Positions 1-64,000 of a stretch of DNA of 64,000 nucleotides are shown here, piece by piece. The position numbers were made by a program, and so were the translations under genes. Position 1 is the stretch's first letter; each line of letters starts with the position of its first letter. The DNA is taken from NCBI RefSeq assembly GCF_001536065.1, contig NZ_CZVW01000009.1:1-64000 (forward strand), read 5' to 3'. Below the pieces are notes generated by a model. It did no database searches. It was not told the origin of the DNA and saw only the letters and a list, made by a program, of their open reading frames with translations. Source of the stretch: Candidatus Chryseopegocella kryptomonas. GTDB taxonomy: Bacteria > Bacteroidota > Ignavibacteria > Kryptoniales > Kryptoniaceae.

Positions 1-1
1 C

Positions 2-3000
2 GTTGCAAGAAATAGAATCGCAAAAATTGATCTTTCAACAGGTCAAGTTACATCGTGGAATCCGAATGCAAATGGCACAGTTTATTCAATTTTGCCAGAT
101 CCATCAGGAATAGGAATTTATGTTGGTGGTGCATTTACGAATATAGGTGGTGCTGGAAGAAATCGCCTTGCAAGGTTAAATCCAACCACGGGCAGTGCGG
201 ATACTTGGAATCCAAATGTTGGAAATGGTGCGATTTACACAATTCAAGTTTATGGGACAACCGTCTATGTCGGAGGGTCATTTACATCTATAGGTGGCAT
301 TACAAGAAATTATATCGCAGGGATAAGTGCATCAACTGGGGCAGTTGTGTGGTATCCTACTCCTGGAGCAAATAACACCGTTTATTCTTTGAAAGTTTTA
401 TTAACTTATGGTGATTTTTTATTATGTGGTGGCGCATTTACGACAATTGCAGGGCAGACGAGAAGTAGATTATGCTCTTTTGATCTAAGCACAGGAAATA
501 TAACAAGCTGGGCTCCAAATGTAAATGGAACAGTTTATTTTGTTACGGCTGATGTTAATGATATTTTTATAGGTGGAAGTTTCACAACCGTTGACGCTCA
601 GCAGAGAAATAGAATTGCGAAATTTAGCAATCCTTCATTTCCACCTGTCCTTTCAAATTGGAATCCAAGCGTAAATAACACAGTGTATGTTATCGGTCAG
701 AACGGAAGTGATGTTTTTATAGGTGGGAGCTTTACGCAAATAAATCTTTATACACGAAATTACATAGCAAGCATTGATCTTTCAAGTGGGAAATTAACAA
801 ACTGGAATCCGGGAACAAATAACACGGTTTTTACGATGCTTGCTGTTGGTTCAACGCTTTACATAGGAGGTCAATTTACCACTGTTGCGGGGCAACCGAG
901 AAATCGTCTTGCTTCTTTTAATTTAACAGATGGAACTCTAACATCGTGGAATCCATCCGCAAATTCGGATGTGAGAACTATTGCAAGTGATGGCATTAAT
1001 TTTCTTTTCGTCGGTGGTGCATTTACATCTATCACGCAAGGAGCAGCTTATACAAGAAATTATCTTGCTTCTTTTTCCTTGAGTTCAGGTTTAATAACGC
1101 CGTGGGCGCCAAACGCAAATGGAAACGTTTATGCTCTCTCTGTTTCAGGCGGTGCTTTATATGTTGGTGGTGCATTTACAAGTATACACGGTCAAACACG
1201 AAATAGATTAGCAAAGTTTGATTTAAACTCTGGCGGGCTTCTTTCGTGGGCGCCAAATGTTAATAATATCGTATGGGCAATCGCTGTTTCCGGCTCAAAT
1301 GTCTATATCGGGGGTCAATTCACATCTGTGAATTTAACAACGAGAAATTATATAGCACTTGTTGATGCTGTGAGTGGAAATCTTTTGCCGTGGAATCCAA
1401 ACGCAAATGGACAAATTTACACTATCACCTTAACAGGTTCTACGGCTTATGTCGGTGGTGCTTTCACAATTATAGGCGGACAGCCGAGAAATCGCATCGC
1501 TGGGATTGATCTCGCAACTGGTTCTGCTACATCCTGGAATCCGAATGCAGATAACTCTGTCTATACAATTTTGCTTTCACCTTCAACAGGAAGAGCTTAT
1601 ATCGGAGGTCAATTCACGCAGATAATGGGACTTCTATATTCATATCTTGCAAGTTTGACGATTCCGGATTTATTTGAGCAGGTTTTAACAGTTGGATTTT
1701 CTGTTAGTTCAATTTCAGTTATCACAGGTTCAACTGGAAATACCGCATATGTAAGGTTAAGCTGGCTTGATAGAACACCGCCTGAGGAAGGAGTTTATAG
1801 TTTTACATTTGAAATCACAAGCCCAAGCATATCAATAAATTCAGGAAATGTATCGCTACATCCTTCAATTTCTGGAAGTTTCAACATTTCAAAAACAAAC
1901 ATTCCTGGTGGTGTAAGGGTCACGATAACAGGGAATTCTATAAGCTCATTGCTTATAGATAATGGCTTAAGCGAAGGTGTATATATTGTTGCTATTTTAA
2001 CATTTGATGCGCCCACGATAGATGGAACATATTACATAAATCTAACAAACATAAACCCAGCGCAAATACGCACCGTTAATCCTCCATATTCGTTATCAAA
2101 TCAAACTATAACCGATGGGTATACAACTTTGACTGTTAACTCAATTACTCTCTTCCCCATAACAGTGCCATATTTTACTCCCGTTGGATACACACAAAAT
2201 AGAAAATACGGAGACATAAACTGGGATGGCTCAATAGATATATCAGACATTACATCGCTTGCAGATATTATAATTGAGAATTACTCTGCTGTGCCTGTGA
2301 ATGATCCAATATATGGGACAAGATATTTTTATGAAGGTGATGGCTACGGTGGAACGAATCTAGATAAAGCGGACAGAAGGTCTGCTGATGTTTGGGGAAC
2401 TGGCGGAGATGGCGATCCAACAAATGGAGAAGGAGATGATCAAATTGAACAAATGGATCTTGCAGTTCTTGTTGATGCTGTGACAAATGGAGTTTGGCCA
2501 AGTTATAGCGGTGTTATATCAGCAGTTGTAGGAAGACCTGCATTTAAAATCTCCAATGGAAATTATCAACCCGAAAATTTACACGCCAAATTTAGAAAAA
2601 ACACAACAGATGTATTTGTAAATTTTGAAATTTTCAACCCCGGAGAAAAATCAAGCAAAATAAAAGTTACGGTGGAAAACCAAAGTTATGGTTTGAAAGG
2701 CTTACAAATAGAATTTGCTTCGTCTATTTTGCCGGGAGAAATTCAAATATGGGCTTTACCTGATGCAAGTGGGTTAAAAATTGCCTGGGCAAGAAATGAA
2801 TTCAACAAAGTTGTTATCTTACTTTTTGCCGAAGGTGGCAAGACATTTAAAGTAGGGAAAATTTCATATTTTACGATAGTTTTAGCCAATATCACAGTTG
2901 AACAATTCCTCGCATCAGAGCCAAAAGTAATAGCAAGTATAAATAATCTCTCTTATAATGTTGGATTTAATGTGAGTAATGCATCTGGAATTACGCCTTC

Positions 3001-3295
3001 AACTTACATACTTCACCAAAACTACCCAAATCCGTTTAATTTAGAAACAGTGCTTGATTTTGAAGTCCCTGAATACTCAAGCGTTAAATTGATAATATGG
3101 AATTCGCTTGGACAAAAGGTAAAAGAACTTTACAGCGGGATTGTCGCACCGGGCAAATACAAATTATTTTGGGATGGTAAAGATGATTTTGGAAATTTTG
3201 TTTCATCAGGTGTTTACTTCTACACGATGTATGCGAAATCACTTGAAGACGGGAGAGAATTCACGATGACAAGAAAAGCAATACTTATGAAGTGA
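2..3295 (+). CDS. Giant secreted beta-propeller-like repeat protein with T9SS-type sorting domain (5' truncated)
   Basis: The reading frame is open from base 2, so the gene starts before the window; about 1097 residues are visible. Nucleotides 2-1660 encode a tandem array of about 45-50-residue repeats, each with a Y-[VI]-G-G-x-F-T core, an R-N-[RY]-[LI]-A strand and a W-x-P-N turn; I count ten full units plus partial ones at both ends, which suggests beta-propeller blades. Next come an Ig-like stretch (about 1680-2190), a dockerin-like calcium-loop pair starting YGDINWDGSIDISD (about 2210-2500) and a cohesin-like beta domain (about 2570-2960). The last about 95 residues are a type-A secretion sorting domain with NYPNPFN and an FxLxWDGxDxxG-like core. 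It is probably exported across the outer membrane by type IX secretion and attached or released. The function of the propeller is unknown. It is convergent with the sensor kinase gene. Confidence 0.9.
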   Translation, partial: VARNRIAKIDLSTGQVTSWNPNANGTVYSILPDPSGIGIYVGGAFTNIGGAGRNRLARLNPTTGSADTWNPNVGNGAIYTIQVYGTTVYVGGSFTSIGGITRNYIAGISASTGAVVWYPTPGANNTVYSLKVLLTYGDFLLCGGAFTTIAGQTRSRLCSFDLSTGNITSWAPNVNGTVYFVTADVNDIFIGGSFTTVDAQQRNRIAKFSNPSFPPVLSNWNPSVNNTVYVIGQNGSDVFIGGSFTQINLYTRNYIASIDLSSGKLTNWNPGTNNTVFTMLAVGSTLYIGGQFTTVAGQPRNRLASFNLTDGTLTSWNPSANSDVRTIASDGINFLFVGGAFTSITQGAAYTRNYLASFSLSSGLITPWAPNANGNVYALSVSGGALYVGGAFTSIHGQTRNRLAKFDLNSGGLLSWAPNVNNIVWAIAVSGSNVYIGGQFTSVNLTTRNYIALVDAVSGNLLPWNPNANGQIYTITLTGSTAYVGGAFTIIGGQPRNRIAGIDLATGSATSWNPNADNSVYTILLSPSTGRAYIGGQFTQIMGLLYSYLASLTIPDLFEQVLTVGFSVSSISVITGSTGNTAYVRLSWLDRTPPEEGVYSFTFEITSPSISINSGNVSLHPSISGSFNISKTNIPGGVRVTITGNSISSLLIDNGLSEGVYIVAILTFDAPTIDGTYYINLTNINPAQIRTVNPPYSLSNQTITDGYTTLTVNSITLFPITVPYFTPVGYTQNRKYGDINWDGSIDISDITSLADIIIENYSAVPVNDPIYGTRYFYEGDGYGGTNLDKADRRSADVWGTGGDGDPTNGEGDDQIEQMDLAVLVDAVTNGVWPSYSGVISAVVGRPAFKISNGNYQPENLHAKFRKNTTDVFVNFEIFNPGEKSSKIKVTVENQSYGLKGLQIEFASSILPGEIQIWALPDASGLKIAWARNEFNKVVILLFAEGGKTFKVGKISYFTIVLANITVEQFLASEPKVIASINNLSYNVGFNVSNASGITPSTYILHQNYPNPFNLETVLDFEVPEYSSVKLIIWNSLGQKVKELYSGIVAPGKYKLFWDGKDDFGNFVSSGVYFYTMYAKSLEDGREFTMTRKAILMK

Positions 3296-3341
3296 TGTTG
3301 TGTTAAAATCTACCCCCTTTTTTGATTTATCATTAACCGAT

Positions 3342-6300
3342 TTAAATTAACTCATTGATCATCTTCAAAAGTTTGACTATATCAAAAGGTTTCTCAATAA
3401 ATCCCGCAACACCTTTAATTTCTTCTCTCTCCGACTCAGTGATATAGCCGGTTGCAATTATAACCTTCACATTTGGATTTATCAAAAGAAGTTGTGCAAG
3501 CGTTTCTTTACCGCTCATCTTTGGCATGTTCAAGTCAAGAATCACAAGGTCAATCTCATCCTTATGCTCTTTATAAATGTTCACGCCTTCAAAACCATCT
3601 CCGGCTGTATAAACTTTAAATCCTTCAGTTTCAAGGAGTTCTTTTCCAGCAAACCTTATTTCTTCCTCATCGTCAATTAAAAGTAATGTTCCTGTTTTCT
3701 TCACTTCCACTTTTAAATCTGTTTCTACCTTTGTTTCTTCTTTATAAACTGGCAAATAAATTGAAAACTTTGTTCCTTTCCCAACTTCGCTATAAACTTT
3801 TATAAAGCCGTCGTATGATTTAACGATTCCATAGACAGTTGAAAGTCCAAGTCCTGTTCCTTTTCCAACTGGCTTTGTCGTGAAAAACGGCTCAAACAAT
3901 CTTCTTTTAACCTCTTCCGTCATCCCAATTCCTGTGTCAATCACATGCATAACAATATATTCAACTCCCGGCTTTGCGTCAAATCCATTCCCGAATCTAT
4001 TTTCCATTTTAAAAATTAACTTCCCACCATCTGGCATAGCATCTTTTGCGTTAACAGCAAGATTAAAAATTATTTGCTGAACCTGCGCTTCTTCACCAAG
4101 AATTGTAAAGTTATCAGCGCCAAATTCGCAAGATATCTCAATGTTTCTCGGAAATGTCTCTCTAAAAACTCTAACAGATTCTTCAATTAAATGATGAAGA
4201 TTTATCGGTTTCACCTCACCCGTTGGCTTCTTCCGTGCAAATGTGAGAAGTCGTCTCGCAAGTTCTGCCCCTCTTAAAGCAGTTGATGTAATCGTGTTAA
4301 TCCATTTCTCATATTCAGGATTTTTAACCTTCATTCCAAGAAGTTGACCTGCACCGATTATTATCTGCAATATGTTGTTAAAATCGTGCGCAATTCCACT
4401 TGCAAGCGTCCCAAGTGCTTCAAGCTTTTGAGATTGTTGTAGCGCCTCTCTCCTTTTAACTTCCTCCGTCACATCAATAATCATACCCTGCGCTGCTGGT
4501 TTCCCTTCGTATTCAACTCTTTTAGTATAACCCTCTATGAAAATAACCTGCCCATCCTTTCTTAATCCTTTTGCACTCCACTTGTTTATCTCAAACTCAC
4601 CCTTCAATCTTCTTCTCAACTGTTGATTCAATCTTTCTCTGTCATCTGGATGTATCAAAACAGAATAATTTTTCAAATTCAAAATTTCATCTTTCGTATA
4701 TCCAAAAATCTCGCAAAACTTGTCATTGACAAATTTAAATCCGGATGCGTCCATAAGATAAGCCCCGAAAAATGGATTTTCAACAATTGACCTGTATTTT
4801 TCCTCAGATTTTAAGAGTTCAATCGTTCTTTTCTCAATTTCATATTCAAGATGTTCGGAAAATTTAAAATTAAGATAAAGCACCGTCACAACGCTTATAA
4901 CTATGCCCAGCAAACTCAATATCAACCAGACGAAAGCCGATTTTGGTAAAACTTCAAGAAGTGAAAAATCTTCAAGAAAATGATAATCACAAATCAAGAA
5001 ACCATCCCCATTAAAATTTACAGGGGTAAGAGAAAGAGCAAGAATTGTTCGCCTTGAATTTTTGTATACTCTTGATGAAAAACTTTCAGGGCTTTCTGCC
5101 TTCTCCACGCCTTCAAGTATTGAGCGAATTGATTCGGGTTGATCAACAACAGAGCTTAAATACTGTAGAAAATTTTTGCCAAGTTCTTTTTCGGAATCCG
5201 CAGAGATTATGTTGCGTGATAAATCAATGAAATAAATGTTTGCAGGTGATTCAAGCGTCTTTTTTAAATTTTCTCTGATGCTGTCAAAATTTATTTCAAT
5301 TCCAACTCCACCTGAAAAAATTTTATTTGCTTCATACCTTGGATAGAAGATATAGAGATGGTAATGCCCGCTTTCGTCCCTGAGAAAAAGCGATGCGCTT
5401 GAATTATCTGGAGAAAAATTTTTATAAGGTATCCAAATCTCAACAGCTTTAGGATGAGAATAAAAAACATTTCCCTTTTCATCAAAGAAGAAAACATTTG
5501 AGACAAGTTCCCCGTATCTTTCAATCAAACTTTTTAAAGTGTCTCTAATTTTTTCGCTTCTAAAATCATTTTTAGTCAAAAGCTTAACACGCATTGATAA
5601 ATTTTCAATTTCCCTTTCGCTTTCCCTTGCAAAAACTTTTATTATCTCTGCATCTTTTTTGACTTTGTCAAAGAAAACTCTTTCCTGAATTTGGAAAAAC
5701 ACTCCCGCCGAAAATGTTCCAGTTAAAATAACCGCAATCCCTGCAAATACAGCCATAACTGTAAATCGCCTAATTAACCCCGCTTTTGCAATTGCAAGAT
5801 ATTTTGAGCCAAACTTATCAAGAATTAAAGGCGAATGCGAAATTAAAACATGCAATATGTTGAATGTTAAGAATCCAGCGACAAATGTTCCAGCTATCTC
5901 AAACCCAAGATAAATTTTATTGAGAATGTTTGCTGAAATACCCAACTTTAAACCCCATAGCCACACAAATGCCTCAATCAAATAGTAAAGCGAGACAAGT
6001 TTTATTTGTTTGCTTCTCTTCGGCGCTTTCTCGCACACAATTTTATTCGTAAGCATAATATCACCAAATACAAAATAAGCAACGAAAAACTGCGCTTGAA
6101 TCAAAACATAAAATAGGTCAGTGAAAAGATAAATTATCTTTTCATACGATTGCATCAAGAAATATGGAACAAGCGAAAGGAGATATACAAGAAGAATTGG
6201 GAATGCTTTTTTCAAAGTTGATTTTAAACTGCCAATCTCGGTTATTCTGGCGAAGAAATTGTGAAGCGAGAAAATCCCCGAGATCAAAAGAAAACCAGCG

Positions 6301-6548
6301 AGAAGATAAATAAATTGCAAAATTATAAGTTCTGTGCTCGTGATGATGCCAAAATTAGCAGTGATGTAAAACGACTCATAAGTTGCAATTAGATAAAAGA
6401 CAGTGGAGAAAAATAGAAGAGATGAACCTGTTCTTTTCCCAGTTTCAGATGTTAATCTATAAGCAAGAACTGTAAGCGAAATTACAGGCAAAAGAACATA
6501 TAAAAATTCAAGTGCTTCACTTACAAGACCTAATAAGTGTGACTCCAC
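3342..6548 (-). CDS. Hybrid sensor histidine kinase with 7TM N-terminus, PAS and receiver domain
   Basis: This 1068-residue membrane kinase has an N-terminal block of about seven hydrophobic helices (residues 1-250). A further helix (about 265-290), an extracytoplasmic Cache-like sensor region (about 290-525) and another helix (about 535-560) follow. A PAS domain (about 575-695) leads to a HisKA helix with the phospho-accepting His in SGIAHDFNNIL, then an HATPase with N, G1 and G2 boxes (DTGIGMT, GKGTGLGLS). The C-terminal receiver domain (about 950-1068) has the acidic pair DDEEE, the phospho-acceptor Asp in VILDLNMPKMSG and a conserved Lys in IEKPF. The start is GTG with GAGGT about five bases upstream. 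No response regulator with an output domain lies next to it, so the target and the ligand are unknown. Confidence 0.92.
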   Translation of the reverse strand: MESHLLGLVSEALEFLYVLLPVISLTVLAYRLTSETGKRTGSSLLFFSTVFYLIATYESFYITANFGIITSTELIILQFIYLLAGFLLISGIFSLHNFFARITEIGSLKSTLKKAFPILLVYLLSLVPYFLMQSYEKIIYLFTDLFYVLIQAQFFVAYFVFGDIMLTNKIVCEKAPKRSKQIKLVSLYYLIEAFVWLWGLKLGISANILNKIYLGFEIAGTFVAGFLTFNILHVLISHSPLILDKFGSKYLAIAKAGLIRRFTVMAVFAGIAVILTGTFSAGVFFQIQERVFFDKVKKDAEIIKVFARESEREIENLSMRVKLLTKNDFRSEKIRDTLKSLIERYGELVSNVFFFDEKGNVFYSHPKAVEIWIPYKNFSPDNSSASLFLRDESGHYHLYIFYPRYEANKIFSGGVGIEINFDSIRENLKKTLESPANIYFIDLSRNIISADSEKELGKNFLQYLSSVVDQPESIRSILEGVEKAESPESFSSRVYKNSRRTILALSLTPVNFNGDGFLICDYHFLEDFSLLEVLPKSAFVWLILSLLGIVISVVTVLYLNFKFSEHLEYEIEKRTIELLKSEEKYRSIVENPFFGAYLMDASGFKFVNDKFCEIFGYTKDEILNLKNYSVLIHPDDRERLNQQLRRRLKGEFEINKWSAKGLRKDGQVIFIEGYTKRVEYEGKPAAQGMIIDVTEEVKRREALQQSQKLEALGTLASGIAHDFNNILQIIIGAGQLLGMKVKNPEYEKWINTITSTALRGAELARRLLTFARKKPTGEVKPINLHHLIEESVRVFRETFPRNIEISCEFGADNFTILGEEAQVQQIIFNLAVNAKDAMPDGGKLIFKMENRFGNGFDAKPGVEYIVMHVIDTGIGMTEEVKRRLFEPFFTTKPVGKGTGLGLSTVYGIVKSYDGFIKVYSEVGKGTKFSIYLPVYKEETKVETDLKVEVKKTGTLLLIDDEEEIRFAGKELLETEGFKVYTAGDGFEGVNIYKEHKDEIDLVILDLNMPKMSGKETLAQLLLINPNVKVIIATGYITESEREEIKGVAGFIEKPFDIVKLLKMINELI

Positions 6549-6612
6549 AAAGACCTCATAATTTTAATTTCAAAGCAAAATTCAAAAACATAGTTGCCAA
6601 AATCATAAACAC

Positions 6613-6971
6613 CTACTTCTGTTCCTGCGGGGTTGCAGCTGGTTGAGATTGTCCCTGTTGAGGAGCAGGAACAGTAACGGGCGGAACAGATTTAGCTCTT
6701 TGCTGGATTATGCTTTCCCGGACGCTTTCGGGTGTTTTTTTCCGGGAAGAAAGAAAAGATTGATTATAATTGCAAGCAGAAGAAAAATTGCCCCAAGAGT
6801 AATGGTTGCTTTGCTTAGAAAATCTGCTGTTCTTCTTATTCCGAATACAGTTCCGAAACCAGCGCCACCAAATGCGCCAGCAAGCCCACCACCTCTTCCA
6901 GCTTGAAGCAAAACCGCAATTATAAGCAAAACCGCAATAATTATCTCAATTGCAACAAGAACAGAATACAT
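6613..6971 (-). CDS. secG: Preprotein translocase subunit SecG, reading frame interrupted at an A7 run
   Basis: SecG is the small accessory subunit of the SecYEG channel. Residues 1-75 show the family pattern: a first membrane helix, the Gly-rich loop QAGRGGGLAGAFGG with F-G-x-R-R-x-A-D-F-L, and a second helix. As written, the frame stops at 6708 after 87 residues. If the coding-strand A7 run (plus-strand T7 at 6735-6741) is read as eight A's, or the ribosome slips back one base, the frame continues to a stop at 6613 and gives about 119 residues. The added tail contains TPESVRESIIQQRAKSVPP and then a Gln/Pro-rich end. The zero-frame sequence at the run is GGA AAA AAA CAC, which contains the slippery heptamer A-AAA-AAA. 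The tail looks like a genuine SecG tail; whether the break is biological or a sequencing error is open. Confidence 0.88.
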
Positions 6972-7138
6972 CGTTTTAAGCTTCGGTTGAATTTTGTTTT
7001 TAAATTTTTTTGTGTTTAAAATTTAATCAAAATTACCAACAAAAACAAAATAACTCCCTAACAAGAAAGGTCTAACGATTGCATCAAAAGCCAAACCTTG
7101 TTTAATTTAAAACCAGAAAAATAAATTTTCCCAACCCG

Positions 7139-8314
7139 ATGCGAATTTTAATTTACACAGGCAAAGGTGGCGTCGGAAAAACAACTGTTTCATCAGCAAC
7201 TGCTGTTTTATGCGCTGAACTTGGCTATAAAACAATCGTCATAAGCACTGACCCAGCACATAGTTTAAGTGATTCGCTTTCAAGAAAAGTCGGAAAATAT
7301 CCAGTTAAAATCACCGATAAACTTTATGCGCAGGAACTGGATGTAAATGAAGAGCTTAGATTAAATTGGGATAAAATTCAGGGTTTTGTAGTTAAGTTTT
7401 TGTCTTATCAAGGTTTTGATAGATTCATAGCCGAAGAATTTGCAATTTTCCCGGGGCTTGAGGAATTGTTCAGCTTACTTAAAATTTCTCAATACCATGA
7501 TCAGAAAAGTTATGATGTCATAATAATTGACTGTGCTCCGACCGCAAGCACAATTAGAATGTTAAGTTTTCCAGACATAGTAAGTTGGTATATGGAGAGA
7601 TTTTTCCCGCTTGAAAGAAAACTTGTAAAAACGATAAGACCTGTGGCTGAAAAAGTTGTCAAATTCCCTCTTCCATCTGATGATGTTTATGCGCAGGTTG
7701 AAGAACTTTACAAAAAAATTGAACACACAAAGAAAATTTTAACCGATGTCAAAAAATCTTCTGTAAGAGTTGTTGTAAATGCAGAAAAGATGGTTATAAA
7801 AGAATCACAGAGAGCATACACATATTTGAACCTTTTTGGTTTCCCAGTTGATCTCGTGATTGTGAATAAAATTTTTCCAGAGGAAATTCAAGATAAACAT
7901 TTCAAAAAATGGAAACAGACGCAGTCAAAACACATTGAAACCGTTAAAGAAGCATTTTCACCGATACCTATAAAAATCTCTTTCCTTCAAGATGATGAAA
8001 TTACCGGACTTGACAAACTTTTAAAATTTGCTCATAATCTTTATGGCGATGATGACCCGACGAAAGTTTATTACGAAGGCAAACCGATTCAAGTTGAAGA
8101 ATCAAACGGGCGATATTTTCTTAAATTGAAAATGCCATTTTTCACAAAGAAAGAGCTTAACATCTGGGTAAAAAACGACGAATTAATAATTGAACTTCCG
8201 AGCTTCAGAAGAAACATATTTCTTCCTTACACACTTGCGTCAGCAAAAATTAAAGAAGCAACTTTAAAAGATGGAATTTTAACAGTTGAATTTGAAAAAA
8301 CAAAGGAGGGTTAA
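7139..8314 (+). CDS. ArsA/Get3-family ATPase with C-terminal Hsp20-like domain
   Basis: This 391-residue protein is a single-domain ArsA-type P-loop ATPase. It has the deviant Walker A GKGGVGKTT at residues 8-16, switch I DPAHS at 38-42 and the DCAPT switch II near residue 131. The last about 75 residues form a beta-rich Hsp20-like domain often fused to bacterial ArsA homologues. Family members power arsenite efflux (ArsA with ArsB) or tail-anchored protein delivery (Get3). No arsB, arsC or arsR gene is nearby, so arsenic resistance is not supported here. The next gene starts four bases downstream and is probably co-transcribed. No clear Shine-Dalgarno precedes the ATG. A TTGCAT/TTAATT pair with 17-base spacing (7079-7107) is a weak promoter candidate. 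Confidence 0.88.
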   Translation: MRILIYTGKGGVGKTTVSSATAVLCAELGYKTIVISTDPAHSLSDSLSRKVGKYPVKITDKLYAQELDVNEELRLNWDKIQGFVVKFLSYQGFDRFIAEEFAIFPGLEELFSLLKISQYHDQKSYDVIIIDCAPTASTIRMLSFPDIVSWYMERFFPLERKLVKTIRPVAEKVVKFPLPSDDVYAQVEELYKKIEHTKKILTDVKKSSVRVVVNAEKMVIKESQRAYTYLNLFGFPVDLVIVNKIFPEEIQDKHFKKWKQTQSKHIETVKEAFSPIPIKISFLQDDEITGLDKLLKFAHNLYGDDDPTKVYYEGKPIQVEESNGRYFLKLKMPFFTKKELNIWVKNDELIIELPSFRRNIFLPYTLASAKIKEATLKDGILTVEFEKTKEG

Positions 8315-8317
8315 AAA

Positions 8318-8554
8318 ATGCCACAGGAAAAAGAAAAACAAATGCCGAAGTATTACATACCTCTTCCGGATTTTTCAGCAATACTTGAATCATTACCGCC
8401 GGAGCTAAACGAGACGAAAAAACATTTTATTCAAGCAAATAAGGAATTTCTACTCGCCATTAGATCAATAATTGATGCTGGAATTGCAATAGCAGATAAA
8501 TTGCTTGAGGAAAAACCAAAGCAAGAGCCAGCAAGAAAAGTTAAAGTAAAGTGA
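8318..8554 (+). CDS. Small conserved-looking protein paired with the ArsA-type ATPase (78 aa)
   Basis: I do not recognise this protein. It starts right after the ArsA-type gene with a very good ribosome-binding site (AAAGGAGGG six bases before ATG). It has a charged N-terminus, a Pro-rich PLPDF segment, a helical middle (about residues 28-65) and a Lys-rich end. There are no membrane segments and no cysteines. Its position suggests it works with the upstream ATPase, perhaps as an adaptor; this is inference from operon structure only. Its stop codon directly abuts the stop codon of the convergent DUF4198 gene. Confidence 0.75.
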   Translation: MPQEKEKQMPKYYIPLPDFSAILESLPPELNETKKHFIQANKEFLLAIRSIIDAGIAIADKLLEEKPKQEPARKVKVK

Positions 8555-9355
8555 TTATCTTCGTATCTCAAAACTAAAAGATGCCCAGAAACTTTCCCAG
8601 TTGACATCTTTACATTTATCACAAGGCAGAAGATGAACTAAACGGATCAGCCAGAATCCATCTGAATTCAGTTTAAACTTAACAATGCCATTTTTATCTG
8701 TTTTGATTCTTTGCTCCGTGAATTTACCATCTTTTGAACTTTGATTATAAACCATCACAGTTTTATAAGGCAGAGGTTTGCCTTCAAATAAAATTTTCGC
8801 CTCCATACTATCCCCCACGCTTAACTCAAATGGATTTTGAAGCAAAATTATTTCAAGTTTTTGCCCGAAAACTTTTTTATAAACCTCACCCTTAAAATTA
8901 CTTCCAGAAACGATCAGCGATTTCAAAAATCTGCTGTATCTTTCCTTCTCAACTTTCCTTTTTCCCATCTTTTTCCAGATTTCCTTAATCTCATCAAGAT
9001 TCTCGTGTTCAAGATACTCTTGAAATTCTTCAGGTTTCAGTTCTATATACGCAAAGTCCCTTTCCATAAGGATAAGCCCCAAACCTTCAAAATCAACTTT
9101 TCTATTTAACACAGGAATTGTTCCATCTTTAAGTCCATCAATCAAATTGAATTTTGTCTCATCTGTGATTAACTCAAATTTCTTTGTCATATTCTTTTGA
9201 AATTCACGCTCAATTTCTTTGTTAAGTTTATCTCCAACGAAAAGATGAACGATAAGCGTATCACCTTTTGACAGTCTAAATTTTTGCGGATGAAGCCAGT
9301 AATCGTGTGAGTAAAGTTGATTTAAAAGCAAAATAGCAAGCAAAATTTTCTTCAT
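8555..9355 (-). CDS. DUF4198 domain-containing exported protein
   Basis: This 266-residue protein has an N-terminal signal peptide (MKKILLAILLLNQLYS) followed by HDYWLHP, the hallmark start of mature DUF4198 proteins. The body is predicted beta-rich with a C-terminal carboxypeptidase-regulatory-like fold (residues about 175-265, with NGIVKFKLNSDGFWLIR). DUF4198 proteins are periplasmic and often sit with metal (nickel or cobalt) transporters, but no such transporter is present here. The C-terminal CDKC could bind a metal or form a disulphide. The start is ATG and the gene precedes nothing obvious in an operon; the upstream orphan gene on the same strand ends 15 bases away and may be co-transcribed. 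Confidence 0.78.
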   Translation of the reverse strand: MKKILLAILLLNQLYSHDYWLHPQKFRLSKGDTLIVHLFVGDKLNKEIEREFQKNMTKKFELITDETKFNLIDGLKDGTIPVLNRKVDFEGLGLILMERDFAYIELKPEEFQEYLEHENLDEIKEIWKKMGKRKVEKERYSRFLKSLIVSGSNFKGEVYKKVFGQKLEIILLQNPFELSVGDSMEAKILFEGKPLPYKTVMVYNQSSKDGKFTEQRIKTDKNGIVKFKLNSDGFWLIRLVHLLPCDKCKDVNWESFWASFSFEIRR

Positions 9356-9370
9356 TTTTGCTCCAATTTT

Positions 9371-10141
9371 TTACATAAAGATAATTGCCCTTGCTTTTTT
9401 GTTCAGGTCATAACCTGTGAAATCATCGCCATCAAAATCATATGGATCGCCATATCCAAGCCAGTTCCAGTCGTGCAAAATCGCAAGTTTGTCTTTTTTG
9501 TTAAGTGAGTTATAATTTGGGATGACATTTTTAAGTCGTGGATAATTTGCATATTTTGACGGGTCAACGATTGAAAAAACCTTTTTATGTCTTCTCATTT
9601 CGCCCCATTTTTCATCAGAAATTCGCTCGGTTTTATAAACATAAACTTCGCCCGCCTTCATTTTAATTAATCCGCTTTTAACAAATTCCCCTTCATCATA
9701 CACAGTTATTTCAGCGCCCGTGGCAATTATAGATGCTTTGAGAAGAAATTCACACAAAAGATATGCGTTAAATTCATTTCCCCCGATCCTCGTTATCCCG
9801 CTTGCTATTGAATTGTCAATGTATCCACCTCGTTTTAAAACTATCAAACCTTCTTTTTCAAGTTTCTCAAGCGCTTCAACCTCGTTCATCCCAGAAGATA
9901 GAAAAAGTTCAAGTTTTTTTGAAATTACATTTTTCACTGGTTCTTTTTCGCCAGCCCACATCATAAGTTCAACATTCTCCCAATTCGGAAATACAGCAAA
10001 CCTTTTAAAATTTATCTTACCAGCTGTCCAGACAAATTCAGAATTATACCACCTTTGCAATTTCATTATCTCTTCCCATTCATCGTCGCTTAAAAAATTT
10101 TTCCCGTTATCCTCTATCCAGTATTTTATTCTTCTTGCCAT
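9371..10141 (-). CDS. Hypothetical protein, 256 aa, family not recognised
   Basis: I cannot assign a family. The sequence is soluble, without signal peptide or membrane helix. It is rich in Trp near the N-terminus (residues 8-62) and ends in an acidic, aromatic segment with DWNWLGYGDPYDFDGDD, which might bind calcium. Codon and base use match the neighbours, so it does not look recently acquired. It lies between riboflavin synthase (13 bases upstream on the same strand) and the DUF4198 gene, so the three may share a transcript. The start ATG is preceded by AAAGGAGAAA on the coding strand (about 10150-10159), a good ribosome-binding site that supports it as a real gene. Confidence 0.7.
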   Translation of the reverse strand: MARRIKYWIEDNGKNFLSDDEWEEIMKLQRWYNSEFVWTAGKINFKRFAVFPNWENVELMMWAGEKEPVKNVISKKLELFLSSGMNEVEALEKLEKEGLIVLKRGGYIDNSIASGITRIGGNEFNAYLLCEFLLKASIIATGAEITVYDEGEFVKSGLIKMKAGEVYVYKTERISDEKWGEMRRHKKVFSIVDPSKYANYPRLKNVIPNYNSLNKKDKLAILHDWNWLGYGDPYDFDGDDFTGYDLNKKARAIIFM

Positions 10142-10154
10142 AAATTTCTCCTTT

Positions 10155-10742
10155 TCATTGTTTTAAAAAATTCTCAACATACTTGCCGAAAAAATCAAAT
10201 TCAAGATTTACCCTATCTCCGACTTTTTTAAATTTAATGTTCGTGTTTTCCCAAGTGAATGGAATTATTGAAACTTTAAATCTATCACGATTTACATCAG
10301 CAACCGTTAAACTTATCCCATCCACTGCAATAGAGCCAGTTGGAATGAGATATTTTCTAAATTCAACGGGAAATTTTATCTCAAAAATCCAGCTATTGTG
10401 AAGTTTTTTTATGCTTTTAATAACACCCGTTGTATCAACATGACCTTGGACAATGTGTCCACCAAGGCGTTCCCCAAGTTTAAGAGCAAGTTCAAGATTG
10501 ACGAAATCGCCGACTTTCAAATCTCCAAGATTTGTTTTTTTAATTGTTTCCTCAACTGCTTCAACTTTAAAGGAATCATTTGATTTCTCAAAAACCGTAA
10601 GACAGACGCCATTAACGCTTACGCTATCGCCAATTTTAATTTCACTTAACAATTTTTTTGATTCAATTGTTAAAACTCTCGCCTCGCCCTTTTGCGCAAT
10701 TGATTTAACTTTACCTATTTCCTCTATAATTCCTGTAAACAT
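10155..10742 (-). CDS. ribE: Riboflavin synthase, alpha chain
   Basis: The enzyme dismutates two 6,7-dimethyl-8-ribityllumazine molecules to riboflavin. The 195-residue product starts with the conserved MFTGIIEE and has the two tandem lumazine-binding barrels: the first with SVNGVCLTV and HIVQGHVD, the second with IAVDGISLTV. The ATG at 10742 gives the usual family N-terminus; an in-frame TTG two codons upstream is less likely. No other rib genes are next to it, and there is no FMN riboswitch in the short divergent region up to dnaX. Confidence 0.96.
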   Translation of the reverse strand: MFTGIIEEIGKVKSIAQKGEARVLTIESKKLLSEIKIGDSVSVNGVCLTVFEKSNDSFKVEAVEETIKKTNLGDLKVGDFVNLELALKLGERLGGHIVQGHVDTTGVIKSIKKLHNSWIFEIKFPVEFRKYLIPTGSIAVDGISLTVADVNRDRFKVSIIPFTWENTNIKFKKVGDRVNLEFDFFGKYVENFLKQ

Positions 10743-10815
10743 CTTCAAATATAAAATTCGTTTGATTGACTTGACAGGTTAAAAATAAAGTTAAAGTGCA
10801 AAAAAATCAAGCAAG

Positions 10816-10844
10816 TTGAATTTTTCAACCGTTTTTTATTATAT
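10816..10844 (+). promoter_or_regulatory. Candidate housekeeping promoter for dnaX
   Basis: TTGAAT at 10816-10821 and TTATAT at 10839-10844 are separated by 17 bases. This places transcription start near 10851 and leaves about 23 bases before the ATG at 10874, which contain AAAGGA. It argues for that ATG over an in-frame TTG at 10844. The call is pattern-based only. Confidence 0.45.
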
Positions 10845-10873
10845 TGTCTCAAAATAAAAAAGGACTCCGAAAT

Positions 10874-12691
10874 ATGACTTATCTTGTAACCGCACGGAAA
10901 TACAGACCGACAAAATTCAGTGAAGTTGTAGGACAAGAACATGTAACCGCAACGCTTTTAAATTCACTTAAACTTGGAAGAGTTGCGCACGCTTATATCT
11001 TCGCAGGTCCAAGAGGCGTCGGGAAAACAACCGTTGCAAGAATTCTCGCCAAAGCAATTAATTGCTTAAACCCAAAAGATTACGAGCCATGCAATGAATG
11101 TGAAATGTGCGTTGAAATTTCAAGTGGAAGAAGCATTGATGTCCTTGAAATTGATGGGGCATCAAACAGAGGAATTGATGAAGTCAGAGATCTTCGTGAG
11201 TCCGTAAGATACACTCCAACGAAAGCAAAATACAAAGTTTATATAATTGACGAAGTTCATATGTTGACAAAAGAAGCATTCAACGCTCTTTTAAAAACGC
11301 TTGAAGAGCCACCGCCACATATACTTTTCATCTTCGCAACCACAGAACCACATAGAGTTCCGCCAACAATTTTATCAAGATGTCAGAGATTTGATTTCAG
11401 AAGAATTGAAATCCAAAAGATAATTGAACGACTTAAATTAATCGCACAGCAAGACAAAATTCAAATTGATGATGATTCACTCTTTACAATCGCAAAGAAA
11501 GCAAACGGCTCATTAAGAGACGCTTTAAGTATATTTGATCAAGTTGTCTCATTTTGCGGTGAAAAAATTAAAATTGAAGATGTAATAAATGCGTTAAACA
11601 TAATTGATCAGGAAATCTTCTTCAAAGTCACAGACATAGTCAAAAATAAAGACATACGTGCTGGATTTGAGCTTGTTGATGCAATTGTGAAACAGGGATA
11701 TGATTTTCAGGAATTTTTAAGCGGTTTATCCGAACATCTTCGGAATATACTCGTGGCTATTACAACTAAATCAGATGAATTGATTGAAGCAACGGAATAT
11801 TACAAGAAACGTTATCTTGAAGAAGCAAAACAATTTAACGAGCCAGATGTTTTAAGAATGCTTAAAATTGTAAATGATGCGGAGATAACGATCAAATGGT
11901 CTCCGCAACCGAGATTAAAACTTGAAATGGTGATAACCCAGCTTGCAAGTATAGACAGCACAGTTAAAATTCAGGAACTTATTTTAACTGTGCTGTCTAT
12001 ACTTGCAAGCTGGGTTATCACCATTTCAAGTATAGACAGCACAGTTAAAATTCAGGAACTTATTTCAAAAATTGAAGAACTTGAAAAGAGGTTTGATTCC
12101 GAAAATTTTAATAATCCCCCGAAAGGGGGAAATAAAATTGAACCAGTGAAAACACAATCAGCTCAAAACACGGAAAAGAAAGAAGAAACCAAAAACGAAG
12201 ATCATTCTCTTCAAACCGAAGACATCTCAACAATTAACATTCTTTTTGAAGACCCGCTTGCAGATTATAAAACCAAACCATCTGCAGAAGCTGATAAACC
12301 CGAAAATAAAATTGAAAATCCAGATAAACTTTTAAATTCAATCCGTGAAAAATGGGATGAACTTGCGGACATTGCACAAAGTTTTAATTTAAATCTTGCC
12401 ACTGCTTTAAAATTATCCTATCCAATTGAGCTTAAAAATCAAAAACTCAAAGTTGGGGCTTCAAACGACATTCATCTTGAATGGATAAAGAAAAATCGCC
12501 CGTTCATCAGAGAAAAATTAAAAGAGTTGTTTGGTGTTGAATTTGAAATTGAGCTTGGGATTTGTGATGTTGAAAAATTTAAAGAGGATGTCGTAAAATA
12601 CAGCCCCGATTTAAAATTAAAAAAATTGATAAATGAGTCGCCATTTGTCAAATCACTCGTTGAAAATCTTGGTGCAAAGCCGATTGATTAG
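10874..12691 (+). CDS. dnaX: DNA polymerase III subunit gamma/tau with an 81-bp in-frame fold-back insertion
   Basis: DnaX is the clamp-loader ATPase of the replicative polymerase. The 605-residue product has Walker A GPRGVGKT (45-52), a zinc module C64-x8-C73-x2-C76-x2-C79, the Walker B box IIDEVHML, sensor 1 (IFATTEPHRVP) and the sensor 2 helix (GSLRDALS). Domain III ends near residue 370, and a Lys/Glu-rich linker leads to the tau C-terminal domain. About residues 358-385 are extra: they come from an 81-bp insertion that copies flanking sequence in reverse and then forward again, so LASIDSTVKIQELI occurs nearly twice around the odd, hydrophobic LTVLSILASWVITIS. The insert falls at the end of domain III, near where shorter gamma forms end in other bacteria. 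The next gene overlaps the dnaX end. Confidence 0.95.
   Translation: MTYLVTARKYRPTKFSEVVGQEHVTATLLNSLKLGRVAHAYIFAGPRGVGKTTVARILAKAINCLNPKDYEPCNECEMCVEISSGRSIDVLEIDGASNRGIDEVRDLRESVRYTPTKAKYKVYIIDEVHMLTKEAFNALLKTLEEPPPHILFIFATTEPHRVPPTILSRCQRFDFRRIEIQKIIERLKLIAQQDKIQIDDDSLFTIAKKANGSLRDALSIFDQVVSFCGEKIKIEDVINALNIIDQEIFFKVTDIVKNKDIRAGFELVDAIVKQGYDFQEFLSGLSEHLRNILVAITTKSDELIEATEYYKKRYLEEAKQFNEPDVLRMLKIVNDAEITIKWSPQPRLKLEMVITQLASIDSTVKIQELILTVLSILASWVITISSIDSTVKIQELISKIEELEKRFDSENFNNPPKGGNKIEPVKTQSAQNTEKKEETKNEDHSLQTEDISTINILFEDPLADYKTKPSAEADKPENKIENPDKLLNSIREKWDELADIAQSFNLNLATALKLSYPIELKNQKLKVGASNDIHLEWIKKNRPFIREKLKELFGVEFEIELGICDVEKFKEDVVKYSPDLKLKKLINESPFVKSLVENLGAKPID
11920..12031. repeat. 51-bp perfect inverted repeat plus 39-bp direct repeat inside dnaX
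   Basis: Bases 11920-11970 are the exact reverse complement of 11981-12031, with a 10-base loop (TCAGGAACTT). In addition, 11946-11984 is repeated identically in direct orientation at 12027-12065, offset by 81 bases. Removing 81 bases (for example 11946-12026) restores a normal DnaX sequence without a frame change. The structure is what a double template switch (copying back along the complementary strand, then returning) would leave. No transposase, terminal repeats or outside sequence is involved. Confidence 0.97.
12116..12129. other. C5-GAAA-G5 mini-hairpin in the dnaX linker
   Basis: CCCCC at 12116-12120 and GGGGG at 12125-12129 enclose a GAAA tetraloop of GNRA type, in an otherwise very AT-rich linker (encodes NNPPKGGN). 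No U-run follows, so it does not look like a terminator. It could be a small RNA structure in the mRNA about 85 bases after the large inverted repeat. Confidence 0.6.
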
Positions 12692-13667
12692 CTTAATGTT
12701 TTCAATTTTTGCTCTGACAACGATTTCGTTTTCAAATAGTTTTAAATTTTCAAAATACGCTGGTGATTTTCTTAACATTGGCGTTGGCGGAAGAGCACTT
12801 GGAATGGGTGGAGCATTCACAAGCATCGCAAATGATGTGACCGCAGGTTATTGGAATCCCGCAGGTCTTGCTGAAATCTCAAACTCGCAGATAATTTTAA
12901 TGCACGATGAAAGATTTGCTGGAATTGTAAACTACGATTACATTGCTTTTGCTTTTAAACCAAGCAATTCATATTCACTTGCAATTTCCTTGATACGAAT
13001 TGGAGTTGATGACATTCCATTTACAGAAAACGCATTTTTTGATAATAATGGAAATGGAATTTTTGATCCCGATGTTGATCGGCTTGATCCAGAGCGTTTT
13101 TCCTTTGTTTCTTCATCTGACTGGGTTGGGATATTTTCTCTGGGGAAAATTTCGGACGGAAAACTTTCAATCGGTGGGAATGTTAAGTTAATTTACAGAA
13201 AAATTGAAAAGAATAACGGAATTGGGATTGGCTTTGATTTCGGGGTTAAGTATAAAATTTCAAACTTTGCAATTGGTGCGGTTTTGAAAGATGCAACCTC
13301 AACTCTCGTTGCTTGGAACACTGGCAGAAACGAACTTATAGCACCATCACTTTCAACAGGGATAAGCAGAGAATTTCAAATTCTCTGGGGAAAATTTACA
13401 CCTGCGATTGATTTAATTTTAAGATTTGAAGGAAGAAAACGAACTGCATTTCTCGGGACAAATTTTTTAAGCGCGGACTTCAACATAGGTGCTGAATACA
13501 CTTTCAAAGAGATAATTTCAATTCGCACTGGCTTAACTGAAAACAAAGAATTTACACTTGGAACTGGGCTAAAATTAAATCGGCTTGACATTGATTATTC
13601 ATTTGCAAAATTTAACTCTGAACTTGGAAACACGCATAGAATATCTGTAAAATTTACAATCATTTAG
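12672..13667 (+). CDS. PorV/PorQ-family outer-membrane protein
   Basis: This is a beta-barrel protein of the PorV/OmpP1-like group common in the FCB phyla. After a signal peptide it shows the family N-terminus KYAGDFLNIGVGGRALGMGGAFTSIANDVTAG in outline (GGRALGMGGA then YWNPAGLA), followed by alternating strands and an aromatic C-terminal end. PorV-type proteins act as shuttles in type IX secretion, others as transporters; the class cannot be settled here. The start is uncertain. An ATG at 12696 would leave a signal without positive charge, while GTG at 12672 (chosen) or TTG at 12660 gives MQSR or MKILVQSR before the hydrophobic core. All but the ATG overlap the dnaX end, so translation is probably coupled. 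Confidence 0.82.
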   Translation: MQSRLISLMFSIFALTTISFSNSFKFSKYAGDFLNIGVGGRALGMGGAFTSIANDVTAGYWNPAGLAEISNSQIILMHDERFAGIVNYDYIAFAFKPSNSYSLAISLIRIGVDDIPFTENAFFDNNGNGIFDPDVDRLDPERFSFVSSSDWVGIFSLGKISDGKLSIGGNVKLIYRKIEKNNGIGIGFDFGVKYKISNFAIGAVLKDATSTLVAWNTGRNELIAPSLSTGISREFQILWGKFTPAIDLILRFEGRKRTAFLGTNFLSADFNIGAEYTFKEIISIRTGLTENKEFTLGTGLKLNRLDIDYSFAKFNSELGNTHRISVKFTII

Positions 13668-13689
13668 AAAATAAAACCATTGAAAATAT

Positions 13690-14433
13690 ATGAATCTTTA
13701 CGCTCTTGCAATAGCTGCTCACCCGGATGATATAGAGTTAAGTTGTAGTGGAACGATAATAAAACTTACGCAAAAAAATTATCCTGTTGGGATTCTTGAT
13801 CTGACAAGAGGAGAACTTGGAACGCGTGGGGATGAGAAAATAAGAGAAAGCGAAGCAAAGGAGGCAGCAAAACTTATGGGAGTGAGCATAAGAGAAAATC
13901 TTGGGTTGCCAGATGGCGGGATTGAAGTGACAATGGAAAATAAAATTGAGCTGATAAAAATCATAAGAAAATACAAACCAGAGATAATTTTCGCACCATA
14001 CTGGATTGAAAGACACCCGGATCACGAAAACACAAGCAAACTTGTTCGTGAAGCGTGGTATTTGTCTGGACTTGTTAAGTTCAAAACAAAGCTAAACGGA
14101 AAAATCCAAGAACCGCACAGACCGAAGAAAATTTTCTTCTATGTCCAGTATTATTATCAGCAATTCACACCAAACTTGATAATTGATATAACCGATGTTT
14201 TTGAGAAGAAGTTAAAGGTGATTGAATGTTATAAGTCGCAATTTTTCAATCCGGGCGTGAAGATAAGCGCAAGGGAGACACTTTTGAGCACGCCAGATTT
14301 TAAAGAATATCTTGTAGCGCGAGCACGATTTTTTGGTGAGATGATAGGTCGCAAATATGGCGAGCCGTTTTTAACACTTAGCCCTGTTGGTTTAAATGGA
14401 ATTGAAAATGTAGTTTTACCTTTGCGAAGTTAA
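13690..14433 (+). CDS. bshB1: Bacillithiol biosynthesis deacetylase BshB1
   Basis: The product, 247 residues, is a LmbE/PIG-L-fold zinc deacetylase that converts N-acetylglucosaminyl-malate to glucosaminyl-malate in bacillithiol synthesis. It has the zinc motif AHPDDIE (residues 10-16), the BshB1-typical LTRGELGTRGD, and the downstream metal ligand region RHPDHENTS, and it has the length expected for the family. The assignment to BshB1 rather than another PIG-L deacetylase rests on the overall pattern. It precedes a small membrane protein gene and mgsA in the same direction. Confidence 0.9.
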   Translation: MNLYALAIAAHPDDIELSCSGTIIKLTQKNYPVGILDLTRGELGTRGDEKIRESEAKEAAKLMGVSIRENLGLPDGGIEVTMENKIELIKIIRKYKPEIIFAPYWIERHPDHENTSKLVREAWYLSGLVKFKTKLNGKIQEPHRPKKIFFYVQYYYQQFTPNLIIDITDVFEKKLKVIECYKSQFFNPGVKISARETLLSTPDFKEYLVARARFFGEMIGRKYGEPFLTLSPVGLNGIENVVLPLRS

Positions 14434-14452
14434 AAATAAAAACTTTACAAAA

Positions 14453-14800
14453 TTGAAAACCGAAGAAATTCTTGGGCTTGTAAATGTAATTTTTTACACA
14501 CTTCACATCGTCATCTTTACAATTCTCGCATACAGACAGAATAAAAACGGTGGGATTAAATCAGCGTTGCTTGTTTTGATTTTTTTGTTTGTTCTTTTCT
14601 TCATTGCTCTTCAAGTTGGCGGATTTATCGCAGGAGCATTTTTCATCGGAAAAGAGATGACCTCAAAATTAAAAGCAATCCACGACACACTTGTTATATT
14701 TATTTCAACAATCATTGAATCGCCTGTCTGGTTCATATTTCTGAAAAGAAAAAAAGAGCAAGATGAAACAGAAAACAATAGCACTAATAGCGCACGATAG
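14453..14800 (+). CDS. Small membrane protein, 115 aa, function unknown
   Basis: The product has three hydrophobic helices (about residues 8-27, 37-62 and 80-100) and a charged C-terminus. It starts at TTG; no ATG lies near the N-terminus. The gene sits 19 bases after bshB1, and its 3' end overlaps the start of mgsA by 38 bases, so it is probably part of the same transcript. I do not recognise the family. Confidence 0.68.
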   Translation: MKTEEILGLVNVIFYTLHIVIFTILAYRQNKNGGIKSALLVLIFLFVLFFIALQVGGFIAGAFFIGKEMTSKLKAIHDTLVIFISTIIESPVWFIFLKRKKEQDETENNSTNSAR

Positions 14801-15143
14801 GAAAAAGGCTGATATGGTCGCATTTGCAACTCAAAACAAAAAGAAGCTTGAAAAGTTCAACTTAATCGGGACAGGAACAACTGCAAAACTTGTCCGAGAG
14901 AAAACCGGTTTGAAAGTGAAGGCATATCACTCTGGACCATACGGTGGAGATGTTGAAATAGCAGATCTTGTCGTCAAAGGCAAATGCGATGTTGTTATAT
15001 TTCTACATGATCCACTTGAACCTCATCCGCATGATCCAGACATAAAAACGCTAATGCGGGTTTGCGATGTTTACAATGTTCCACTTGCGACAAATCTTGC
15101 GACCGCTGAGATCATAATCAACGCAATTTCTGAAGGCATTTAA
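14763..15143 (+). CDS. mgsA: Methylglyoxal synthase
   Basis: The enzyme converts dihydroxyacetone phosphate to methylglyoxal and phosphate. The 126-residue protein has the family's start IALIAHDRKKADM, the phosphate-binding region GTGTTAKLV, HSGPYGGD, and the catalytic Asp segment FLHDPLEPHPHDPDI. The length is slightly short of the E. coli enzyme (152) but normal for the compact type. Its position close to bshB1 parallels the mgsA-bshB1 operon of Bacillus and fits a link between methylglyoxal formation and bacillithiol-dependent detoxification. Confidence 0.95.
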   Translation: MKQKTIALIAHDRKKADMVAFATQNKKKLEKFNLIGTGTTAKLVREKTGLKVKAYHSGPYGGDVEIADLVVKGKCDVVIFLHDPLEPHPHDPDIKTLMRVCDVYNVPLATNLATAEIIINAISEGI

Positions 15144-15170
15144 AAACTTAACAATTATTTTCTGCTAAAA

Positions 15171-16721
15171 TCAAAATTTCAACAGGTTCAAAGAAGAAAT
15201 AATGTAAAAATAAAGGCTTATAAAAAGCCACGCAATCAAATCAAGGATTAAACCTGCTTTAATCATATCCAGCAAACTGACATATCTTGTCCCATAAACA
15301 ATTGCATTTGGTGGTGTAGCAACGGGCAACATAAAAGCCATTGATGCACCAATTGTTGCAGGTAAAACGACAAAAGTTGAGTTAACGCCCAAACCAGAAC
15401 AAATTGAAATAAATATCGGAACCATCATTGAAGTAACAGCGGTATTTGATGTAACTTCGGTTAAAAGCTCCATAAAAATTACGGCGATAAAAATAAGGAG
15501 GAAAAGTGAAGGGTGACCGAAAAATTTTATAAATTCATTTGCGAGCACATTTGCAAGTCCTGTTTTAAAAAGCGCATCCGAAAGAGCTATCCCACCACCG
15601 AACAAAAGCAAAGTTCCCCAATCAACATATTTTGAATCATTCCAATCAAGGACAAATTTTCTTTTGCCAAGATCAACTGGCAATGCAAATAAAACAATAC
15701 ATCCGAAAACCGCTATCAGATACTCATCAAACCATTCAAGTTTATGCCCCAGAAATGGGATAAATTGCCAGAAAGGATTTGTCAGCCAAAGGAAGACCGT
15801 CAGAAGAAATCCAAATAGTGTTAATTTTTCAGCTTTTGTTAACTTGCCAAGTTTATTTTTCTCACTTAACAATACATCTTTTATCTCATCCCCAAATTTA
15901 ATTTCAAATTTGAAAACCAACTTTAACACAAGCCATAAAGTTGGTAGAGTAAAAATTAGAAATGGGATGCCGAAACTCATCCACTCAAGAAAATTAATCT
16001 GCGCAATTTTCTCTTTTGAAAGTATTGAAACAGCAATACCATTCGGTGGTGTCCCGATTATTGTTCCAATTCCACCAATTGAAGCGGAATAAGCCACGCC
16101 AAGCATCACCGCCTTCGCATATTTTGAATTGTAATCAACATTTAACTTGTTAAGTATCCCAAGAGCAATTGGCAACATCATCGCTGTAGTTGCTGTATTT
16201 GAAACCCACATTGATATAAAAGCAGTTGCAATTATCAAACCAAATAAAATTTTTCCGGGGCTTTTTGCTATATTTCCACGAGTTAAAATCCATAAAGCAA
16301 TTCTTCTGTCAAGTCCCCACTTCTGCATCGCTCCAGCAATTAAAAATCCAGCAAGAAAGAGAAAAATCACGGGATTTGCATAATTCAAAAATACATTTCG
16401 CCCATTTAGTTCAATGAGTTTTCCACTTTGAACTCCATAAACTTTAAACAACGGCAAGATAACCCCGGGCAAAAGCGAAGTAATAGGGATCGGCACTGCC
16501 TCACTGACCCACCATATAATCATCAAAATCAAAAGCGCAAGCGTTATCTTCATACTGTATGATAGCGTTAAAACATCTGAATTAACACTTGTGGATGAAA
16601 GTCCACTTTTTGCATAATCAATAAAAGTTTGCGGAGTCGGTAGAGCAAGAATCAAGATAAAAAGAATAAGCCCCATAAAAAATCCAATGTTTCCACGAAT
16701 TCTGTCAAATTCCATAATCAT
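15171..16721 (-). CDS. DASS-family (SLC13) anion symporter
   Basis: This 516-residue polytopic transporter belongs to the divalent anion:sodium symporter family, which imports dicarboxylates such as succinate, malate or tartrate, or sulfate. The two diagnostic SNT motifs are present, SNTATTAMMLPI in the first half and SNTAVTSMMVPI in the second, with roughly 11-13 hydrophobic helices and the re-entrant hairpins around them. The location close to the succinate dehydrogenase operon makes a C4-dicarboxylate substrate attractive but unproven. The upstream radical SAM gene ends 10 bases before it, so the two may be co-transcribed. Two in-frame ATG codons (16721, 16715) are equally possible starts. 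Confidence 0.9.
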   Translation of the reverse strand: MIMEFDRIRGNIGFFMGLILFILILALPTPQTFIDYAKSGLSSTSVNSDVLTLSYSMKITLALLILMIIWWVSEAVPIPITSLLPGVILPLFKVYGVQSGKLIELNGRNVFLNYANPVIFLFLAGFLIAGAMQKWGLDRRIALWILTRGNIAKSPGKILFGLIIATAFISMWVSNTATTAMMLPIALGILNKLNVDYNSKYAKAVMLGVAYSASIGGIGTIIGTPPNGIAVSILSKEKIAQINFLEWMSFGIPFLIFTLPTLWLVLKLVFKFEIKFGDEIKDVLLSEKNKLGKLTKAEKLTLFGFLLTVFLWLTNPFWQFIPFLGHKLEWFDEYLIAVFGCIVLFALPVDLGKRKFVLDWNDSKYVDWGTLLLFGGGIALSDALFKTGLANVLANEFIKFFGHPSLFLLIFIAVIFMELLTEVTSNTAVTSMMVPIFISICSGLGVNSTFVVLPATIGASMAFMLPVATPPNAIVYGTRYVSLLDMIKAGLILDLIAWLFISLYFYIISSLNLLKF

Positions 16722-16731
16722 TCAAAATTTT

Positions 16732-17967
16732 TTAGTAAATAAACTCCTGAATATCGTAAAGCGTAATTTTTACTCCACGGGTGATGAGATTTTTAAGACC
16801 ATTTTTAATTTCGTTAATTTGCTCCCTCAATTCAAACTTGTTTAAAATTTGCGAACCAATTTCATCCATAATTTTGACATACTCTTTTGCTTCATCAAGG
16901 ACAAGGGGCGAGATATAAACTATATCACCATCTGAAAGTGGCATTTTCAAAATTGTCTCAACAGTGTTTTTTATGTGCTTCTCATAAAAACTTTTCCCAC
17001 CTGCACCAGCAAGAACTATAATCCCGACATTTATCCCAGCGTTTTTAATTGTCTCAACAACTTCAACGCATTCATCAGGTGAACCTGGCTTGTTCAGATA
17101 TTTAAACAATTCGGGATCACCTGTTTCAAGTCCAATGTAAATTCTCTTAACCTGTAAATTTTTCAACTCAATATATTCTGCGATGCTTTTTCTTTCAGCG
17201 CCGAAAATATCAAGAAAAGAATATATCCCGTCAAACACATAATCAAAATCATCTTTACTTTGCGAAATTGGAAATTCTTCGTGAATAATTTTTATTAACT
17301 CAATCAATCTTTTTTGTGGAATTATCAAGGCATTTGCATCGCCAAGAAAAATTGACTTTCGCAGTCCTATCGCACGCCCGAAAAATTCTTTAACTTTCTT
17401 GATGTGCTCTCTGAATTCATCTGGGGATTTTATCCTAAATTTTCTATCTTGATAGAAACTGCAAAATGTGCATTTATTCCACGAACATCCCTCCGCAGGT
17501 TGAAGCACAAGCGAAAGATATTGATCTGGAGGTAAAATGCTTACGGGCTTGTAAATTGAGAAAAATTTAAATCCATCTCTTTCAAGATTTTCATAGTTCC
17601 ACTTTAAAATGTCATCAAGACGCAGGAGCAAATCTTCATCAACGCTTTCAAAATTTGACAACGCTTTTTTTATTTTTTCAACTCTTTGGAGAACATCCTC
17701 AATAACTTTAACTTTTTCATCTTTATCTACAAAAACCTTAACCTTGAATTTATCGCTATCAAAAAATTTTTTCATCAATCTATTGTCAAGTCCACGCCTG
17801 TAACTTACTCCATCAAAGAATCCGCCCATAAATCTTCCCTCTGCGTCAAAATAATAAATAAATCTGTGCTCTTCCGAAATCGTCGTTGAATACTTTTGAA
17901 TGTTGAAATAAACATTCCCAAATTCCTGGATAAAAAACTTAACTACATTTTCTCCAACCTTTTCCAT
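16732..17967 (-). CDS. Radical SAM protein with CX4CX2C cluster motif
   Basis: The 411-residue protein contains a radical SAM core with the iron-sulfur motif CSWNKCTFC (near residue 165), followed by aromatic SFYQ. The spacing is C-x4-C-x2-C instead of the usual C-x3-C-x2-C. A GDANA segment and IGLETGDPEL later in the barrel match SAM-binding strands, and residues 1-140 form a family-specific N-terminal domain. It resembles uncharacterised archaeal and bacterial proteins that share the GCSWNKCTFC signature. The reaction is unknown. It is transcribed away from DUF971 and possibly with the transporter downstream. Confidence 0.85.
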   Translation of the reverse strand: MEKVGENVVKFFIQEFGNVYFNIQKYSTTISEEHRFIYYFDAEGRFMGGFFDGVSYRRGLDNRLMKKFFDSDKFKVKVFVDKDEKVKVIEDVLQRVEKIKKALSNFESVDEDLLLRLDDILKWNYENLERDGFKFFSIYKPVSILPPDQYLSLVLQPAEGCSWNKCTFCSFYQDRKFRIKSPDEFREHIKKVKEFFGRAIGLRKSIFLGDANALIIPQKRLIELIKIIHEEFPISQSKDDFDYVFDGIYSFLDIFGAERKSIAEYIELKNLQVKRIYIGLETGDPELFKYLNKPGSPDECVEVVETIKNAGINVGIIVLAGAGGKSFYEKHIKNTVETILKMPLSDGDIVYISPLVLDEAKEYVKIMDEIGSQILNKFELREQINEIKNGLKNLITRGVKITLYDIQEFIY

Positions 17968-18042
17968 CGCAGATTTTGAGATTTTGGGTTTAAATTTTTA
18001 TTTTCAAGTCGTAATTTAAAAACAAACGCTTATTTTCCAAAA

Positions 18043-18333
18043 ATGATTTATCCGACGAAAATTGAAAAAATTGACAATGACAAGTTAAAATTCACCTGGA
18101 GCGATGGCTATGAAAATATCTTCACATTTAAATTTCTGCGAGATAATTGTCCGTGCGCTACATGCTCTGCTGAAAGAGAAGAAAGTCCGTTGGTGAAACT
18201 TCCCGTTTCGGGGCAGTATGAGATAAAAGATATAACTCTCGTTGGGAATTATGCTATTCAAATAACATGGGGAGACGGGCATAATACGGGGATTTACAGT
18301 TTTGACTATCTTCGTGAGTTAAAAGAAGAATAA
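18043..18333 (+). CDS. DUF971 domain protein
   Basis: The 96-residue protein matches DUF971, the domain also found at the N-terminus of gamma-butyrobetaine hydroxylase. Typical features are FTWSDG, LRDNCPCATCSAE with three Cys, and the C-terminal WGDGHNTGIYSFDYLR. Stand-alone DUF971 proteins often sit near iron-sulfur or Mrp genes and may bind a metal. The gene is followed at once by a strong bidirectional hairpin shared with the convergent sdhB. Confidence 0.9.
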   Translation: MIYPTKIEKIDNDKLKFTWSDGYENIFTFKFLRDNCPCATCSAEREESPLVKLPVSGQYEIKDITLVGNYAIQITWGDGHNTGIYSFDYLRELKEE

Positions 18334-18334
18334 A

Positions 18335-18360
18335 AAAGGGCGGTGTTAAAACCGCCCTTT
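18335..18360. terminator. Bidirectional rho-independent terminator between DUF971 and sdhB
   Basis: AAAGGGCGGT (18335-18344) pairs with ACCGCCCTTT (18351-18360) around a six-base loop. A-runs precede and T-runs follow on both strands, so it can end both convergent transcripts. Confidence 0.9.
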
Positions 18361-18365
18361 GATTT

Positions 18366-19091
18366 TTAAATTTCACGCTCCACAAGTTTCTTTTTCAATT
18401 GAGATATGTGCCAGGTGATATTGATTTCCTTCGGGCAAGCTTGAACACAGTGGAAAATTGTATGACAGCGCCATACTCCATCAGGCGTGTCAATTATATC
18501 AAGACGTTCATCCGTCGCTTCATCCCTTGAATCAAAGATAAATCTGTATGCTTTAAGCAAAGCAGCAGGACCAAGATAATTATCATTTGACCATGTTGAT
18601 GGACAACTTGTCGTGCAACAAGCACATAAAATACATTTTGACGCTTCCATTATAAGTTCAACATCTTCGGGGCTTTGCAATCGCTCTCGTTCCGGCGGTG
18701 GTGTTTTGGTAATTAAATACGGTTTAACCGCTTCATATTTTTTCCAAAAATCTGTAAAATCAGTCACAAGGTCTTTTATAATCGGCATCCCAGGCAATGG
18801 TTCAACAACGATTGGCTTTTTATAAGTTTTGTCTCTATCCGTATATCCAAGGTCTTGCAAAAGAATTGAACAAGCAAGCATATTTTTGCCATTTATCCTC
18901 ATTCCATCTGAGCCACAAATACCGTGTAAACAGGAACGACGAAATGTCAATGTTCCATCAATTTCATTTTTTATGTAATGAAGGACATCAACAACCCTAT
19001 CTTTTGGGTCTGCGTTAACTTCATAATCTTTGTAATAAGGTTTCTCGTCTGTTTCTGGATTGAACCGGAAAATTCTAAAGGTTACCTTCAT
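18366..19091 (-). CDS. sdhB: Succinate dehydrogenase/fumarate reductase iron-sulfur subunit
   Basis: SdhB carries electrons from the flavoprotein to quinone through three iron-sulfur clusters. The N-terminal ferredoxin domain has CLHGICGSDG with Asp in place of the third Cys, as in E. coli SdhB, and then ACS. The C-terminal part has the [4Fe-4S] motif CILCACCTTSCP and the [3Fe-4S] motif CHTIFHCVQACP. The ATG at 19091 has GAGGT six bases upstream, which I prefer to a TTG two codons before it (241 residues). It is the last gene of the sdhCDAB operon and ends at the bidirectional terminator. Confidence 0.96.
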   Translation of the reverse strand: MKVTFRIFRFNPETDEKPYYKDYEVNADPKDRVVDVLHYIKNEIDGTLTFRRSCLHGICGSDGMRINGKNMLACSILLQDLGYTDRDKTYKKPIVVEPLPGMPIIKDLVTDFTDFWKKYEAVKPYLITKTPPPERERLQSPEDVELIMEASKCILCACCTTSCPSTWSNDNYLGPAALLKAYRFIFDSRDEATDERLDIIDTPDGVWRCHTIFHCVQACPKEINITWHISQLKKKLVEREI

Positions 19092-19113
19092 TTTCAAACC
19101 TCATTGTGATTTT

Positions 19114-20871
19114 TTAATATTTTCTTTCCATAGGTGGAATTTTGGTTATGACGACAGGTTTATATTTGATTATTGGTTCTTTGTCTTCGTTTTTATATAT
19201 AAGCGTATGCTTGAGCCAATTTTGATCGTCTCGCTTCGGATAATCCTCACGATAATGCGCACCTCTGCTTTCTGTTCTATTCAAAGCACTGTATGCAATT
19301 GCTTCAGCGGTGTCAAGCAAATTTCCAAGCTCAATCGCTTCAATAAGATCAGTGTTAAATCGTTTACCCTTATCATCTATTTTGACTTCTTTATACCTTT
19401 CCTTCAACTCTTTGATTTTTTCAATCGCCTCTTTAATTCCTTCCTCGGTTCTGAAAACAGAAACTTTATCCATCATAATCTCTTGAAGTTCTGTTCTAAT
19501 CCTTGAGACGCGTTCTTTGCCGTTGCTGTTGAGCAATCTTTCAACGGTTTTACGTGTCCATTCATCCGCATCTTTTGGAAGTGGTGCGAAGTCGCGTTCT
19601 TTTATATATTCAGCCATTTTCTTTCCACCACGACGACCGAAAACAATTATATCAAGCAAAGAATTTGTCCCAAGACGATTTGCTCCGTGAACAGAGACAC
19701 ACGCAACTTCACCAGCTGCGTAGAAACCTTCAATTTTAGTCCCTTTATCATCAATTACAACTTCTGCATCAACATTTGTCGGTATTCCGCCCATTGCGTA
19801 GTGCGTCGTTGGCACAACAGGAATTGGCTCTTTTAGTGGGTCAACACCGAGATAAATTCTCGCAAAACCGGTTATCTCAGGAAGTTTTTTGTTTATAATC
19901 TCCGGTCCAAGATGTGTTAGATCAAGCAAGAGATAATAAGTTCCATCGGGTCCTTGAATTCCCCTGCCCTCGCGGATTTCAGTATACATTGCTCTTGAAA
20001 TTACATCACGTGGTGCGAGGTCTTTTATTGTAGGTGCGTATCTTTCCATAAATCTTTCGCCGTGTTTATTCCTCAACACACCACCTTCACCTCTTGCAGC
20101 TTCCGAGACAAGGATCCCAAGACGCCAGAGTCCCGTCGGATGAAATTGAACAAATTCCATATCTTCAAGCGGAATTCCTCTCCTATAAACTATTGCGAAA
20201 CCATCGCCCGTGCCGACAACTGCGTTTGATGTTATCCTGAAAACTCTGCCATATCCACCAGTTGCAAACATAACTGTCTTAGCGTGGAAAATGTGAATCT
20301 CACCAGTTGCAATCTCAATTGCAACCACACCACGGATGATGTTGTCCTGGACAATTAAATCCGTGACGAAAAATTCAGGAAAGAACTGAACACCTTTTTT
20401 AATGCAGTTTTCATAAAGTGTTTGAAGCATCACATGTCCTGTTCTATCCGCAGAAAAGCAAGCTCTTTTTACGGGGACTCTTTCACCAAATGGATTATTT
20501 GGATCTTTCGGTTTTGTGTGCCCTCCAAAAGGTCTTTGCGCAATTAAACCTTTCTCATTTCTTGAGAAAGGCATCCCCATATGTTCAAGTTCAATGATTG
20601 CACGAATCGCATCATAACACATTATTTCAATTGCATCCTGATCCCCGAGAAAATCACTTCCTTTTACAGTGTCAAAAAAGTGATATTCCCAGGAATCCTC
20701 TTCTTCATTTCCAAGTGCAGCACATACTCCGCCCTGTGCTGTTCCTGTATGTGATCTTGTTGGATAAACTTTTGTTAAGACGGCGCAGGAATAACCTTCG
20801 GGAATTTCAAGTGCTGCTCTTAACCCCGCGCCCCCAGCTCCGACGATTACAGCGTCAAATTGATGAATCAT
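19114..20871 (-). CDS. sdhA: Succinate dehydrogenase/fumarate reductase flavoprotein subunit
   Basis: SdhA oxidises succinate to fumarate with covalently bound FAD. The 585-residue product has the dinucleotide fold VGAGGAGLRAALE near the start and the FAD-linking His at residue 41 in SHTGTAQGG. It also has the active-site segments QFHPTG, RDVISRAM, HYAMGG and HGANRLGTNSL, and the C-terminal helical domain ending in TKIPPMERKY. Length and motifs are complete. It is preceded by sdhD and followed after 22 bases by sdhB. Confidence 0.97.
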   Translation of the reverse strand: MIHQFDAVIVGAGGAGLRAALEIPEGYSCAVLTKVYPTRSHTGTAQGGVCAALGNEEEDSWEYHFFDTVKGSDFLGDQDAIEIMCYDAIRAIIELEHMGMPFSRNEKGLIAQRPFGGHTKPKDPNNPFGERVPVKRACFSADRTGHVMLQTLYENCIKKGVQFFPEFFVTDLIVQDNIIRGVVAIEIATGEIHIFHAKTVMFATGGYGRVFRITSNAVVGTGDGFAIVYRRGIPLEDMEFVQFHPTGLWRLGILVSEAARGEGGVLRNKHGERFMERYAPTIKDLAPRDVISRAMYTEIREGRGIQGPDGTYYLLLDLTHLGPEIINKKLPEITGFARIYLGVDPLKEPIPVVPTTHYAMGGIPTNVDAEVVIDDKGTKIEGFYAAGEVACVSVHGANRLGTNSLLDIIVFGRRGGKKMAEYIKERDFAPLPKDADEWTRKTVERLLNSNGKERVSRIRTELQEIMMDKVSVFRTEEGIKEAIEKIKELKERYKEVKIDDKGKRFNTDLIEAIELGNLLDTAEAIAYSALNRTESRGAHYREDYPKRDDQNWLKHTLIYKNEDKEPIIKYKPVVITKIPPMERKY

Positions 20872-20907
20872 TTTTTACACCTCTTGAAATTTTGTTTTAA
20901 AAGTGCT

Positions 20908-21261
20908 TTAAAAATGTAATGCTGTGCTTACACCAAGAACCCAAAAAGCAATTCCAGAGACAACAATTATTCCATAAAGTGTAATCGCAAGCCATGGTTT
21001 CATCTTGAAATCTCTCAAAATAGACCAAACACCATTCAATCCATGCCACAATCCAAGCGTTATAAAAGTCAAATAAAACATTTTCCAATATGCATTTGAA
21101 AACCTCGCAACGGATTGCTCATAAGAATGACCTGTCTCAGGTGAATAATGCATCAAAATATAATGCCCTACCATCGCAAAAATTAAAAATATCCCAGTTA
21201 TCCTCTGCAAAAGCCAGCTTATTGAACCGCTTTTTCTTGAACCGTAATATCTGAATGACAT
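20908..21261 (-). CDS. sdhD: Succinate dehydrogenase membrane anchor subunit
   Basis: The 117-residue product has three membrane helices and the anchor signature QRITGIFLIFAMVGHYILMH, whose His residues are candidate haem ligands. A second His-rich helix reads LGLWHGLNGVWSILRD. Together with the 137-residue upstream gene it forms a two-subunit membrane anchor, as in enzymes that bind haem b and quinone. The subunit naming (D versus C) follows gene order and is conventional. Confidence 0.88.
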   Translation of the reverse strand: MSFRYYGSRKSGSISWLLQRITGIFLIFAMVGHYILMHYSPETGHSYEQSVARFSNAYWKMFYLTFITLGLWHGLNGVWSILRDFKMKPWLAITLYGIIVVSGIAFWVLGVSTALHF

Positions 21262-21288
21262 TTTAAACCTCCGATTTGTTTTAGGTTT

Positions 21289-21702
21289 TCAGAGTAATCC
21301 AGCAAATGCCTGATGTATCTCGTGGCTAAAGATGAAATAACCCATAACAAGAAATGCGATAATCCCGATTATCATAAGATAAGCAAACGCCTTCTTGTGG
21401 TAGAATGAACCCTTGCCGAAATCAACGAGCACAATTCTAATTCCGTTCAAAGTATGCGCAAGGACGAAAGCAAAAAGCAACCATTCAAGAACCTTAAACA
21501 ATGGCTTTTGAAACAAAGCCATTTCAGCATCAAAAGCTTCTTTTCCTTTTGTAAGCGTTGAAAGGGCGTAGATATGGACATAGATATACGCAGTCAGAGC
21601 AAGTCCAGAGATTCTGTGAATTATCCACGCCCATCCCCCTGTCTCTTTTTTGTAGGAGGCAACCAGCTTGAAGTAACCTTCACCTGTTTTTGCTACTTTC
21701 AT
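21289..21702 (-). CDS. sdhC: Succinate dehydrogenase cytochrome b subunit
   Basis: The 137-residue protein has three membrane helices and the SdhC motif W-I-I-H-R-I-S-G followed by YIYVHIYAL, where the His residues can bind haem b. A later LAHTLNGIRIVLVDFG helix is also typical of cytochrome b556. It is the first gene of the sdhCDAB operon. The 181 bases upstream, shared with the divergent glycosyltransferase gene, contain no structure that I can assign. Confidence 0.92.
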   Translation of the reverse strand: MKVAKTGEGYFKLVASYKKETGGWAWIIHRISGLALTAYIYVHIYALSTLTKGKEAFDAEMALFQKPLFKVLEWLLFAFVLAHTLNGIRIVLVDFGKGSFYHKKAFAYLMIIGIIAFLVMGYFIFSHEIHQAFAGLL

Positions 21703-21883
21703 ACAAGTGCTCCTTATGTTTTTTTGTTATCGTTTTAAAATTAAAAAAACTCAATTTCAATATCAACTTTAACAGCCCCTCTTTAACCGAAACAAAATCT
21801 CGCCAGCAAACAAATGAATTTAATTTTGCAAAATTTTTGCTTAAATTATTTTTTGAAAAGACGAAAATTAACACTTTAAGAAA

Positions 21884-22834
21884 ATGGCAAGGACAAAAGA
21901 AAAACAACTTATCTCAATAGTCATACCCCTATATAACGAAGTTGAATCTTTAAACGAACTTTACCAACAAATTAACGAAGTCGTCAAGGCAAACAAATAC
22001 AACTACGAGATAATTTTTGTTGACGATGGCTCTGACGATGGCTCGCTTGATGTTTTAAAAAAATTGAGACAGAAGGATAAAAATGTTAAAATCATAAGTT
22101 TCAGAAGAAATTACGGGAAATCAGCTGCTCTTGCAGTTGGATTTGAGCATGCAAAGGGCGATGTTGTGATAACTATGGATGCTGATTTACAGGATGATCC
22201 GCACGAGATTCCGAACCTATTGAAAAAACTTAATGAAGGTTATGACCTCGTCTCTGGATGGAAAAAGAAAAGATACGATCCGATAACAAAAACAATCCCA
22301 TCAAAAATTTTCAACTTTACAGTTTCAACTTTAACAGGGATAAAGATTCACGATTTCAACTGTGGTTTAAAAGCATACAGAAAAAGCGTGACGCAAGATA
22401 TAAAAGTTTATGGTGAATTGCATCGCTATTTGCCTGTGCTTGCACATTGGGCTGGTTATAAAATTGGCGAAGTTATCGTCCAGCATCATCCAAGAAAATA
22501 TGGAAAGACAAAATTTGGAATCAGCAGATTTCTAAAGGGTTTTCTTGATCTCTTGACAGTTTTATTCACGACAAGATATTTCAAAAGACCTCTTCATCTT
22601 TTTGGAACTGTCGGGCTTCTTGTGTTTTTGCTTGGTTTTGGCATCACGCTTTATCTCTCGCTTTTGAAAATAATTGAAGGAATTGCATTGAGCAATAGAC
22701 CGCTTTTCATACTTGGAATTATGCTCACAATTGTCGGAGTTCAATTTATCTCAATCGGTTTGCTTGGGGAGATGATAACACGAGCATATCAGCATCTTGA
22801 AACTTATTCAATCAAGGAAATACATCTTGACTAA
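21884..22834 (+). CDS. Family 2 glycosyltransferase with C-terminal membrane helices (DPM1/GtrB-like)
   Basis: The 316-residue protein has a GT-A fold with ISIVIPLYNE, VDDGSDDGS and the DxD-type metal site DADLQDDP. After residue 230 there are two long membrane helices. This architecture matches polyprenyl-phosphate sugar transferases (dolichol-phosphate mannose synthase-like, GtrB, ArnC), which load a sugar on a lipid carrier at the membrane. The donor sugar is unknown. The next glycosyltransferase gene starts two bases after its stop, so they form an operon. Confidence 0.9.
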   Translation: MARTKEKQLISIVIPLYNEVESLNELYQQINEVVKANKYNYEIIFVDDGSDDGSLDVLKKLRQKDKNVKIISFRRNYGKSAALAVGFEHAKGDVVITMDADLQDDPHEIPNLLKKLNEGYDLVSGWKKKRYDPITKTIPSKIFNFTVSTLTGIKIHDFNCGLKAYRKSVTQDIKVYGELHRYLPVLAHWAGYKIGEVIVQHHPRKYGKTKFGISRFLKGFLDLLTVLFTTRYFKRPLHLFGTVGLLVFLLGFGITLYLSLLKIIEGIALSNRPLFILGIMLTIVGVQFISIGLLGEMITRAYQHLETYSIKEIHLD

Positions 22835-22836
22835 AA

Positions 22837-23970
22837 ATGAAAATAATCATCATCTCACCTGCTTATCCATACAGAGGCGGAATTGCGCACTACGCTGGGC
22901 TACTTTTCAAAACCCTTGCTCAAAGAGGACACAATGTAAAAATTTTCAACTTCAAAAGATTATATCCGAAACTTTTATTCCCAGGCAAAACGCAATTTGA
23001 ACAAGTTTCTGAAACAGAAAAAATTGAAACAGAAAGGATTATTGACTCAATCAATCCATTTAACTGGATCATCACTGGCTTAAAAATTTTGCGTGAAAAA
23101 CCAAATGTGTTAATTTTTAAATACTGGCTTCCATTTCTTGCTCCATGTTATGGAGTTATATCCGCTGTTGTTAAGATTTTTTCCCATACAAAAATAATTT
23201 TCATCTGCCACAACATAACTCCGCACGAAAAATTCCCATTTTCAAAATTGCTTACAAAATTTGCTTTCGCTTTCGCAGATCATTTCATAGTTCAATCAAA
23301 TGTTGTTGAAAATGACCTAATCAAAATAAAGCCAAAGGCAAACTATAAAAAAATTTTTCATCCAATTTATGACATATTTGGTGAAGAAATTGACAAAAAA
23401 GAAGCAAGAAAAATTCTGGGATTAAATCCGAACGATAAAATTTTGCTCTTTTTTGGATACATCAGAGCGTATAAGGGGCTTGATTTAATTTTAAGAGCGA
23501 TGAAATTTATACTTGCACAAATTCAGGTAAAACTTCTCGTTGCAGGCGAATTTTACGAAAACCCCGAAAAGTATTTTAAAATTGTTGAAGATGAAGGAAT
23601 TTCTGATTTTGTCATCTTTAAAAGCGAGTATATCCCAAACGATGATGTCAAAGTTTATTTTTCTGCATCTGATGTTGTGGTTTTGCCGTATGTTTCAGCA
23701 ACTCAAAGCGGAATCGTTCAAATCGCCTACAACTTCAATAGACCTGTAATTGCAACAAATGTTGGTGGACTTCCGGAAGTTGTCTTTAATGGTGAAACGG
23801 GGTTAATTACCGAACCAGAGCCGGAAAAAATTGCAGAAGCTGTGGTGAGGTTTTTTAAAGAAAATCTTGGGGAAAAATTTTCAAAAAATGTTAAATCCGC
23901 CAAAGAGAAATTTTCTTGGGAAAATCTTGCAAACGCAATTGAGTCAATCATAAATGAAAGCGGGGGCTGA
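22837..23970 (+). CDS. Family 4 glycosyltransferase
   Basis: The 377-residue protein is a GT-B-fold transferase. The N-terminal half opens with IISPAYPYRGGIAHYAGLL and the C-terminal half carries LLFFGYIRAYKGLD, VVLPYVSATQSGIVQIAY and NVGGLPEVV, the nucleotide-sugar-binding E/Q-x-G-I region typical of family 4 enzymes. It probably extends a cell-surface glycan or glycolipid. Its TGA stop lies inside the following terminator stem. Confidence 0.9.
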   Translation: MKIIIISPAYPYRGGIAHYAGLLFKTLAQRGHNVKIFNFKRLYPKLLFPGKTQFEQVSETEKIETERIIDSINPFNWIITGLKILREKPNVLIFKYWLPFLAPCYGVISAVVKIFSHTKIIFICHNITPHEKFPFSKLLTKFAFAFADHFIVQSNVVENDLIKIKPKANYKKIFHPIYDIFGEEIDKKEARKILGLNPNDKILLFFGYIRAYKGLDLILRAMKFILAQIQVKLLVAGEFYENPEKYFKIVEDEGISDFVIFKSEYIPNDDVKVYFSASDVVVLPYVSATQSGIVQIAYNFNRPVIATNVGGLPEVVFNGETGLITEPEPEKIAEAVVRFFKENLGEKFSKNVKSAKEKFSWENLANAIESIINESGG

Positions 23971-23982
23971 AAAGCCCCCGCT
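23959..23982. terminator. Bidirectional terminator between the glycosyltransferase and fusA2 genes
   Basis: AGCGGGGGCT (23959-23968) pairs perfectly with AGCCCCCGCT (23973-23982) around a GAAA tetraloop. It serves the convergent transcripts. The stop codon of the glycosyltransferase (23968-23970) is part of the stem-loop. Confidence 0.85.
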
Positions 23983-23985
23983 ATT

Positions 23986-26088
23986 TCATTCCTCTTCAAC
24001 CGCTTCTTTCTGTTTCTGCGCCTCGGCTATGATTTTGTCAGCGATTTCTTTCGGAACTTCCTCATAATGTGAAAATCTTGCGGTGAAAACTCCCCTTCCT
24101 TGCGTGAGCGATCTCAAAGCTGATGAATATCTATAAAGTTCTTTCTGCGGGACATACGCTTTGACAATTTGATATGGACCCTCGGCTGTCATCCCTATAA
24201 CTTTGCCCCTTCGGCTTGAAATATCCCCAATTACACTCCCCATATATTCCTCAGGAACTTTAACTTCAATCTCATAGATTGGTTCAAGGAGCACTGGATT
24301 TGCGTTCATAAATGCTTTTTTAAATGCCATTGACGCAGCAATCTGGAAAGCAAGATCGGACGAATCAACAGGATGGTAAGAACCATAATCAAGCGTGACT
24401 TTCACATCAATGACTGGATAACCTGCGAGCACACCTTTTGCCATAGTGTCTCTTACCCCTTTTTCAACAGCAGGAATATAATTTCTTGGGACGACGCCAC
24501 CTACTATTGCATCAACGAACTCAAAACCTCCACCTCTTGGCAATGGTTCAAGGACAAGCCAGACATCTCCGTATTGACCTCTTCCACCAGTTTGTCTTTT
24601 GTATTTACCCTGCTCCCTTGCCCTGCCTTTGATGGTTTCACGATATGGAATTTTTGGCTCACCAAGTTCAACTTCAACTCCGTATTTTTCCTTCAATCTC
24701 TTTGCGATTATCATAAGATGCGTTTCACCTTGTCCACTTATCAATGTTTGCTGCAATTCATTATCAACTGTGAAAACAAATGTCGGGTCTTCCTCGTGAA
24801 GAGCGTGAAGCCCAGCTGCAATTTTTTCTTCCTCACCCTTATTCTTTGAGATGATCGCAAACTGGATGACAGGTTCAGGGAATTTAATCGGTGGGATAAC
24901 AACTGAAAATGTCTTTGTTGAAAGTGTATCGTTTGTGTGTGTATTTTTCAACTTTACAACAGCACCTATATCACCAGCATAAAATTTATTCACTTCTTTT
25001 CTTTCTTTTCCATTCATAACATAAAGCTGGCTTAATCTTTCAATCGTCCCATTGCTTTGATTGACAAGGTCAATCCCACGAGTTATCGTCCCAGAGAAAA
25101 CTTTGAAAAACGAAAATTCGCCAACGTGTGCTTCTGAAACTGTTTTGAAAATGAAAATAACGGGCTCGCCAGATGAATTATAATTTAACTTGATAGTTTG
25201 TGATGTATCGCCTTTTAAGTTTGCTTCAACAAATTTTTTATTCGGGCTCGGACAATAATCAACCACAAAATCAAGAATTGGTTTAACACCGATATTATGA
25301 TAAGCATCTGCGCAGAAAATCGGGAAAATTTTTCTCTCTGCAAACGCATTGATAAAACCAGATTTTAACTCCTCATCGCTTAATCCACCATTTTCAAAAA
25401 ACTTGTTCAAGAGCTCTTCATCAGTTTCAGCGATTGATTCAATTAATTCCTCACGCATCTTCTCTGCCTTCTCTTTCAAATCCGCTGGTATTTCTTCCTC
25501 GGTATAATTTCCAGATAAGTCCCTTGCAAATTTTAACACTTTCATTCTCAAAACATCAACAATTGAATCAAAATTTGTCCCCTGATTTAACGGGAATTGA
25601 ACAACGACCGCTTCATGACCAAATCTTTCTCTTATTTGATTTACGACATTATCAAAATTTGAATGCTCCGCATCAAGTTTGTTTACGACAAAGATGACGC
25701 TATTTCCCGTTTCTTTTGCAGATTCCCAAGCTGTTTCAGTTCCAATTTCAACTCCTTCAATTGACTTAACAAAAAGCAAAGCGGTATCAGAAACTTTTAA
25801 ACCGCTCTTTACCTCACCGATGAAATCAGCATATCCTGGCATGTCAATTATGTTGATCTTAACATCTTTCCACTCGCAATGCAAAAGAGAAAGATTGATT
25901 GAGACCTGTTGCGCAATTTCATCTGGATGATAATCCGAGACGGTATTTCCCTCTTGAACTCTGCCAAGTCGTGTTGTTACGCCAGCGCTGTAAAGTATGG
26001 CTTCCGCAAACGATGTTTTTCCCGAACCACCATGCCCAATTAATCCAATGTTTCTGATTTTTTCTGTTGGATATTCCTTCACCACCAT
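23986..26088 (-). CDS. fusA2: Elongation factor G-like GTPase (EF-G2 type)
   Basis: The 700-residue protein has all five EF-G domains. It belongs to the EF-G2 subgroup rather than canonical EF-G: the P-loop is GHGGSGKTS (18-26) instead of AHIDAGKTT, and the switch II motif reads DMPGYADF, with Tyr86 where canonical translational GTPases have the catalytic His. NKLDAE is the G4 motif. EF-G2 proteins retain ribosome-dependent activity to different degrees and their role is unclear. AAGGAGG lies only three bases before the ATG at 26088; in-frame GTG codons at 26085 and 26082 have better spacing and could be used. It is in an operon with the upstream DUF948-like gene. Confidence 0.93.
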   Translation of the reverse strand: MVVKEYPTEKIRNIGLIGHGGSGKTSFAEAILYSAGVTTRLGRVQEGNTVSDYHPDEIAQQVSINLSLLHCEWKDVKINIIDMPGYADFIGEVKSGLKVSDTALLFVKSIEGVEIGTETAWESAKETGNSVIFVVNKLDAEHSNFDNVVNQIRERFGHEAVVVQFPLNQGTNFDSIVDVLRMKVLKFARDLSGNYTEEEIPADLKEKAEKMREELIESIAETDEELLNKFFENGGLSDEELKSGFINAFAERKIFPIFCADAYHNIGVKPILDFVVDYCPSPNKKFVEANLKGDTSQTIKLNYNSSGEPVIFIFKTVSEAHVGEFSFFKVFSGTITRGIDLVNQSNGTIERLSQLYVMNGKERKEVNKFYAGDIGAVVKLKNTHTNDTLSTKTFSVVIPPIKFPEPVIQFAIISKNKGEEEKIAAGLHALHEEDPTFVFTVDNELQQTLISGQGETHLMIIAKRLKEKYGVEVELGEPKIPYRETIKGRAREQGKYKRQTGGRGQYGDVWLVLEPLPRGGGFEFVDAIVGGVVPRNYIPAVEKGVRDTMAKGVLAGYPVIDVKVTLDYGSYHPVDSSDLAFQIAASMAFKKAFMNANPVLLEPIYEIEVKVPEEYMGSVIGDISSRRGKVIGMTAEGPYQIVKAYVPQKELYRYSSALRSLTQGRGVFTARFSHYEEVPKEIADKIIAEAQKQKEAVEEE

Positions 26089-26106
26089 CAACCTCCTTTT
26101 TGTGTT

Positions 26107-26493
26107 TTATGCTTTTAGCTTTGTTATAACCGTGCGAATTGCCTTTATCAACGCAAAAATTTTTGTCAAGCCCGATGGCAAACCTTCAAGCGTTGAAGAA
26201 CTATCGGTTGAAAAAACTCCCTTCACACGCTGGAAATATGATTGAAATGTTTCTGTCAAGTTCTGAATCGTTTCAAACTGCGATTGAGCTTTTGATGTTA
26301 CATCAGCAAGTTGTTCTGATACTTTCTGGAAATTGTCAAGAATTGTTGGAAGTTTTGAGTTTAGCTCGGTCGTCGTCCTGTTTAAATTTTCAAGCAAAGT
26401 TTTCAATCTGATAAAAACGATGACAAGATAAACCAACGCTGAAATTGCCGAAACAAGCAAAAGAGCGGTTAAAATTTGAATTAAAGTTTCCAT
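26107..26493 (-). CDS. DUF948-like single-pass membrane protein
   Basis: The 128-residue protein has one N-terminal membrane helix (about residues 5-27) followed by a helical, Leu/Asn/Thr-rich coiled-coil-like region (about 30-90), as in DUF948 proteins. The rest is a weakly conserved amphipathic tail. The ATG at 26493 is preferred over an upstream GTG. It lies 18 bases before fusA2 and is probably co-transcribed with it. Function unknown; related proteins appear with YtxH stress-type proteins, and one such gene is directly upstream here. Confidence 0.78.
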   Translation of the reverse strand: METLIQILTALLLVSAISALVYLVIVFIRLKTLLENLNRTTTELNSKLPTILDNFQKVSEQLADVTSKAQSQFETIQNLTETFQSYFQRVKGVFSTDSSSTLEGLPSGLTKIFALIKAIRTVITKLKA

Positions 26494-26524
26494 TTGAAAC
26501 ACCGAGATTAATTTTAAAATAAAA

Positions 26525-26549
26525 AAGGCAAGACATCCCGTCTTGCCCT
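26525..26549 (-). terminator. Rho-independent terminator of the YtxH gene
   Basis: On the minus strand GGCAAGAC and GTCTTGCC form a stem around a five-base loop, followed by TTTTTTATTTT. It lies between ytxH and the DUF948-like gene and suggests that the two are separate or only partly read through. Confidence 0.85.
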
Positions 26550-26558
26550 TTAAAGTTT

Positions 26559-26912
26559 TCAGCTTTTGCTCTTCTTTGTTTCTTCTTTATAAGTTTCAAC
26601 TCCCGACTTCACTGCTTCTTTAACGGTTTCAACTTTTTGCTTTGCGCTTGAAATTATCTCATCAACTTCTCTTTTAATTTTTTCTGCTTCTTCTTTTGCT
26701 TTTTCAATCACTTCTTCGGCTTTAGCTTTTGCTTCACCTAGATATTCACCAGCTTTTTCCTTCGCAAGTGTTGATTTTTCCTTGATCAAAGCTCTCATTT
26801 CCCTTCCACTCTTTGGTGTAAACAACATAGCAAGCACAGCCCCTAATGCACTCCCAACCAAAAAGCCAATTAAAAATCCCCGAAACATTCCTTCATTATT
26901 TTCTCTCGCCAT
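26559..26912 (-). CDS. YtxH domain-containing protein
   Basis: The 117-residue protein has a short N-terminus, a Gly-rich hydrophobic helix (FLIGFLVGSALGAVLAMLF) and the YtxH signature FTPKSGREMR. A long Lys/Glu/Ala helix (about residues 40-115) follows. YtxH proteins are membrane-associated and often stress-induced; the function is unknown. The gene ends at its own terminator. Confidence 0.88.
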   Translation of the reverse strand: MARENNEGMFRGFLIGFLVGSALGAVLAMLFTPKSGREMRALIKEKSTLAKEKAGEYLGEAKAKAEEVIEKAKEEAEKIKREVDEIISSAKQKVETVKEAVKSGVETYKEETKKSKS

Positions 26913-27084
26913 GACTTACCTCCAGAATTTAGTTTTCAATTTAAATGCTCATACACAAAAATCATAACATTAAACACAATCTCACTTCGCAAACAAAATA
27001 ACCTTCACACTTGCTCACAATCTCAAAATTAAGATAAAAACCTGATTTCTAAAAATCAAGATTTTCATCAAAGATGCAAAAACG

Positions 27085-27105
27085 CCTCCCCGAAATTCGG
27101 GGAGG
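27085..27105 (-). terminator. Rho-independent terminator after the metallo-hydrolase gene
   Basis: CCTCCCCGAA and TTCGGGGAGG form a 10-bp stem with a one-base centre. Read on the minus strand it is followed by CGTTTTTG, so it ends the transcript of the 27121-27912 gene. The remaining intergenic DNA up to 26912 is plain AT-rich sequence without a feature that I recognise. Confidence 0.85.
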
Positions 27106-27120
27106 TTTAAATTAACCAGA

Positions 27121-27912
27121 TCAATTAGCTGTATCTCCGGGATTAAGTTCAATTACGCTCTTTTTAAACTTCGCTGGCAAATAATTCACAAGTTCAGATG
27201 GAGTTCCTTTAAGAAGTGGGAAAGTCCCGTAATGCATCGGGATAACATATTTTGGCTCAACAAGTTTAATCGCTTCCGCTGCTTCCCTTGGTCCCATCGT
27301 GAAGTGCCCACCGATGCAAACAAGCATTAGATCAGGACTGTAAAGTTTTTTAATTAACTCCATATCCCCAAATAAACCCGTATCGCCAGTGTGATAAACT
27401 TTGAAACCATTTTCAAATTCAACAACATATCCAGCCGGATTTCCACCTTCAATTATGTTATTTCCATCCGAAATCCCAGAACTATGCACTGCTGGAACCA
27501 TTGTAATTTTAATTCCATCAACTTCAACTGTTCCAGAATAATTCATTCCGATAAGCTGTTCCTCTGCAACTCCTTGTTTTGCAAGGTATCTTGACACTTC
27601 AAATATGGCTACAACCTTTGCACCTGTTTTCTTTGCAAGATCGGGTGCTTGTCCAACGTGGTCAAAATGTCCGTGAGTAAGCAGGATAAGATCAACCTTG
27701 TCAATTTTCTTCGCTGACGCCGGTGCTTTTGGATTCTCAAGCCATGGGTCAATTAAAACAATTTTACCATTGGGTGACTTCAAAAGAAAAGCAGCATGCC
27801 CAAGCCAAGTGACTTCAACCCCTTTGAATCTTTGTCCTTTTTTCTCAGCCGAAGTTGCTACCCCCGCAATTGCAATCGCAAGGATAAGTGTTAAGATAAG
27901 TAGCTCCTTCAT
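27121..27912 (-). CDS. Secreted metallo-beta-lactamase-fold hydrolase (UPF0173-like)
   Basis: The 263-residue protein has the UPF0173 core: VTWLGHAAF, the metal motif LTHGHFDHVG, then HSSG, HTGDTG and PMHYGTF. These supply the histidine and aspartate ligands for a two-metal centre. Unlike most UPF0173 proteins, which are cytoplasmic, this one starts with a clear signal peptide (KELLILTLILAIAIAGVATSA), so it should act in the periplasm. The substrate is unknown; relatives include the N-acyl phosphatidylethanolamine phospholipase-D-like and UlaG-like groups. Confidence 0.88.
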   Translation of the reverse strand: MKELLILTLILAIAIAGVATSAEKKGQRFKGVEVTWLGHAAFLLKSPNGKIVLIDPWLENPKAPASAKKIDKVDLILLTHGHFDHVGQAPDLAKKTGAKVVAIFEVSRYLAKQGVAEEQLIGMNYSGTVEVDGIKITMVPAVHSSGISDGNNIIEGGNPAGYVVEFENGFKVYHTGDTGLFGDMELIKKLYSPDLMLVCIGGHFTMGPREAAEAIKLVEPKYVIPMHYGTFPLLKGTPSELVNYLPAKFKKSVIELNPGDTAN

Positions 27913-27974
27913 TTTTCCACCTTCATTTGTTTTTGTTTTTTATAATTTCAAAAACTTCGCAAAATTTTGCAACA

Positions 27975-28871
27975 TTAATTTGACTTCCTCACCGCATCTC
28001 TTATGGCTTCCGCAACTACATAAACAGAAAGTTCTGCGATAACTTCAAACTCAGATTCAATCTCTCCGTTTGCAAGTGTAAAGACAACATCACCATCATA
28101 ACTTGTATGAGATGGACGAATTGCTCTTGAAAGCCCATCATCAGCTCGTTTTGAAATTTTGTATGCTTCAATCTTTGATAGTTTTGCATTTGTCATCACA
28201 CAAACAAGCGTTGTATTCGTTCCAAATTGAATCTTTCTTTGTAAAGCAAATCTAAATTTTTTCTCCAACCCGATAAACTTTCCATCAACTCTTGCGCCTG
28301 CGATTATTTTTCCGTCTTCATCAACCACATCACCTACTGAATTTACAACAGCAACAGCAGAGACAATTAAATCATCACTTTGAACGATTGAAAACCCAAA
28401 TCCGCCATTCATCCTGTGCTCAAATCCCGCCCATTTGCCCACGGTTGTTCCAGTGCCAGCGCCGACAAGACCTGTTTCAAAGTTAACACTTGCATTTAAA
28501 CAAGCCTTATAACCATCTTCCGCAGTCGGTCTTATTTTTGGATTTCCAACATTTAAATCATATACAACCGCAGCTGGAACAATCGGAACTTTCGCCCACG
28601 GAGTTTGATAACCAATTCCATTTTCTTCAAGATAACGCATAACTCCATCTGCAGATGCAAGCCCGAATGCGCTTCCACCTGTTAAGACAACTGCGTGAAC
28701 TTCTGAAACGGTCATCTCCGGCGATAAAAGTTCAAGCTCACGGCTTCCCGGAGCATTTCCACTTACAAAACAACTTCCAACAGTTCCGGGCGGGCACAAA
28801 ATCACCGTGCAACCGGTAAGCGCTTCAAGATTGGTTGAATGCCCGATTTTAAAACCAAGTTTTTCAAACAT
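27975..28871 (-). CDS. P1-family (S58, DmpA/NylC-type) self-processing peptidase
   Basis: The 298-residue protein matches the DmpA/NylC N-terminal-nucleophile family, which cleaves itself into two chains. The probable cleavage site is Asn219-Thr220 in FGTNTTLVCV, exposing Thr220 as nucleophile. Other conserved parts are VLTGGSAFGL, VGAGTGTTVGKWAG and MNGGFG. Family members are aminopeptidases or amide hydrolases for small or D-amino-acid substrates and nylon oligomers; the substrate here is unknown. It follows the GDT1-like gene on the same strand after 12 bases. Confidence 0.9.
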   Translation of the reverse strand: MFEKLGFKIGHSTNLEALTGCTVILCPPGTVGSCFVSGNAPGSRELELLSPEMTVSEVHAVVLTGGSAFGLASADGVMRYLEENGIGYQTPWAKVPIVPAAVVYDLNVGNPKIRPTAEDGYKACLNASVNFETGLVGAGTGTTVGKWAGFEHRMNGGFGFSIVQSDDLIVSAVAVVNSVGDVVDEDGKIIAGARVDGKFIGLEKKFRFALQRKIQFGTNTTLVCVMTNAKLSKIEAYKISKRADDGLSRAIRPSHTSYDGDVVFTLANGEIESEFEVIAELSVYVVAEAIRDAVRKSN

Positions 28872-28883
28872 AGCAAGACAAAT

Positions 28884-29156
28884 TCATATTTTTTCAAAAA
28901 ACATTAAAATCCCGATTATGATAAACGCAACTGCTGCGATTTTCTCTATGATGTGAGCGGGGATAATTTTCGTCAAAGCATCTCCAATGATTGCACCTAA
29001 AAAAGTGATAACCGCAAAAGCAATTATCGCACCAAGAAAAACAGAGATAGGTTTCTTTGATTGGGCTGAAAGCGATAGCACCGCAAGCTGCGTTTTATCC
29101 CCAAGCTCAGCAAGAAATATAGCCCAGAAAGTTGTGATGATAATTTTCCAGGACAT
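28884..29156 (-). CDS. GDT1/TMEM165 (UPF0016)-family cation exporter, half-size
   Basis: The 90-residue membrane protein has one copy of the signature ELGDKTQ in its first helix, and two further helices. UPF0016 proteins transport Mn2+ or Ca2+. Most have two repeats, but half-size bacterial forms that dimerise are well known, so this is not a truncation. It lies six bases after the VanZ gene in the same transcript. Confidence 0.88.
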   Translation of the reverse strand: MSWKIIITTFWAIFLAELGDKTQLAVLSLSAQSKKPISVFLGAIIAFAVITFLGAIIGDALTKIIPAHIIEKIAAVAFIIIGILMFFEKI

Positions 29157-29162
29157 ACGAAT

Positions 29163-29540
29163 TCACTTTTTGTTTTTAAAATTGTAAATCAGAAGTAAAA
29201 GTGATACAAAACCACCACCGATTATATCTGCAAGCGCATCGGTGACATCTGGCATTCGCCCCGGGACAAATTCCTGATGTAATTCATCAAATATCCCGTA
29301 AACAACGCAGATAAAAAACGCAATCGCAATGCTGAAATGTTTGAGGAAAAAACTTTTATTTTGATATTGAAAACCGCGATAAATCAAATATGTCAAAATT
29401 CCAAACAAGGTTGCATGGACGAATTTATCAAACAGATCAAAAGGTTCTTCAGGGAAATAATTTCCCGGAATTGATGAAAGAACAAAGATCAAACCCATCC
29501 ACAGGAAAGCAGGAAACTGATACTTTAAAAAATTTTTCAC
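29163..29540 (-). CDS. VanZ-like family membrane protein
   Basis: The 125-residue protein has four hydrophobic helices and VanZ-type motifs: LSSIPG near the first helix, DKFVHATLFGILTYL, and FDELHQEFVPGRMPDVTDALADIIGG in outline (DELHQ and DVTDALAD). VanZ was named from teicoplanin resistance, but most homologues have no known role. Its start overlaps the end of nnrDE by four bases, so translation is coupled. Confidence 0.88.
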   Translation of the reverse strand: MKNFLKYQFPAFLWMGLIFVLSSIPGNYFPEEPFDLFDKFVHATLFGILTYLIYRGFQYQNKSFFLKHFSIAIAFFICVVYGIFDELHQEFVPGRMPDVTDALADIIGGGFVSLLLLIYNFKNKK

Positions 29541-31114
29541 CCCTTGTCCTCTTTCATAACTTTTTGAATTGCCTCTGGAATCATGTTCAAAATATCCATT
29601 GCCATCATTGGAAGTTCTCCAAATTTATCACGAGCCAAATCTCCCGCAAGACCGTGCAAATAAACTCCACAAATTGCCGAATCAACAGCACTTAAACCTT
29701 GCCCCATAAAACCAGCTATCATTCCAGTTAAAACATCTCCGCTTCCAGCGGTTGCCATTCCTGGATTACCCGTTGAATTGATGAAAACTTCTCCTTCTGG
29801 ATTTGCGATCACGGTTGTATCGCCTTTGAGGACAAGCACGACGCCATATTCAAGAGCAAAATTTCTTGCGATGTCAATTTTCTCACGCTCTATTTTCTCA
29901 ACAGGTAAATCCGTCAAACGAGAAAATTCACCCGGATGAGGTGTTAAGACAATTTCGGTCCTTAAACTTTTAAGAATGTTAAGATTTCCAACCAAAGCGT
30001 TTAATCCATCCGCATCAATTACTGCTTTTTTGTTTAATTTTTTGATGACATTTAAGATCACCTGCTTCGTCTCATAATTTTTTGAAAGTCCTGGTCCAAT
30101 TATCAAAACATCAGCCCACTCCATATACTCTTCAATTAAATCAAGAGCGTTCCATCCAATCGTATGTTCATTCGTTTCTGGCAGAGGAAGTTTCATAACT
30201 TCTGTTAATTTTGTTTCAAGCACTGGGCTTAAACTTTCTGGAACTCCGGCGATAACTGCACCAGCCCCAACTTTCATTGCTGAAAGAGTTGACATCGTCG
30301 CTGCACCCGTCAAACCCGGCGAACCAACAAGCGCAAAAATTTTCCCGCAGCTATATTTATGTGCATTGAAAGGACGAATTGGCAATCTTCTTTTAACATC
30401 CATCGCCTCAAGATAATATGTCTTTATCCCAACCTCGTGATAAACAAAGCCCGGAATCCCAATGTCAATTATGTAAATTTTCCCCGGCAAAATTTTTCCC
30501 CAATTCAACATAAGCCCTGTCTTCGGAACTCCCATCGTCGCAGTAAGATCAGCTCTCACAGCAATACCTTCTATCTCGCCCGTATCACCATTTAAACCAG
30601 ATGGAATGTCAATTGAAACAGTGTAAACTCTCTGCGAATTTATCCAGTTTATCACATCATAAAACAGACCTTGAACCTTCCCCTTGAAACCAATTCCAAA
30701 AATTGCATCAATTATAATATCTGGCTTCGGATATTTATCAAGTTCATTCACATTTTTCAAAGTGATGATCTCAAAAATATCTTTCTCTCTTTTCCCTTGC
30801 CTTATTCTTTGCGCAATTTCATAGTTTGTCTTTGCATCACCACGAAGTTTCTCCGGTTCAACAAGCATAAAAACATAAACTTCTGCTCTCATTCCGAAAA
30901 GTTTTCTAGCAACTGCGAGCCCATCACCACCGTTATTTCCACCACCGCAAAAAACAAAAGCTCTTTTTCCACCAACAGAACCATACTTCATCAAAATTGA
31001 ATGTATCACGCCTTGCGATGCATTTTCCATCAACAATAGCCCCGGAATCCCAAGTTTATCTATCGCATAACTATCACATTTTTTCATTTCTTCAGTTGAT
31101 GCAACAAGAAGCAT
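29537..31114 (-). CDS. nnrDE: Bifunctional NAD(P)H-hydrate epimerase / ADP-dependent dehydratase
   Basis: The enzyme repairs hydrated NADH and NADPH. The N-terminal half (residues 1-215) is the epimerase, with GGGNNGGDGL and DAIFGIGFKG. The C-terminal half (about 230-525) is the ribokinase-like dehydratase, with GPGLS, DADGLNAL, LTPHPGEF, LKGDTT and GNPGMATAGSGDVLTG. Total length of 525 residues is normal for the fused form. It heads the transcript that continues into VanZ, the GDT1-like gene and the peptidase. Confidence 0.95.
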   Translation of the reverse strand: MLLVASTEEMKKCDSYAIDKLGIPGLLLMENASQGVIHSILMKYGSVGGKRAFVFCGGGNNGGDGLAVARKLFGMRAEVYVFMLVEPEKLRGDAKTNYEIAQRIRQGKREKDIFEIITLKNVNELDKYPKPDIIIDAIFGIGFKGKVQGLFYDVINWINSQRVYTVSIDIPSGLNGDTGEIEGIAVRADLTATMGVPKTGLMLNWGKILPGKIYIIDIGIPGFVYHEVGIKTYYLEAMDVKRRLPIRPFNAHKYSCGKIFALVGSPGLTGAATMSTLSAMKVGAGAVIAGVPESLSPVLETKLTEVMKLPLPETNEHTIGWNALDLIEEYMEWADVLIIGPGLSKNYETKQVILNVIKKLNKKAVIDADGLNALVGNLNILKSLRTEIVLTPHPGEFSRLTDLPVEKIEREKIDIARNFALEYGVVLVLKGDTTVIANPEGEVFINSTGNPGMATAGSGDVLTGMIAGFMGQGLSAVDSAICGVYLHGLAGDLARDKFGELPMMAMDILNMIPEAIQKVMKEDKG

Positions 31115-31242
31115 AACCGCAAAATAGTTTTATTTTTAAAAACTAAACCCACTGGTAAGTTCTTTTTTCACAGCTAAACCCGTTTTAAAAAATCTCTATG
31201 CAAACTAAACCACAGCTCAAAGCGTCAAAATCCTTCTAAAAA

Positions 31243-32676
31243 TTAAAACAATTTCTCAAAATATCTTGTCACAAGCGTTGGCAAAATTCCAATTATAAAA
31301 ATTCCAATTGCAGAGATTAAAATTGCAAAAGAACCAGAAGCCGAAATTTTCTCATCGCTTGGATTATAAACTTCCGACGGTGCTTCTTTAAGATACATAT
31401 TTACGACGACATTGAGATAGTAATAAACCGAGACAAGCGTAGCAAGTACCCCGGCAACTGCAAGCCATGTCATTCCAGCTTGAACCGCTGAAGCGAAAAG
31501 ATAGTACTTTCCAACAAATCCAGCAAATGGGGGGAACCCTGTCAATGCAAACATAAAAATGGACATCAGAACACCAATTAAGGGTTTTCTATGTCCAAGC
31601 CCAGCGTAATCTTTTATATCAAGTGATTTATTTTCTTCTTTTTCAACTATTGAAACAACCCCGAAAGCACCAACTTGCATAAGAACATAAGCAAGCGAAT
31701 AATAAAGAATTCCTTGTTTACCAAGTTCATTTGCGGATGCGAGCCCAACCAAAATATATCCAGCATGGGCTATACTTGAATAAGCAAGCATTCGCTTAAT
31801 GTTCGTTTGGGAAATTGCTATTATATTCCCAAGAGCCATGGATAAAACTGAGATAACAGCTATTGCCTGCCTTACCTGTTCATTTGTGCCATTTAAGCCA
31901 AAAATAAAGACGAGAACGAAGGCACCAAACGCTGCTGATTTTGAAACTGCGGACATGAAACCACTTGCAGGTGTGGGAGCTCCTTCGTAAGCATCGGGTG
32001 CCCACATATGAAATGGGACAGCAGCAACTTTAAAAGAAAATCCTATAAGTAAAAATCCAACGCCAAGCCAAAATAGAAAATCGCTTTGGTAATTTTGGAT
32101 ATTTGCAGAGATAATTTTTAAATTCGTTGTCGTTGTGCTTCCATAAATGAATGTAATCCCAAACAACAAAAACCCGGTTGCAAAAGCCCCAAGAAGTAGA
32201 TATTTCAAACCGGCTTCGTTTGATTTCGGGTCTGTGCGGACAAAACCAGAAAGAACATAAAGAGAAATTGACATTAACTCTATCCCGAGAAATGTAATAA
32301 TTAAATCAAGACCGGAGGCAAGAAACATCATGCCAGCAGTTGCAAATAAAATCAGTATATAAAACTCACCATAGTTTGTTTTTCGCTTAATAAGATAATC
32401 CTTTGAAAGTAAAATTGTAAGCAAAGCCCCAAGACAAAAAACGAAATCAAAAAAACTTGCATATCCTCCAACGGCAATCATACTGTTAAACGCTGTTGAA
32501 TACATCGGATAAGTGTAAATTGAGAAAAATCCAGCAACGATAAGTGAAATTATACTGAAAATATAACTAATGGTTTCGCTTTTTTTGAAAAGTGCTTCTA
32601 AAATAACGACAATTAACCCAGCTAAAGATACAGTTAAAATAGGTGATGTTCCTATCAAATCCGTGTAAAAGCTCAT
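31243..32676 (-). CDS. nuoN: NADH-quinone oxidoreductase subunit N
   Basis: NuoN is one of three antiporter-like subunits in the proton-pumping membrane arm of Complex I. The 477-residue product has about 14 membrane helices and the conserved SFKVAAVPFHMWAPDAYEGAP segment in outline (KVAAVPFH, WAPDAYEGAPTP), with key Lys and Glu residues along the central axis. It is the last gene of the nuoJ-N operon in this window and is separated from nuoM by two unrelated genes, which is unusual. Confidence 0.95.
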   Translation of the reverse strand: MSFYTDLIGTSPILTVSLAGLIVVILEALFKKSETISYIFSIISLIVAGFFSIYTYPMYSTAFNSMIAVGGYASFFDFVFCLGALLTILLSKDYLIKRKTNYGEFYILILFATAGMMFLASGLDLIITFLGIELMSISLYVLSGFVRTDPKSNEAGLKYLLLGAFATGFLLFGITFIYGSTTTTNLKIISANIQNYQSDFLFWLGVGFLLIGFSFKVAAVPFHMWAPDAYEGAPTPASGFMSAVSKSAAFGAFVLVFIFGLNGTNEQVRQAIAVISVLSMALGNIIAISQTNIKRMLAYSSIAHAGYILVGLASANELGKQGILYYSLAYVLMQVGAFGVVSIVEKEENKSLDIKDYAGLGHRKPLIGVLMSIFMFALTGFPPFAGFVGKYYLFASAVQAGMTWLAVAGVLATLVSVYYYLNVVVNMYLKEAPSEVYNPSDEKISASGSFAILISAIGIFIIGILPTLVTRYFEKLF

Positions 32677-32706
32677 CGCTTGTTTGTGTTTAATTTTGAA
32701 TTTTTA

Positions 32707-34119
32707 TTATCTAAAGAAGATGAACCATATAAATGTGAAAATCGGCAATAAAATTGGCATTGAGTACTTGATCATATAACCAAAGAAACTTGGCATCTTA
32801 ATATGTGCTTGTTCGGCTATTGATTTAACCATAAAATTAGGTCCGTTCCCAATATATGTCATCGCTCCAAATATAACTGCGGAGACAGAAATTGCCTGAA
32901 CATATTTCCATGAATCATTGGTTACTGGAAAAACACCAGAATTATGTAAAATTTGAAGATGGCTTAAGTCGTTTGGGGAAAGCATCCCAAGCATTGCTTT
33001 CATATGAATTGGATTATCAACGCTTAAACCATGCAATCCAAAAGCTGCGCTCAAGAAGTTAAGATAGGTTGGAGCGTTGTCAAGGAAAGACGATAACACA
33101 CCTGTGCCCCAGAAAAATTGACCCGGATGAGTGATCCCAAGTTTTTCTGCGTTTAGCTCAAGCCAATCAAGGGCGGGAACCATAGTCGCAAAGATTCCAG
33201 CAAATAATATCGCAACCTCTTTTATCGGGATAAAGTTGAAATCATTTCTTTCGTGGATTTCTCTTTTTGTTGTAAGATAACTTGCCACTGCTGAACCGAT
33301 CATTATAATCTCACGAATTGGTTCCTCAAGGAAAACCGCACCAAGAATTATCGCAAGAAATATAACATTGTGCAAACCTTCAACCACTGCTTCCTCACCC
33401 TTTGCTTCAATTTCTCTTTCCATTACATCGGGTAACTTTTTATAATTGTATCGGTCAATAAGATAAAATACAAATAACACAGAACCAACAGCTATTAACC
33501 ATATATACCAGACTCTCGTTATCACCCAGAAAAATGGAACTCCTTTAAGGTAACCCAGGAAAAGAGGTGGATCCCCTATTGGGGTCAGCATACCACCAAT
33601 GTTTGAAACAATAAAGATAAAAAAGACGATATGATAACCAGAAATTCTATATTTATTCAACCTTATGTAAGGTCTTATTAAAACCATTGAAGCGCCCGTT
33701 GTCCCAAGGAGATTTGAAATAACCGCACCAATTCCAAGCAAGATGACATTTGCAAGCGGAGTTGATCTTCCTTTAACTCTTATGTGAATTCCACCTGCAA
33801 CGACAAAAAGCGAACCTATTAACGAGATGAAACTAAAATACTCAATTGCGGTGTGAATCATTCTTGGAGCATTTTTCAAAATAAAGAAATAATAAACTAC
33901 CGAAACAGCACCTAACGCAAAAGAAACAAGCGGATAATTATGCTCCCACCAATGACGATTTATAAAAGGCATAACTGCAATCGCAAGAAGAAGCAAAATA
34001 AATGGTGTGATCATCACTGGATTAACTGGAAGAATTTCATACTCTATGGCAAATGCATCAGACGCTGGAACAAGAAGAAATAAAATTGTGATTAACGCAG
34101 GGATGATATATTTTTTCAC
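32707..34119 (-). CDS. NhaD-like Na+/H+ antiporter within the nuo operon
   Basis: The 470-residue protein belongs to the ion transporter superfamily group of NhaD-type sodium:proton antiporters. After an N-terminal hydrophobic, signal-like segment there are about 12 helices. Diagnostic parts are SNLLGTTGASMVLIRP, a GGMLTPIGDPPLF loop and SSFLDNAPTYLNF, which carry the ion-binding Asp, Thr and Asn residues. It lies 30 bases upstream of nuoN in the same direction, so it is likely made with the Complex I membrane subunits. The inferred role is exchanging the proton gradient made by Complex I for a sodium gradient; this has not been shown. Confidence 0.87.
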   Translation of the reverse strand: MKKYIIPALITILFLLVPASDAFAIEYEILPVNPVMITPFILLLLAIAVMPFINRHWWEHNYPLVSFALGAVSVVYYFFILKNAPRMIHTAIEYFSFISLIGSLFVVAGGIHIRVKGRSTPLANVILLGIGAVISNLLGTTGASMVLIRPYIRLNKYRISGYHIVFFIFIVSNIGGMLTPIGDPPLFLGYLKGVPFFWVITRVWYIWLIAVGSVLFVFYLIDRYNYKKLPDVMEREIEAKGEEAVVEGLHNVIFLAIILGAVFLEEPIREIIMIGSAVASYLTTKREIHERNDFNFIPIKEVAILFAGIFATMVPALDWLELNAEKLGITHPGQFFWGTGVLSSFLDNAPTYLNFLSAAFGLHGLSVDNPIHMKAMLGMLSPNDLSHLQILHNSGVFPVTNDSWKYVQAISVSAVIFGAMTYIGNGPNFMVKSIAEQAHIKMPSFFGYMIKYSMPILLPIFTFIWFIFFR

Positions 34120-34139
34120 CTTTAACTCCGTTTTTGTTT

Positions 34140-34637
34140 TCAGAAGAAAAATTCTTTAATCAAAAACGCTGCAAGCCCGATAAGATAAACAATTACAAAT
34201 ATAAACAACCTATCTATTCGCTTATTCACATCATCAAACCGCCTATTCACATCGTCAAAACGCCTATTTACATCATCAAATCGCTTACTCACACCGTCAA
34301 ACCGTTCGTTCATATCTTTGTTCATTACATCAAATTTCTCATCAACCCTGATGAATCGCTTATCAATCTCATCAAACCTTTTGTAAAAACTATCAAACTT
34401 TTTATAAATTTCATCAAAATGCTTGTAGACATCATCAATTCTTTTGTTAAGACCATCAATCCGCAAATTCACATCGTCAAATCTTTTATTCACATGCTCA
34501 AATTGTTCCCTGACCCATTTAAGCTCCGTTTTAATATCTCTTATATCCTGACGCAAAATGTCAAGTTCTCTGAAGACAATCGCAAATGGATCGGCACGAT
34601 AAACATATTCTTCCTGTCTTTCCTTGGCTTGTTTCAT
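34140..34637 (-). CDS. Tail-anchored heptad-repeat coiled-coil protein between nuoM and the nhaD-like gene
   Basis: The 165-residue protein is almost entirely a coiled coil built on seven-residue units of the type [RK]-[RK]-[FI]-D-[DE]-[VI]-[NYD], more than ten in a row (about residues 40-140). At DNA level this gives imperfect 21-base repeats, nearly identical at 34204-34290. A single C-terminal membrane helix (about residues 144-160, IFVIVYLIGLAAFLI) would anchor it with the coiled coil in the cytoplasm. Such proteins resemble DUF1640/XhlA-like membrane-anchored coiled coils. It is 14 bases after nuoM and 20 bases before the antiporter gene, so it is in the nuo operon. Confidence 0.82.
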   Translation of the reverse strand: MKQAKERQEEYVYRADPFAIVFRELDILRQDIRDIKTELKWVREQFEHVNKRFDDVNLRIDGLNKRIDDVYKHFDEIYKKFDSFYKRFDEIDKRFIRVDEKFDVMNKDMNERFDGVSKRFDDVNRRFDDVNRRFDDVNKRIDRLFIFVIVYLIGLAAFLIKEFFF

Positions 34638-34651
34638 AATTCCACCAGAAA

Positions 34652-36190
34652 TTATTTTTGCGCTCTCAAAACTCCCGAACGATACTTCTCCATCTGCTCA
34701 ACGATTTTCTTTACGCTTGGCTCTGACTTCTTCAAAAAAGTATTTGGATAAATTCCAATCCAGACGATAAAAACTATAACAAGAGCAAGCGAAACAATTT
34801 CTCTGATGTTTAAATCTTTCAAATTTTGATTTTCTGGCTTTGTGACCTTTCCAAAGAAAATTCTCTGATACGCCGTAAGTAGATAAACAGCTGCAAGAAT
34901 TACGCCAGTTGCAGCAAAAATTGCAAATATAGATGTCCCGAGAAATTTTGATTTAAAAGAACCAAGCAAAATCAAAAATTCTCCAACAAATCCATTTAAT
35001 CCAGGCAAACCAAGCGATGAAAGAGCAACGATCATAAACAATGTCGCATAAACAGGTGTAACTCGTGCGAGTCCTCCAAACTCTGAAATCATCCTCGTAT
35101 GTCTTCTATCGTAAATCATTCCAACAAGCATAAACAGTGCACCTGTTGAAAGTCCGTGATTTACCATTTGAATCAATCCACCTTGCACACTTTCAACCGT
35201 TAATCCCATTAATCCAAGAACGACAAATCCAAGATGGCTCACAGATGAATAAGCGACAAGCTTTTTTAAATCTGGTTGAACAAAAGAGACAAGCGCACCA
35301 TAAATAATTCCAATTACAGCAAGCGTTGCAATGTAGGGCAAAAAGATAAATGTTGCATCAGGAAATAAAGGAATTGAAAATCTCAAAATCCCGTAAGTTC
35401 CCATCTTCAAAAGAACGCCAGCAAGGATCACGCTTCCTGCGGTTGGAGCTTCAACATGTGCATCAGGTAGCCAGGTATGAAATGGGAAAAGTGGAACTTT
35501 TATAGCAAAGCTCAAGGTAAACGCAAGAAACATTAAAATTTGAGCATTGATTGAAATTTTTGGCGCAATTTCATATAACTTTTCAAGGTTTCCCGTAAAT
35601 TGTCCATTTATCTGACTTGCGAAGTTTCCAAGCGCAATTATAGCAACAAGCATAAGCAAACTTCCAACCATAGTGTAAATCACGAACTTAACAGCTGCAT
35701 AAATTCTATTCTCTCCACCCCAGATTCCAATTATAAAATACATCGGGATCAACATCGTCTCCCAGAAGATGTAAAAGAGAAATGTATCAAGCGCACAAAA
35801 AACCCCATTCATTCCCGTTTCAAGAAGCAAGAACATAATCACATAACCTTTAACTCTTTTTTCAACCGAGCCCCATGTTGCAAGCAATCCAACGGGAGTT
35901 AAAAAAGTTGTCAAAACAAGAAGCAAAAGCGAAATCCCATCAATGCCAATTCTATAAGAGATGTCAAGCGACGGAATCCACGGATATGTTTCAACGAATT
36001 GAAAACTTGTCGTTTGCGGTTGATATTTCAAGAAAACATAAACGGAGAGAAGAAATGTAATTGAAGTGAAAAAGATGCCGAGAAATTTTATTAAGTTTTT
36101 TCTTTCACTACTTATCAAAGAAATTACAAGTGCTCCAACTGCAGGTAGAAAAATTATCGCAGTTAAAATATGTTTTTGAAGCCACTCCAT
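34652..36190 (-). CDS. nuoM: NADH-quinone oxidoreductase subunit M
   Basis: NuoM is an antiporter-like pump subunit of Complex I. The 512-residue product has about 14 helices, the conserved Glu in the WETMLIPM helix and the broken-helix segment SFAIKVPLFPFHTWLPDAHVEAPT in outline (IKVPLFPFH, WLPDAHVEAP), where Lys is part of the proton path. Length is normal. The gene follows nuoL after 26 bases. Confidence 0.96.
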   Translation of the reverse strand: MEWLQKHILTAIIFLPAVGALVISLISSERKNLIKFLGIFFTSITFLLSVYVFLKYQPQTTSFQFVETYPWIPSLDISYRIGIDGISLLLLVLTTFLTPVGLLATWGSVEKRVKGYVIMFLLLETGMNGVFCALDTFLFYIFWETMLIPMYFIIGIWGGENRIYAAVKFVIYTMVGSLLMLVAIIALGNFASQINGQFTGNLEKLYEIAPKISINAQILMFLAFTLSFAIKVPLFPFHTWLPDAHVEAPTAGSVILAGVLLKMGTYGILRFSIPLFPDATFIFLPYIATLAVIGIIYGALVSFVQPDLKKLVAYSSVSHLGFVVLGLMGLTVESVQGGLIQMVNHGLSTGALFMLVGMIYDRRHTRMISEFGGLARVTPVYATLFMIVALSSLGLPGLNGFVGEFLILLGSFKSKFLGTSIFAIFAATGVILAAVYLLTAYQRIFFGKVTKPENQNLKDLNIREIVSLALVIVFIVWIGIYPNTFLKKSEPSVKKIVEQMEKYRSGVLRAQK

Positions 36191-36216
36191 TTCTCAATCT
36201 TTTTAATTTTTTATTT

Positions 36217-38136
36217 TCAGAAGATAAGCCACAAGATTATTAAAATTCCTATCACAAACACAACTGCGTAAAACTGAACAATTCCATTTTGAATAAACCG
36301 TAAAACAGAACTTACAATAGAAGTTAATTTCGCACTTCCATTCACAGCACCATCAACTATTTTCACATCAAAAAATTTCCACAATAATTTCTCACTTCCC
36401 CATGTCACTGGCTTCACAACAATTGCATCATATATTTCATCAACATAATACTTGTTATAAACCAATTTGTAAAGCCCCGAAAGATTCTGCGTCAAATTGC
36501 GAACAATATCCATTCTTTTGAGATACAGATACCTTGCAAGTAAAATTCCAGCGATAGCAATTGAAACCGAGATTATCATAAGAAGAAATTCAGCAAACGA
36601 TGAATGAGCGGTTTCAAAAGTCAATTTAGCGCTTGCATCTTCAAAAACAGGTTCAAGCCAGTGATGGAATAAATTTTTGACGCCAAACGATTCAGGAATT
36701 CCGATAAAGCCAGAAACGGCAGAGAAAAATCCAAGTATAACAAGTGGCACGGTCATAACTTTTGGAGCTTCGTGCGGATGTTTCGCACCGTATCTTGGTG
36801 GTGTTTCAAAGACGAGCGCAACCAAACGGAACATATAAAACGCTGTCATAAAAGCACCAATCACACCAATTAGCCACAACCAGAAAGAACCTTGTGAATA
36901 AGCACCCCAGAGAATTTCATCTTTGCTGAAAAATCCAGAAAGCGGTGGAATTCCAGCAATCGCAAGCGATGCGATGAAAAATGTTTTATAAGTTATCGGC
37001 AATTTATCTTTCAAACCGCCCATCTTTTGGATATCTTCCTCATTGTCAAGTGCGTGCATAACCGCACCAGCCCCAAGGAAAAGAAGCGCCTTAAAGAATG
37101 CATGAGTTGTAAGATGAAATATCCCAGCTGAAAAAGCCCCAACCCCCATCGCAAGAAACATATATCCAAGCTGACTTATCGTTGAATATGCAAGAACTTT
37201 CTTGATTCCATTTTGCACAAGTCCCATTGATGCAGAATACACAGCGGTTAAAGCGCCAATTATCGCAACAATTGTCATAGTTGTCGGAGCAAGGGCATAC
37301 AAAACGGACGATCTTGCGATCATATAAACTCCAGCTGTAACCATCGTCGCTGCGTGAATTAAAGCGCTAACGGGAGTTGGTCCTGCCATCGCATCCGGAA
37401 GCCACACATAAAGTGGAATTTGTGCGGATTTACCAGTCGCACCAATAAACAAAAGCAATGTTATCCAGAAAACTGTTGTATCCCCAACTTGAAGTTTATT
37501 TGCAATTGAGAAAACAGTGTTAAAATTTAAACTTCCAAAATACTTATACATCAAAAACAAGCCAATTAAAAATCCAAAATCGCCAATTCTATTTACGATA
37601 AATGCTTTTCTCCCTGCGTCGCTTGTTGTCATCTTTTCAAATGGTCTATCATACCAAAATCCAATTAAAAGATATGAACAAAGCCCAACGCCTTCCCATC
37701 CAAGAAACATTAAAAGATAATTATCCGCAAGGACGAGATTTAACATCATAAAGATGAAAAGGTTCAAATAAGCAAAAAATCTCGCAAATCCTCTATCCCC
37801 GTGCATATACCCAATTGAATAAATGTGAATCAAAAATCCAACACCTGTGACAACCATAGCCATCAAAACCGAAAGAGGATCAACAAGATAAGAAAATGAA
37901 ACATCAAGTCCTCCTGTTTTAATCCAATTAAAATACTCAACTATAAATTTTCTCTCATACGAAGGCAAACCAATAAGTTCAATGTAAATCAGAAACGAAA
38001 CAAGAAACGATGCACCGACTGTTAAACTTCCAAACCAGCCAATTATTTTTTCTTTCTTGATTCGCCACCCGAATAAACCGTTAATGATGAAACCGAGAAG
38101 CGGGAAAAGCAAAGCAAGTCCAATATACCTGTGCAT
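36217..38136 (-). CDS. nuoL: NADH-quinone oxidoreductase subunit L
   Basis: NuoL is the distal pump subunit with the long lateral helix. The 639-residue product carries WEGVGLCSYLLIGFW, GKSAQIPLYVWLPDAMAGPTP and ALIHAATMVTAGVY, and a C-terminal extension that includes the amphipathic lateral helix (about residues 540-590) and the final transmembrane helix. It lies between nuoK and nuoM in the standard order. Confidence 0.97.
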   Translation of the reverse strand: MHRYIGLALLFPLLGFIINGLFGWRIKKEKIIGWFGSLTVGASFLVSFLIYIELIGLPSYERKFIVEYFNWIKTGGLDVSFSYLVDPLSVLMAMVVTGVGFLIHIYSIGYMHGDRGFARFFAYLNLFIFMMLNLVLADNYLLMFLGWEGVGLCSYLLIGFWYDRPFEKMTTSDAGRKAFIVNRIGDFGFLIGLFLMYKYFGSLNFNTVFSIANKLQVGDTTVFWITLLLFIGATGKSAQIPLYVWLPDAMAGPTPVSALIHAATMVTAGVYMIARSSVLYALAPTTMTIVAIIGALTAVYSASMGLVQNGIKKVLAYSTISQLGYMFLAMGVGAFSAGIFHLTTHAFFKALLFLGAGAVMHALDNEEDIQKMGGLKDKLPITYKTFFIASLAIAGIPPLSGFFSKDEILWGAYSQGSFWLWLIGVIGAFMTAFYMFRLVALVFETPPRYGAKHPHEAPKVMTVPLVILGFFSAVSGFIGIPESFGVKNLFHHWLEPVFEDASAKLTFETAHSSFAEFLLMIISVSIAIAGILLARYLYLKRMDIVRNLTQNLSGLYKLVYNKYYVDEIYDAIVVKPVTWGSEKLLWKFFDVKIVDGAVNGSAKLTSIVSSVLRFIQNGIVQFYAVVFVIGILIILWLIF

Positions 38137-38159
38137 TTTTCAGGTGCCTCTTTTTTTCT

Positions 38160-38462
38160 TTACCATTTTAATAAATTGATTTCATCAATGTTAACTGTTA
38201 ACCTGTTTCTGAAAATTGCGATCACAATTGCAAGCCCGACCGAAACTTCAGCAGCAGCAACGACCATCACAAAAAACACAAGCATTTGCCCAATCTCATT
38301 GCCGATATAACTTGAAAATCCAACAAGAGCTAAATTAACAGAATTTAGCATAAGCTCAATACACATAAAAATCACAATGGCATTTCTTCTTATCAAAACT
38401 CCGAGAACCCCAATTGTAAAGAGAATCAAACTTAGAAACAGATACCAGGAAAGCGGGATCAT
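38160..38462 (-). CDS. nuoK: NADH-quinone oxidoreductase subunit K
   Basis: The 100-residue product has three helices with the conserved acidic residues of NuoK: Glu in [12 protein letters not shown] and Glu in [14 protein letters not shown]. These take part in the central proton-transfer axis of Complex I. Size is typical. Confidence 0.97.
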
Positions 38463-38500
38463 AATTTCTTTTCTCCTTTATTTTTTGTTCGCATCCTTTC

Positions 38501-39013
38501 TCACTCAAATTTTCTTTTAGCAAGGACAATAGCACCAACAATCGCAACTATCAAGATAAGCGAGGTTATCTCAAAAGGCAGGATATAATTTGTGAATAAT
38601 TTTTCTCCGATAAATTCAATTTTGCCAATTTCAACCGAATTTTCCGCTGGCTTTAAAAATCTACCACTCACAGATTTACCAAGTCCGAAAGCTATCTCAG
38701 CAAAAACAAGCAAAACAATTACAAAGGCAATTAACCTTCTTACATCAAACCTATCGCTCAATCTTTTCTCATCTTGAAGGTTCAAAAGCATTATGACAAA
38801 AACAAACAAAACCATTATAGCCCCTGCATAAACAAGAACCTGAATTATTGCGATGAACTGCGCGCTTAATGTAAGGTAAAGAATTGAGAGGGATAAAAAA
38901 TTAACAATCAAAAAGATTGCGCTTTTTACGGGATTTGCCCTCGTTATCATAAGTATTGCGGATGCGATTGAGACAAAAGCCAGAATAAAAAAAACAAGTG
39001 CTTGTGCAGTCAT
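38501..39013 (-). CDS. nuoJ: NADH-quinone oxidoreductase subunit J
   Basis: The 170-residue product has five helices and the NuoJ signature VQVLVYAGAIMVLFVFVIMLLN in outline (I-I-Q-V-L-V-Y-A-G-A-I-M-V-L-F). It is the first gene of this cluster. The hydrophilic arm and remaining subunits (A-I) are not in the window, so they must be encoded elsewhere if a full Complex I exists. The 148 bases upstream separate it from the divergent ppiD-like gene. Confidence 0.95.
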   Translation of the reverse strand: MTAQALVFFILAFVSIASAILMITRANPVKSAIFLIVNFLSLSILYLTLSAQFIAIIQVLVYAGAIMVLFVFVIMLLNLQDEKRLSDRFDVRRLIAFVIVLLVFAEIAFGLGKSVSGRFLKPAENSVEIGKIEFIGEKLFTNYILPFEITSLILIVAIVGAIVLAKRKFE

Positions 39014-39091
39014 CTCACAATCGGTTTATTTTTAAACTCGTTGATAAATATAAAAATTTGAAGCCAAATAATCAAAGAATTTCTCGGTTAA

Positions 39092-39120
39092 TTGTTTTTT
39101 AGGCGCTTTTGGGTTAAATT
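39092..39120 (+). promoter_or_regulatory. Candidate promoter for the PpiD-like gene
   Basis: TTGTTT (39092-39097) and TAAATT (39115-39120) are 17 bases apart, upstream of the ATG at 39162 and of GAGGTGAG. Pattern only. Confidence 0.4.
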
Positions 39121-39161
39121 TACAAAAAAATTCAAAAACAATTTGAGGTGAGAAGCAAACT

Positions 39162-41273
39162 ATGCCGATAATGGCAAAGATGAGAGACAACCTGCCAGCA
39201 ATACTTTTATCGCTCGTTATACTTTTTCTCTTGACAATTGTCCTTGACTGGGGAATGGACATAACAGGAAGACATCACAGAGAAGGCGGTTTCCGTGAAC
39301 CAATAGGAATTGTAAATGGGGAGGAAATAAGCTATCAGGAATTTAACCGTGCACTTGAAGCACAAATTGAGGACTTCAAACAAAGAACTGGAAGTGATCC
39401 CGACGATTTTATGCTTGAACAACTCAGAAATCAGGTCTGGGAACAACTCGTAACCCAAAAACTCGTTGAACAGGAAATTAAAAAACTCGGCATAACCGTC
39501 ACAGATGAAGAAATCACCGACTGGGTTTTGAACTCGCCCGAGACACTCCCAGAACCTGTGAAAAGAAATTTCATTGATTCAACAGGAAATATAGACCGTG
39601 CACTTCTTGAAAGAGCTTTAAAATCAACATCACCGCAGGCAAAACAATTCTGGATTGAGGTTGAGAAATTTTTGAAAGCTCAAAAATTAACAGAAAAATT
39701 GCAGAGCCGTTTACTTGCAAGCATTAGAGTAAGCGATGGTGAAATAAAAGAAAGATTTGAAAAGCAAAATACAAAATACGAGATAAAATATGTCTCGCTT
39801 GATCCGAATAAATTTGCAAAAGAAATAAATGAACCAACGGATGAAGAAATAAGAGAGTATTACAGAAATCATCAAGATGAATTCAGAATTCAAGAGACAA
39901 GAAGATTAAGATATGTCCTTTTCCCCGATGCTCCATCTTCCGAAGATACTGCTTCAGTTGTAAGAGAACTTGAAAATTTAAAACAGCAAGCCCTTAATGG
40001 TGCTGATTTTGTTGAGCTGGTGAAAAATTACTCTGAAGTTCCATTTACAGATGTTTTCTTCAAACACGGCGAACTTTCACCGGAAATTGAAAATGCAATC
40101 TGGGATAGGAAAGTTGGTGAAATCGTTGGACCAATCAAAGCAAGCGATGGTTTCCATCTTGTTAAAATTCTTGAAGAGAGAAAAGGAACAGATACATTTG
40201 TAAAAGCAAGCCATATTTTAATTCTTCTCGGTCGCGATACAGCAGAATCATATAAACTTGCCAAAGAAATCCTCGCCCTTGCGAAAAAAGGTGAGGACTT
40301 TGCAAAACTTGCTGCAACTTTTTCAGCTGATCAAGCAACCGCAAGAAACGGCGGTGATCTCGGATGGTTCGGAAAAGGAAAAATGGTCAAGGAATTTGAA
40401 GAAGCATGCTTTAAAGCAAAACCAGGAGAAATCGTCGGACCTGTGAGAACACAATATGGTCTGCACATAATTAAAGTCGTCGCAAAAGATAACAGAGAAT
40501 TGAAAATTGCCAATCTCAAATTAAGCGTCAGAGCAAGCTCCGAGACAATTGAATCACAGAGAAAGCGAGCCGAAGATTTCAGCCACACGGTAAGCGGTAA
40601 AAACTTCGTTCAGGAAGCGTCCGCTCTCGGACTTGAAGTTAAATCAACACCACCATTTACAAAAGATTCGCCAATCCCCGGCATCGGAATGAATAAATCA
40701 ATTTCTGATTGGGCTTTTTCAAATAAAATTGGAAGCGTAAGCCCTGTCTTCAAAATAAGAGGTGGCTTTGCTGTATTTACGATAACCGAAATAAAAGAAG
40801 CTGGAATAAGACCGCTTGAAGAGGTTAAAGAAGCAATAAAAGTAAGAGTTAGAAGAGAAAAACTTAAAAATAAAGCATATGAATATCTCACGACATTACG
40901 CAAAAAACTTAACGAAAGTGAAGGTCTTGACGCAATCACAAAATTTGATTCAACTCTTGAAGTGAAAACTGCTTCCGGCTTCACGCTCTCGGGTGGAATC
41001 CCCGGCATAGGAACAGACGAAAATGTCATTGGAAAACTTCTTGACTTAAAAGTAAATCAAATTTCCGAGCCGATAAAAGGAAATTCTTTCGTTTACATCA
41101 TTCAACTTGTCAATAAAACTCCTTTTGATTCAACGCTTTATAAATCTCAATATGAAACCTTAAAAGAGCAAATTTACAACGAAAAGCGCAACACTTTATT
41201 TTTCACATGGCTTGACAACTTGAAGAAAAATTCAAAAATAGTTGATAATCGGGCGTTGTATTTTGAGCATTAA
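39162..41273 (+). CDS. Membrane-anchored periplasmic peptidyl-prolyl isomerase/foldase (PpiD/SurA-like)
   Basis: The 703-residue protein has a short cytoplasmic N-terminus and one membrane helix (about residues 12-31). A SurA-type N-terminal chaperone domain (about 45-225) follows, with [16 protein letters not shown] and a Q-L-R-x-Q-V-W-E-Q-L-V helix. Two or three parvulin-like domains come next; the best is at about residues 347-445 with [26 protein letters not shown] and [10 protein letters not shown] third, degenerate copy covers about 495-560. It should assist folding of envelope proteins at the translocon exit. The first of three nearby ATG codons is taken as start; GAGGTGAG lies about 11 bases upstream. 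Confidence 0.9.
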
Positions 41274-41286
41274 AATTTTGAGCACT

Positions 41287-41985
41287 ATGCGTCTAAAAAT
41301 TTTTCTAACCTTGTTTTTAATTTTCGGCACAGCGTTTTCCCAATCAAGGAAAACGCTTGCCTTGAACTTTAATTATGTCATATCCGCATTCGTTTATCCA
41401 AATGTTATTTCAAGCGATAGGGCTCTACGGGATTTTTCAAATGAAATAAACAACTGGTTTGGTTTCTCTGGCGATTTCAAATATGAAGTTACAGAAGGAT
41501 ATTTCGTCGGATTGTCAATTGAATCTGTTGATAAGACGATATCAGATTATTTAATTCGCAGAGTTGGGAACGCAAATTTAAGAATCCCGATTGAAGATAG
41601 ATACACGATTTACATTGCTGAATTAAGTGCTTTTTTCGTTGCTCCGTTTAGTTCACAAAAATGGCAAATTTACATAGGCGGTGGAATTGGTGCATACAAA
41701 GGCAATTTTTCAAAATCAATTCTAAATCTCAAAAGCAAAATTCAAAAATCCCCTGTTAATCTCGGAATTCATGTGATGTCTGGCGTTCAATTCAATTTTA
41801 CGGAAAAAATTGGCTTAAAAGGAGAATTAAAGTTTCGTGATCCAATCGTTGAAGTTGAAAGCAAATTTACCGATAACCAGATAAACTATAACGGTTATAT
41901 AATTCAGATTGATCCTTCCCCATTTAGAACTCGGGTTAATTTTGATACAATGACATTTGTTCTCGGGCTTGTGTTCTCGTTTTAA
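41287..41985 (+). CDS. Predicted outer-membrane beta-barrel protein, 232 aa
   Basis: The ATG at 41287 gives a clean signal peptide (RLKIFLTLFLIFGTAFS, cleavage before QSRK). The mature part is made of alternating strands separated by short loops and ends in a Phe, as small eight-stranded OmpA/OmpW-like barrels do. FVGLSIESV, YIGGGIGAYKG and MSGVQFNFTEKIGLKGELKF look like barrel strands. No specific family can be named. It starts 13 bases after the foldase gene, which could fold it. Confidence 0.72.
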   Translation: MRLKIFLTLFLIFGTAFSQSRKTLALNFNYVISAFVYPNVISSDRALRDFSNEINNWFGFSGDFKYEVTEGYFVGLSIESVDKTISDYLIRRVGNANLRIPIEDRYTIYIAELSAFFVAPFSSQKWQIYIGGGIGAYKGNFSKSILNLKSKIQKSPVNLGIHVMSGVQFNFTEKIGLKGELKFRDPIVEVESKFTDNQINYNGYIIQIDPSPFRTRVNFDTMTFVLGLVFSF

Positions 41986-42007
41986 AAAATTAACACAAAA
42001 ACCAAAT

Positions 42008-42199
42008 ATGACCACATACGCAGAACAAAAAAAGATGATTGAAGAACTACAGCGAATTTCTTACAGATTGAAAGGGAAAGACAAATACGATTTTGAAATG
42101 TTTTTAAAAAGACACAAAGACGATGAAGACCTTGACTCGCTCTCAATGAAACGATTGCGTGAGATTTACGAAAAATATGTCGTAAAGAAAGAGAAATAA
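42008..42199 (+). CDS. Small charged helical protein, 63 aa
   Basis: The protein is Lys/Glu-rich and helical, with no membrane helix and no cysteines. The ATG at 42008 follows AAAACCAAAT without a Shine-Dalgarno. It starts 22 bases after the barrel gene and four bases before the next small gene. I do not recognise a family. Close packing with neighbours in the same direction is the main support. Confidence 0.62.
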   Translation: MTTYAEQKKMIEELQRISYRLKGKDKYDFEMFLKRHKDDEDLDSLSMKRLREIYEKYVVKKEK

Positions 42200-42203
42200 A
42201 CGA

Positions 42204-42458
42204 ATGGTTGGATTAATCGGCATTGCGGTGATTGTTTTAATCGTAATTTTTGCAATTTTTTATGGTTATGGTTTGATATTAAAACAAGAACGCTCGCAAA
42301 ATCCATATTCCTCAAAAGCAAAATGCACACTTTGTGGGAAATTTTTTGATAAAGAAGAATTAGTTGAAAGAGCAATTGGAATTGAAAAACTTTATTACTT
42401 CTGTGGCGATTGCATTCAGAGTTTATACATTGATTATCTCAATAAAAAACAAAATTAA
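42204..42458 (+). CDS. Small membrane protein with CxxC...CxxC zinc-ribbon-like module, 84 aa
   Basis: The protein has one N-terminal membrane helix (residues 3-25) and a soluble C-terminus with CTLCGKFFDKEEL and YYFCGDCIQ, a four-cysteine zinc-ribbon-like site (about residues 41-71). The function is unknown. It lies in a tight row of small genes (42008-42779). Confidence 0.7.
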   Translation: MVGLIGIAVIVLIVIFAIFYGYGLILKQERSQNPYSSKAKCTLCGKFFDKEELVERAIGIEKLYYFCGDCIQSLYIDYLNKKQN

Positions 42459-42461
42459 CAC

Positions 42462-42779
42462 TTGAAAATGTTGCTTTGTGAATTCAGTATGACCCCAATC
42501 GGTCAGGGTGAAAGTGTAAGCAAGTTTGTTGCAAGATGCATTGACATAGTTGATAAAAGTGGGCTTGAATACAAATTAACACCAATGGGAACGATAATTG
42601 AAGGTGAATGGGATGAGGTCTTTGATACGATCAAGAAATGTTTTGAAGCACTTAAAGAGGATTGCAACAGAATATCAATCTCAATAAGAATTGATTACAG
42701 AAAAGGCAGAAAAGGTGCAATTGAGAGCAAGGTCAGAAGCGTTGAAGAAAAACTCGGACGAAGCGTCAAAAAAGGTTAA
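42462..42779 (+). CDS. MTH1187/YkoF-type thiamine-binding family protein (DUF77)
   Basis: The 105-residue protein matches the DUF77/MTH1187 family: a ferredoxin-like fold with EFSMTPIGQGESVSKFVARC, YKLTPMGTIIEGEWDEV and ISIRIDYRKGRKGA. Structural relatives bind thiamine or its pyrimidine part. The start is TTG at 42462 or, less two codons, ATG at 42468. Its TAA stop overlaps the stop of the convergent DUF3098 gene. Confidence 0.9.
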   Translation: MKMLLCEFSMTPIGQGESVSKFVARCIDIVDKSGLEYKLTPMGTIIEGEWDEVFDTIKKCFEALKEDCNRISISIRIDYRKGRKGAIESKVRSVEEKLGRSVKKG

Positions 42780-43021
42780 TTCTTTTCGCTTTTAAACTTT
42801 TTCAAAATTCCAAAAGGTATGATAATAACATACGCAATGAACAAAATTATCGGTGCAAGCGTCACAGCGATAAAACTATCAACACCTCCAATTGCCATAA
42901 GATAATACCCGATGAAAATCAAAACTATGCCAAGCCCGATCACAAAAAAGTTTTTCTTTGAAAAAGGAAGTTCGTGCTTTTGAAAAAGAACCTTTTGCTT
43001 TCTTTCTTTTGGTTTCGCCAT
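42776..43021 (-). CDS. DUF3098 family small membrane protein, 81 aa
   Basis: The protein has a charged N-terminus and two membrane helices (about residues 25-45 and 50-72) with FSKKNFFVIGLGIVLIFIGY, the pattern of the Bacteroidota-specific DUF3098. The function is unknown. I use the ATG at 43021, because a longer upstream frame runs into the start of the divergent lipoprotein gene. It ends tail to tail with the DUF77 gene, sharing TTAA. Confidence 0.82.
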   Translation of the reverse strand: MAKPKERKQKVLFQKHELPFSKKNFFVIGLGIVLIFIGYYLMAIGGVDSFIAVTLAPIILFIAYVIIIPFGILKKFKSEKN

Positions 43022-43084
43022 TTTGTTAAGTTTTTTCTTTTTAAATTTCTCAAAAGATAAAAAAAGAAAAAAAGTTTTGCAAAT

Positions 43085-43624
43085 ATGCGGGCAAAAATTT
43101 TTATGCTTATCATTCCGATTCTTCTTCTCTCCTGTGATCACGGTTTGAAACCTCCCGAAACCGAAACATCACCAACTTATGAAGAACCTGGATTTGGTGG
43201 AACTGTTTATTTCAAAGGAACATGGCCTGATTCAATCTACGATTTAAGGGTAGTCGCATTCAGAAAATATCCACCGCAGGACATTATAAACGAAGTTATA
43301 CAGGGACGAGCAAAATTTAGCGAAACCTTACCTAAAAGAGTTGATTCAACAAAATACCAAGTTCTTGCTGATACAGGAAAATGGGAATACATCGTCGTTG
43401 CACTTCAATACGGTTCAAACATTTTTTCAGATTGGAAAGCCATCGGTGTTTATGACACAACCCCGGAAGACACAATTCCAACATCAATTTACATTCCGTA
43501 TGGGAAGTTTCTAAGAAACATAAACATAAACTGCGATTTCAACAATCCTCCTCCACAACCTTTTAAAATTTCCGAGATAATCGGAGTTTTGCTCTTAAAA
43601 CAAAATCAGGATTTTGAAAGATGA
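43085..43624 (+). CDS. Lipoprotein encoded with a TonB-dependent receptor, 179 aa
   Basis: The N-terminal signal ends in the lipobox LLSC with Cys17. The mature part is predicted beta-rich, with FGGTVYFKGTWPDSIYDLRVVAF and a Pro-rich segment before the C-terminus. It resembles lipoproteins that accompany TonB receptors in the FCB group. The gene overlaps the receptor gene by four bases (ATGA), so the two proteins are probably made in a fixed ratio and may work together at the outer membrane. The substrate is unknown. Confidence 0.82.
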   Translation: MRAKIFMLIIPILLLSCDHGLKPPETETSPTYEEPGFGGTVYFKGTWPDSIYDLRVVAFRKYPPQDIINEVIQGRAKFSETLPKRVDSTKYQVLADTGKWEYIVVALQYGSNIFSDWKAIGVYDTTPEDTIPTSIYIPYGKFLRNININCDFNNPPPQPFKISEIIGVLLLKQNQDFER

Positions 43625-45762
43625 AGGTTTTAATTTTTTTATTTTTGCTTTCTCTTGAATCCCTTGCTCAGCAGAAAACAGGAAACTTAACAGGTAAAGT
43701 GATTGATGTAGAAACAAAGCAACCAATTTTCGGCGTAAATGTGATAATTGAAAACACTTTTCTTGGTTCTGCTACCGACGCAAAAGGCGAGTTTAAAATC
43801 AAAAACATTCCAGCCGGAAAGTATATTTTAAAACTTTCAGCAATTGGATATGAAACCACAAGGATAGAAATTGAAATTGCACCATCCCGTGAAACGAATC
43901 TTTTAATTGAAATGAAACCGACAGCTTACACAGTTGAACCAGTTGTCATAACCGCAACAAAAAGAGAACAAACTTTAAGCGAAATTCCGATAAGCACAAA
44001 TGTTGTTGAATCAGATTTAATTTCTTCAAGAAACAATCTTCAAGTTGATGACATACTTCGCTATGTTCCGGGCGTGAATATAATTCAGTATCAAATTAAC
44101 ATTCGTGGTTCAAGCGGATATAGTCGTGGCACGGGGACAAGAGTTTTAATTTTGTTTGACGGAATGCCTTTTTTGACAGGTGACGCCGGCGAAATTATCT
44201 GGGAAGCGATACCAGTGTGGCAAATTGATAGAATTGAAGTTGTAAAAGGCGCTGGCTCTGCTCTTTACGGCTCAAACGCAATTGGCGGAGTTATAAATGT
44301 CATAACAAAAGAAACTTCGCAAAGAAAAAATTTTAGATTCAGAACTTACTTCGGAATGTATGACAAGCCATATTATGCACAATGGAGATGGAGCGAAAGA
44401 GATAGATTTTATTACGGCGGATTTGCCTCATTTAACGGAATGATTGGAAACCTTGGAACATTAATCCACATTCAAAGAGGAATTGACGAGGGTTATAAAC
44501 AAAATCAAAACTATCACAGATGGAATATTTTCACAAAGTTTAAATACAACTTCTCCGCTTACTCAACGATAAATTTCCTTTTCAATTATCTGCGTCAGAA
44601 GAACGAGACATTTTTCTACTGGAAAAATTTAAGAAACGCTCTAAGACCCAGAGATGAAGACATTGGGGCGATGGTGAGTTCAGAAAGATTTAACACCCTT
44701 GTTCAATTCAAGAAAATTTTATCTTCAAACCTTTTTTACATTGCTCGTGCTGGATTTTTCAGAAACAAGTGGAATGACAACGCAACTCCTCAAAACCGAA
44801 GCACAGCAGGGCTGACAAATTACGAGTTTCAAATAAATTATCAACCTAACGAAAAGCATTATCTCATATTCGGGATAGATGGAACATTTAATCTTGTTAA
44901 ATCCTCTCTGTTTGGTAGAAGAAATTCACATTCAATTGCTCTTTATATTCAAGATGAATTCAAAGCCACTGAGAAATTTACTTTTTCCTATGGTTTGAGA
45001 AATGACCTTTACAAACTTGACACTTTGAAATACACAGGTCAGATAAATCCAAAATTGAACGCACTGTACAGGTTGAGCGAAATGTTAAGTTTGAGGACTT
45101 CGTTTGGGACAGGTTTCAGAGCCCCGGCTATAAGCGAGGCATTCACAAGCACAACAGCAGCTGGCGTAACCGTAAAACCAAACCCATCTTTAAAACCAGA
45201 AAGAGCAATATCATTTGAAATTGGTTCAAGATTCATTAATCCTATCATCTCGGCTGATATAGCAATTTTCTGGAACCATTACTGGAATTTGATTGAACCT
45301 GTCTTTGATGTGGACGGAAAGATAATTTTTAAAAATGTCACAGAAGCAAGAATTCAAGGCGCTGAAATTGGTTTAAATCTTTTCCCCGCAAGTCCAGTTA
45401 ATTTTTCTCTTGGATATACATACCTCAACCCGTGGGATTTGAGTGAAGATGCAATTTTGAAATACAGACCAAGGCATATTTTTTACGCAAATGGAAATTT
45501 AAGTTATAAATTTTTCTTCATCGGGGTTGATTTCAGATTTATAAGCAAGTATGAGAGAATAGACGAACTTTTAAAATTAATCGTCCCTGATGCAGAAGCA
45601 AGAGTTCCAATTTATGTCGTTGATGCAAGAGCCGGATTAAACTTTAAAAATTTGCGTTTGTTTTTTAATGTGAATAATCTGCTTCAATACAATTATGTTG
45701 AAATAGTCGGAAATTTGGCACCGATTAGAAGTTTTAATGTTTCTGTTGAGTTTGAAATTTGA
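43621..45762 (+). CDS. TonB-dependent receptor with N-terminal carboxypeptidase-regulatory-like domain
   Basis: The 713-residue outer-membrane protein has a signal peptide (residues 1-16) and a CarboxypepD-reg-like domain (about 20-105, GKVIDVETKQPIFGVNVII). A plug domain (about 115-230) follows, with VVITATKREQTLSEIP, DDILRYVPGVNI and AGSALYGSNAIGGVINVITK. The 22-strand barrel contains YALRNDLYKL-like and TGFRAPAISEAF motifs and ends in Phe-Glu-Ile. Size is at the small end for this class, like cobalamin or siderophore receptors rather than SusC. No substrate-specific neighbour is present besides the lipoprotein. Confidence 0.94.
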   Translation: MKVLIFLFLLSLESLAQQKTGNLTGKVIDVETKQPIFGVNVIIENTFLGSATDAKGEFKIKNIPAGKYILKLSAIGYETTRIEIEIAPSRETNLLIEMKPTAYTVEPVVITATKREQTLSEIPISTNVVESDLISSRNNLQVDDILRYVPGVNIIQYQINIRGSSGYSRGTGTRVLILFDGMPFLTGDAGEIIWEAIPVWQIDRIEVVKGAGSALYGSNAIGGVINVITKETSQRKNFRFRTYFGMYDKPYYAQWRWSERDRFYYGGFASFNGMIGNLGTLIHIQRGIDEGYKQNQNYHRWNIFTKFKYNFSAYSTINFLFNYLRQKNETFFYWKNLRNALRPRDEDIGAMVSSERFNTLVQFKKILSSNLFYIARAGFFRNKWNDNATPQNRSTAGLTNYEFQINYQPNEKHYLIFGIDGTFNLVKSSLFGRRNSHSIALYIQDEFKATEKFTFSYGLRNDLYKLDTLKYTGQINPKLNALYRLSEMLSLRTSFGTGFRAPAISEAFTSTTAAGVTVKPNPSLKPERAISFEIGSRFINPIISADIAIFWNHYWNLIEPVFDVDGKIIFKNVTEARIQGAEIGLNLFPASPVNFSLGYTYLNPWDLSEDAILKYRPRHIFYANGNLSYKFFFIGVDFRFISKYERIDELLKLIVPDAEARVPIYVVDARAGLNFKNLRLFFNVNNLLQYNYVEIVGNLAPIRSFNVSVEFEI

Positions 45763-45772
45763 TTTATGTTTA

Positions 45773-45801
45773 TTGACAACTTCAAAAAAATTTTTTATCT
45801 T
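45773..45801 (+). promoter_or_regulatory. Strong candidate promoter (TTGACA-17-TATCTT)
   Basis: A consensus -35 TTGACA (45773-45778) and a -10 TATCTT (45796-45801) have exact 17-base spacing, 34 bases before the ATG at 45836. It suggests a separate transcript beginning after the TonB receptor gene, perhaps running into the aromatic lipoprotein genes. The position rather than only the letters supports it. Confidence 0.6.
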
Positions 45802-45835
45802 AAAGTGAAAACATAAACAACGAGAGATTAAGCAG

Positions 45836-46597
45836 ATGCAGAAAAAAATTTTCTTTGTTCTTTTCCTGATCACTTTACAAAGCCTTTGTATAGCTCAAAG
45901 TTCAGCGGGTGCGGGTGCAAATTTCCAGCAAAGATTTATAGTTGATATGCCAACCGCTGGAATTTTAAAATCAAACAGCGTTGCTCTTGACGCTGATTTC
46001 TTCTCCGACGGCGGTCTTATGTTGCGCCTCACAGCTTCAGCATTTAACAGATTAAATTTCGGAATCTCATACGGCGGAAGCAAAATCATAGGCAACGGAA
46101 GTGTAAACTGGTTTAAACTCCCCGGTGTAAACTTAAAAATTAGAATAATTGACGAAGCTCTTAATTTCCCAGCAATCGCAATTGGATTTGATTCACAAGG
46201 AAGAGAAAATTACATTGACAACTTGAAAAGATACGAATTCAAATCACCCGGATTTTTCGCCGTCGCAAGCAAGTCATTTAAATTTCTTGGATATTCTTCA
46301 ATTCACGGTGGGATAAATTATAGCTTGGAAAAAGACGACGGAGACAAATCATTGAACTATTACATCGGCTTTGATAAAACAGTCGGAAGCGATATAACAA
46401 TTGCGGTTGAATACAATTTCGCAAATAACGATAATTCCGCAAATGCACTTGGTAGCGGGAAAGGCTACCTTAACGCAGGAATTAGATGGTCATTAGGAAA
46501 TGGATTTACCCTTGAACTCAACTGGAAAGATATACTTATAAACAAAGAACCCGGAAATTCAAGAGTTGTAAAACTTGAATATATTCAATCTTTTTAA
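45836..46597 (+). CDS. Predicted outer-membrane beta-barrel protein (YjbH-like start), 253 aa
   Basis: The protein has a signal peptide (KKIFFVLFLITLQSLCIAQ), then DMPTAGILKSNSVALDADFFSDGGL, which resembles the TAGIL-type start of YjbH/PorP-like barrels. About twelve alternating strands follow (for example LNFGISYGGSKIIG, YYIGFDKTVGSDITIAVEYNF), ending in Phe. It is probably a small outer-membrane barrel; the function is unknown. A consensus-like promoter lies just upstream. Confidence 0.76.
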   Translation: MQKKIFFVLFLITLQSLCIAQSSAGAGANFQQRFIVDMPTAGILKSNSVALDADFFSDGGLMLRLTASAFNRLNFGISYGGSKIIGNGSVNWFKLPGVNLKIRIIDEALNFPAIAIGFDSQGRENYIDNLKRYEFKSPGFFAVASKSFKFLGYSSIHGGINYSLEKDDGDKSLNYYIGFDKTVGSDITIAVEYNFANNDNSANALGSGKGYLNAGIRWSLGNGFTLELNWKDILINKEPGNSRVVKLEYIQSF

Positions 46598-46678
46598 TAA
46601 CGAGAGAATTTTTTGCTCTTCCACATTGTTAAAGTAGTTGAGAGAAAAAATCGCATACAATTTCAGGAGGTGTGAGAA

Positions 46679-47656
46679 ATGAAAAAATTAATTTTGTCAG
46701 TTTTGATAAGTGCTTTATTCTGGGGTTGCTATACTCAAATTGGGACTTTGAAAGAAGACGAAGGTTATTCAGAATCCAAACCGAAAAAAGAATATCGCTA
46801 TTACTCCGAAAATTATGATTACAACTATGACACTTGGGTTTATCACAGATTTGTTTATCGTTATTATCTTCCCTACCCAAGATATTATCTCTTTTTCAGA
46901 TACTACACTCCGGGCTTTGCCGTTGGCTGGGGAGAATGGTGGTATTACGACCCATATTGGTTTGATTATTACTGGTGGGATTGGGATTGGTACTGGTGGA
47001 ACAGATATTACTGGTACTCATACTATTGGTATTTCCCGATGTGGTATTATTATCCGTGGTGGTACAGAAATCCGATCATCGTTATAATAAACAATCCGTA
47101 TTATTCGCCCGGTGACGGAAAAAATATAGTTTACAGACCGAGAAACTTTGGCTCAACTCGTGGTGGAATTTCAAGCACGAATGAAACTCCAAACATTGCG
47201 CAACCGCCATCAAGAACAACTCCAAAGGGAACATCCTCAGATGGTGCTTCTCAAAGTAGTGGTGGAAGTTTAAGAAAACCAGCTGGTTCGGGTAGAGAAT
47301 CACCTTCTATTGAAAGAGGAAAAGATGCAGAAAGACCAAGGGATACAGGTTCAACAAGGACACCATTAACGCCGAGAATCGTCCCAAGGTCGGGAGATGG
47401 AAATTCAAATTCACCGAGAGAAAATTCAACGCCTCCACAAAGAAGCTCTCCACCAAGAAGAAGCGGAACGCATAGAAATTCAATTGAAATTTACCGAGAT
47501 TACGAAACCGGCAGAAGCACATTGATTGAAATTCCACAGCACAATTTCCAAAGACCGAGCGTTATAAATCATTCACCACAAATTCAAATTAACAATTCAA
47601 ACAATTCAAATCAACCCGAACAACATAGAAGACAAATAGGAAATAGAAGAAAATGA
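46679..47656 (+). CDS. Lipoprotein with extreme Trp/Tyr-rich tract and Ser/Pro/Arg-rich tail, 325 aa
   Basis: I recognise no family. The signal ends at a lipobox-like FWGC (Cys17), followed by a short charged linker. Residues 38-131 are extraordinary: 53 of 94 are Trp, Tyr or Phe, with runs such as YYWWDWDWYWWNRYYWY. From about residue 150 the chain is low-complexity (Ser, Thr, Pro, Arg, Gly), probably disordered, and it ends in RRQIGNRRK. The start has the strongest ribosome-binding site that I noticed in the window (AGGAGGTG, six bases before ATG), which implies high expression. It overlaps the next gene by four bases; that gene encodes a smaller protein of the same layout. A structural, adhesive or electron-conducting surface role is conceivable but unproven. 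Confidence 0.82.
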   Translation: MKKLILSVLISALFWGCYTQIGTLKEDEGYSESKPKKEYRYYSENYDYNYDTWVYHRFVYRYYLPYPRYYLFFRYYTPGFAVGWGEWWYYDPYWFDYYWWDWDWYWWNRYYWYSYYWYFPMWYYYPWWYRNPIIVIINNPYYSPGDGKNIVYRPRNFGSTRGGISSTNETPNIAQPPSRTTPKGTSSDGASQSSGGSLRKPAGSGRESPSIERGKDAERPRDTGSTRTPLTPRIVPRSGDGNSNSPRENSTPPQRSSPPRRSGTHRNSIEIYRDYETGRSTLIEIPQHNFQRPSVINHSPQIQINNSNNSNQPEQHRRQIGNRRK

Positions 47657-48210
47657 AGAAAGCAATTTTTTTAACTTTGATTTTTTTCGCTGGTTGTTAT
47701 ACTATCATCAAGCACCCTGAAATAAGTTATACTGGTTCATCTGGTGAAACTTACACATCTTATGTCAATTACCGAAGCAATTGTGCAAGTTGTCATTCTC
47801 TTTCTGAGCTTGCTTATTATTATGAATTTATTCCAGCGCACACTTCATCGCCGTGGGTTTATTACAACACACCGTGGTGGTTTTGGTGGATAAACAATCC
47901 ACCCGATACATCTCGGGGGCAAGGTTCAACGCCTATTGCAACGCCAGAGCGAACAAGAGATTTCGGCTCGCATCGTTCAACAGGGAATGAATCGTTTTCA
48001 CCTCCACCACCGACCCGAACCCCTCCAAAATCAGGAGCAGATACAACTCCATCATCAACTTCTTCAATTGGGAAAAGTGATACAACAAAGTCAAATGATG
48101 GGAGAAATACCCCATCGGTTCGCTCTTCAAACGAAGGTTCAAGAGAGCAATCCAGAGAATCAAACACAACAGAAGAAGCAAAAAGAAAAATCGGTTCAAG
48201 GAGAAAATGA
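47653..48210 (+). CDS. Small lipoprotein with CxxCH motif, aromatic patch and disordered tail, 185 aa
   Basis: The layout copies the upstream protein: a signal with FFAGC (Cys15) followed by the same Tyr-Thr, an aromatic patch (SPWVYYNTPWWFWWIN, about residues 65-81), a long Ser/Thr/Pro/Arg-rich region and the end KRKIGSRRK. In addition it has CASCH at residues 44-48, the c-type haem attachment motif. There is no Met after the start codon, so an axial Met ligand is impossible; His21, His63 or a later His could serve. It could be a minimal monohaem cytochrome c, or the cysteines could bind a metal. The gene overlaps both neighbours by four bases. Confidence 0.8.
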   Translation: MKKAIFLTLIFFAGCYTIIKHPEISYTGSSGETYTSYVNYRSNCASCHSLSELAYYYEFIPAHTSSPWVYYNTPWWFWWINNPPDTSRGQGSTPIATPERTRDFGSHRSTGNESFSPPPPTRTPPKSGADTTPSSTSSIGKSDTTKSNDGRNTPSVRSSNEGSREQSRESNTTEEAKRKIGSRRK

Positions 48211-49610
48211 AGAAGTTAACACTCATAATTTTAACTCTTGCCTTGAATTTTTCATTCGCACAATTTCCAGATGACGCTTTAAGATATTCAAATATAAATT
48301 TTGGAGTTGGTGCAAGAGCCATCGGACTTGGATTTACTTACATCGGTGTCTCGGATGATTATTCAGCCATCTTTTGGAATCCCGCTGGACTTGCACAGGT
48401 GAAAAGATTTGAATTCGCAGGTGGATTAAATTATCTTGCATTGACGAATTCAACAAGGGTATGGGGATATTCAAACTCTTTTGAAAATACAGCAACAAAT
48501 TTAAATTCAATCGCTCTTGTTCTTCCAATCCCGACAATTCGCGGTAGTTTGGTATTCGCTGGTGGTTATACGAGAATTTCAGATTTTACAGGGACACTTT
48601 CAATTTCACTTTTTAACACGCAAAATTCAATTGTCCCATCACTTTACGACCCAAATCCAGATTACGACCTTGCTTGGAAACTTGGACTTGAAGATTCAAC
48701 AGGAGCAACACAAATTTTGAACAATGTTTCTCAAAAAATAACACTTTACGAGAGTGGTGGACTTAACAATTGGTTTATCTCTGGAGCAATTGATATAGCG
48801 GAAAATTTATCCGTCGGAGCAACAATTTCAATCGTGTCGGGAAGTTACAAATACGACAGGCAATTCATTGAAAGCGACACAAGAAATTATTACACAAATT
48901 ATCCGTGGGATTTTAAAGAGTTAACAGTTTCGGACATAATTGATGCAACCATAAGCGGTTTTTCCGCAAATGCAGGATTAATGTATAGAAGCAACATTTT
49001 CAGAATTGGACTTATGACGAGATTGCCAGCATCTATCAGCGTCAAAGAAAATTATACAAGAAGTGGAGAAAGCTCATTTGACAATGGAGATAAATTTTCT
49101 GATTCATACTCTGGAACTTCAAGATATGGTGTTTTATCACCATTTTATTTCGGCGCTGGAGCTTCGTTTAACATAAAAGATATTGTTTTAATTGCAGGAG
49201 ATATGGTTTATGTTGATTGGAGACAGATGGAGTTTAAAAATAATCCGGACCTCGTCCAACTTAACAGAGATATAAAGCAGATATTCACCGAAACAGTAAA
49301 TTTAAGCGCTGGTGTTGAGGTGACACTTCCATTTTTACAGCAAATCAAAGTAAGAACAGGATATTCTTACAGACCATCTCCATACGCAGAGGACAAAGGA
49401 ATTTCAAGCAGAGCAACAAAATTATTAACTTTTGGTTTCACCGTTCTTTTACAAAAGACACTTCTCATTGATTTCGCATACATAAATGGAAAATGGAACA
49501 CAATTCACACGCAATACAGCTACATACATAACAACAATTTTTATGCATTAATCACAGACGAAGAAAACACAATACGAAACTTTGTTCTGACACTGCGATA
49601 TAGATTTTAA
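48207..49610 (+). CDS. OmpP1/FadL/PorV-like outer-membrane protein, 467 aa
   Basis: After a signal peptide (KKLTLIILTLALNFSFAQ) the protein has the family N-terminus INFGVGARAIGLGFTYIG, then YSAIFWNPAGLAQV. About 14 beta strands follow, with FYFGAGASFNIKDIVL and VKVRTGYSYRPSPYAEDKG-like segments near the end, and a C-terminal Phe. Homologues are either FadL-type transporters for hydrophobic compounds or PorV-type T9SS shuttles. Its four-base overlap with the CxxCH lipoprotein gene ties it to that pair, so it may be their outer-membrane partner. Confidence 0.86.
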   Translation: MKKLTLIILTLALNFSFAQFPDDALRYSNINFGVGARAIGLGFTYIGVSDDYSAIFWNPAGLAQVKRFEFAGGLNYLALTNSTRVWGYSNSFENTATNLNSIALVLPIPTIRGSLVFAGGYTRISDFTGTLSISLFNTQNSIVPSLYDPNPDYDLAWKLGLEDSTGATQILNNVSQKITLYESGGLNNWFISGAIDIAENLSVGATISIVSGSYKYDRQFIESDTRNYYTNYPWDFKELTVSDIIDATISGFSANAGLMYRSNIFRIGLMTRLPASISVKENYTRSGESSFDNGDKFSDSYSGTSRYGVLSPFYFGAGASFNIKDIVLIAGDMVYVDWRQMEFKNNPDLVQLNRDIKQIFTETVNLSAGVEVTLPFLQQIKVRTGYSYRPSPYAEDKGISSRATKLLTFGFTVLLQKTLLIDFAYINGKWNTIHTQYSYIHNNNFYALITDEENTIRNFVLTLRYRF

Positions 49611-49632
49611 AAATAAAACGGGGAAGTGAAAG

Positions 49633-50445
49633 TTGAAGCGTTTTATTTTACTTGCTTTAATCATTTTCTGGAGCTGTAGTGCTTCAAAACAAACAACGAA
49701 AGATAATCCATCCCCTGCAAATGTTCCATCTACGAAAATTCCCAATCCCTTCCCATTCGGGAAAAAATATGAGTATGTTTACAAACTTGTTAAGCCAGTT
49801 GAAAGAGAGAAACTTTACTTTTCGGATTCAAACATCGCTGTTGAATTTGTGATTGATGAATCATTTATCCACTTGCGATTGAAAAACAAAAGGAGTGAGA
49901 AAATTTCACTTGCTTTGAATGATGCCCAAATTTTCATCAACACACGCTCATCAAAGGTTTTAAACTTTAACTATTTCAACGAATTCAATTATTCCCCGGT
50001 TGTTTTAAAAACAGATGCAATTGATGTTTTTCAAAATGCATTTGTTGAACTTCATCTCGCACCTGCTGATAATGTGATTTCAATCTCAGGGGACTTTGAA
50101 GTTGTTAATTTCTATCCAGTTGCTGATTTCAACGACAGCAAAAAGTTAGAGGAAATCCGAGCCAACATCGGAAAAAGAATCGGGCTTTATCTACCAGTTG
50201 AGACGGAAAACGAAATTTATGATTATTATTTTGAGTTCAAAATTATTGATGTGAAAGAAGCTGGACCTTATTATCCAAGAAAAAAGCAAATAACTTCCGT
50301 TCAACAAATTCAAGTTCCCTCTGAAATCGTCATCAAAGGAGAAGGTCTAAATCCATCCGAAAGTTTCATCGCTTCAACTTTGATTTCTTTCTTTGTTTTG
50401 ATCTCAGCTTACTTTATTTTCGCTCGTGAAAAGGGAAAAATTTGA
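49633..50445 (+). CDS. Lipoprotein with C-terminal membrane helix, 270 aa
   Basis: A signal peptide ends in a lipobox-like FWSC (Cys15) and a short Ser/Lys/Pro linker follows. A beta-rich domain (about residues 50-235) is followed by one hydrophobic helix near the C-terminus (about residues 246-262) and Lys/Arg residues. Having both a lipid anchor and a C-terminal helix is unusual. The start is TTG with GGGGAAG about seven bases upstream. It follows the OmpP1-like gene after 22 bases. No family recognised. Confidence 0.75.
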   Translation: MKRFILLALIIFWSCSASKQTTKDNPSPANVPSTKIPNPFPFGKKYEYVYKLVKPVEREKLYFSDSNIAVEFVIDESFIHLRLKNKRSEKISLALNDAQIFINTRSSKVLNFNYFNEFNYSPVVLKTDAIDVFQNAFVELHLAPADNVISISGDFEVVNFYPVADFNDSKKLEEIRANIGKRIGLYLPVETENEIYDYYFEFKIIDVKEAGPYYPRKKQITSVQQIQVPSEIVIKGEGLNPSESFIASTLISFFVLISAYFIFAREKGKI

Positions 50446-50446
50446 G

Positions 50447-51343
50447 ATGCGAAACCATAAAATTGAGGATAAGTTAAGGGAAATTTTACAGGATAAAACA
50501 TCCGGTGCGTCAATCCTATCGCAAAAGCTGATTGAAGTCATCAAGACAAAGTCATTGCAGACCAAAAGTGAAAAAGAATTCTCAACATTCCTGAAAAAAC
50601 TTCAAAATGATTTAAAAGATAATCATCCTCTTCTGTTTCAACTTCACAATGTTGTTTATCTTATTCAGAAGAGTTTAAAATCCGGCGGAATTAAAGTCGC
50701 TTTGACGGAAATTGAAAAAATTGAACAAGGGTTAAATATCTCCATTCAAAAGATAACCGAAAACTTTTTGAAATGGTTAAACCTGAAAAGCATAAAAAAA
50801 TTTTCAACTGCTACATTGAGTTATAGCGGGACAGTTTTAAATGTGCTTAAAAATGTTAGAAGCAAGATTCACAAAGTTTATATCTTCCGATCGTGCCCAA
50901 ATTGTGAAGGTGAAACGATGGCTGAAAAACTTGCTGAAAACGGAATAAATGTTTATCTGGTGAATGATTTTGCAATTGATTATGTTTTAAACAATGTTGA
51001 TTTCGTGCTTTCTGGATGTGATGCGATTTTTGAAGATGGAAAAATTCTTAACAAAGCGGGAACATCTTCTGTTTTTAAACTTGCAAAATTATCGGATAAA
51101 GACACGATTGTTTTAGCAGACTTTTTGAAAATCACACATTTAAAATTTGATTACAAAAAACTCGCAAGAAACGCCTTCACAATCAAAAGAAAAGAGAAAC
51201 TAACGAACCTTGATTTAATTTTTGAATTAGTTTCCGCTGAATTTATCTCAAACTACATAACCGACTTTGGAATTTTCACAAACCAAAATTTAAACTCAAA
51301 TGAAATCATTCATCCTACATCTAAAATGTTCGGTTTGCGGTGA
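50447..51343 (+). CDS. IF-2B-like (eIF2B alpha / sugar-phosphate isomerase family) protein
   Basis: The 298-residue protein has an N-terminal helical domain and a C-terminal IF-2B fold (about residues 115-290) with TLSYSGTVL, IFRSCPNCEGETMAEKL, VDFVLSGCDAIFEDGKILNKAGTS and TIVLADFLK. Relatives include eIF2B subunits, methylthioribose-1-phosphate isomerase and ribose-1,5-bisphosphate isomerase. The conserved Cys and Asp of the isomerases appear in the RSCPNCEG and SGCDAI segments, so an isomerase activity is likely but the substrate is not evident. The ATG at 50447 is used; a GTG at 50426 would overlap the previous gene. Its 3' end overlaps threonine synthase by 44 bases. Confidence 0.85.
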   Translation: MRNHKIEDKLREILQDKTSGASILSQKLIEVIKTKSLQTKSEKEFSTFLKKLQNDLKDNHPLLFQLHNVVYLIQKSLKSGGIKVALTEIEKIEQGLNISIQKITENFLKWLNLKSIKKFSTATLSYSGTVLNVLKNVRSKIHKVYIFRSCPNCEGETMAEKLAENGINVYLVNDFAIDYVLNNVDFVLSGCDAIFEDGKILNKAGTSSVFKLAKLSDKDTIVLADFLKITHLKFDYKKLARNAFTIKRKEKLTNLDLIFELVSAEFISNYITDFGIFTNQNLNSNEIIHPTSKMFGLR

Positions 51344-52448
51344 AAAATTTGACTACAGACAAATTCAAACATACTGCGTCAATTGCAACGAGCCATTGAT
51401 TGCAATTTATGATTATGACGGGATTAGAAAAAGTGTTAAAAAAGATGATTTCAAAAGAAGGATTGACAGCATGTGGAGATATTTTGAGTTTTTGCCCGTG
51501 CTTGATGAGGCAAATGTTATAAGCCTTGGCGAGGGATGGACGCCGTTAATTAAATTGAAAAAGTTTGGGGATTTGCTTGGGTTAAAAAATTTATTTTTGA
51601 AAGATGAATCTTTTAACCCAACTCTTTCATTCAAAGCACGTGGGATGTCCTGCGCAGTTTCAAAATTAATTGAACTTGGAATAAGCAAGGTTGCTGTCCC
51701 AACCGCTGGAAATGCAGGTGGTGCTTTAAGCGCATATTCAGCCAAAGCAGGAATTAAATGTTTCATAAGCGCACCGAAGGATACCCCTGAATTAATACTA
51801 AAAGAATGCAAATTTTACGGCGCTGAAATTAAACTTGTTGATGGCTTAATATCCGACGCTGTTAAGTTAATTCAGGAGCGAAAAGATTATTTTGACATTT
51901 CAACTATGAAAGAGCCATATCGTTTGCAGGGAAAGAAAACGCTCGGATTTGAAATCGTTGAACAACTTGGCTGGAACGTTCCCGATTGGATAATCTATCC
52001 AACAGGCGGAGGAACGGGATTGATCGGGATATGGATTGCAATTAAAGAATTGATTGAGGTGGGATTAATTGATAAAAAATTTCCAAGGATGGTTGCGGTT
52101 CAATCAAGCGGTTGTGCTCCGATAGTTAAGGCGTTTAAAGAGGGCAAAAAGCGAGCTGAGTTCTGGGAAAATGCGAAAACTTTGGCTTACGGGCTTCGTG
52201 TCCCAAAACCATTTGCAGATAGATTAATTCTTGAAATTATAAACGAAAGCAACGGGCTTGCTCTTGAAGTTGATGACGATGAAATAATTAACACAATGAA
52301 AGAACTTGCAAAAGTTGAAGGAATTATCTTCTGCCCCGAAGGTGCAGCAACGGCTGTTGCGCTTAAAAAATTAGTTGAAAACGGATTTATGAAAAATGAT
52401 GATGTTGTTGTAATTTTTAACACTGCTTCTGGATTAAAGTATTTTTAA
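51300..52448 (+). CDS. thrC: Threonine synthase
   Basis: The enzyme makes threonine from O-phosphohomoserine with PLP. The 382-residue product begins with a zinc-ribbon-like CSVCGEKF...CVNCNE. Then come LGEGWTPLIKL, the PLP-lysine segment PTLSFKARGMS, TAGNAGGALSAYSAKAG, and the phosphate-binding loop TGGGTGLIGIW. The conserved FNTASGLKYF closes it. It matches the archaeal/plant-like class of threonine synthase. Starting at 51300 is needed to keep the first CxxC, and this makes a 44-base overlap with the upstream gene. No other threonine genes are adjacent. Confidence 0.93.
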   Translation: MKSFILHLKCSVCGEKFDYRQIQTYCVNCNEPLIAIYDYDGIRKSVKKDDFKRRIDSMWRYFEFLPVLDEANVISLGEGWTPLIKLKKFGDLLGLKNLFLKDESFNPTLSFKARGMSCAVSKLIELGISKVAVPTAGNAGGALSAYSAKAGIKCFISAPKDTPELILKECKFYGAEIKLVDGLISDAVKLIQERKDYFDISTMKEPYRLQGKKTLGFEIVEQLGWNVPDWIIYPTGGGTGLIGIWIAIKELIEVGLIDKKFPRMVAVQSSGCAPIVKAFKEGKKRAEFWENAKTLAYGLRVPKPFADRLILEIINESNGLALEVDDDEIINTMKELAKVEGIIFCPEGAATAVALKKLVENGFMKNDDVVVIFNTASGLKYF

Positions 52449-52467
52449 AACAAACAGAGACAAAACA

Positions 52468-53172
52468 ATGTTTGAAGGAAAAAATGTCGTTGTAACAGGA
52501 GCAACTGGCGGGCTTGGTTCGGTGGTTGTTAGATATTTTCTTGAAAATGGAGCCCATGTTTTCGCAGTTTATAGAAAAGACAAAAAATTTAAACTTGTCT
52601 TCAAGGATCTGCTCAAAAATAAAAATTTGACAGGGATAAAAGCAGATATAACGGATGAAAAAGATGTTCAAAAAATTTTTAAAATTGTGAAGAAAAACGG
52701 CGGAGTTGATTTCTTGATAAATTGTGCTGGTGGATATTACGAAGGTGAGATGATCTTTGAACTTGAAGAGGAAAAATTTGATGAAATGCTTGATGTAAAT
52801 CTTCGCTCTGCTTTTTTGTGTTCTAAATGGGCTTTACGAGATATGATTCCAAAAAGATATGGAAGAATTGTGAACATTTCCGCTATGCTTGCTCTTAAAC
52901 CTTCCCCGGGAAAAGGTGCATACATAGTTTCAAAAGCAGGTTTAATTTCACTTACGGAAGTAATCGCAGAAGAAGTGAAGGATTTCAATATAACCTGCAA
53001 TGTTATATTGCCGAGTATAATTTCAACCGAAGAAAACAAAAAAAGCATGCCAGCGATGGATTTTTCACGATGGGTTGAGCCGATTGAAATTGCAAAATTA
53101 ATTTCTTTTCTCTGCTCCGAAGATGCGAAAAATATAAATGGCGCAGTCATAAAATTCCCGGGTAAAGTTTAG
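52468..53172 (+). CDS. Short-chain dehydrogenase/reductase
   Basis: The 234-residue classical SDR has the cofactor motif GATGGLG (residues 11-17), NCAGG, and the catalytic triad Ser138, Tyr152 and Lys156 (the last two in AYIVSKAG). A Lys/Arg-containing second strand (VYRKDKK) suggests NADPH preference. The substrate is unknown; FabG-like and sugar-reducing enzymes have the same layout. It lies 20 bases after thrC. Confidence 0.92.
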   Translation: MFEGKNVVVTGATGGLGSVVVRYFLENGAHVFAVYRKDKKFKLVFKDLLKNKNLTGIKADITDEKDVQKIFKIVKKNGGVDFLINCAGGYYEGEMIFELEEEKFDEMLDVNLRSAFLCSKWALRDMIPKRYGRIVNISAMLALKPSPGKGAYIVSKAGLISLTEVIAEEVKDFNITCNVILPSIISTEENKKSMPAMDFSRWVEPIEIAKLISFLCSEDAKNINGAVIKFPGKV

Positions 53173-53196
53173 AAATTTTTGAAAAACGGAATTTTT

Positions 53197-53225
53197 TTGT
53201 TAATTTTGAATGCAAAATTTAAAAT
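53197..53225 (+). promoter_or_regulatory. Candidate promoter of the transhydrogenase operon
   Basis: TTGTTA (53197-53202) and TAAAAT (53220-53225) are 17 bases apart, with the ATG of pntAA 16 bases later. Pattern only, in AT-rich DNA. Confidence 0.4.
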
Positions 53226-53240
53226 AAACAATGAGAACCT

Positions 53241-54380
53241 ATGATAAAAATCGGAGTTCCAAAGGAAACCTATCCGGGAGAAACAAGAGTAGCACTTATA
53301 CCAGCCAATGTTCCAAACTTCAAAAAGATGGGCGCAGAAATTATAGTTGAGTCCGGGGCTGGAGAAAAAGCCGGGTATCCGGATTCAGAATATCTTGAAA
53401 AAGGGGCTCAAATTGTAAAATCAAGAGAGGAAGTTTTTTCAAACGCTGATGTCATCCTTCAAGTCAGGGCTCTTGGAGCAAACCCAGTTGAAGGTAAAAA
53501 AGATATTGCTTTGCTCAAAAACGGGCAGATTTTGATTGGTTTTATGGAGCCATTCCTTGCGAAAGATTTGATTGAAGAAGTCGCACAGAAAGGGGTTATC
53601 TCTTTTGCGCTTGAACTTTTGCCAAGAACTTCAAGAGCACAAAGTATGGATGTTTTATCTTCAATGGCGACGATTTCAGGTTATAAGGCAGTTTTAATTG
53701 CTGCGAGTTATCTTCCAAAAATGTTTCCAATGTTAACAACAGCAGCTGGAACAATTTTGCCTGCGAATGTTTTCGTAATTGGTGCGGGTGTTGCTGGACT
53801 TCAAGCAATTGCAACAGCACGAAGATTGGGCGCAGTTGTAAGAGCTTACGACATAAGACCTGCAACAAAACAGGAAGTTGAAAGTTTAGGTGCGAAATTT
53901 GTTGAACTTGGGCTTGAATCTCAGGAAGCGGAAGATAAAAGAGGTTATGCAAAAGATATGGGAGAGGAATTTTACAGACGACAAAGAGAAATGCTTACAA
54001 AAGTTGTCGCTGAAAGCGATGTTGTTATATCAACTGCTTCGGTTCCGGGTAAAAAAGCACCAGTTTTGATAACCGAAGAAATGGTAAAAGGAATGAAACC
54101 GGGCTCGGTTATAGTTGATCTTTCCGCTGAAAGAGGAGGAAATTGTGAATTAACAAAACCGGGTGAAATCGTTGAAAAGTATGGTGTAAAGATCATTGGA
54201 CCGGTGAATGTCCCGGCTACTGTTCCCTATCACGCAAGTCAGATGTATTCAAAAAACATAACAAATTTTTGCTCGCTTCTAATTAAAAATGGCGAAATTA
54301 ACATTAACTTAAACGACGACATTTTATCAAGCACATTGCTAACAAAAGATGGAAAACTTACAAATTCAATTTTTGATTAA
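53241..54380 (+). CDS. pntAA: NAD(P) transhydrogenase subunit alpha, part 1
   Basis: The 379-residue product is the NAD(H)-binding domain I of proton-translocating transhydrogenase. It has the alanine-dehydrogenase-like start KETYPGETRVALIP, the RAQSMDVLSSM loop, the dinucleotide motif GAGVAGLQA and the mobile-loop region QEVESLGAKFVEL. It is separate from the membrane part, as in Rhodospirillum and Thermus and unlike the fused E. coli PntA. First gene of the pntAA-AB-B operon. Confidence 0.96.
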   Translation: MIKIGVPKETYPGETRVALIPANVPNFKKMGAEIIVESGAGEKAGYPDSEYLEKGAQIVKSREEVFSNADVILQVRALGANPVEGKKDIALLKNGQILIGFMEPFLAKDLIEEVAQKGVISFALELLPRTSRAQSMDVLSSMATISGYKAVLIAASYLPKMFPMLTTAAGTILPANVFVIGAGVAGLQAIATARRLGAVVRAYDIRPATKQEVESLGAKFVELGLESQEAEDKRGYAKDMGEEFYRRQREMLTKVVAESDVVISTASVPGKKAPVLITEEMVKGMKPGSVIVDLSAERGGNCELTKPGEIVEKYGVKIIGPVNVPATVPYHASQMYSKNITNFCSLLIKNGEININLNDDILSSTLLTKDGKLTNSIFD

Positions 54381-54402
54381 AAACAAAAAATTTTAAACGA
54401 AC

Positions 54403-54711
54403 ATGGACAGCTTCATTGCAGCGTTAACAATCTTTGTTCTTGCTATATTTGTCGGTTTTGAAGTCATAACGAAAGTTCCACCTATTCTTCACACTCCGCT
54501 GATGTCTGGATCAAATGCTATTTCTGGAATTACAATAATTGGTTCAATAATTGCAGCTGGAGCAAAATATACGACGCTTGCTGCTATACTTGGAGTTACT
54601 GCGGTTACATTTGCGACGATAAATGTTGTTGGTGGTTTTCTTGTCACGCACAGAATGCTTCAAATGTTCCAGAAACCGAAAACAGACCAAAAAGAGAAGA
54701 AAAAATCATAA
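54403..54711 (+). CDS. pntAB: NAD(P) transhydrogenase subunit alpha, part 2 (membrane)
   Basis: The 102-residue product has three to four membrane helices with the signature FEVITKVPPILHTPLMSGSNAISG in outline (KVPPILHTPLMSGSNA) and the VGGFLVTHRMLQMF end. With PntB it forms the proton channel (domain II). The Lys-rich tail is short. It lies 22 bases after pntAA. Confidence 0.96.
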   Translation: MDSFIAALTIFVLAIFVGFEVITKVPPILHTPLMSGSNAISGITIIGSIIAAGAKYTTLAAILGVTAVTFATINVVGGFLVTHRMLQMFQKPKTDQKEKKKS

Positions 54712-54733
54712 TTAAAACAAAAAAGAACCTGCT

Positions 54734-56119
54734 ATGCCACAAGCATTTGTAAATATAGCTTACCTAATTTCTTCAACTTTATTTATCTTCGCATTGAAAG
54801 GTTTATCTCATCCGAGAACAGCAGTAAGGGGAAATCTTCTTGGCGCACTTGGAATGTTAATTGCGATTGTCGTCACATTAATGGATAAATCAATCGTAAG
54901 TTATGAACTTATAATTCTTGGTTTTATTCTCGGTTCTGCAATTGGTGCAATTTCCGCTTTGAAAGTTCCGATGACATCTATGCCACAGATGGTTGCGATA
55001 TTTAATGGATTTGGTGGTGGCGCTTCAACTTTAGTTGCTGCACTTGCGTTTATTGAAGCGATTGAGCTAAATAAAGCAATGGGAACGCAGGAAACAGTTG
55101 CAACGGTTGCTTCTGGTTTGATCGGTGCTGTGACATTTTGGGGAAGTATGGTTGCATTTGCAAAGCTTGAAGGTTTGATTGAAGAAAGACCGATTAGATA
55201 CAAAGGTGAACAAATTGTAAAAATAATCTTCGCTCTTGCATCAATTATTTTTGGAATTATTTTCGGAATGGAGAAAAATATGAACTATTACTGGTATCTT
55301 GTTGCGACATCATCAATTCTTGGTGTCTTGCTCACGATCCCAATTGGTGGAGCGGATATGCCTGTTGTTATTTCACTTTTAAACTCGTATTCGGGACTTG
55401 CTGCGTGCGCAACTGGTTTCGTCTTAAACAATAATGTTTTAATTATCTCTGGTTCGCTTGTTGGTGCATCCGGAATTATACTGACAAATCTTATGTGCAA
55501 AGCAATGAACAGGTCTCTTACAAATGTTTTGTTTGGTGGATTTGGTGAAATAGTTGCGGAAACAGATGAAGATAAGGTCTATGGAGGCAAGATAAAATCA
55601 GCAAGCCCGGAAGAAATTGCAATGTTGCTTGAAAATGCAAGACGTGTCGTTATAGTCCCCGGATATGGAATGGCTGTTTCACAAGCCCAATTTGCAGTCC
55701 GAGACCTTATGAAAGTTCTTGAATCAAAGGGAATTGAAGTTGAATTTGCAATTCACCCAGTCGCTGGAAGAATGCCCGGACATATGAATGTCCTTCTTGC
55801 GGAGGCAAATATACCTTATGAAAAGCTTAAAGAAATGGACGAAATAAATCCAACTTTTGAGCAAACGGATGTGTCAATTGTAATTGGAGCAAATGATGTT
55901 GTGAATCCGCTTGCAAGAACTGATTCAAACAGCCCAATCGCAGGAATGCCTATTCTTGATGTTGATAAATCAAAAACCGTCGTTGTTATAAAAAGAAGTT
56001 TAGCGCCCGGATTTGCTGGGATACCAAATCCGCTTTTTGCAGCTGATAACACTTTGATGTTATTTGGAGACGCAAAGAAAATGGTTCAGGAATTGATAAA
56101 TGCTTTAAAAGAGTCATAA
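54734..56119 (+). CDS. pntB: NAD(P) transhydrogenase subunit beta
   Basis: The 461-residue product has about nine membrane helices (residues 1-260) and the NADP(H)-binding domain III with VPGYGMAVSQAQ, HPVAGRMPGHMNVLLAEA, GANDVVNPLAR and SLAPGFAGIPNPLF. The enzyme uses the proton gradient to reduce NADP+ with NADH. A strong terminator follows 21 bases after the stop. Confidence 0.97.
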   Translation: MPQAFVNIAYLISSTLFIFALKGLSHPRTAVRGNLLGALGMLIAIVVTLMDKSIVSYELIILGFILGSAIGAISALKVPMTSMPQMVAIFNGFGGGASTLVAALAFIEAIELNKAMGTQETVATVASGLIGAVTFWGSMVAFAKLEGLIEERPIRYKGEQIVKIIFALASIIFGIIFGMEKNMNYYWYLVATSSILGVLLTIPIGGADMPVVISLLNSYSGLAACATGFVLNNNVLIISGSLVGASGIILTNLMCKAMNRSLTNVLFGGFGEIVAETDEDKVYGGKIKSASPEEIAMLLENARRVVIVPGYGMAVSQAQFAVRDLMKVLESKGIEVEFAIHPVAGRMPGHMNVLLAEANIPYEKLKEMDEINPTFEQTDVSIVIGANDVVNPLARTDSNSPIAGMPILDVDKSKTVVVIKRSLAPGFAGIPNPLFAADNTLMLFGDAKKMVQELINALKES

Positions 56120-56140
56120 TTTGAATTTGAACTTTGAAAG

Positions 56141-56162
56141 ATCCCCGACATATGTCGGGGAT
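56141..56162 (+). terminator. Rho-independent terminator after pntB
   Basis: ATCCCCGACATATGTCGGGGAT in outline: an 11-bp perfect palindrome (56141-56162), followed by TTTTTG. It closes the pnt operon. Confidence 0.9.
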
Positions 56163-56191
56163 TTTTTGTTTTTGAACGACTTAACAAATTT

Positions 56192-56220
56192 TTGAAGATA
56201 AGCGGGGAAAAATTTAAATT
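56192..56220 (+). promoter_or_regulatory. Candidate promoter for the DUF3467-GH57 gene pair
   Basis: TTGAAG (56192-56197) and TAAATT (56215-56220) are 17 bases apart, right after the pnt terminator and 14 bases before the ATG at 56235. Pattern only. Confidence 0.4.
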
Positions 56221-56234
56221 AAAAATAAAAAGCC

Positions 56235-56534
56235 ATGACAGAACAACCAATACCACAGCAAATTAACATTGAACTTGGTGAGAAAGAAGCAGAAGGAATC
56301 TATTCAAATCTTGCAATCATAACTCACTCCCCTGCTGAATTTGTAATTGACTTCACACGAATTTTGCCCGGTGTCCCAAAGGCAAAGGTCTTTGCAAGAA
56401 TAATTATGACACCGCAACATGCAAAACTTCTTTTAAAAGCGCTTGATGAAAACATAAAAAAGTATGAAGCAACTTTCGGAGAAATAAAAATCTTTGGGGA
56501 ATCAGATCAAAAAATGCTTGGCTTTAAACCTTAA
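56235..56534 (+). CDS. DUF3467 domain protein, 99 aa
   Basis: The protein matches DUF3467: INIELGEKEAEGIYSNLAIITHS, then FVIDFTRILPGVPKAKVFARIIMTP, and the helix HAKLLLKALDENIKKYE. It is small, soluble and of unknown function; it is common in Bacteroidota and near diverse genes. The branching-enzyme gene follows after 19 bases. Confidence 0.9.
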   Translation: MTEQPIPQQINIELGEKEAEGIYSNLAIITHSPAEFVIDFTRILPGVPKAKVFARIIMTPQHAKLLLKALDENIKKYEATFGEIKIFGESDQKMLGFKP

Positions 56535-56553
56535 CAAAATTGCGGAGGTTACA

Positions 56554-58281
56554 ATGTTTGGATATTTTGTTCTTGTCCTTCACACACACCTGCCTTATGT
56601 AATTGGGCATGGACGATGGCCACACGGAATGGATTGGCTCAACGAAGCAGCAAGCGAATGTTATATCCCATTGCTAAATGTCTTCAACGAATTAAAAAGA
56701 GAAAATGTCAATTTCAAAATTACGATCAACATTTCACCAATTCTTGCAGAGCAACTTTCAAGCAGAGATTTCGTTGAAGAGTTTTTGCAATATCTTGATA
56801 TGAGGATAAAACTTGCAGAACAAGACGAAATTGAATTCACAAGAACAGGGCGAAAAAATCTCGCAAAAATTGCAAAGTTCTGGAAAGAATACTACCAAAA
56901 CATAAAAGAAAGCTTCAACGATGAATATAACCAAGATTTAATCTCTGCATTCAGACATCTTCAAGATGAAGGGCATATTGAAGTAATTACCTGTGCAGCA
57001 ACGCATGGTTATCTCCCGCTTCTTGCGCTTGATACAAGTGTTCAAGCTCAGATTAAACTTGGTGTAAAGGTTTATGAGAAATACTTTGGCAGAAAACCAA
57101 AAGGAATATGGTTGCCAGAGTGCGCCTATAGACCTGCGTATAAATGGAAAATGCCGGTCCAGCCAGAGCAGAACTTAACAGAGACAGAATATGAAAGGAA
57201 AGGCATAGATGAATTTTTATCCGAAAACGGAATTGAATTTTTCTTTTTTGATACCGCAACCTTGAAAGGTGGGAAAACGATCGGAGTTTATATTGAGAGA
57301 TTTGAGGGATTGCGAAAACTTTGGGAACAATTTGAATCACAGGTCAAATACCGACCCGAGGAAGAAAAATCACCATATGAGATTTATCTTGTAAGTTCAG
57401 GCAAACCTGGGAAAAAACCTGTTGCAGTTTTAACACGAGACCCTAAAACAGGTCTTCAGGTCTGGAGCGGAGAATGGGGTTATCCGGGAGATGGTTGGTA
57501 TCTTGATTTTCACAAGAAAAAATTTCCAAGTGGATTGAGATACTGGCGTGTTACGAATTCAAAAGCTGACCTTGCGGATAAACTTGAATATGAAATTGAA
57601 AAAGTTGAAGAACGTCTTGAGGAAAATTCTTCACACTTCGTTGAATTAATCACAACAACGCTCAAAGAATATTTTGAACAAACAGGAAAGCCGGGAGTTT
57701 TAACCGCACCGTATGATACGGAACTATTTGGACATTGGTGGTTTGAAGGACCAAGATTTTTAAAAAAGGTCTTTCAAAAGTTGAGCAAATCAGAAGTTGT
57801 AAAGCCAGCAACTGCTTCAGAAGCAATTGAAAAACTTAAACCTTCAACTGTCATTTCGCTTCCCGAAGGTTCTTGGGGAGAGGGCGGTTATCACTACATA
57901 TGGCTTAATAAGGACACAGAATGGACTTGGCGTCACATTTATCCAAATGAATTTAAAATGAAAGAACTTGCAAAAAAATACGCTGATTCAAAAGATGAAA
58001 AATTGATCTTTATGTTAAAGCAACTTGCAAGGGAACTTTTGCTCCTGCAAGCATCGGACTGGCAATTTTTAATCTCAACAATTTCAGCTCGTGATTACGC
58101 AGAAGCAAGGATTATCCTTCACAACGAAAATTTCACAAGAATCGCAAATATAATTGAAAATTATGTCGCAACTGGCGAGTTAAGTTTTGAGGACTGGAAC
58201 TTTGTCGTTGAATGCGCTGAAAAAGATAATGTTTTTGACGATATTGATTTGAAATGGTGGGCAGATGTTGAATTTCCGTAA
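56554..58281 (+). CDS. GH57-family glucan branching enzyme-like glycosidase
   Basis: The 575-residue protein is a family GH57 alpha-glucan enzyme of the 1,4-alpha-glucan branching type. It has the conserved HTHLPYV, the probable catalytic nucleophile Glu189 in WLPECAYRP and the acid Asp388 in YDTELFGHWWFEGP, and a C-terminal helical domain. The ATG at 56554 has GGAGG six bases upstream and places HTHLPYVIGHG at the expected distance from the N-terminus. It would make alpha-1,6 branches in glycogen. No other glycogen genes are present here. Confidence 0.92.
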   Translation: MFGYFVLVLHTHLPYVIGHGRWPHGMDWLNEAASECYIPLLNVFNELKRENVNFKITINISPILAEQLSSRDFVEEFLQYLDMRIKLAEQDEIEFTRTGRKNLAKIAKFWKEYYQNIKESFNDEYNQDLISAFRHLQDEGHIEVITCAATHGYLPLLALDTSVQAQIKLGVKVYEKYFGRKPKGIWLPECAYRPAYKWKMPVQPEQNLTETEYERKGIDEFLSENGIEFFFFDTATLKGGKTIGVYIERFEGLRKLWEQFESQVKYRPEEEKSPYEIYLVSSGKPGKKPVAVLTRDPKTGLQVWSGEWGYPGDGWYLDFHKKKFPSGLRYWRVTNSKADLADKLEYEIEKVEERLEENSSHFVELITTTLKEYFEQTGKPGVLTAPYDTELFGHWWFEGPRFLKKVFQKLSKSEVVKPATASEAIEKLKPSTVISLPEGSWGEGGYHYIWLNKDTEWTWRHIYPNEFKMKELAKKYADSKDEKLIFMLKQLARELLLLQASDWQFLISTISARDYAEARIILHNENFTRIANIIENYVATGELSFEDWNFVVECAEKDNVFDDIDLKWWADVEFP

Positions 58282-58307
58282 TTTGAATTTTTTTATTAAT
58301 TTAACTT

Positions 58308-58323
58308 TGGCACGATAATTGAT
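58308..58323 (+). promoter_or_regulatory. Sigma-54-like promoter element before DUF3109-rpoN
   Basis: TTGGCACG at 58307-58314 matches the -24 element of sigma-54 promoters fully, and after four bases TTGAT (58319-58323) matches the -12 element TTGC[AT] except for A in place of C. The spacing between GG and the -12 dinucleotide is correct. It lies 15 bases before the DUF3109 start codon. The imperfect -12 element makes this a suggestion. Confidence 0.4.
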
Positions 58324-58337
58324 AAAATCAAATTATT

Positions 58338-58934
58338 ATGAGCGGTAAAGCGATATTCATAGATGGAATTTTTATTGACCCCGAGATTGCAAATTCGTAT
58401 TTCGCCTGTGATATTGAAAAGTGCAAAGGGGCTTGTTGCTTTATGGAAGGTGAATATGGAGCGCCACTGCTTGAAGAGGAAATTGACCTCATAAAAAATT
58501 CTCTATCTGTTGTGAAGAAATATCTGCCAGAAAAAAATGTTAAGTTCATTGAAGAAAATGGATTTTTTGAAAAAACTGAAATTGGATATTCAACCAAGTG
58601 CATCAATAATCGTGAATGTGTCTTCGTTTTCTGGGAGAATGGGATTGCAAGATGTTCTTTTGAAAAGGCATTTTTAAACGGAGAAATTTCTTTTAGAAAA
58701 CCTGTATCTTGTCATCTCTTCCCTTTGAGAAATTACAGTTTAAATGGAGCTCTTGTCGGTGGAGATGTTTTAAAATATGTTAAAATTTCAGAGTGCAAAC
58801 CTGCAATTAAAAAAGGCGAACGAGAAAAAATAAAACTTTACGAATTCCTTAAACCTGCTCTCACAAGACACTTTGGACAGGAATGGTTCAATAAAATGGT
58901 TAAAATTTTTGAATCACTAAACAACGGGAGGTGA
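58338..58934 (+). CDS. DUF3109 family cysteine-rich protein
   Basis: The 198-residue protein matches DUF3109. Its conserved cysteines occur in CDIEKCKGACCFMEGEYGAP, KCINNRECVFVF, ARCSFEKA and PVSCHLFPLRNY. The pattern is related to YkgJ-type zinc or iron-sulfur proteins. It is found mostly in Bacteroidota. The gene lies seven bases before rpoN, and the rpoN ribosome-binding site GGGAGG overlaps its last codons, so the two are co-transcribed. Confidence 0.92.
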   Translation: MSGKAIFIDGIFIDPEIANSYFACDIEKCKGACCFMEGEYGAPLLEEEIDLIKNSLSVVKKYLPEKNVKFIEENGFFEKTEIGYSTKCINNRECVFVFWENGIARCSFEKAFLNGEISFRKPVSCHLFPLRNYSLNGALVGGDVLKYVKISECKPAIKKGEREKIKLYEFLKPALTRHFGQEWFNKMVKIFESLNNGR

Positions 58935-58940
58935 AGCAAG

Positions 58941-60429
58941 GTGTTAAAATACAGACAATATCAAACCTTACAACAAAAATTAACCCCGCAACAAATTCAA
59001 TACCTCAAGCTCCTTCAAATCCCAATCGTCCAGCTTGAACAAAAAATCAAAGAAGAACTTGAACAAAATCCATTTCTTGAAGAGGGACTTGAACAATCAA
59101 TTGAAGAAATGCTTGACCTTGAGCTGTCGGATAATCAAGAACTTGATCAAGCGGTTAAAGAAGAGCTAAAAGAAGAATATGAAGAGTTAACCGAAGAACC
59201 TCTTCCGAAGCCAGAAGAAGAATTCACACTTGAAGATTTCATGCGAAGTTATGAGGATGAAGAAGCCACTATCCCGAAAACAAAAGATGTAATTGGGGAG
59301 GACCTTGAAGATGAATTACCGTGGCAACCTCCAGCCGTTGAAACGCTTGAAGAAAAACTCCTTGAGCAACTTGCACCGATTGCAAACGAGAAAGAGATGA
59401 GAATCGCTGAGGAAATTCTCGGAAACATAAACGAAGATGGATATCTTATAAGAAGCGTTGAAGAGATAGCGGAAGATTTACGGCTTGGAGAAAAAATGGA
59501 GGTGACAGCTGAAGAAGTTGAGGAAGTGTTAAGAAAAATTCAACGTCTTGATCCGCCAGGGATTGGAGCAAGAGATTTAAAAGAGTGTCTCCTCGTTCAA
59601 CTTGAAGTTGGAGATTTCCCGGAGGATAGAAAAAATCTGGCGATTAGAATTTTAAATGAAGCGTATGATGACTTTATGAAAAAAAAGATATGATGAACTG
59701 ATGAAAAGATTTGGTTTAAGCGAGCAAAGACTGAAAGAGGTAATTCAGATAATTCAGCGTTTGAATCCGAAACCTGGCGAAGGAAAAGCGATAATTCAAG
59801 AATACATCGTCCCCGACTTTATCGTTGAACGAATTGGAGATGATTTTGTTATAACTCTAAACGAGAAAAGCGTGCCGATGATTCGCATCAATAGAACTTA
59901 TTACAATCTCTTTAAAAAGCAAAAGAATTTGAGCCCGGAATTGAAAGAGGAGATAAAAAAACAATTTTCAAGAGCAAAATGGTTTGTTGCGTCAATTTAT
60001 CAAAGGAGAGAAACTCTTTTGAAGATAATGCGTGCGATCGTTGAGTTGCAAAGGGAGTTTTTTGAAACAGGCGAAGGTTTAAAACCTATGATTTACAAAG
60101 ATGTAGCTGAAAAAGCTGGGGTTGACATTTCAACAGTAAGCAGAGCGGTTAATCAAAAATATGTGCAGACAGATTTTGGAATTTACAAATTGAGAGATCT
60201 TTTCAGCGAAAAAATTAACACCGCAGATGGCGGTGAAGTTTCAAACAAAGAAATAAAAGAAAAGATAAAAGAGATAATCGCTCAGGAAGATCCCAAAAAA
60301 CCTTTGAGCGACGATCAAATTGCTGAAATTTTACGCTCACAGGGATATAACATTGCAAGAAGAACCGTTGCAAAATACAGAGATCAGCTCGGGATTCCAA
60401 CAGCAAGATTAAGAAAAAGAATTGAATAA
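58941..60429 (+). CDS. rpoN: RNA polymerase sigma-54 factor, reading frame interrupted at an A8 run
   Basis: Sigma-54 directs RNA polymerase to -24/-12 promoters. The first frame (GTG start at 58941, ribosome-binding site GGGAGG) holds the Gln-rich region I ([20 protein letters not shown]), the acidic region II and half of the core-binding domain. It ends at a TGA at 59691-59693 right after ATG-A8-G (A8 at 59679-59686). If the run is read as seven A's, the frame joins the second part without loss ([17 protein letters not shown]...), which has the DNA-binding helix-turn-helix ([15 protein letters not shown]) and the RpoN box ARRTVAKYR near the end. The joined protein has about 495 residues, full length for the family. 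Both halves are fully conserved, which speaks against an old pseudogene; slippage or sequence error is likely. Confidence 0.93.
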
Positions 60430-60988
60430 AAACAAATTTTCGGATAAATCAGTGGAAAAAATTATAAAATCAACAACGATACTTGGCTTAATTCACAACG
60501 GACAAGCAGTTATGGGTGGCGATGGTCAAGTAACTCTTTCAGATACGATAATGAAACACGGTGCTAAAAAAGTTAGAAAAATTTACAATAATAAGATACT
60601 AGTTGGATTTGCAGGCGCTTCGGCTGATGCCCTCGCGCTTATGGAAAGATTTGAAGCAAAGCTTGAACAATACAAAGGCAATTTGCTACGCGCTGCAACA
60701 GAACTTGCAAAAGATTGGAGAATGGATAAATACCTAAGACGCCTTGAAGCCCTTCTGGCTGTAATGGATAAAGAAAATGCTCTCATAATTTCAGGAACAG
60801 GTGATGTCATTGAACCTGATGATAAAATCGTCGCAATTGGCTCTGGCGGAAGTTATGCGCTTGCAGCAGCAAGAGTTCTTGTTAAACATTCAAACTTAAC
60901 AGCACGGCAAATTGTTGAAGAATCCCTTAAAGTTGCTGCAGACATTTGTATCTACACAAACCATAACATCGTTATAGAAGAACTGTAA
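60422..60988 (+). CDS. hslV: ATP-dependent protease subunit HslV
   Basis: HslV is the proteolytic core of the two-component HslUV protease. The 188-residue product has the N-terminal-nucleophile start [22 protein letters not shown], so Thr18 should become the catalytic first residue after removal of a propeptide. [12 protein letters not shown] and [15 protein letters not shown] complete the beta-subunit fold. The TTG at 60422 overlaps the rpoN end by eight bases; a GTG at 60452 would give a shorter, more usual propeptide (MEKIIKS) and is a real alternative. HslU follows 33 bases later. Confidence 0.95.
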
Positions 60989-61021
60989 AAAAATTTCAAA
61001 ACAAAAACTCACAAAACGAAA

Positions 61022-62437
61022 ATGGCTTACAACGCAAGAAAAGAAACAAACGAAGTTGAGATAAAGCAGAAAAAGGATTTGAAAGATTTAACACCTGAAG
61101 AAATCGTCAAAGAGCTTGATAAATACATAATCGGTCAGGATCAAGCAAAAAGAGCGGTTGCAATTGCTTTAAGAAACAGATGGAGAAGGCAACAAGTCCC
61201 GCCGGAGTTAAGAGAAGAAATCACGCCGAATAATATAATTTTAATAGGTCCAACAGGGGTTGGAAAAACTGAAATAGCAAGACGACTCGCAAAACTTGCA
61301 AATGCGCCGTTTGTTAAAGTTGAAGCATCAAAATTCACAGAGGTTGGATATGTCGGAAGAGATGTTGAATCAATGATCCGCGAACTTGTTGACATAGCTG
61401 TGAATATGGTGCGAATGGAAAAAATGGAAGAAATTAAAGATAGAGCGAAAGAACTTGCGGAAGAAAGATTGCTTGACATTTTGCTCCCGAGGAAAAAGCG
61501 CAAAAGATACAGCGAGAATGAGGAATTTGAAAATGAATACGAAGATGATGAAATGACACAAACGAGAGAAAAATTAAGAAAACAACTTCGCGAAGGAAAA
61601 CTTGATCAAAGAACAATTGAAATAGAAGTTTCATCACAACCAATGCCGGGGATGCAAATTCTCGGACCTTTCCCAGTTGATGACTTCGCTATGACGATGC
61701 AAGATTTAATTGAAAATGTAATTCCAAAACGATACAAAAAAAGAAGGATGACGATAGCAGAAGCAAGAAATTATCTAATTCAGGAAGAGGCGCAAAAATT
61801 AATTGATATGGAAGCGGTAATTCGTGAAGCGATCAGAAGAGTTGAAAATCTTGGAATTGTCTTCATAGATGAAATTGACAAGATAGCCAATCCGGGTGGC
61901 TACACCGTTGGTCCAGATGTATCAAGAGAAGGAGTTCAAAGAGATTTGCTACCAATTATTGAAGGTTCAAATGTTATGACAAAGTATGGCATTGTAAAAA
62001 CAGATCACATTCTCTTTATCGCAGCTGGGGCTTTCCATGTTGCAAAACCAAGCGATTTAATTCCTGAACTACAAGGAAGATTCCCAATAAGAGTTGAGCT
62101 TAACCCCTTGACCGAAGAGGATTTTGTTAAAATCCTTACTCTTCCCGAAAACGCTTTGATAAAACAATACAAAGCATTGCTTGAAACCGAAGGTGTTGAA
62201 ATAGAATTCACAGATGAGGCGATAAGAGAAATCGCACATTACGCAGCTGAAGTAAACGAGCAACTTGAAAACATCGGAGCAAGGCGACTTCAAACTGTTA
62301 TGACCACGCTCCTTGAAGATATTCTTTTTGACGCACCAAAGCTCAAAGGTCAAAAAATTCTGATAACAAAAGAGTTCGTTCAAGAAAAACTTTCTGCAAT
62401 TGTGAAAGATAGGGATTTGAGCCGTTACATTTTGTAA
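61022..62437 (+). CDS. hslU: ATP-dependent protease ATPase subunit HslU
   Basis: HslU unfolds substrates and feeds them to HslV. The 471-residue AAA+ protein has [21 protein letters not shown], Walker [10 protein letters not shown], the pore motif GYVGRDVES, an intermediate domain (about residues 110-240), Walker [10 protein letters not shown], the sensor segment [10 protein letters not shown] and the C-terminal hydrophobic end (SRYIL) that docks into HslV. The pair is complete. Confidence 0.98.
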
Positions 62438-62480
62438 TCCATTTAAATTTTTCGCTCTGCTGAAATAAAAAAGTTTTTGC

Positions 62481-63443
62481 ATGTCCAAAATTTACATCAA
62501 AATCGCAGATGTTGATGAATTTGAAAACTTTAACCTATCTTCCCCACAATCAAATCCATTTCAAAGCATAAACTGGCTCAAATCATATGCAGAGATATTT
62601 GACTTTTCAATTAACACTATACTCGTTAAAAAAGGTGATGAAACAGTCGCCGGTTTAATTTTACCGATTAAGAAAAAATTTTCCTTCAAAATTTCCACTC
62701 CGCTTCTTTTCACATATTACAGCGGAATTTTATTTAAAAATTTTCACCGTGAAAAACCTCAAAAACAAATAACAGAGATAAACGAAAGCATCGCAAAAAT
62801 CCACGAATATCTTTCGCAAACTTTACATTTTTTTGTTCTAAAACTTCATCACACAATCCTTGACACAAGGCAGTTCAAATGGCTTGGCTACAAAATCAAA
62901 CCACGGCATACTTTCATACTAAACACAGAATCGCCAGAGCGAATTTGGGATGGATTTAGCAATTCGCTCAAAAGAAAAATTAAATATGCACAAGAGCAAG
63001 GTTTTGAAGTTAAAAAATCTAACACAGTGGATAAACTTGCCGAACACCAAATTTTAAGCTATGAGAGGACAGGCAGGAAATTTTTCGTCAACATTGAAAA
63101 ATTAAAATTACTTCTTGAAAAACTTGTTGAGAGAAATATGCTTCAGGTTTATCATCTCATTGATAAAACTGGTGAAATAATCGCATCTCGCGGGATTTCA
63201 ATCTGGGGTGATAAAGCTTACGACATAGTCGCAGGAACGCAGAACAAGGAAATTGATTTCGCTTCACATTTTCTCGTCTGGAAAATTTTAGAAGATCTTT
63301 CAAATTACGGTGTCAAAGAATTTGACTTCTGCGGTGCGGATATACCAAGTGTTTCTTTTTTCAAAATGCAGTTTGGTGGCGAAATAAAAGTTTCTTTTGA
63401 GGTAAGTTATGCCAAAGGGTTTCTGAAAATTTTAACGAAATGA
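62481..63443 (+). CDS. FemAB/GNAT-like acyltransferase
   Basis: The 320-residue protein has a double acetyltransferase-like fold of the FemAB/BioF2-like group. It has QSINWLKSYAEIF near the start, SLKRKIKYAQEQGFEVKK, and a second half with ASRGISIWGDKAYDIVAGT and KEFDFCGADIPSVSFFKMQFGG. Such proteins add amino acids or acyl groups to peptidoglycan precursors, lipids or exported sugars. The next gene encodes a flippase-like membrane protein and overlaps by four bases (ATGA), so a role in a surface polysaccharide is plausible. Confidence 0.86.
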   Translation: MSKIYIKIADVDEFENFNLSSPQSNPFQSINWLKSYAEIFDFSINTILVKKGDETVAGLILPIKKKFSFKISTPLLFTYYSGILFKNFHREKPQKQITEINESIAKIHEYLSQTLHFFVLKLHHTILDTRQFKWLGYKIKPRHTFILNTESPERIWDGFSNSLKRKIKYAQEQGFEVKKSNTVDKLAEHQILSYERTGRKFFVNIEKLKLLLEKLVERNMLQVYHLIDKTGEIIASRGISIWGDKAYDIVAGTQNKEIDFASHFLVWKILEDLSNYGVKEFDFCGADIPSVSFFKMQFGGEIKVSFEVSYAKGFLKILTK

Positions 63444-64000
63444 AAATGCTGGACAATTTTGGAATTGTTAAAAAAGCAAGTTTTGTCAGCTTATCAAGAA
63501 TTGTCAATCTTCTTGGACTTTTGATAATAACGATAATTCTTGCGAGATACTTTTCAAAATCTGAATTTGCATCTTACGATCAACTCTGGCTCATTTTTAA
63601 CACGATAACCCCAATCATCTCATTTGCTTTCACAAGTTCAATTTATTTCTTCGGAGCCCGTGATAACGCAGTGGAATATATAACAAATATATTCTTAACA
63701 CTTTTAACCGCAGGAGCGATCTTAACACTTTCACTTTTCCTGTTAAAAGCAGAAATATCTTCTCTTTTCAACAATGTCTTATTTGCGAAAAATTTCCCAT
63801 ATTTTGCCCCATTTCTTCTATTTTCAATTCCATCTCTAATTCTTGACGCAATTCTTGTATTAAAAAGCGAATTCAAAAAACTCCTTCTCGTTTCATCAAT
63901 CACAATATCTTTCTATTTTCTCACCGTCATCTTTTGTGTTCTCCTGAAAAAAGACACATCCTTTATCTTTGCGGGTCTTTCAACAATTGCTTTCGGCAGA
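63440..64000 (+). CDS. Polysaccharide flippase-like membrane protein (3' truncated by window end)
   Basis: The reading frame starts at the ATG overlapping the previous stop and stays open to the last base, so the gene continues beyond the window; 187 residues are visible. They form about six hydrophobic helices. The pattern (FVSLSRIVNLLGLLIITIILARYFS, then DQLWLIFNTITPIISFAFTSSIYFFG in outline) is that of Wzx/MATE-like lipopolysaccharide or capsule exporters. With the FemAB-like gene upstream it suggests the start of a surface glycan cluster. Confidence 0.8.
   Translation, partial: MKMLDNFGIVKKASFVSLSRIVNLLGLLIITIILARYFSKSEFASYDQLWLIFNTITPIISFAFTSSIYFFGARDNAVEYITNIFLTLLTAGAILTLSLFLLKAEISSLFNNVLFAKNFPYFAPFLLFSIPSLILDAILVLKSEFKKLLLVSSITISFYFLTVIFCVLLKKDTSFIFAGLSTIAFGR

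Follow-up and report, generated by a model that had tools for sequence, protein, structure and literature searches.

The window, as we call the whole 64 kb stretch of DNA that was analysed, contains a gene for an aromatic-rich lipoprotein (hereafter ARO), which lies among genes for other predicted envelope proteins. The features discussed below are:

45836–46597, plus strand: small predicted outer-membrane protein (253 aa), with a weak, below-cut-off YjbH-like match
46679–47656, plus strand: ARO (325 aa), with a signal peptide, Cys17-Tyr-Thr-Gln, an aromatic tract and a tail
46790–47071, plus strand: aromatic tract of ARO, residues 38–131 (53/94 aromatic; pN/pS 0.165 within the genus)
47653–48210, plus strand: second, smaller GCYT lipoprotein of 185 aa; contains NCASCH (CxxCH), the invariant PWW and the R-x-R-[ND]-F-G-S-x-R motif also seen in ARO
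48207–49610, plus strand: outer-membrane barrel of the FadL/BamG superfamily (467 aa), above the Toluene_X cut-off and in conserved adjacency

The ARO frame begins with an ATG, runs for 325 residues with zero internal stops, and is preceded by the Shine-Dalgarno sequence AGGAGGTG, a strong ribosome-binding site positioned a few bases 5' of the start codon. Its most striking element is the tract at residues 38–131, which is made up of 31 Tyr, 16 Trp and 6 Phe among other residues; this reproduces exactly the count of 53 aromatics in 94 positions given in an earlier note on this DNA. The runner-up stretch of the same length among the other open reading frames of the window holds 27 aromatics, and with a background of 12–14% aromatic residues the binomial probability of the ARO tract is 1e-21 or less. 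Since the tyrosines of ARO are specified by a mixture of codons (23 TAT and 15 TAC), the tract is not an artefact of a DNA repeat. Further along the protein, residues 153–161 spell the motif RPRNFGSTR, and the tail that follows (residues 154–325) is rich in Ser, Arg and Pro, as had been claimed, with a net charge of +13 and the C-terminus RRQIGNRRK.

ARO belongs to a widespread family without a name, and is not the oddity of one genome. Orthologues are present in all seven genomes of the genus (about 60–67% identity), a profile search found the protein in 150 of the 245 class genomes, and homologues also occur in further classes of the phylum, the closer carriers being Candidatus Kryptonia, Kryptonium and Thermokryptus MAGs and the more distant ones Ignavibacteria and Balneolales MAGs. 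Searches of Pfam, NCBIfam, PHROGs and PDB sequences with ARO or its profile returned zero matches, in agreement with the earlier note, which knew of no named family; the literature on tyrosine-rich or aromatic-rich lipoproteins yielded, besides Wzc capsule kinases, the BAM paper discussed below as the sole relevant match. The tract is kept in 70/70 aligned homologues, with 28–53 aromatics per 94 residues (mean 40; the protein of the window is the maximum), and 11 more distant homologues carry 29–42 each. Homologues lacking the tract, which the note had named as evidence against its view, were thus found in neither set. The C-terminal part is basic in 70/70, with a mean charge of +13.5 across the final 120 residues.

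Compared within the genus, the tract and the downstream barrel change at the same slow rate, the tract under purifying selection, and the tail is relaxed: pN/pS is 0.165 for the tract, 0.163 for the barrel and 0.55 for the tail, values that are rough because synonymous sites are near saturation. Most aromatic positions of the tract are identical or still aromatic in the other members of the genus. Of the 70 homologues, 53 contain an aromatic-Asp-Pro-aromatic motif, compared with 7 of 70 once the sequences are shuffled. The periodic Trp/Tyr spacing that the note had named as a sign of a functional structure is absent from the homologues analysed, and structure prediction did not recover a fold for residues 38–131 (AlphaFold2 of ARO with 70 homologues; mean pLDDT 49, and below 50 over most of the tract). 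A segment that is conserved with no detectable fold of its own suggests, from sequence and model together, that it acts by binding a partner, and we therefore regard the tract as probably a disordered, conserved binding surface.

ARO carries the signal peptide and lipobox cysteine of a bacterial lipoprotein and is predicted to sit in the outer membrane. Cys17 is invariant in 70/70 aligned homologues, most of which have a canonical LxGC-type lipobox, while that of the window protein, FWG-C, is less canonical; the lipid anchor is assigned on this cysteine, and the view of ARO as a real lipoprotein gene is supported. In Bacteroidota, export to the cell surface is signalled by acidic residues close after the cysteine, at positions that are critical (PMC5080379, PMC12578637). 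Two acidic residues within the first six after the cysteine were found in 0/70 homologues, whose acidic cluster typically begins at +7 to +10. With this canonical signal missing, surface display of ARO appears doubtful and the protein may instead face the periplasm.

The strongest clue to the function of ARO, overlooked by the earlier note, is the BamG-like barrel next door. Across the class, the gene order is small outer-membrane protein, ARO, sometimes the small lipoprotein, and the FadL/BamG-type barrel; the protein at 45836–46597 is the upstream neighbour of the cassette in most of these loci and is very strongly conserved. In the window, the ARO stop overlaps the start of the small lipoprotein in an ATGA, as does the stop of the small lipoprotein with the start of the barrel, and these junctions suggest that the three genes form a translationally coupled unit. 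Among the 245 genomes of the class, 146 contain both ARO and the barrel, 4 only ARO, 22 only the barrel and 73 neither (Fisher p = 4e-37 for co-occurrence, a statistic that ignores phylogeny). The two genes adjoin in the same order in 128 of the 134 genomes in which both positions were listed, and the six non-adjacent cases are mostly short contigs or contig ends. Moreover, in 11/11 genomes that were opened because they scored as barrel-only or weak, an aromatic lipoprotein sits beside the barrel, in some cases starting with CxST in place of CYT. Fourteen loci selected solely by the barrel, the majority from genomes missed by the first ARO profile, also carry ARO; in one of these loci the gene looks broken, and another locus has a run of N in it. 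Outside the class, the barrel adjoins ARO in 18/18 loci picked by ARO. The pairing of the two genes is near-obligate.

The barrel belongs to the FadL superfamily. It scores 48.7 bits against Pfam Toluene_X (PF03349), whose gathering score is 29.7, and its family profile matches in the PDB, in this order, BtBamG of B. thetaiotaomicron (2e-9), PgBamG, FadL (3DWO) and PorV. BamG itself can be ruled out: the barrel reaches 65.8 bits against the BamG equivalog with its cut-off of 250, and a different gene elsewhere in the genome (G000:C19) scores 270 bits and is the true bamG. The likeness to PorV and PorQ, the FadL-type proteins of the type IX secretion system (T9SS), is weak and far below the model cut-offs (46.7 versus 90 bits for PorV_fam, 41 versus 325 for PorQ). 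A T9SS-specific part is not supported by distribution either, as sprA is present in 236 of the 245 class genomes with or without the ARO/barrel pair; since 73 genomes have neither gene and nearly all genomes keep sprA, the pair cannot count as a universal component of assembly. Another neighbourhood of barrel and lipoprotein was observed separately (G000:C10, L190:2931-5591), where a third gene for a FadL-type barrel has a GDSL-lipase-like lipoprotein gene after it.

The closest described parallel to this arrangement is BamG–BamH, in which, in this class, a lipoprotein gene lies directly upstream of the gene for a FadL-superfamily barrel (PMC12611786, PMC12578637). A lipoprotein gene also lies immediately before the true bamG; in one relative it encodes a weak BamH match together with DUF4270, and in this genus a protein with a DNRLRE/CBM96-like domain (L189, G000:C19:8300-15500); the latter may be the local BamH. 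The window locus therefore repeats the lipoprotein-then-barrel layout, and we read ARO and its barrel as a second "lipoprotein + BamG-type barrel" cassette beside the true bamG pair. The solved structure nearest to the window barrel is that of BamG. ARO, however, differs from BamH in being aromatic and disordered and in lacking the acidic export signal, and NCBIfam gave no BamH match for ARO or for eight distant homologues at E<=1. A flexible, Tyr-rich segment near a BamG-type barrel has a precedent in extracellular loop 3 of Bacteroidota BamA, 38 residues with 13 Tyr, which lies in the dome (PMC12578637). That loop is part of BamA, whereas ARO is a lipoprotein in its own right, with 53 aromatics among 94 residues. 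The BamAs of the genus and order that were examined do not show such a loop, their barrels containing no more than 5 Tyr in any 40 residues, so that the parallel is suggestive only.

The sequence comparisons establish the ARO family, the conservation of its tract, the gene pairing and the kinship of the barrel with BamG. Judging by the gene pairing, ARO is probably a partner of the adjoining FadL/BamG-type barrel, with the proviso that adjacency of genes does not prove binding of their products. Our preferred, though tentative, proposal goes further and casts ARO as a dedicated outer-membrane lipoprotein partner of the barrel, the tract of which would bind outer-membrane proteins during assembly. 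In the published complexes, BamH wraps its lipidated tail on BamG (PMC12611786), and by analogy the lipid-proximal segment of ARO (CYTQ...) probably docks on its barrel. The tract, disordered alone and constrained like the barrel, would probably provide a sticky binding surface, the likeliest clients of which are extended strands or loops of outer-membrane proteins under assembly. In its fullest form, the proposal describes an accessory assembly cassette of the Bacteroidota outer membrane: a BamG paralogue would have as its lipoprotein a disordered aromatic brush that holds client outer-membrane proteins; we consider this version improbable as it stands. If true, ARO would perform in trans a task that the Tyr-rich loop of BamA may have in Bacteroides. 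The outer membrane of Bacteroidota is built by the BAM machine, whose BamG–BamH half was first described in 2025. A second cassette with the same gene layout, present class-wide and carrying an extremely aromatic lipoprotein that is disordered yet strongly conserved, offers a concrete, deletable pair for probing BamG-type barrels and Tyr-rich segments, and a large nameless protein family gains a genomic context.

FadL relatives also move hydrophobic molecules, and the client may accordingly be a small molecule. In the main competing explanation, to which we assign an appreciable minority chance, the barrel is a FadL-type hydrophobic transporter to which ARO hands over captured substrate. The Toluene_X score and the presence of 3DWO among the PDB matches of the profile fit this idea, and hydrophobic ligands would suit an aromatic-rich surface; BamG structures, however, match the profile better than FadL does, and the cassette lacks conserved catabolic genes in the class loci compared. 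A structural or adhesive role, in which the tract would sit at the membrane interface or be cross-linked through dityrosine and the cationic tail would tie the outer membrane to peptidoglycan or LPS, seems unlikely to us. The lipid anchor, the disorder of the tract alone and the basic tail of all 70 homologues agree with it, as does the missing export signal, which is consistent with a periplasmic face, but it does not account for why the gene is so strictly paired with a single clade of barrels, and the conserved cassette contains no cross-linking enzyme.

The small lipoprotein at 47653–48210 raises the question of haem. It combines a CxxCH with a genome that encodes a haem-attachment system, as expected of a c-type cytochrome, and because these CcmC/CcmF-like cytochrome c maturation genes exist, a covalently bound haem c is plausible from sequence. 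The CcmC-like match at G000:C2:96882-97388 contains an in-frame TAA that is absent in the listed genus mates, indicating either a sequencing error or a broken gene. A His-Pro lies upstream of the motif in 13 of 14 CxxCH versions and in 1 of 8 CxxCH-less homologues, a difference that possibly reflects one evolutionary event; the CxxCH-less proteins, which come from other families, retain the invariant PWW and the R-motifs. Among cytochrome c families, PF13442 matched only at E=0.22, below the cut-off, the alignment-based search with the small lipoprotein gave nothing significant, and its AlphaFold2 model has a low pLDDT (52.6). An extracellular or periplasmic electron path formed by the stacked aromatics of ARO, as suggested earlier, and the neighbouring CxxCH protein would draw on this His-Pro association and on the maturation genes, yet most ARO loci have no CxxCH protein or other redox gene in the cassette, one group keeps the small lipoprotein without CxxCH, and no multihaem cytochrome is found in the cassette. 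We consider such a path very improbable, and its distribution rules it out as the core role of the cassette. That the tract is low-complexity sequence with no selected function, in keeping with its lack of predicted fold and periodicity, has a practically negligible chance given its pN/pS of 0.165 and its retention in homologues across classes.

The two lipoproteins of the window resemble each other in their GCYT start, an R-x-R-[ND]-x-x-x-x-R motif and a basic C-terminus. The exact form of the R-motif varies jointly in the small lipoprotein and ARO of one genome, a covariation that is due in part to shared lineage. A third, tiny GCYT lipoprotein was observed in the same cassette at another locus (L057:3558-3866, minus strand); this Pro-rich protein of 103 aa shares an IRNEGEGR motif and an RRRR end.
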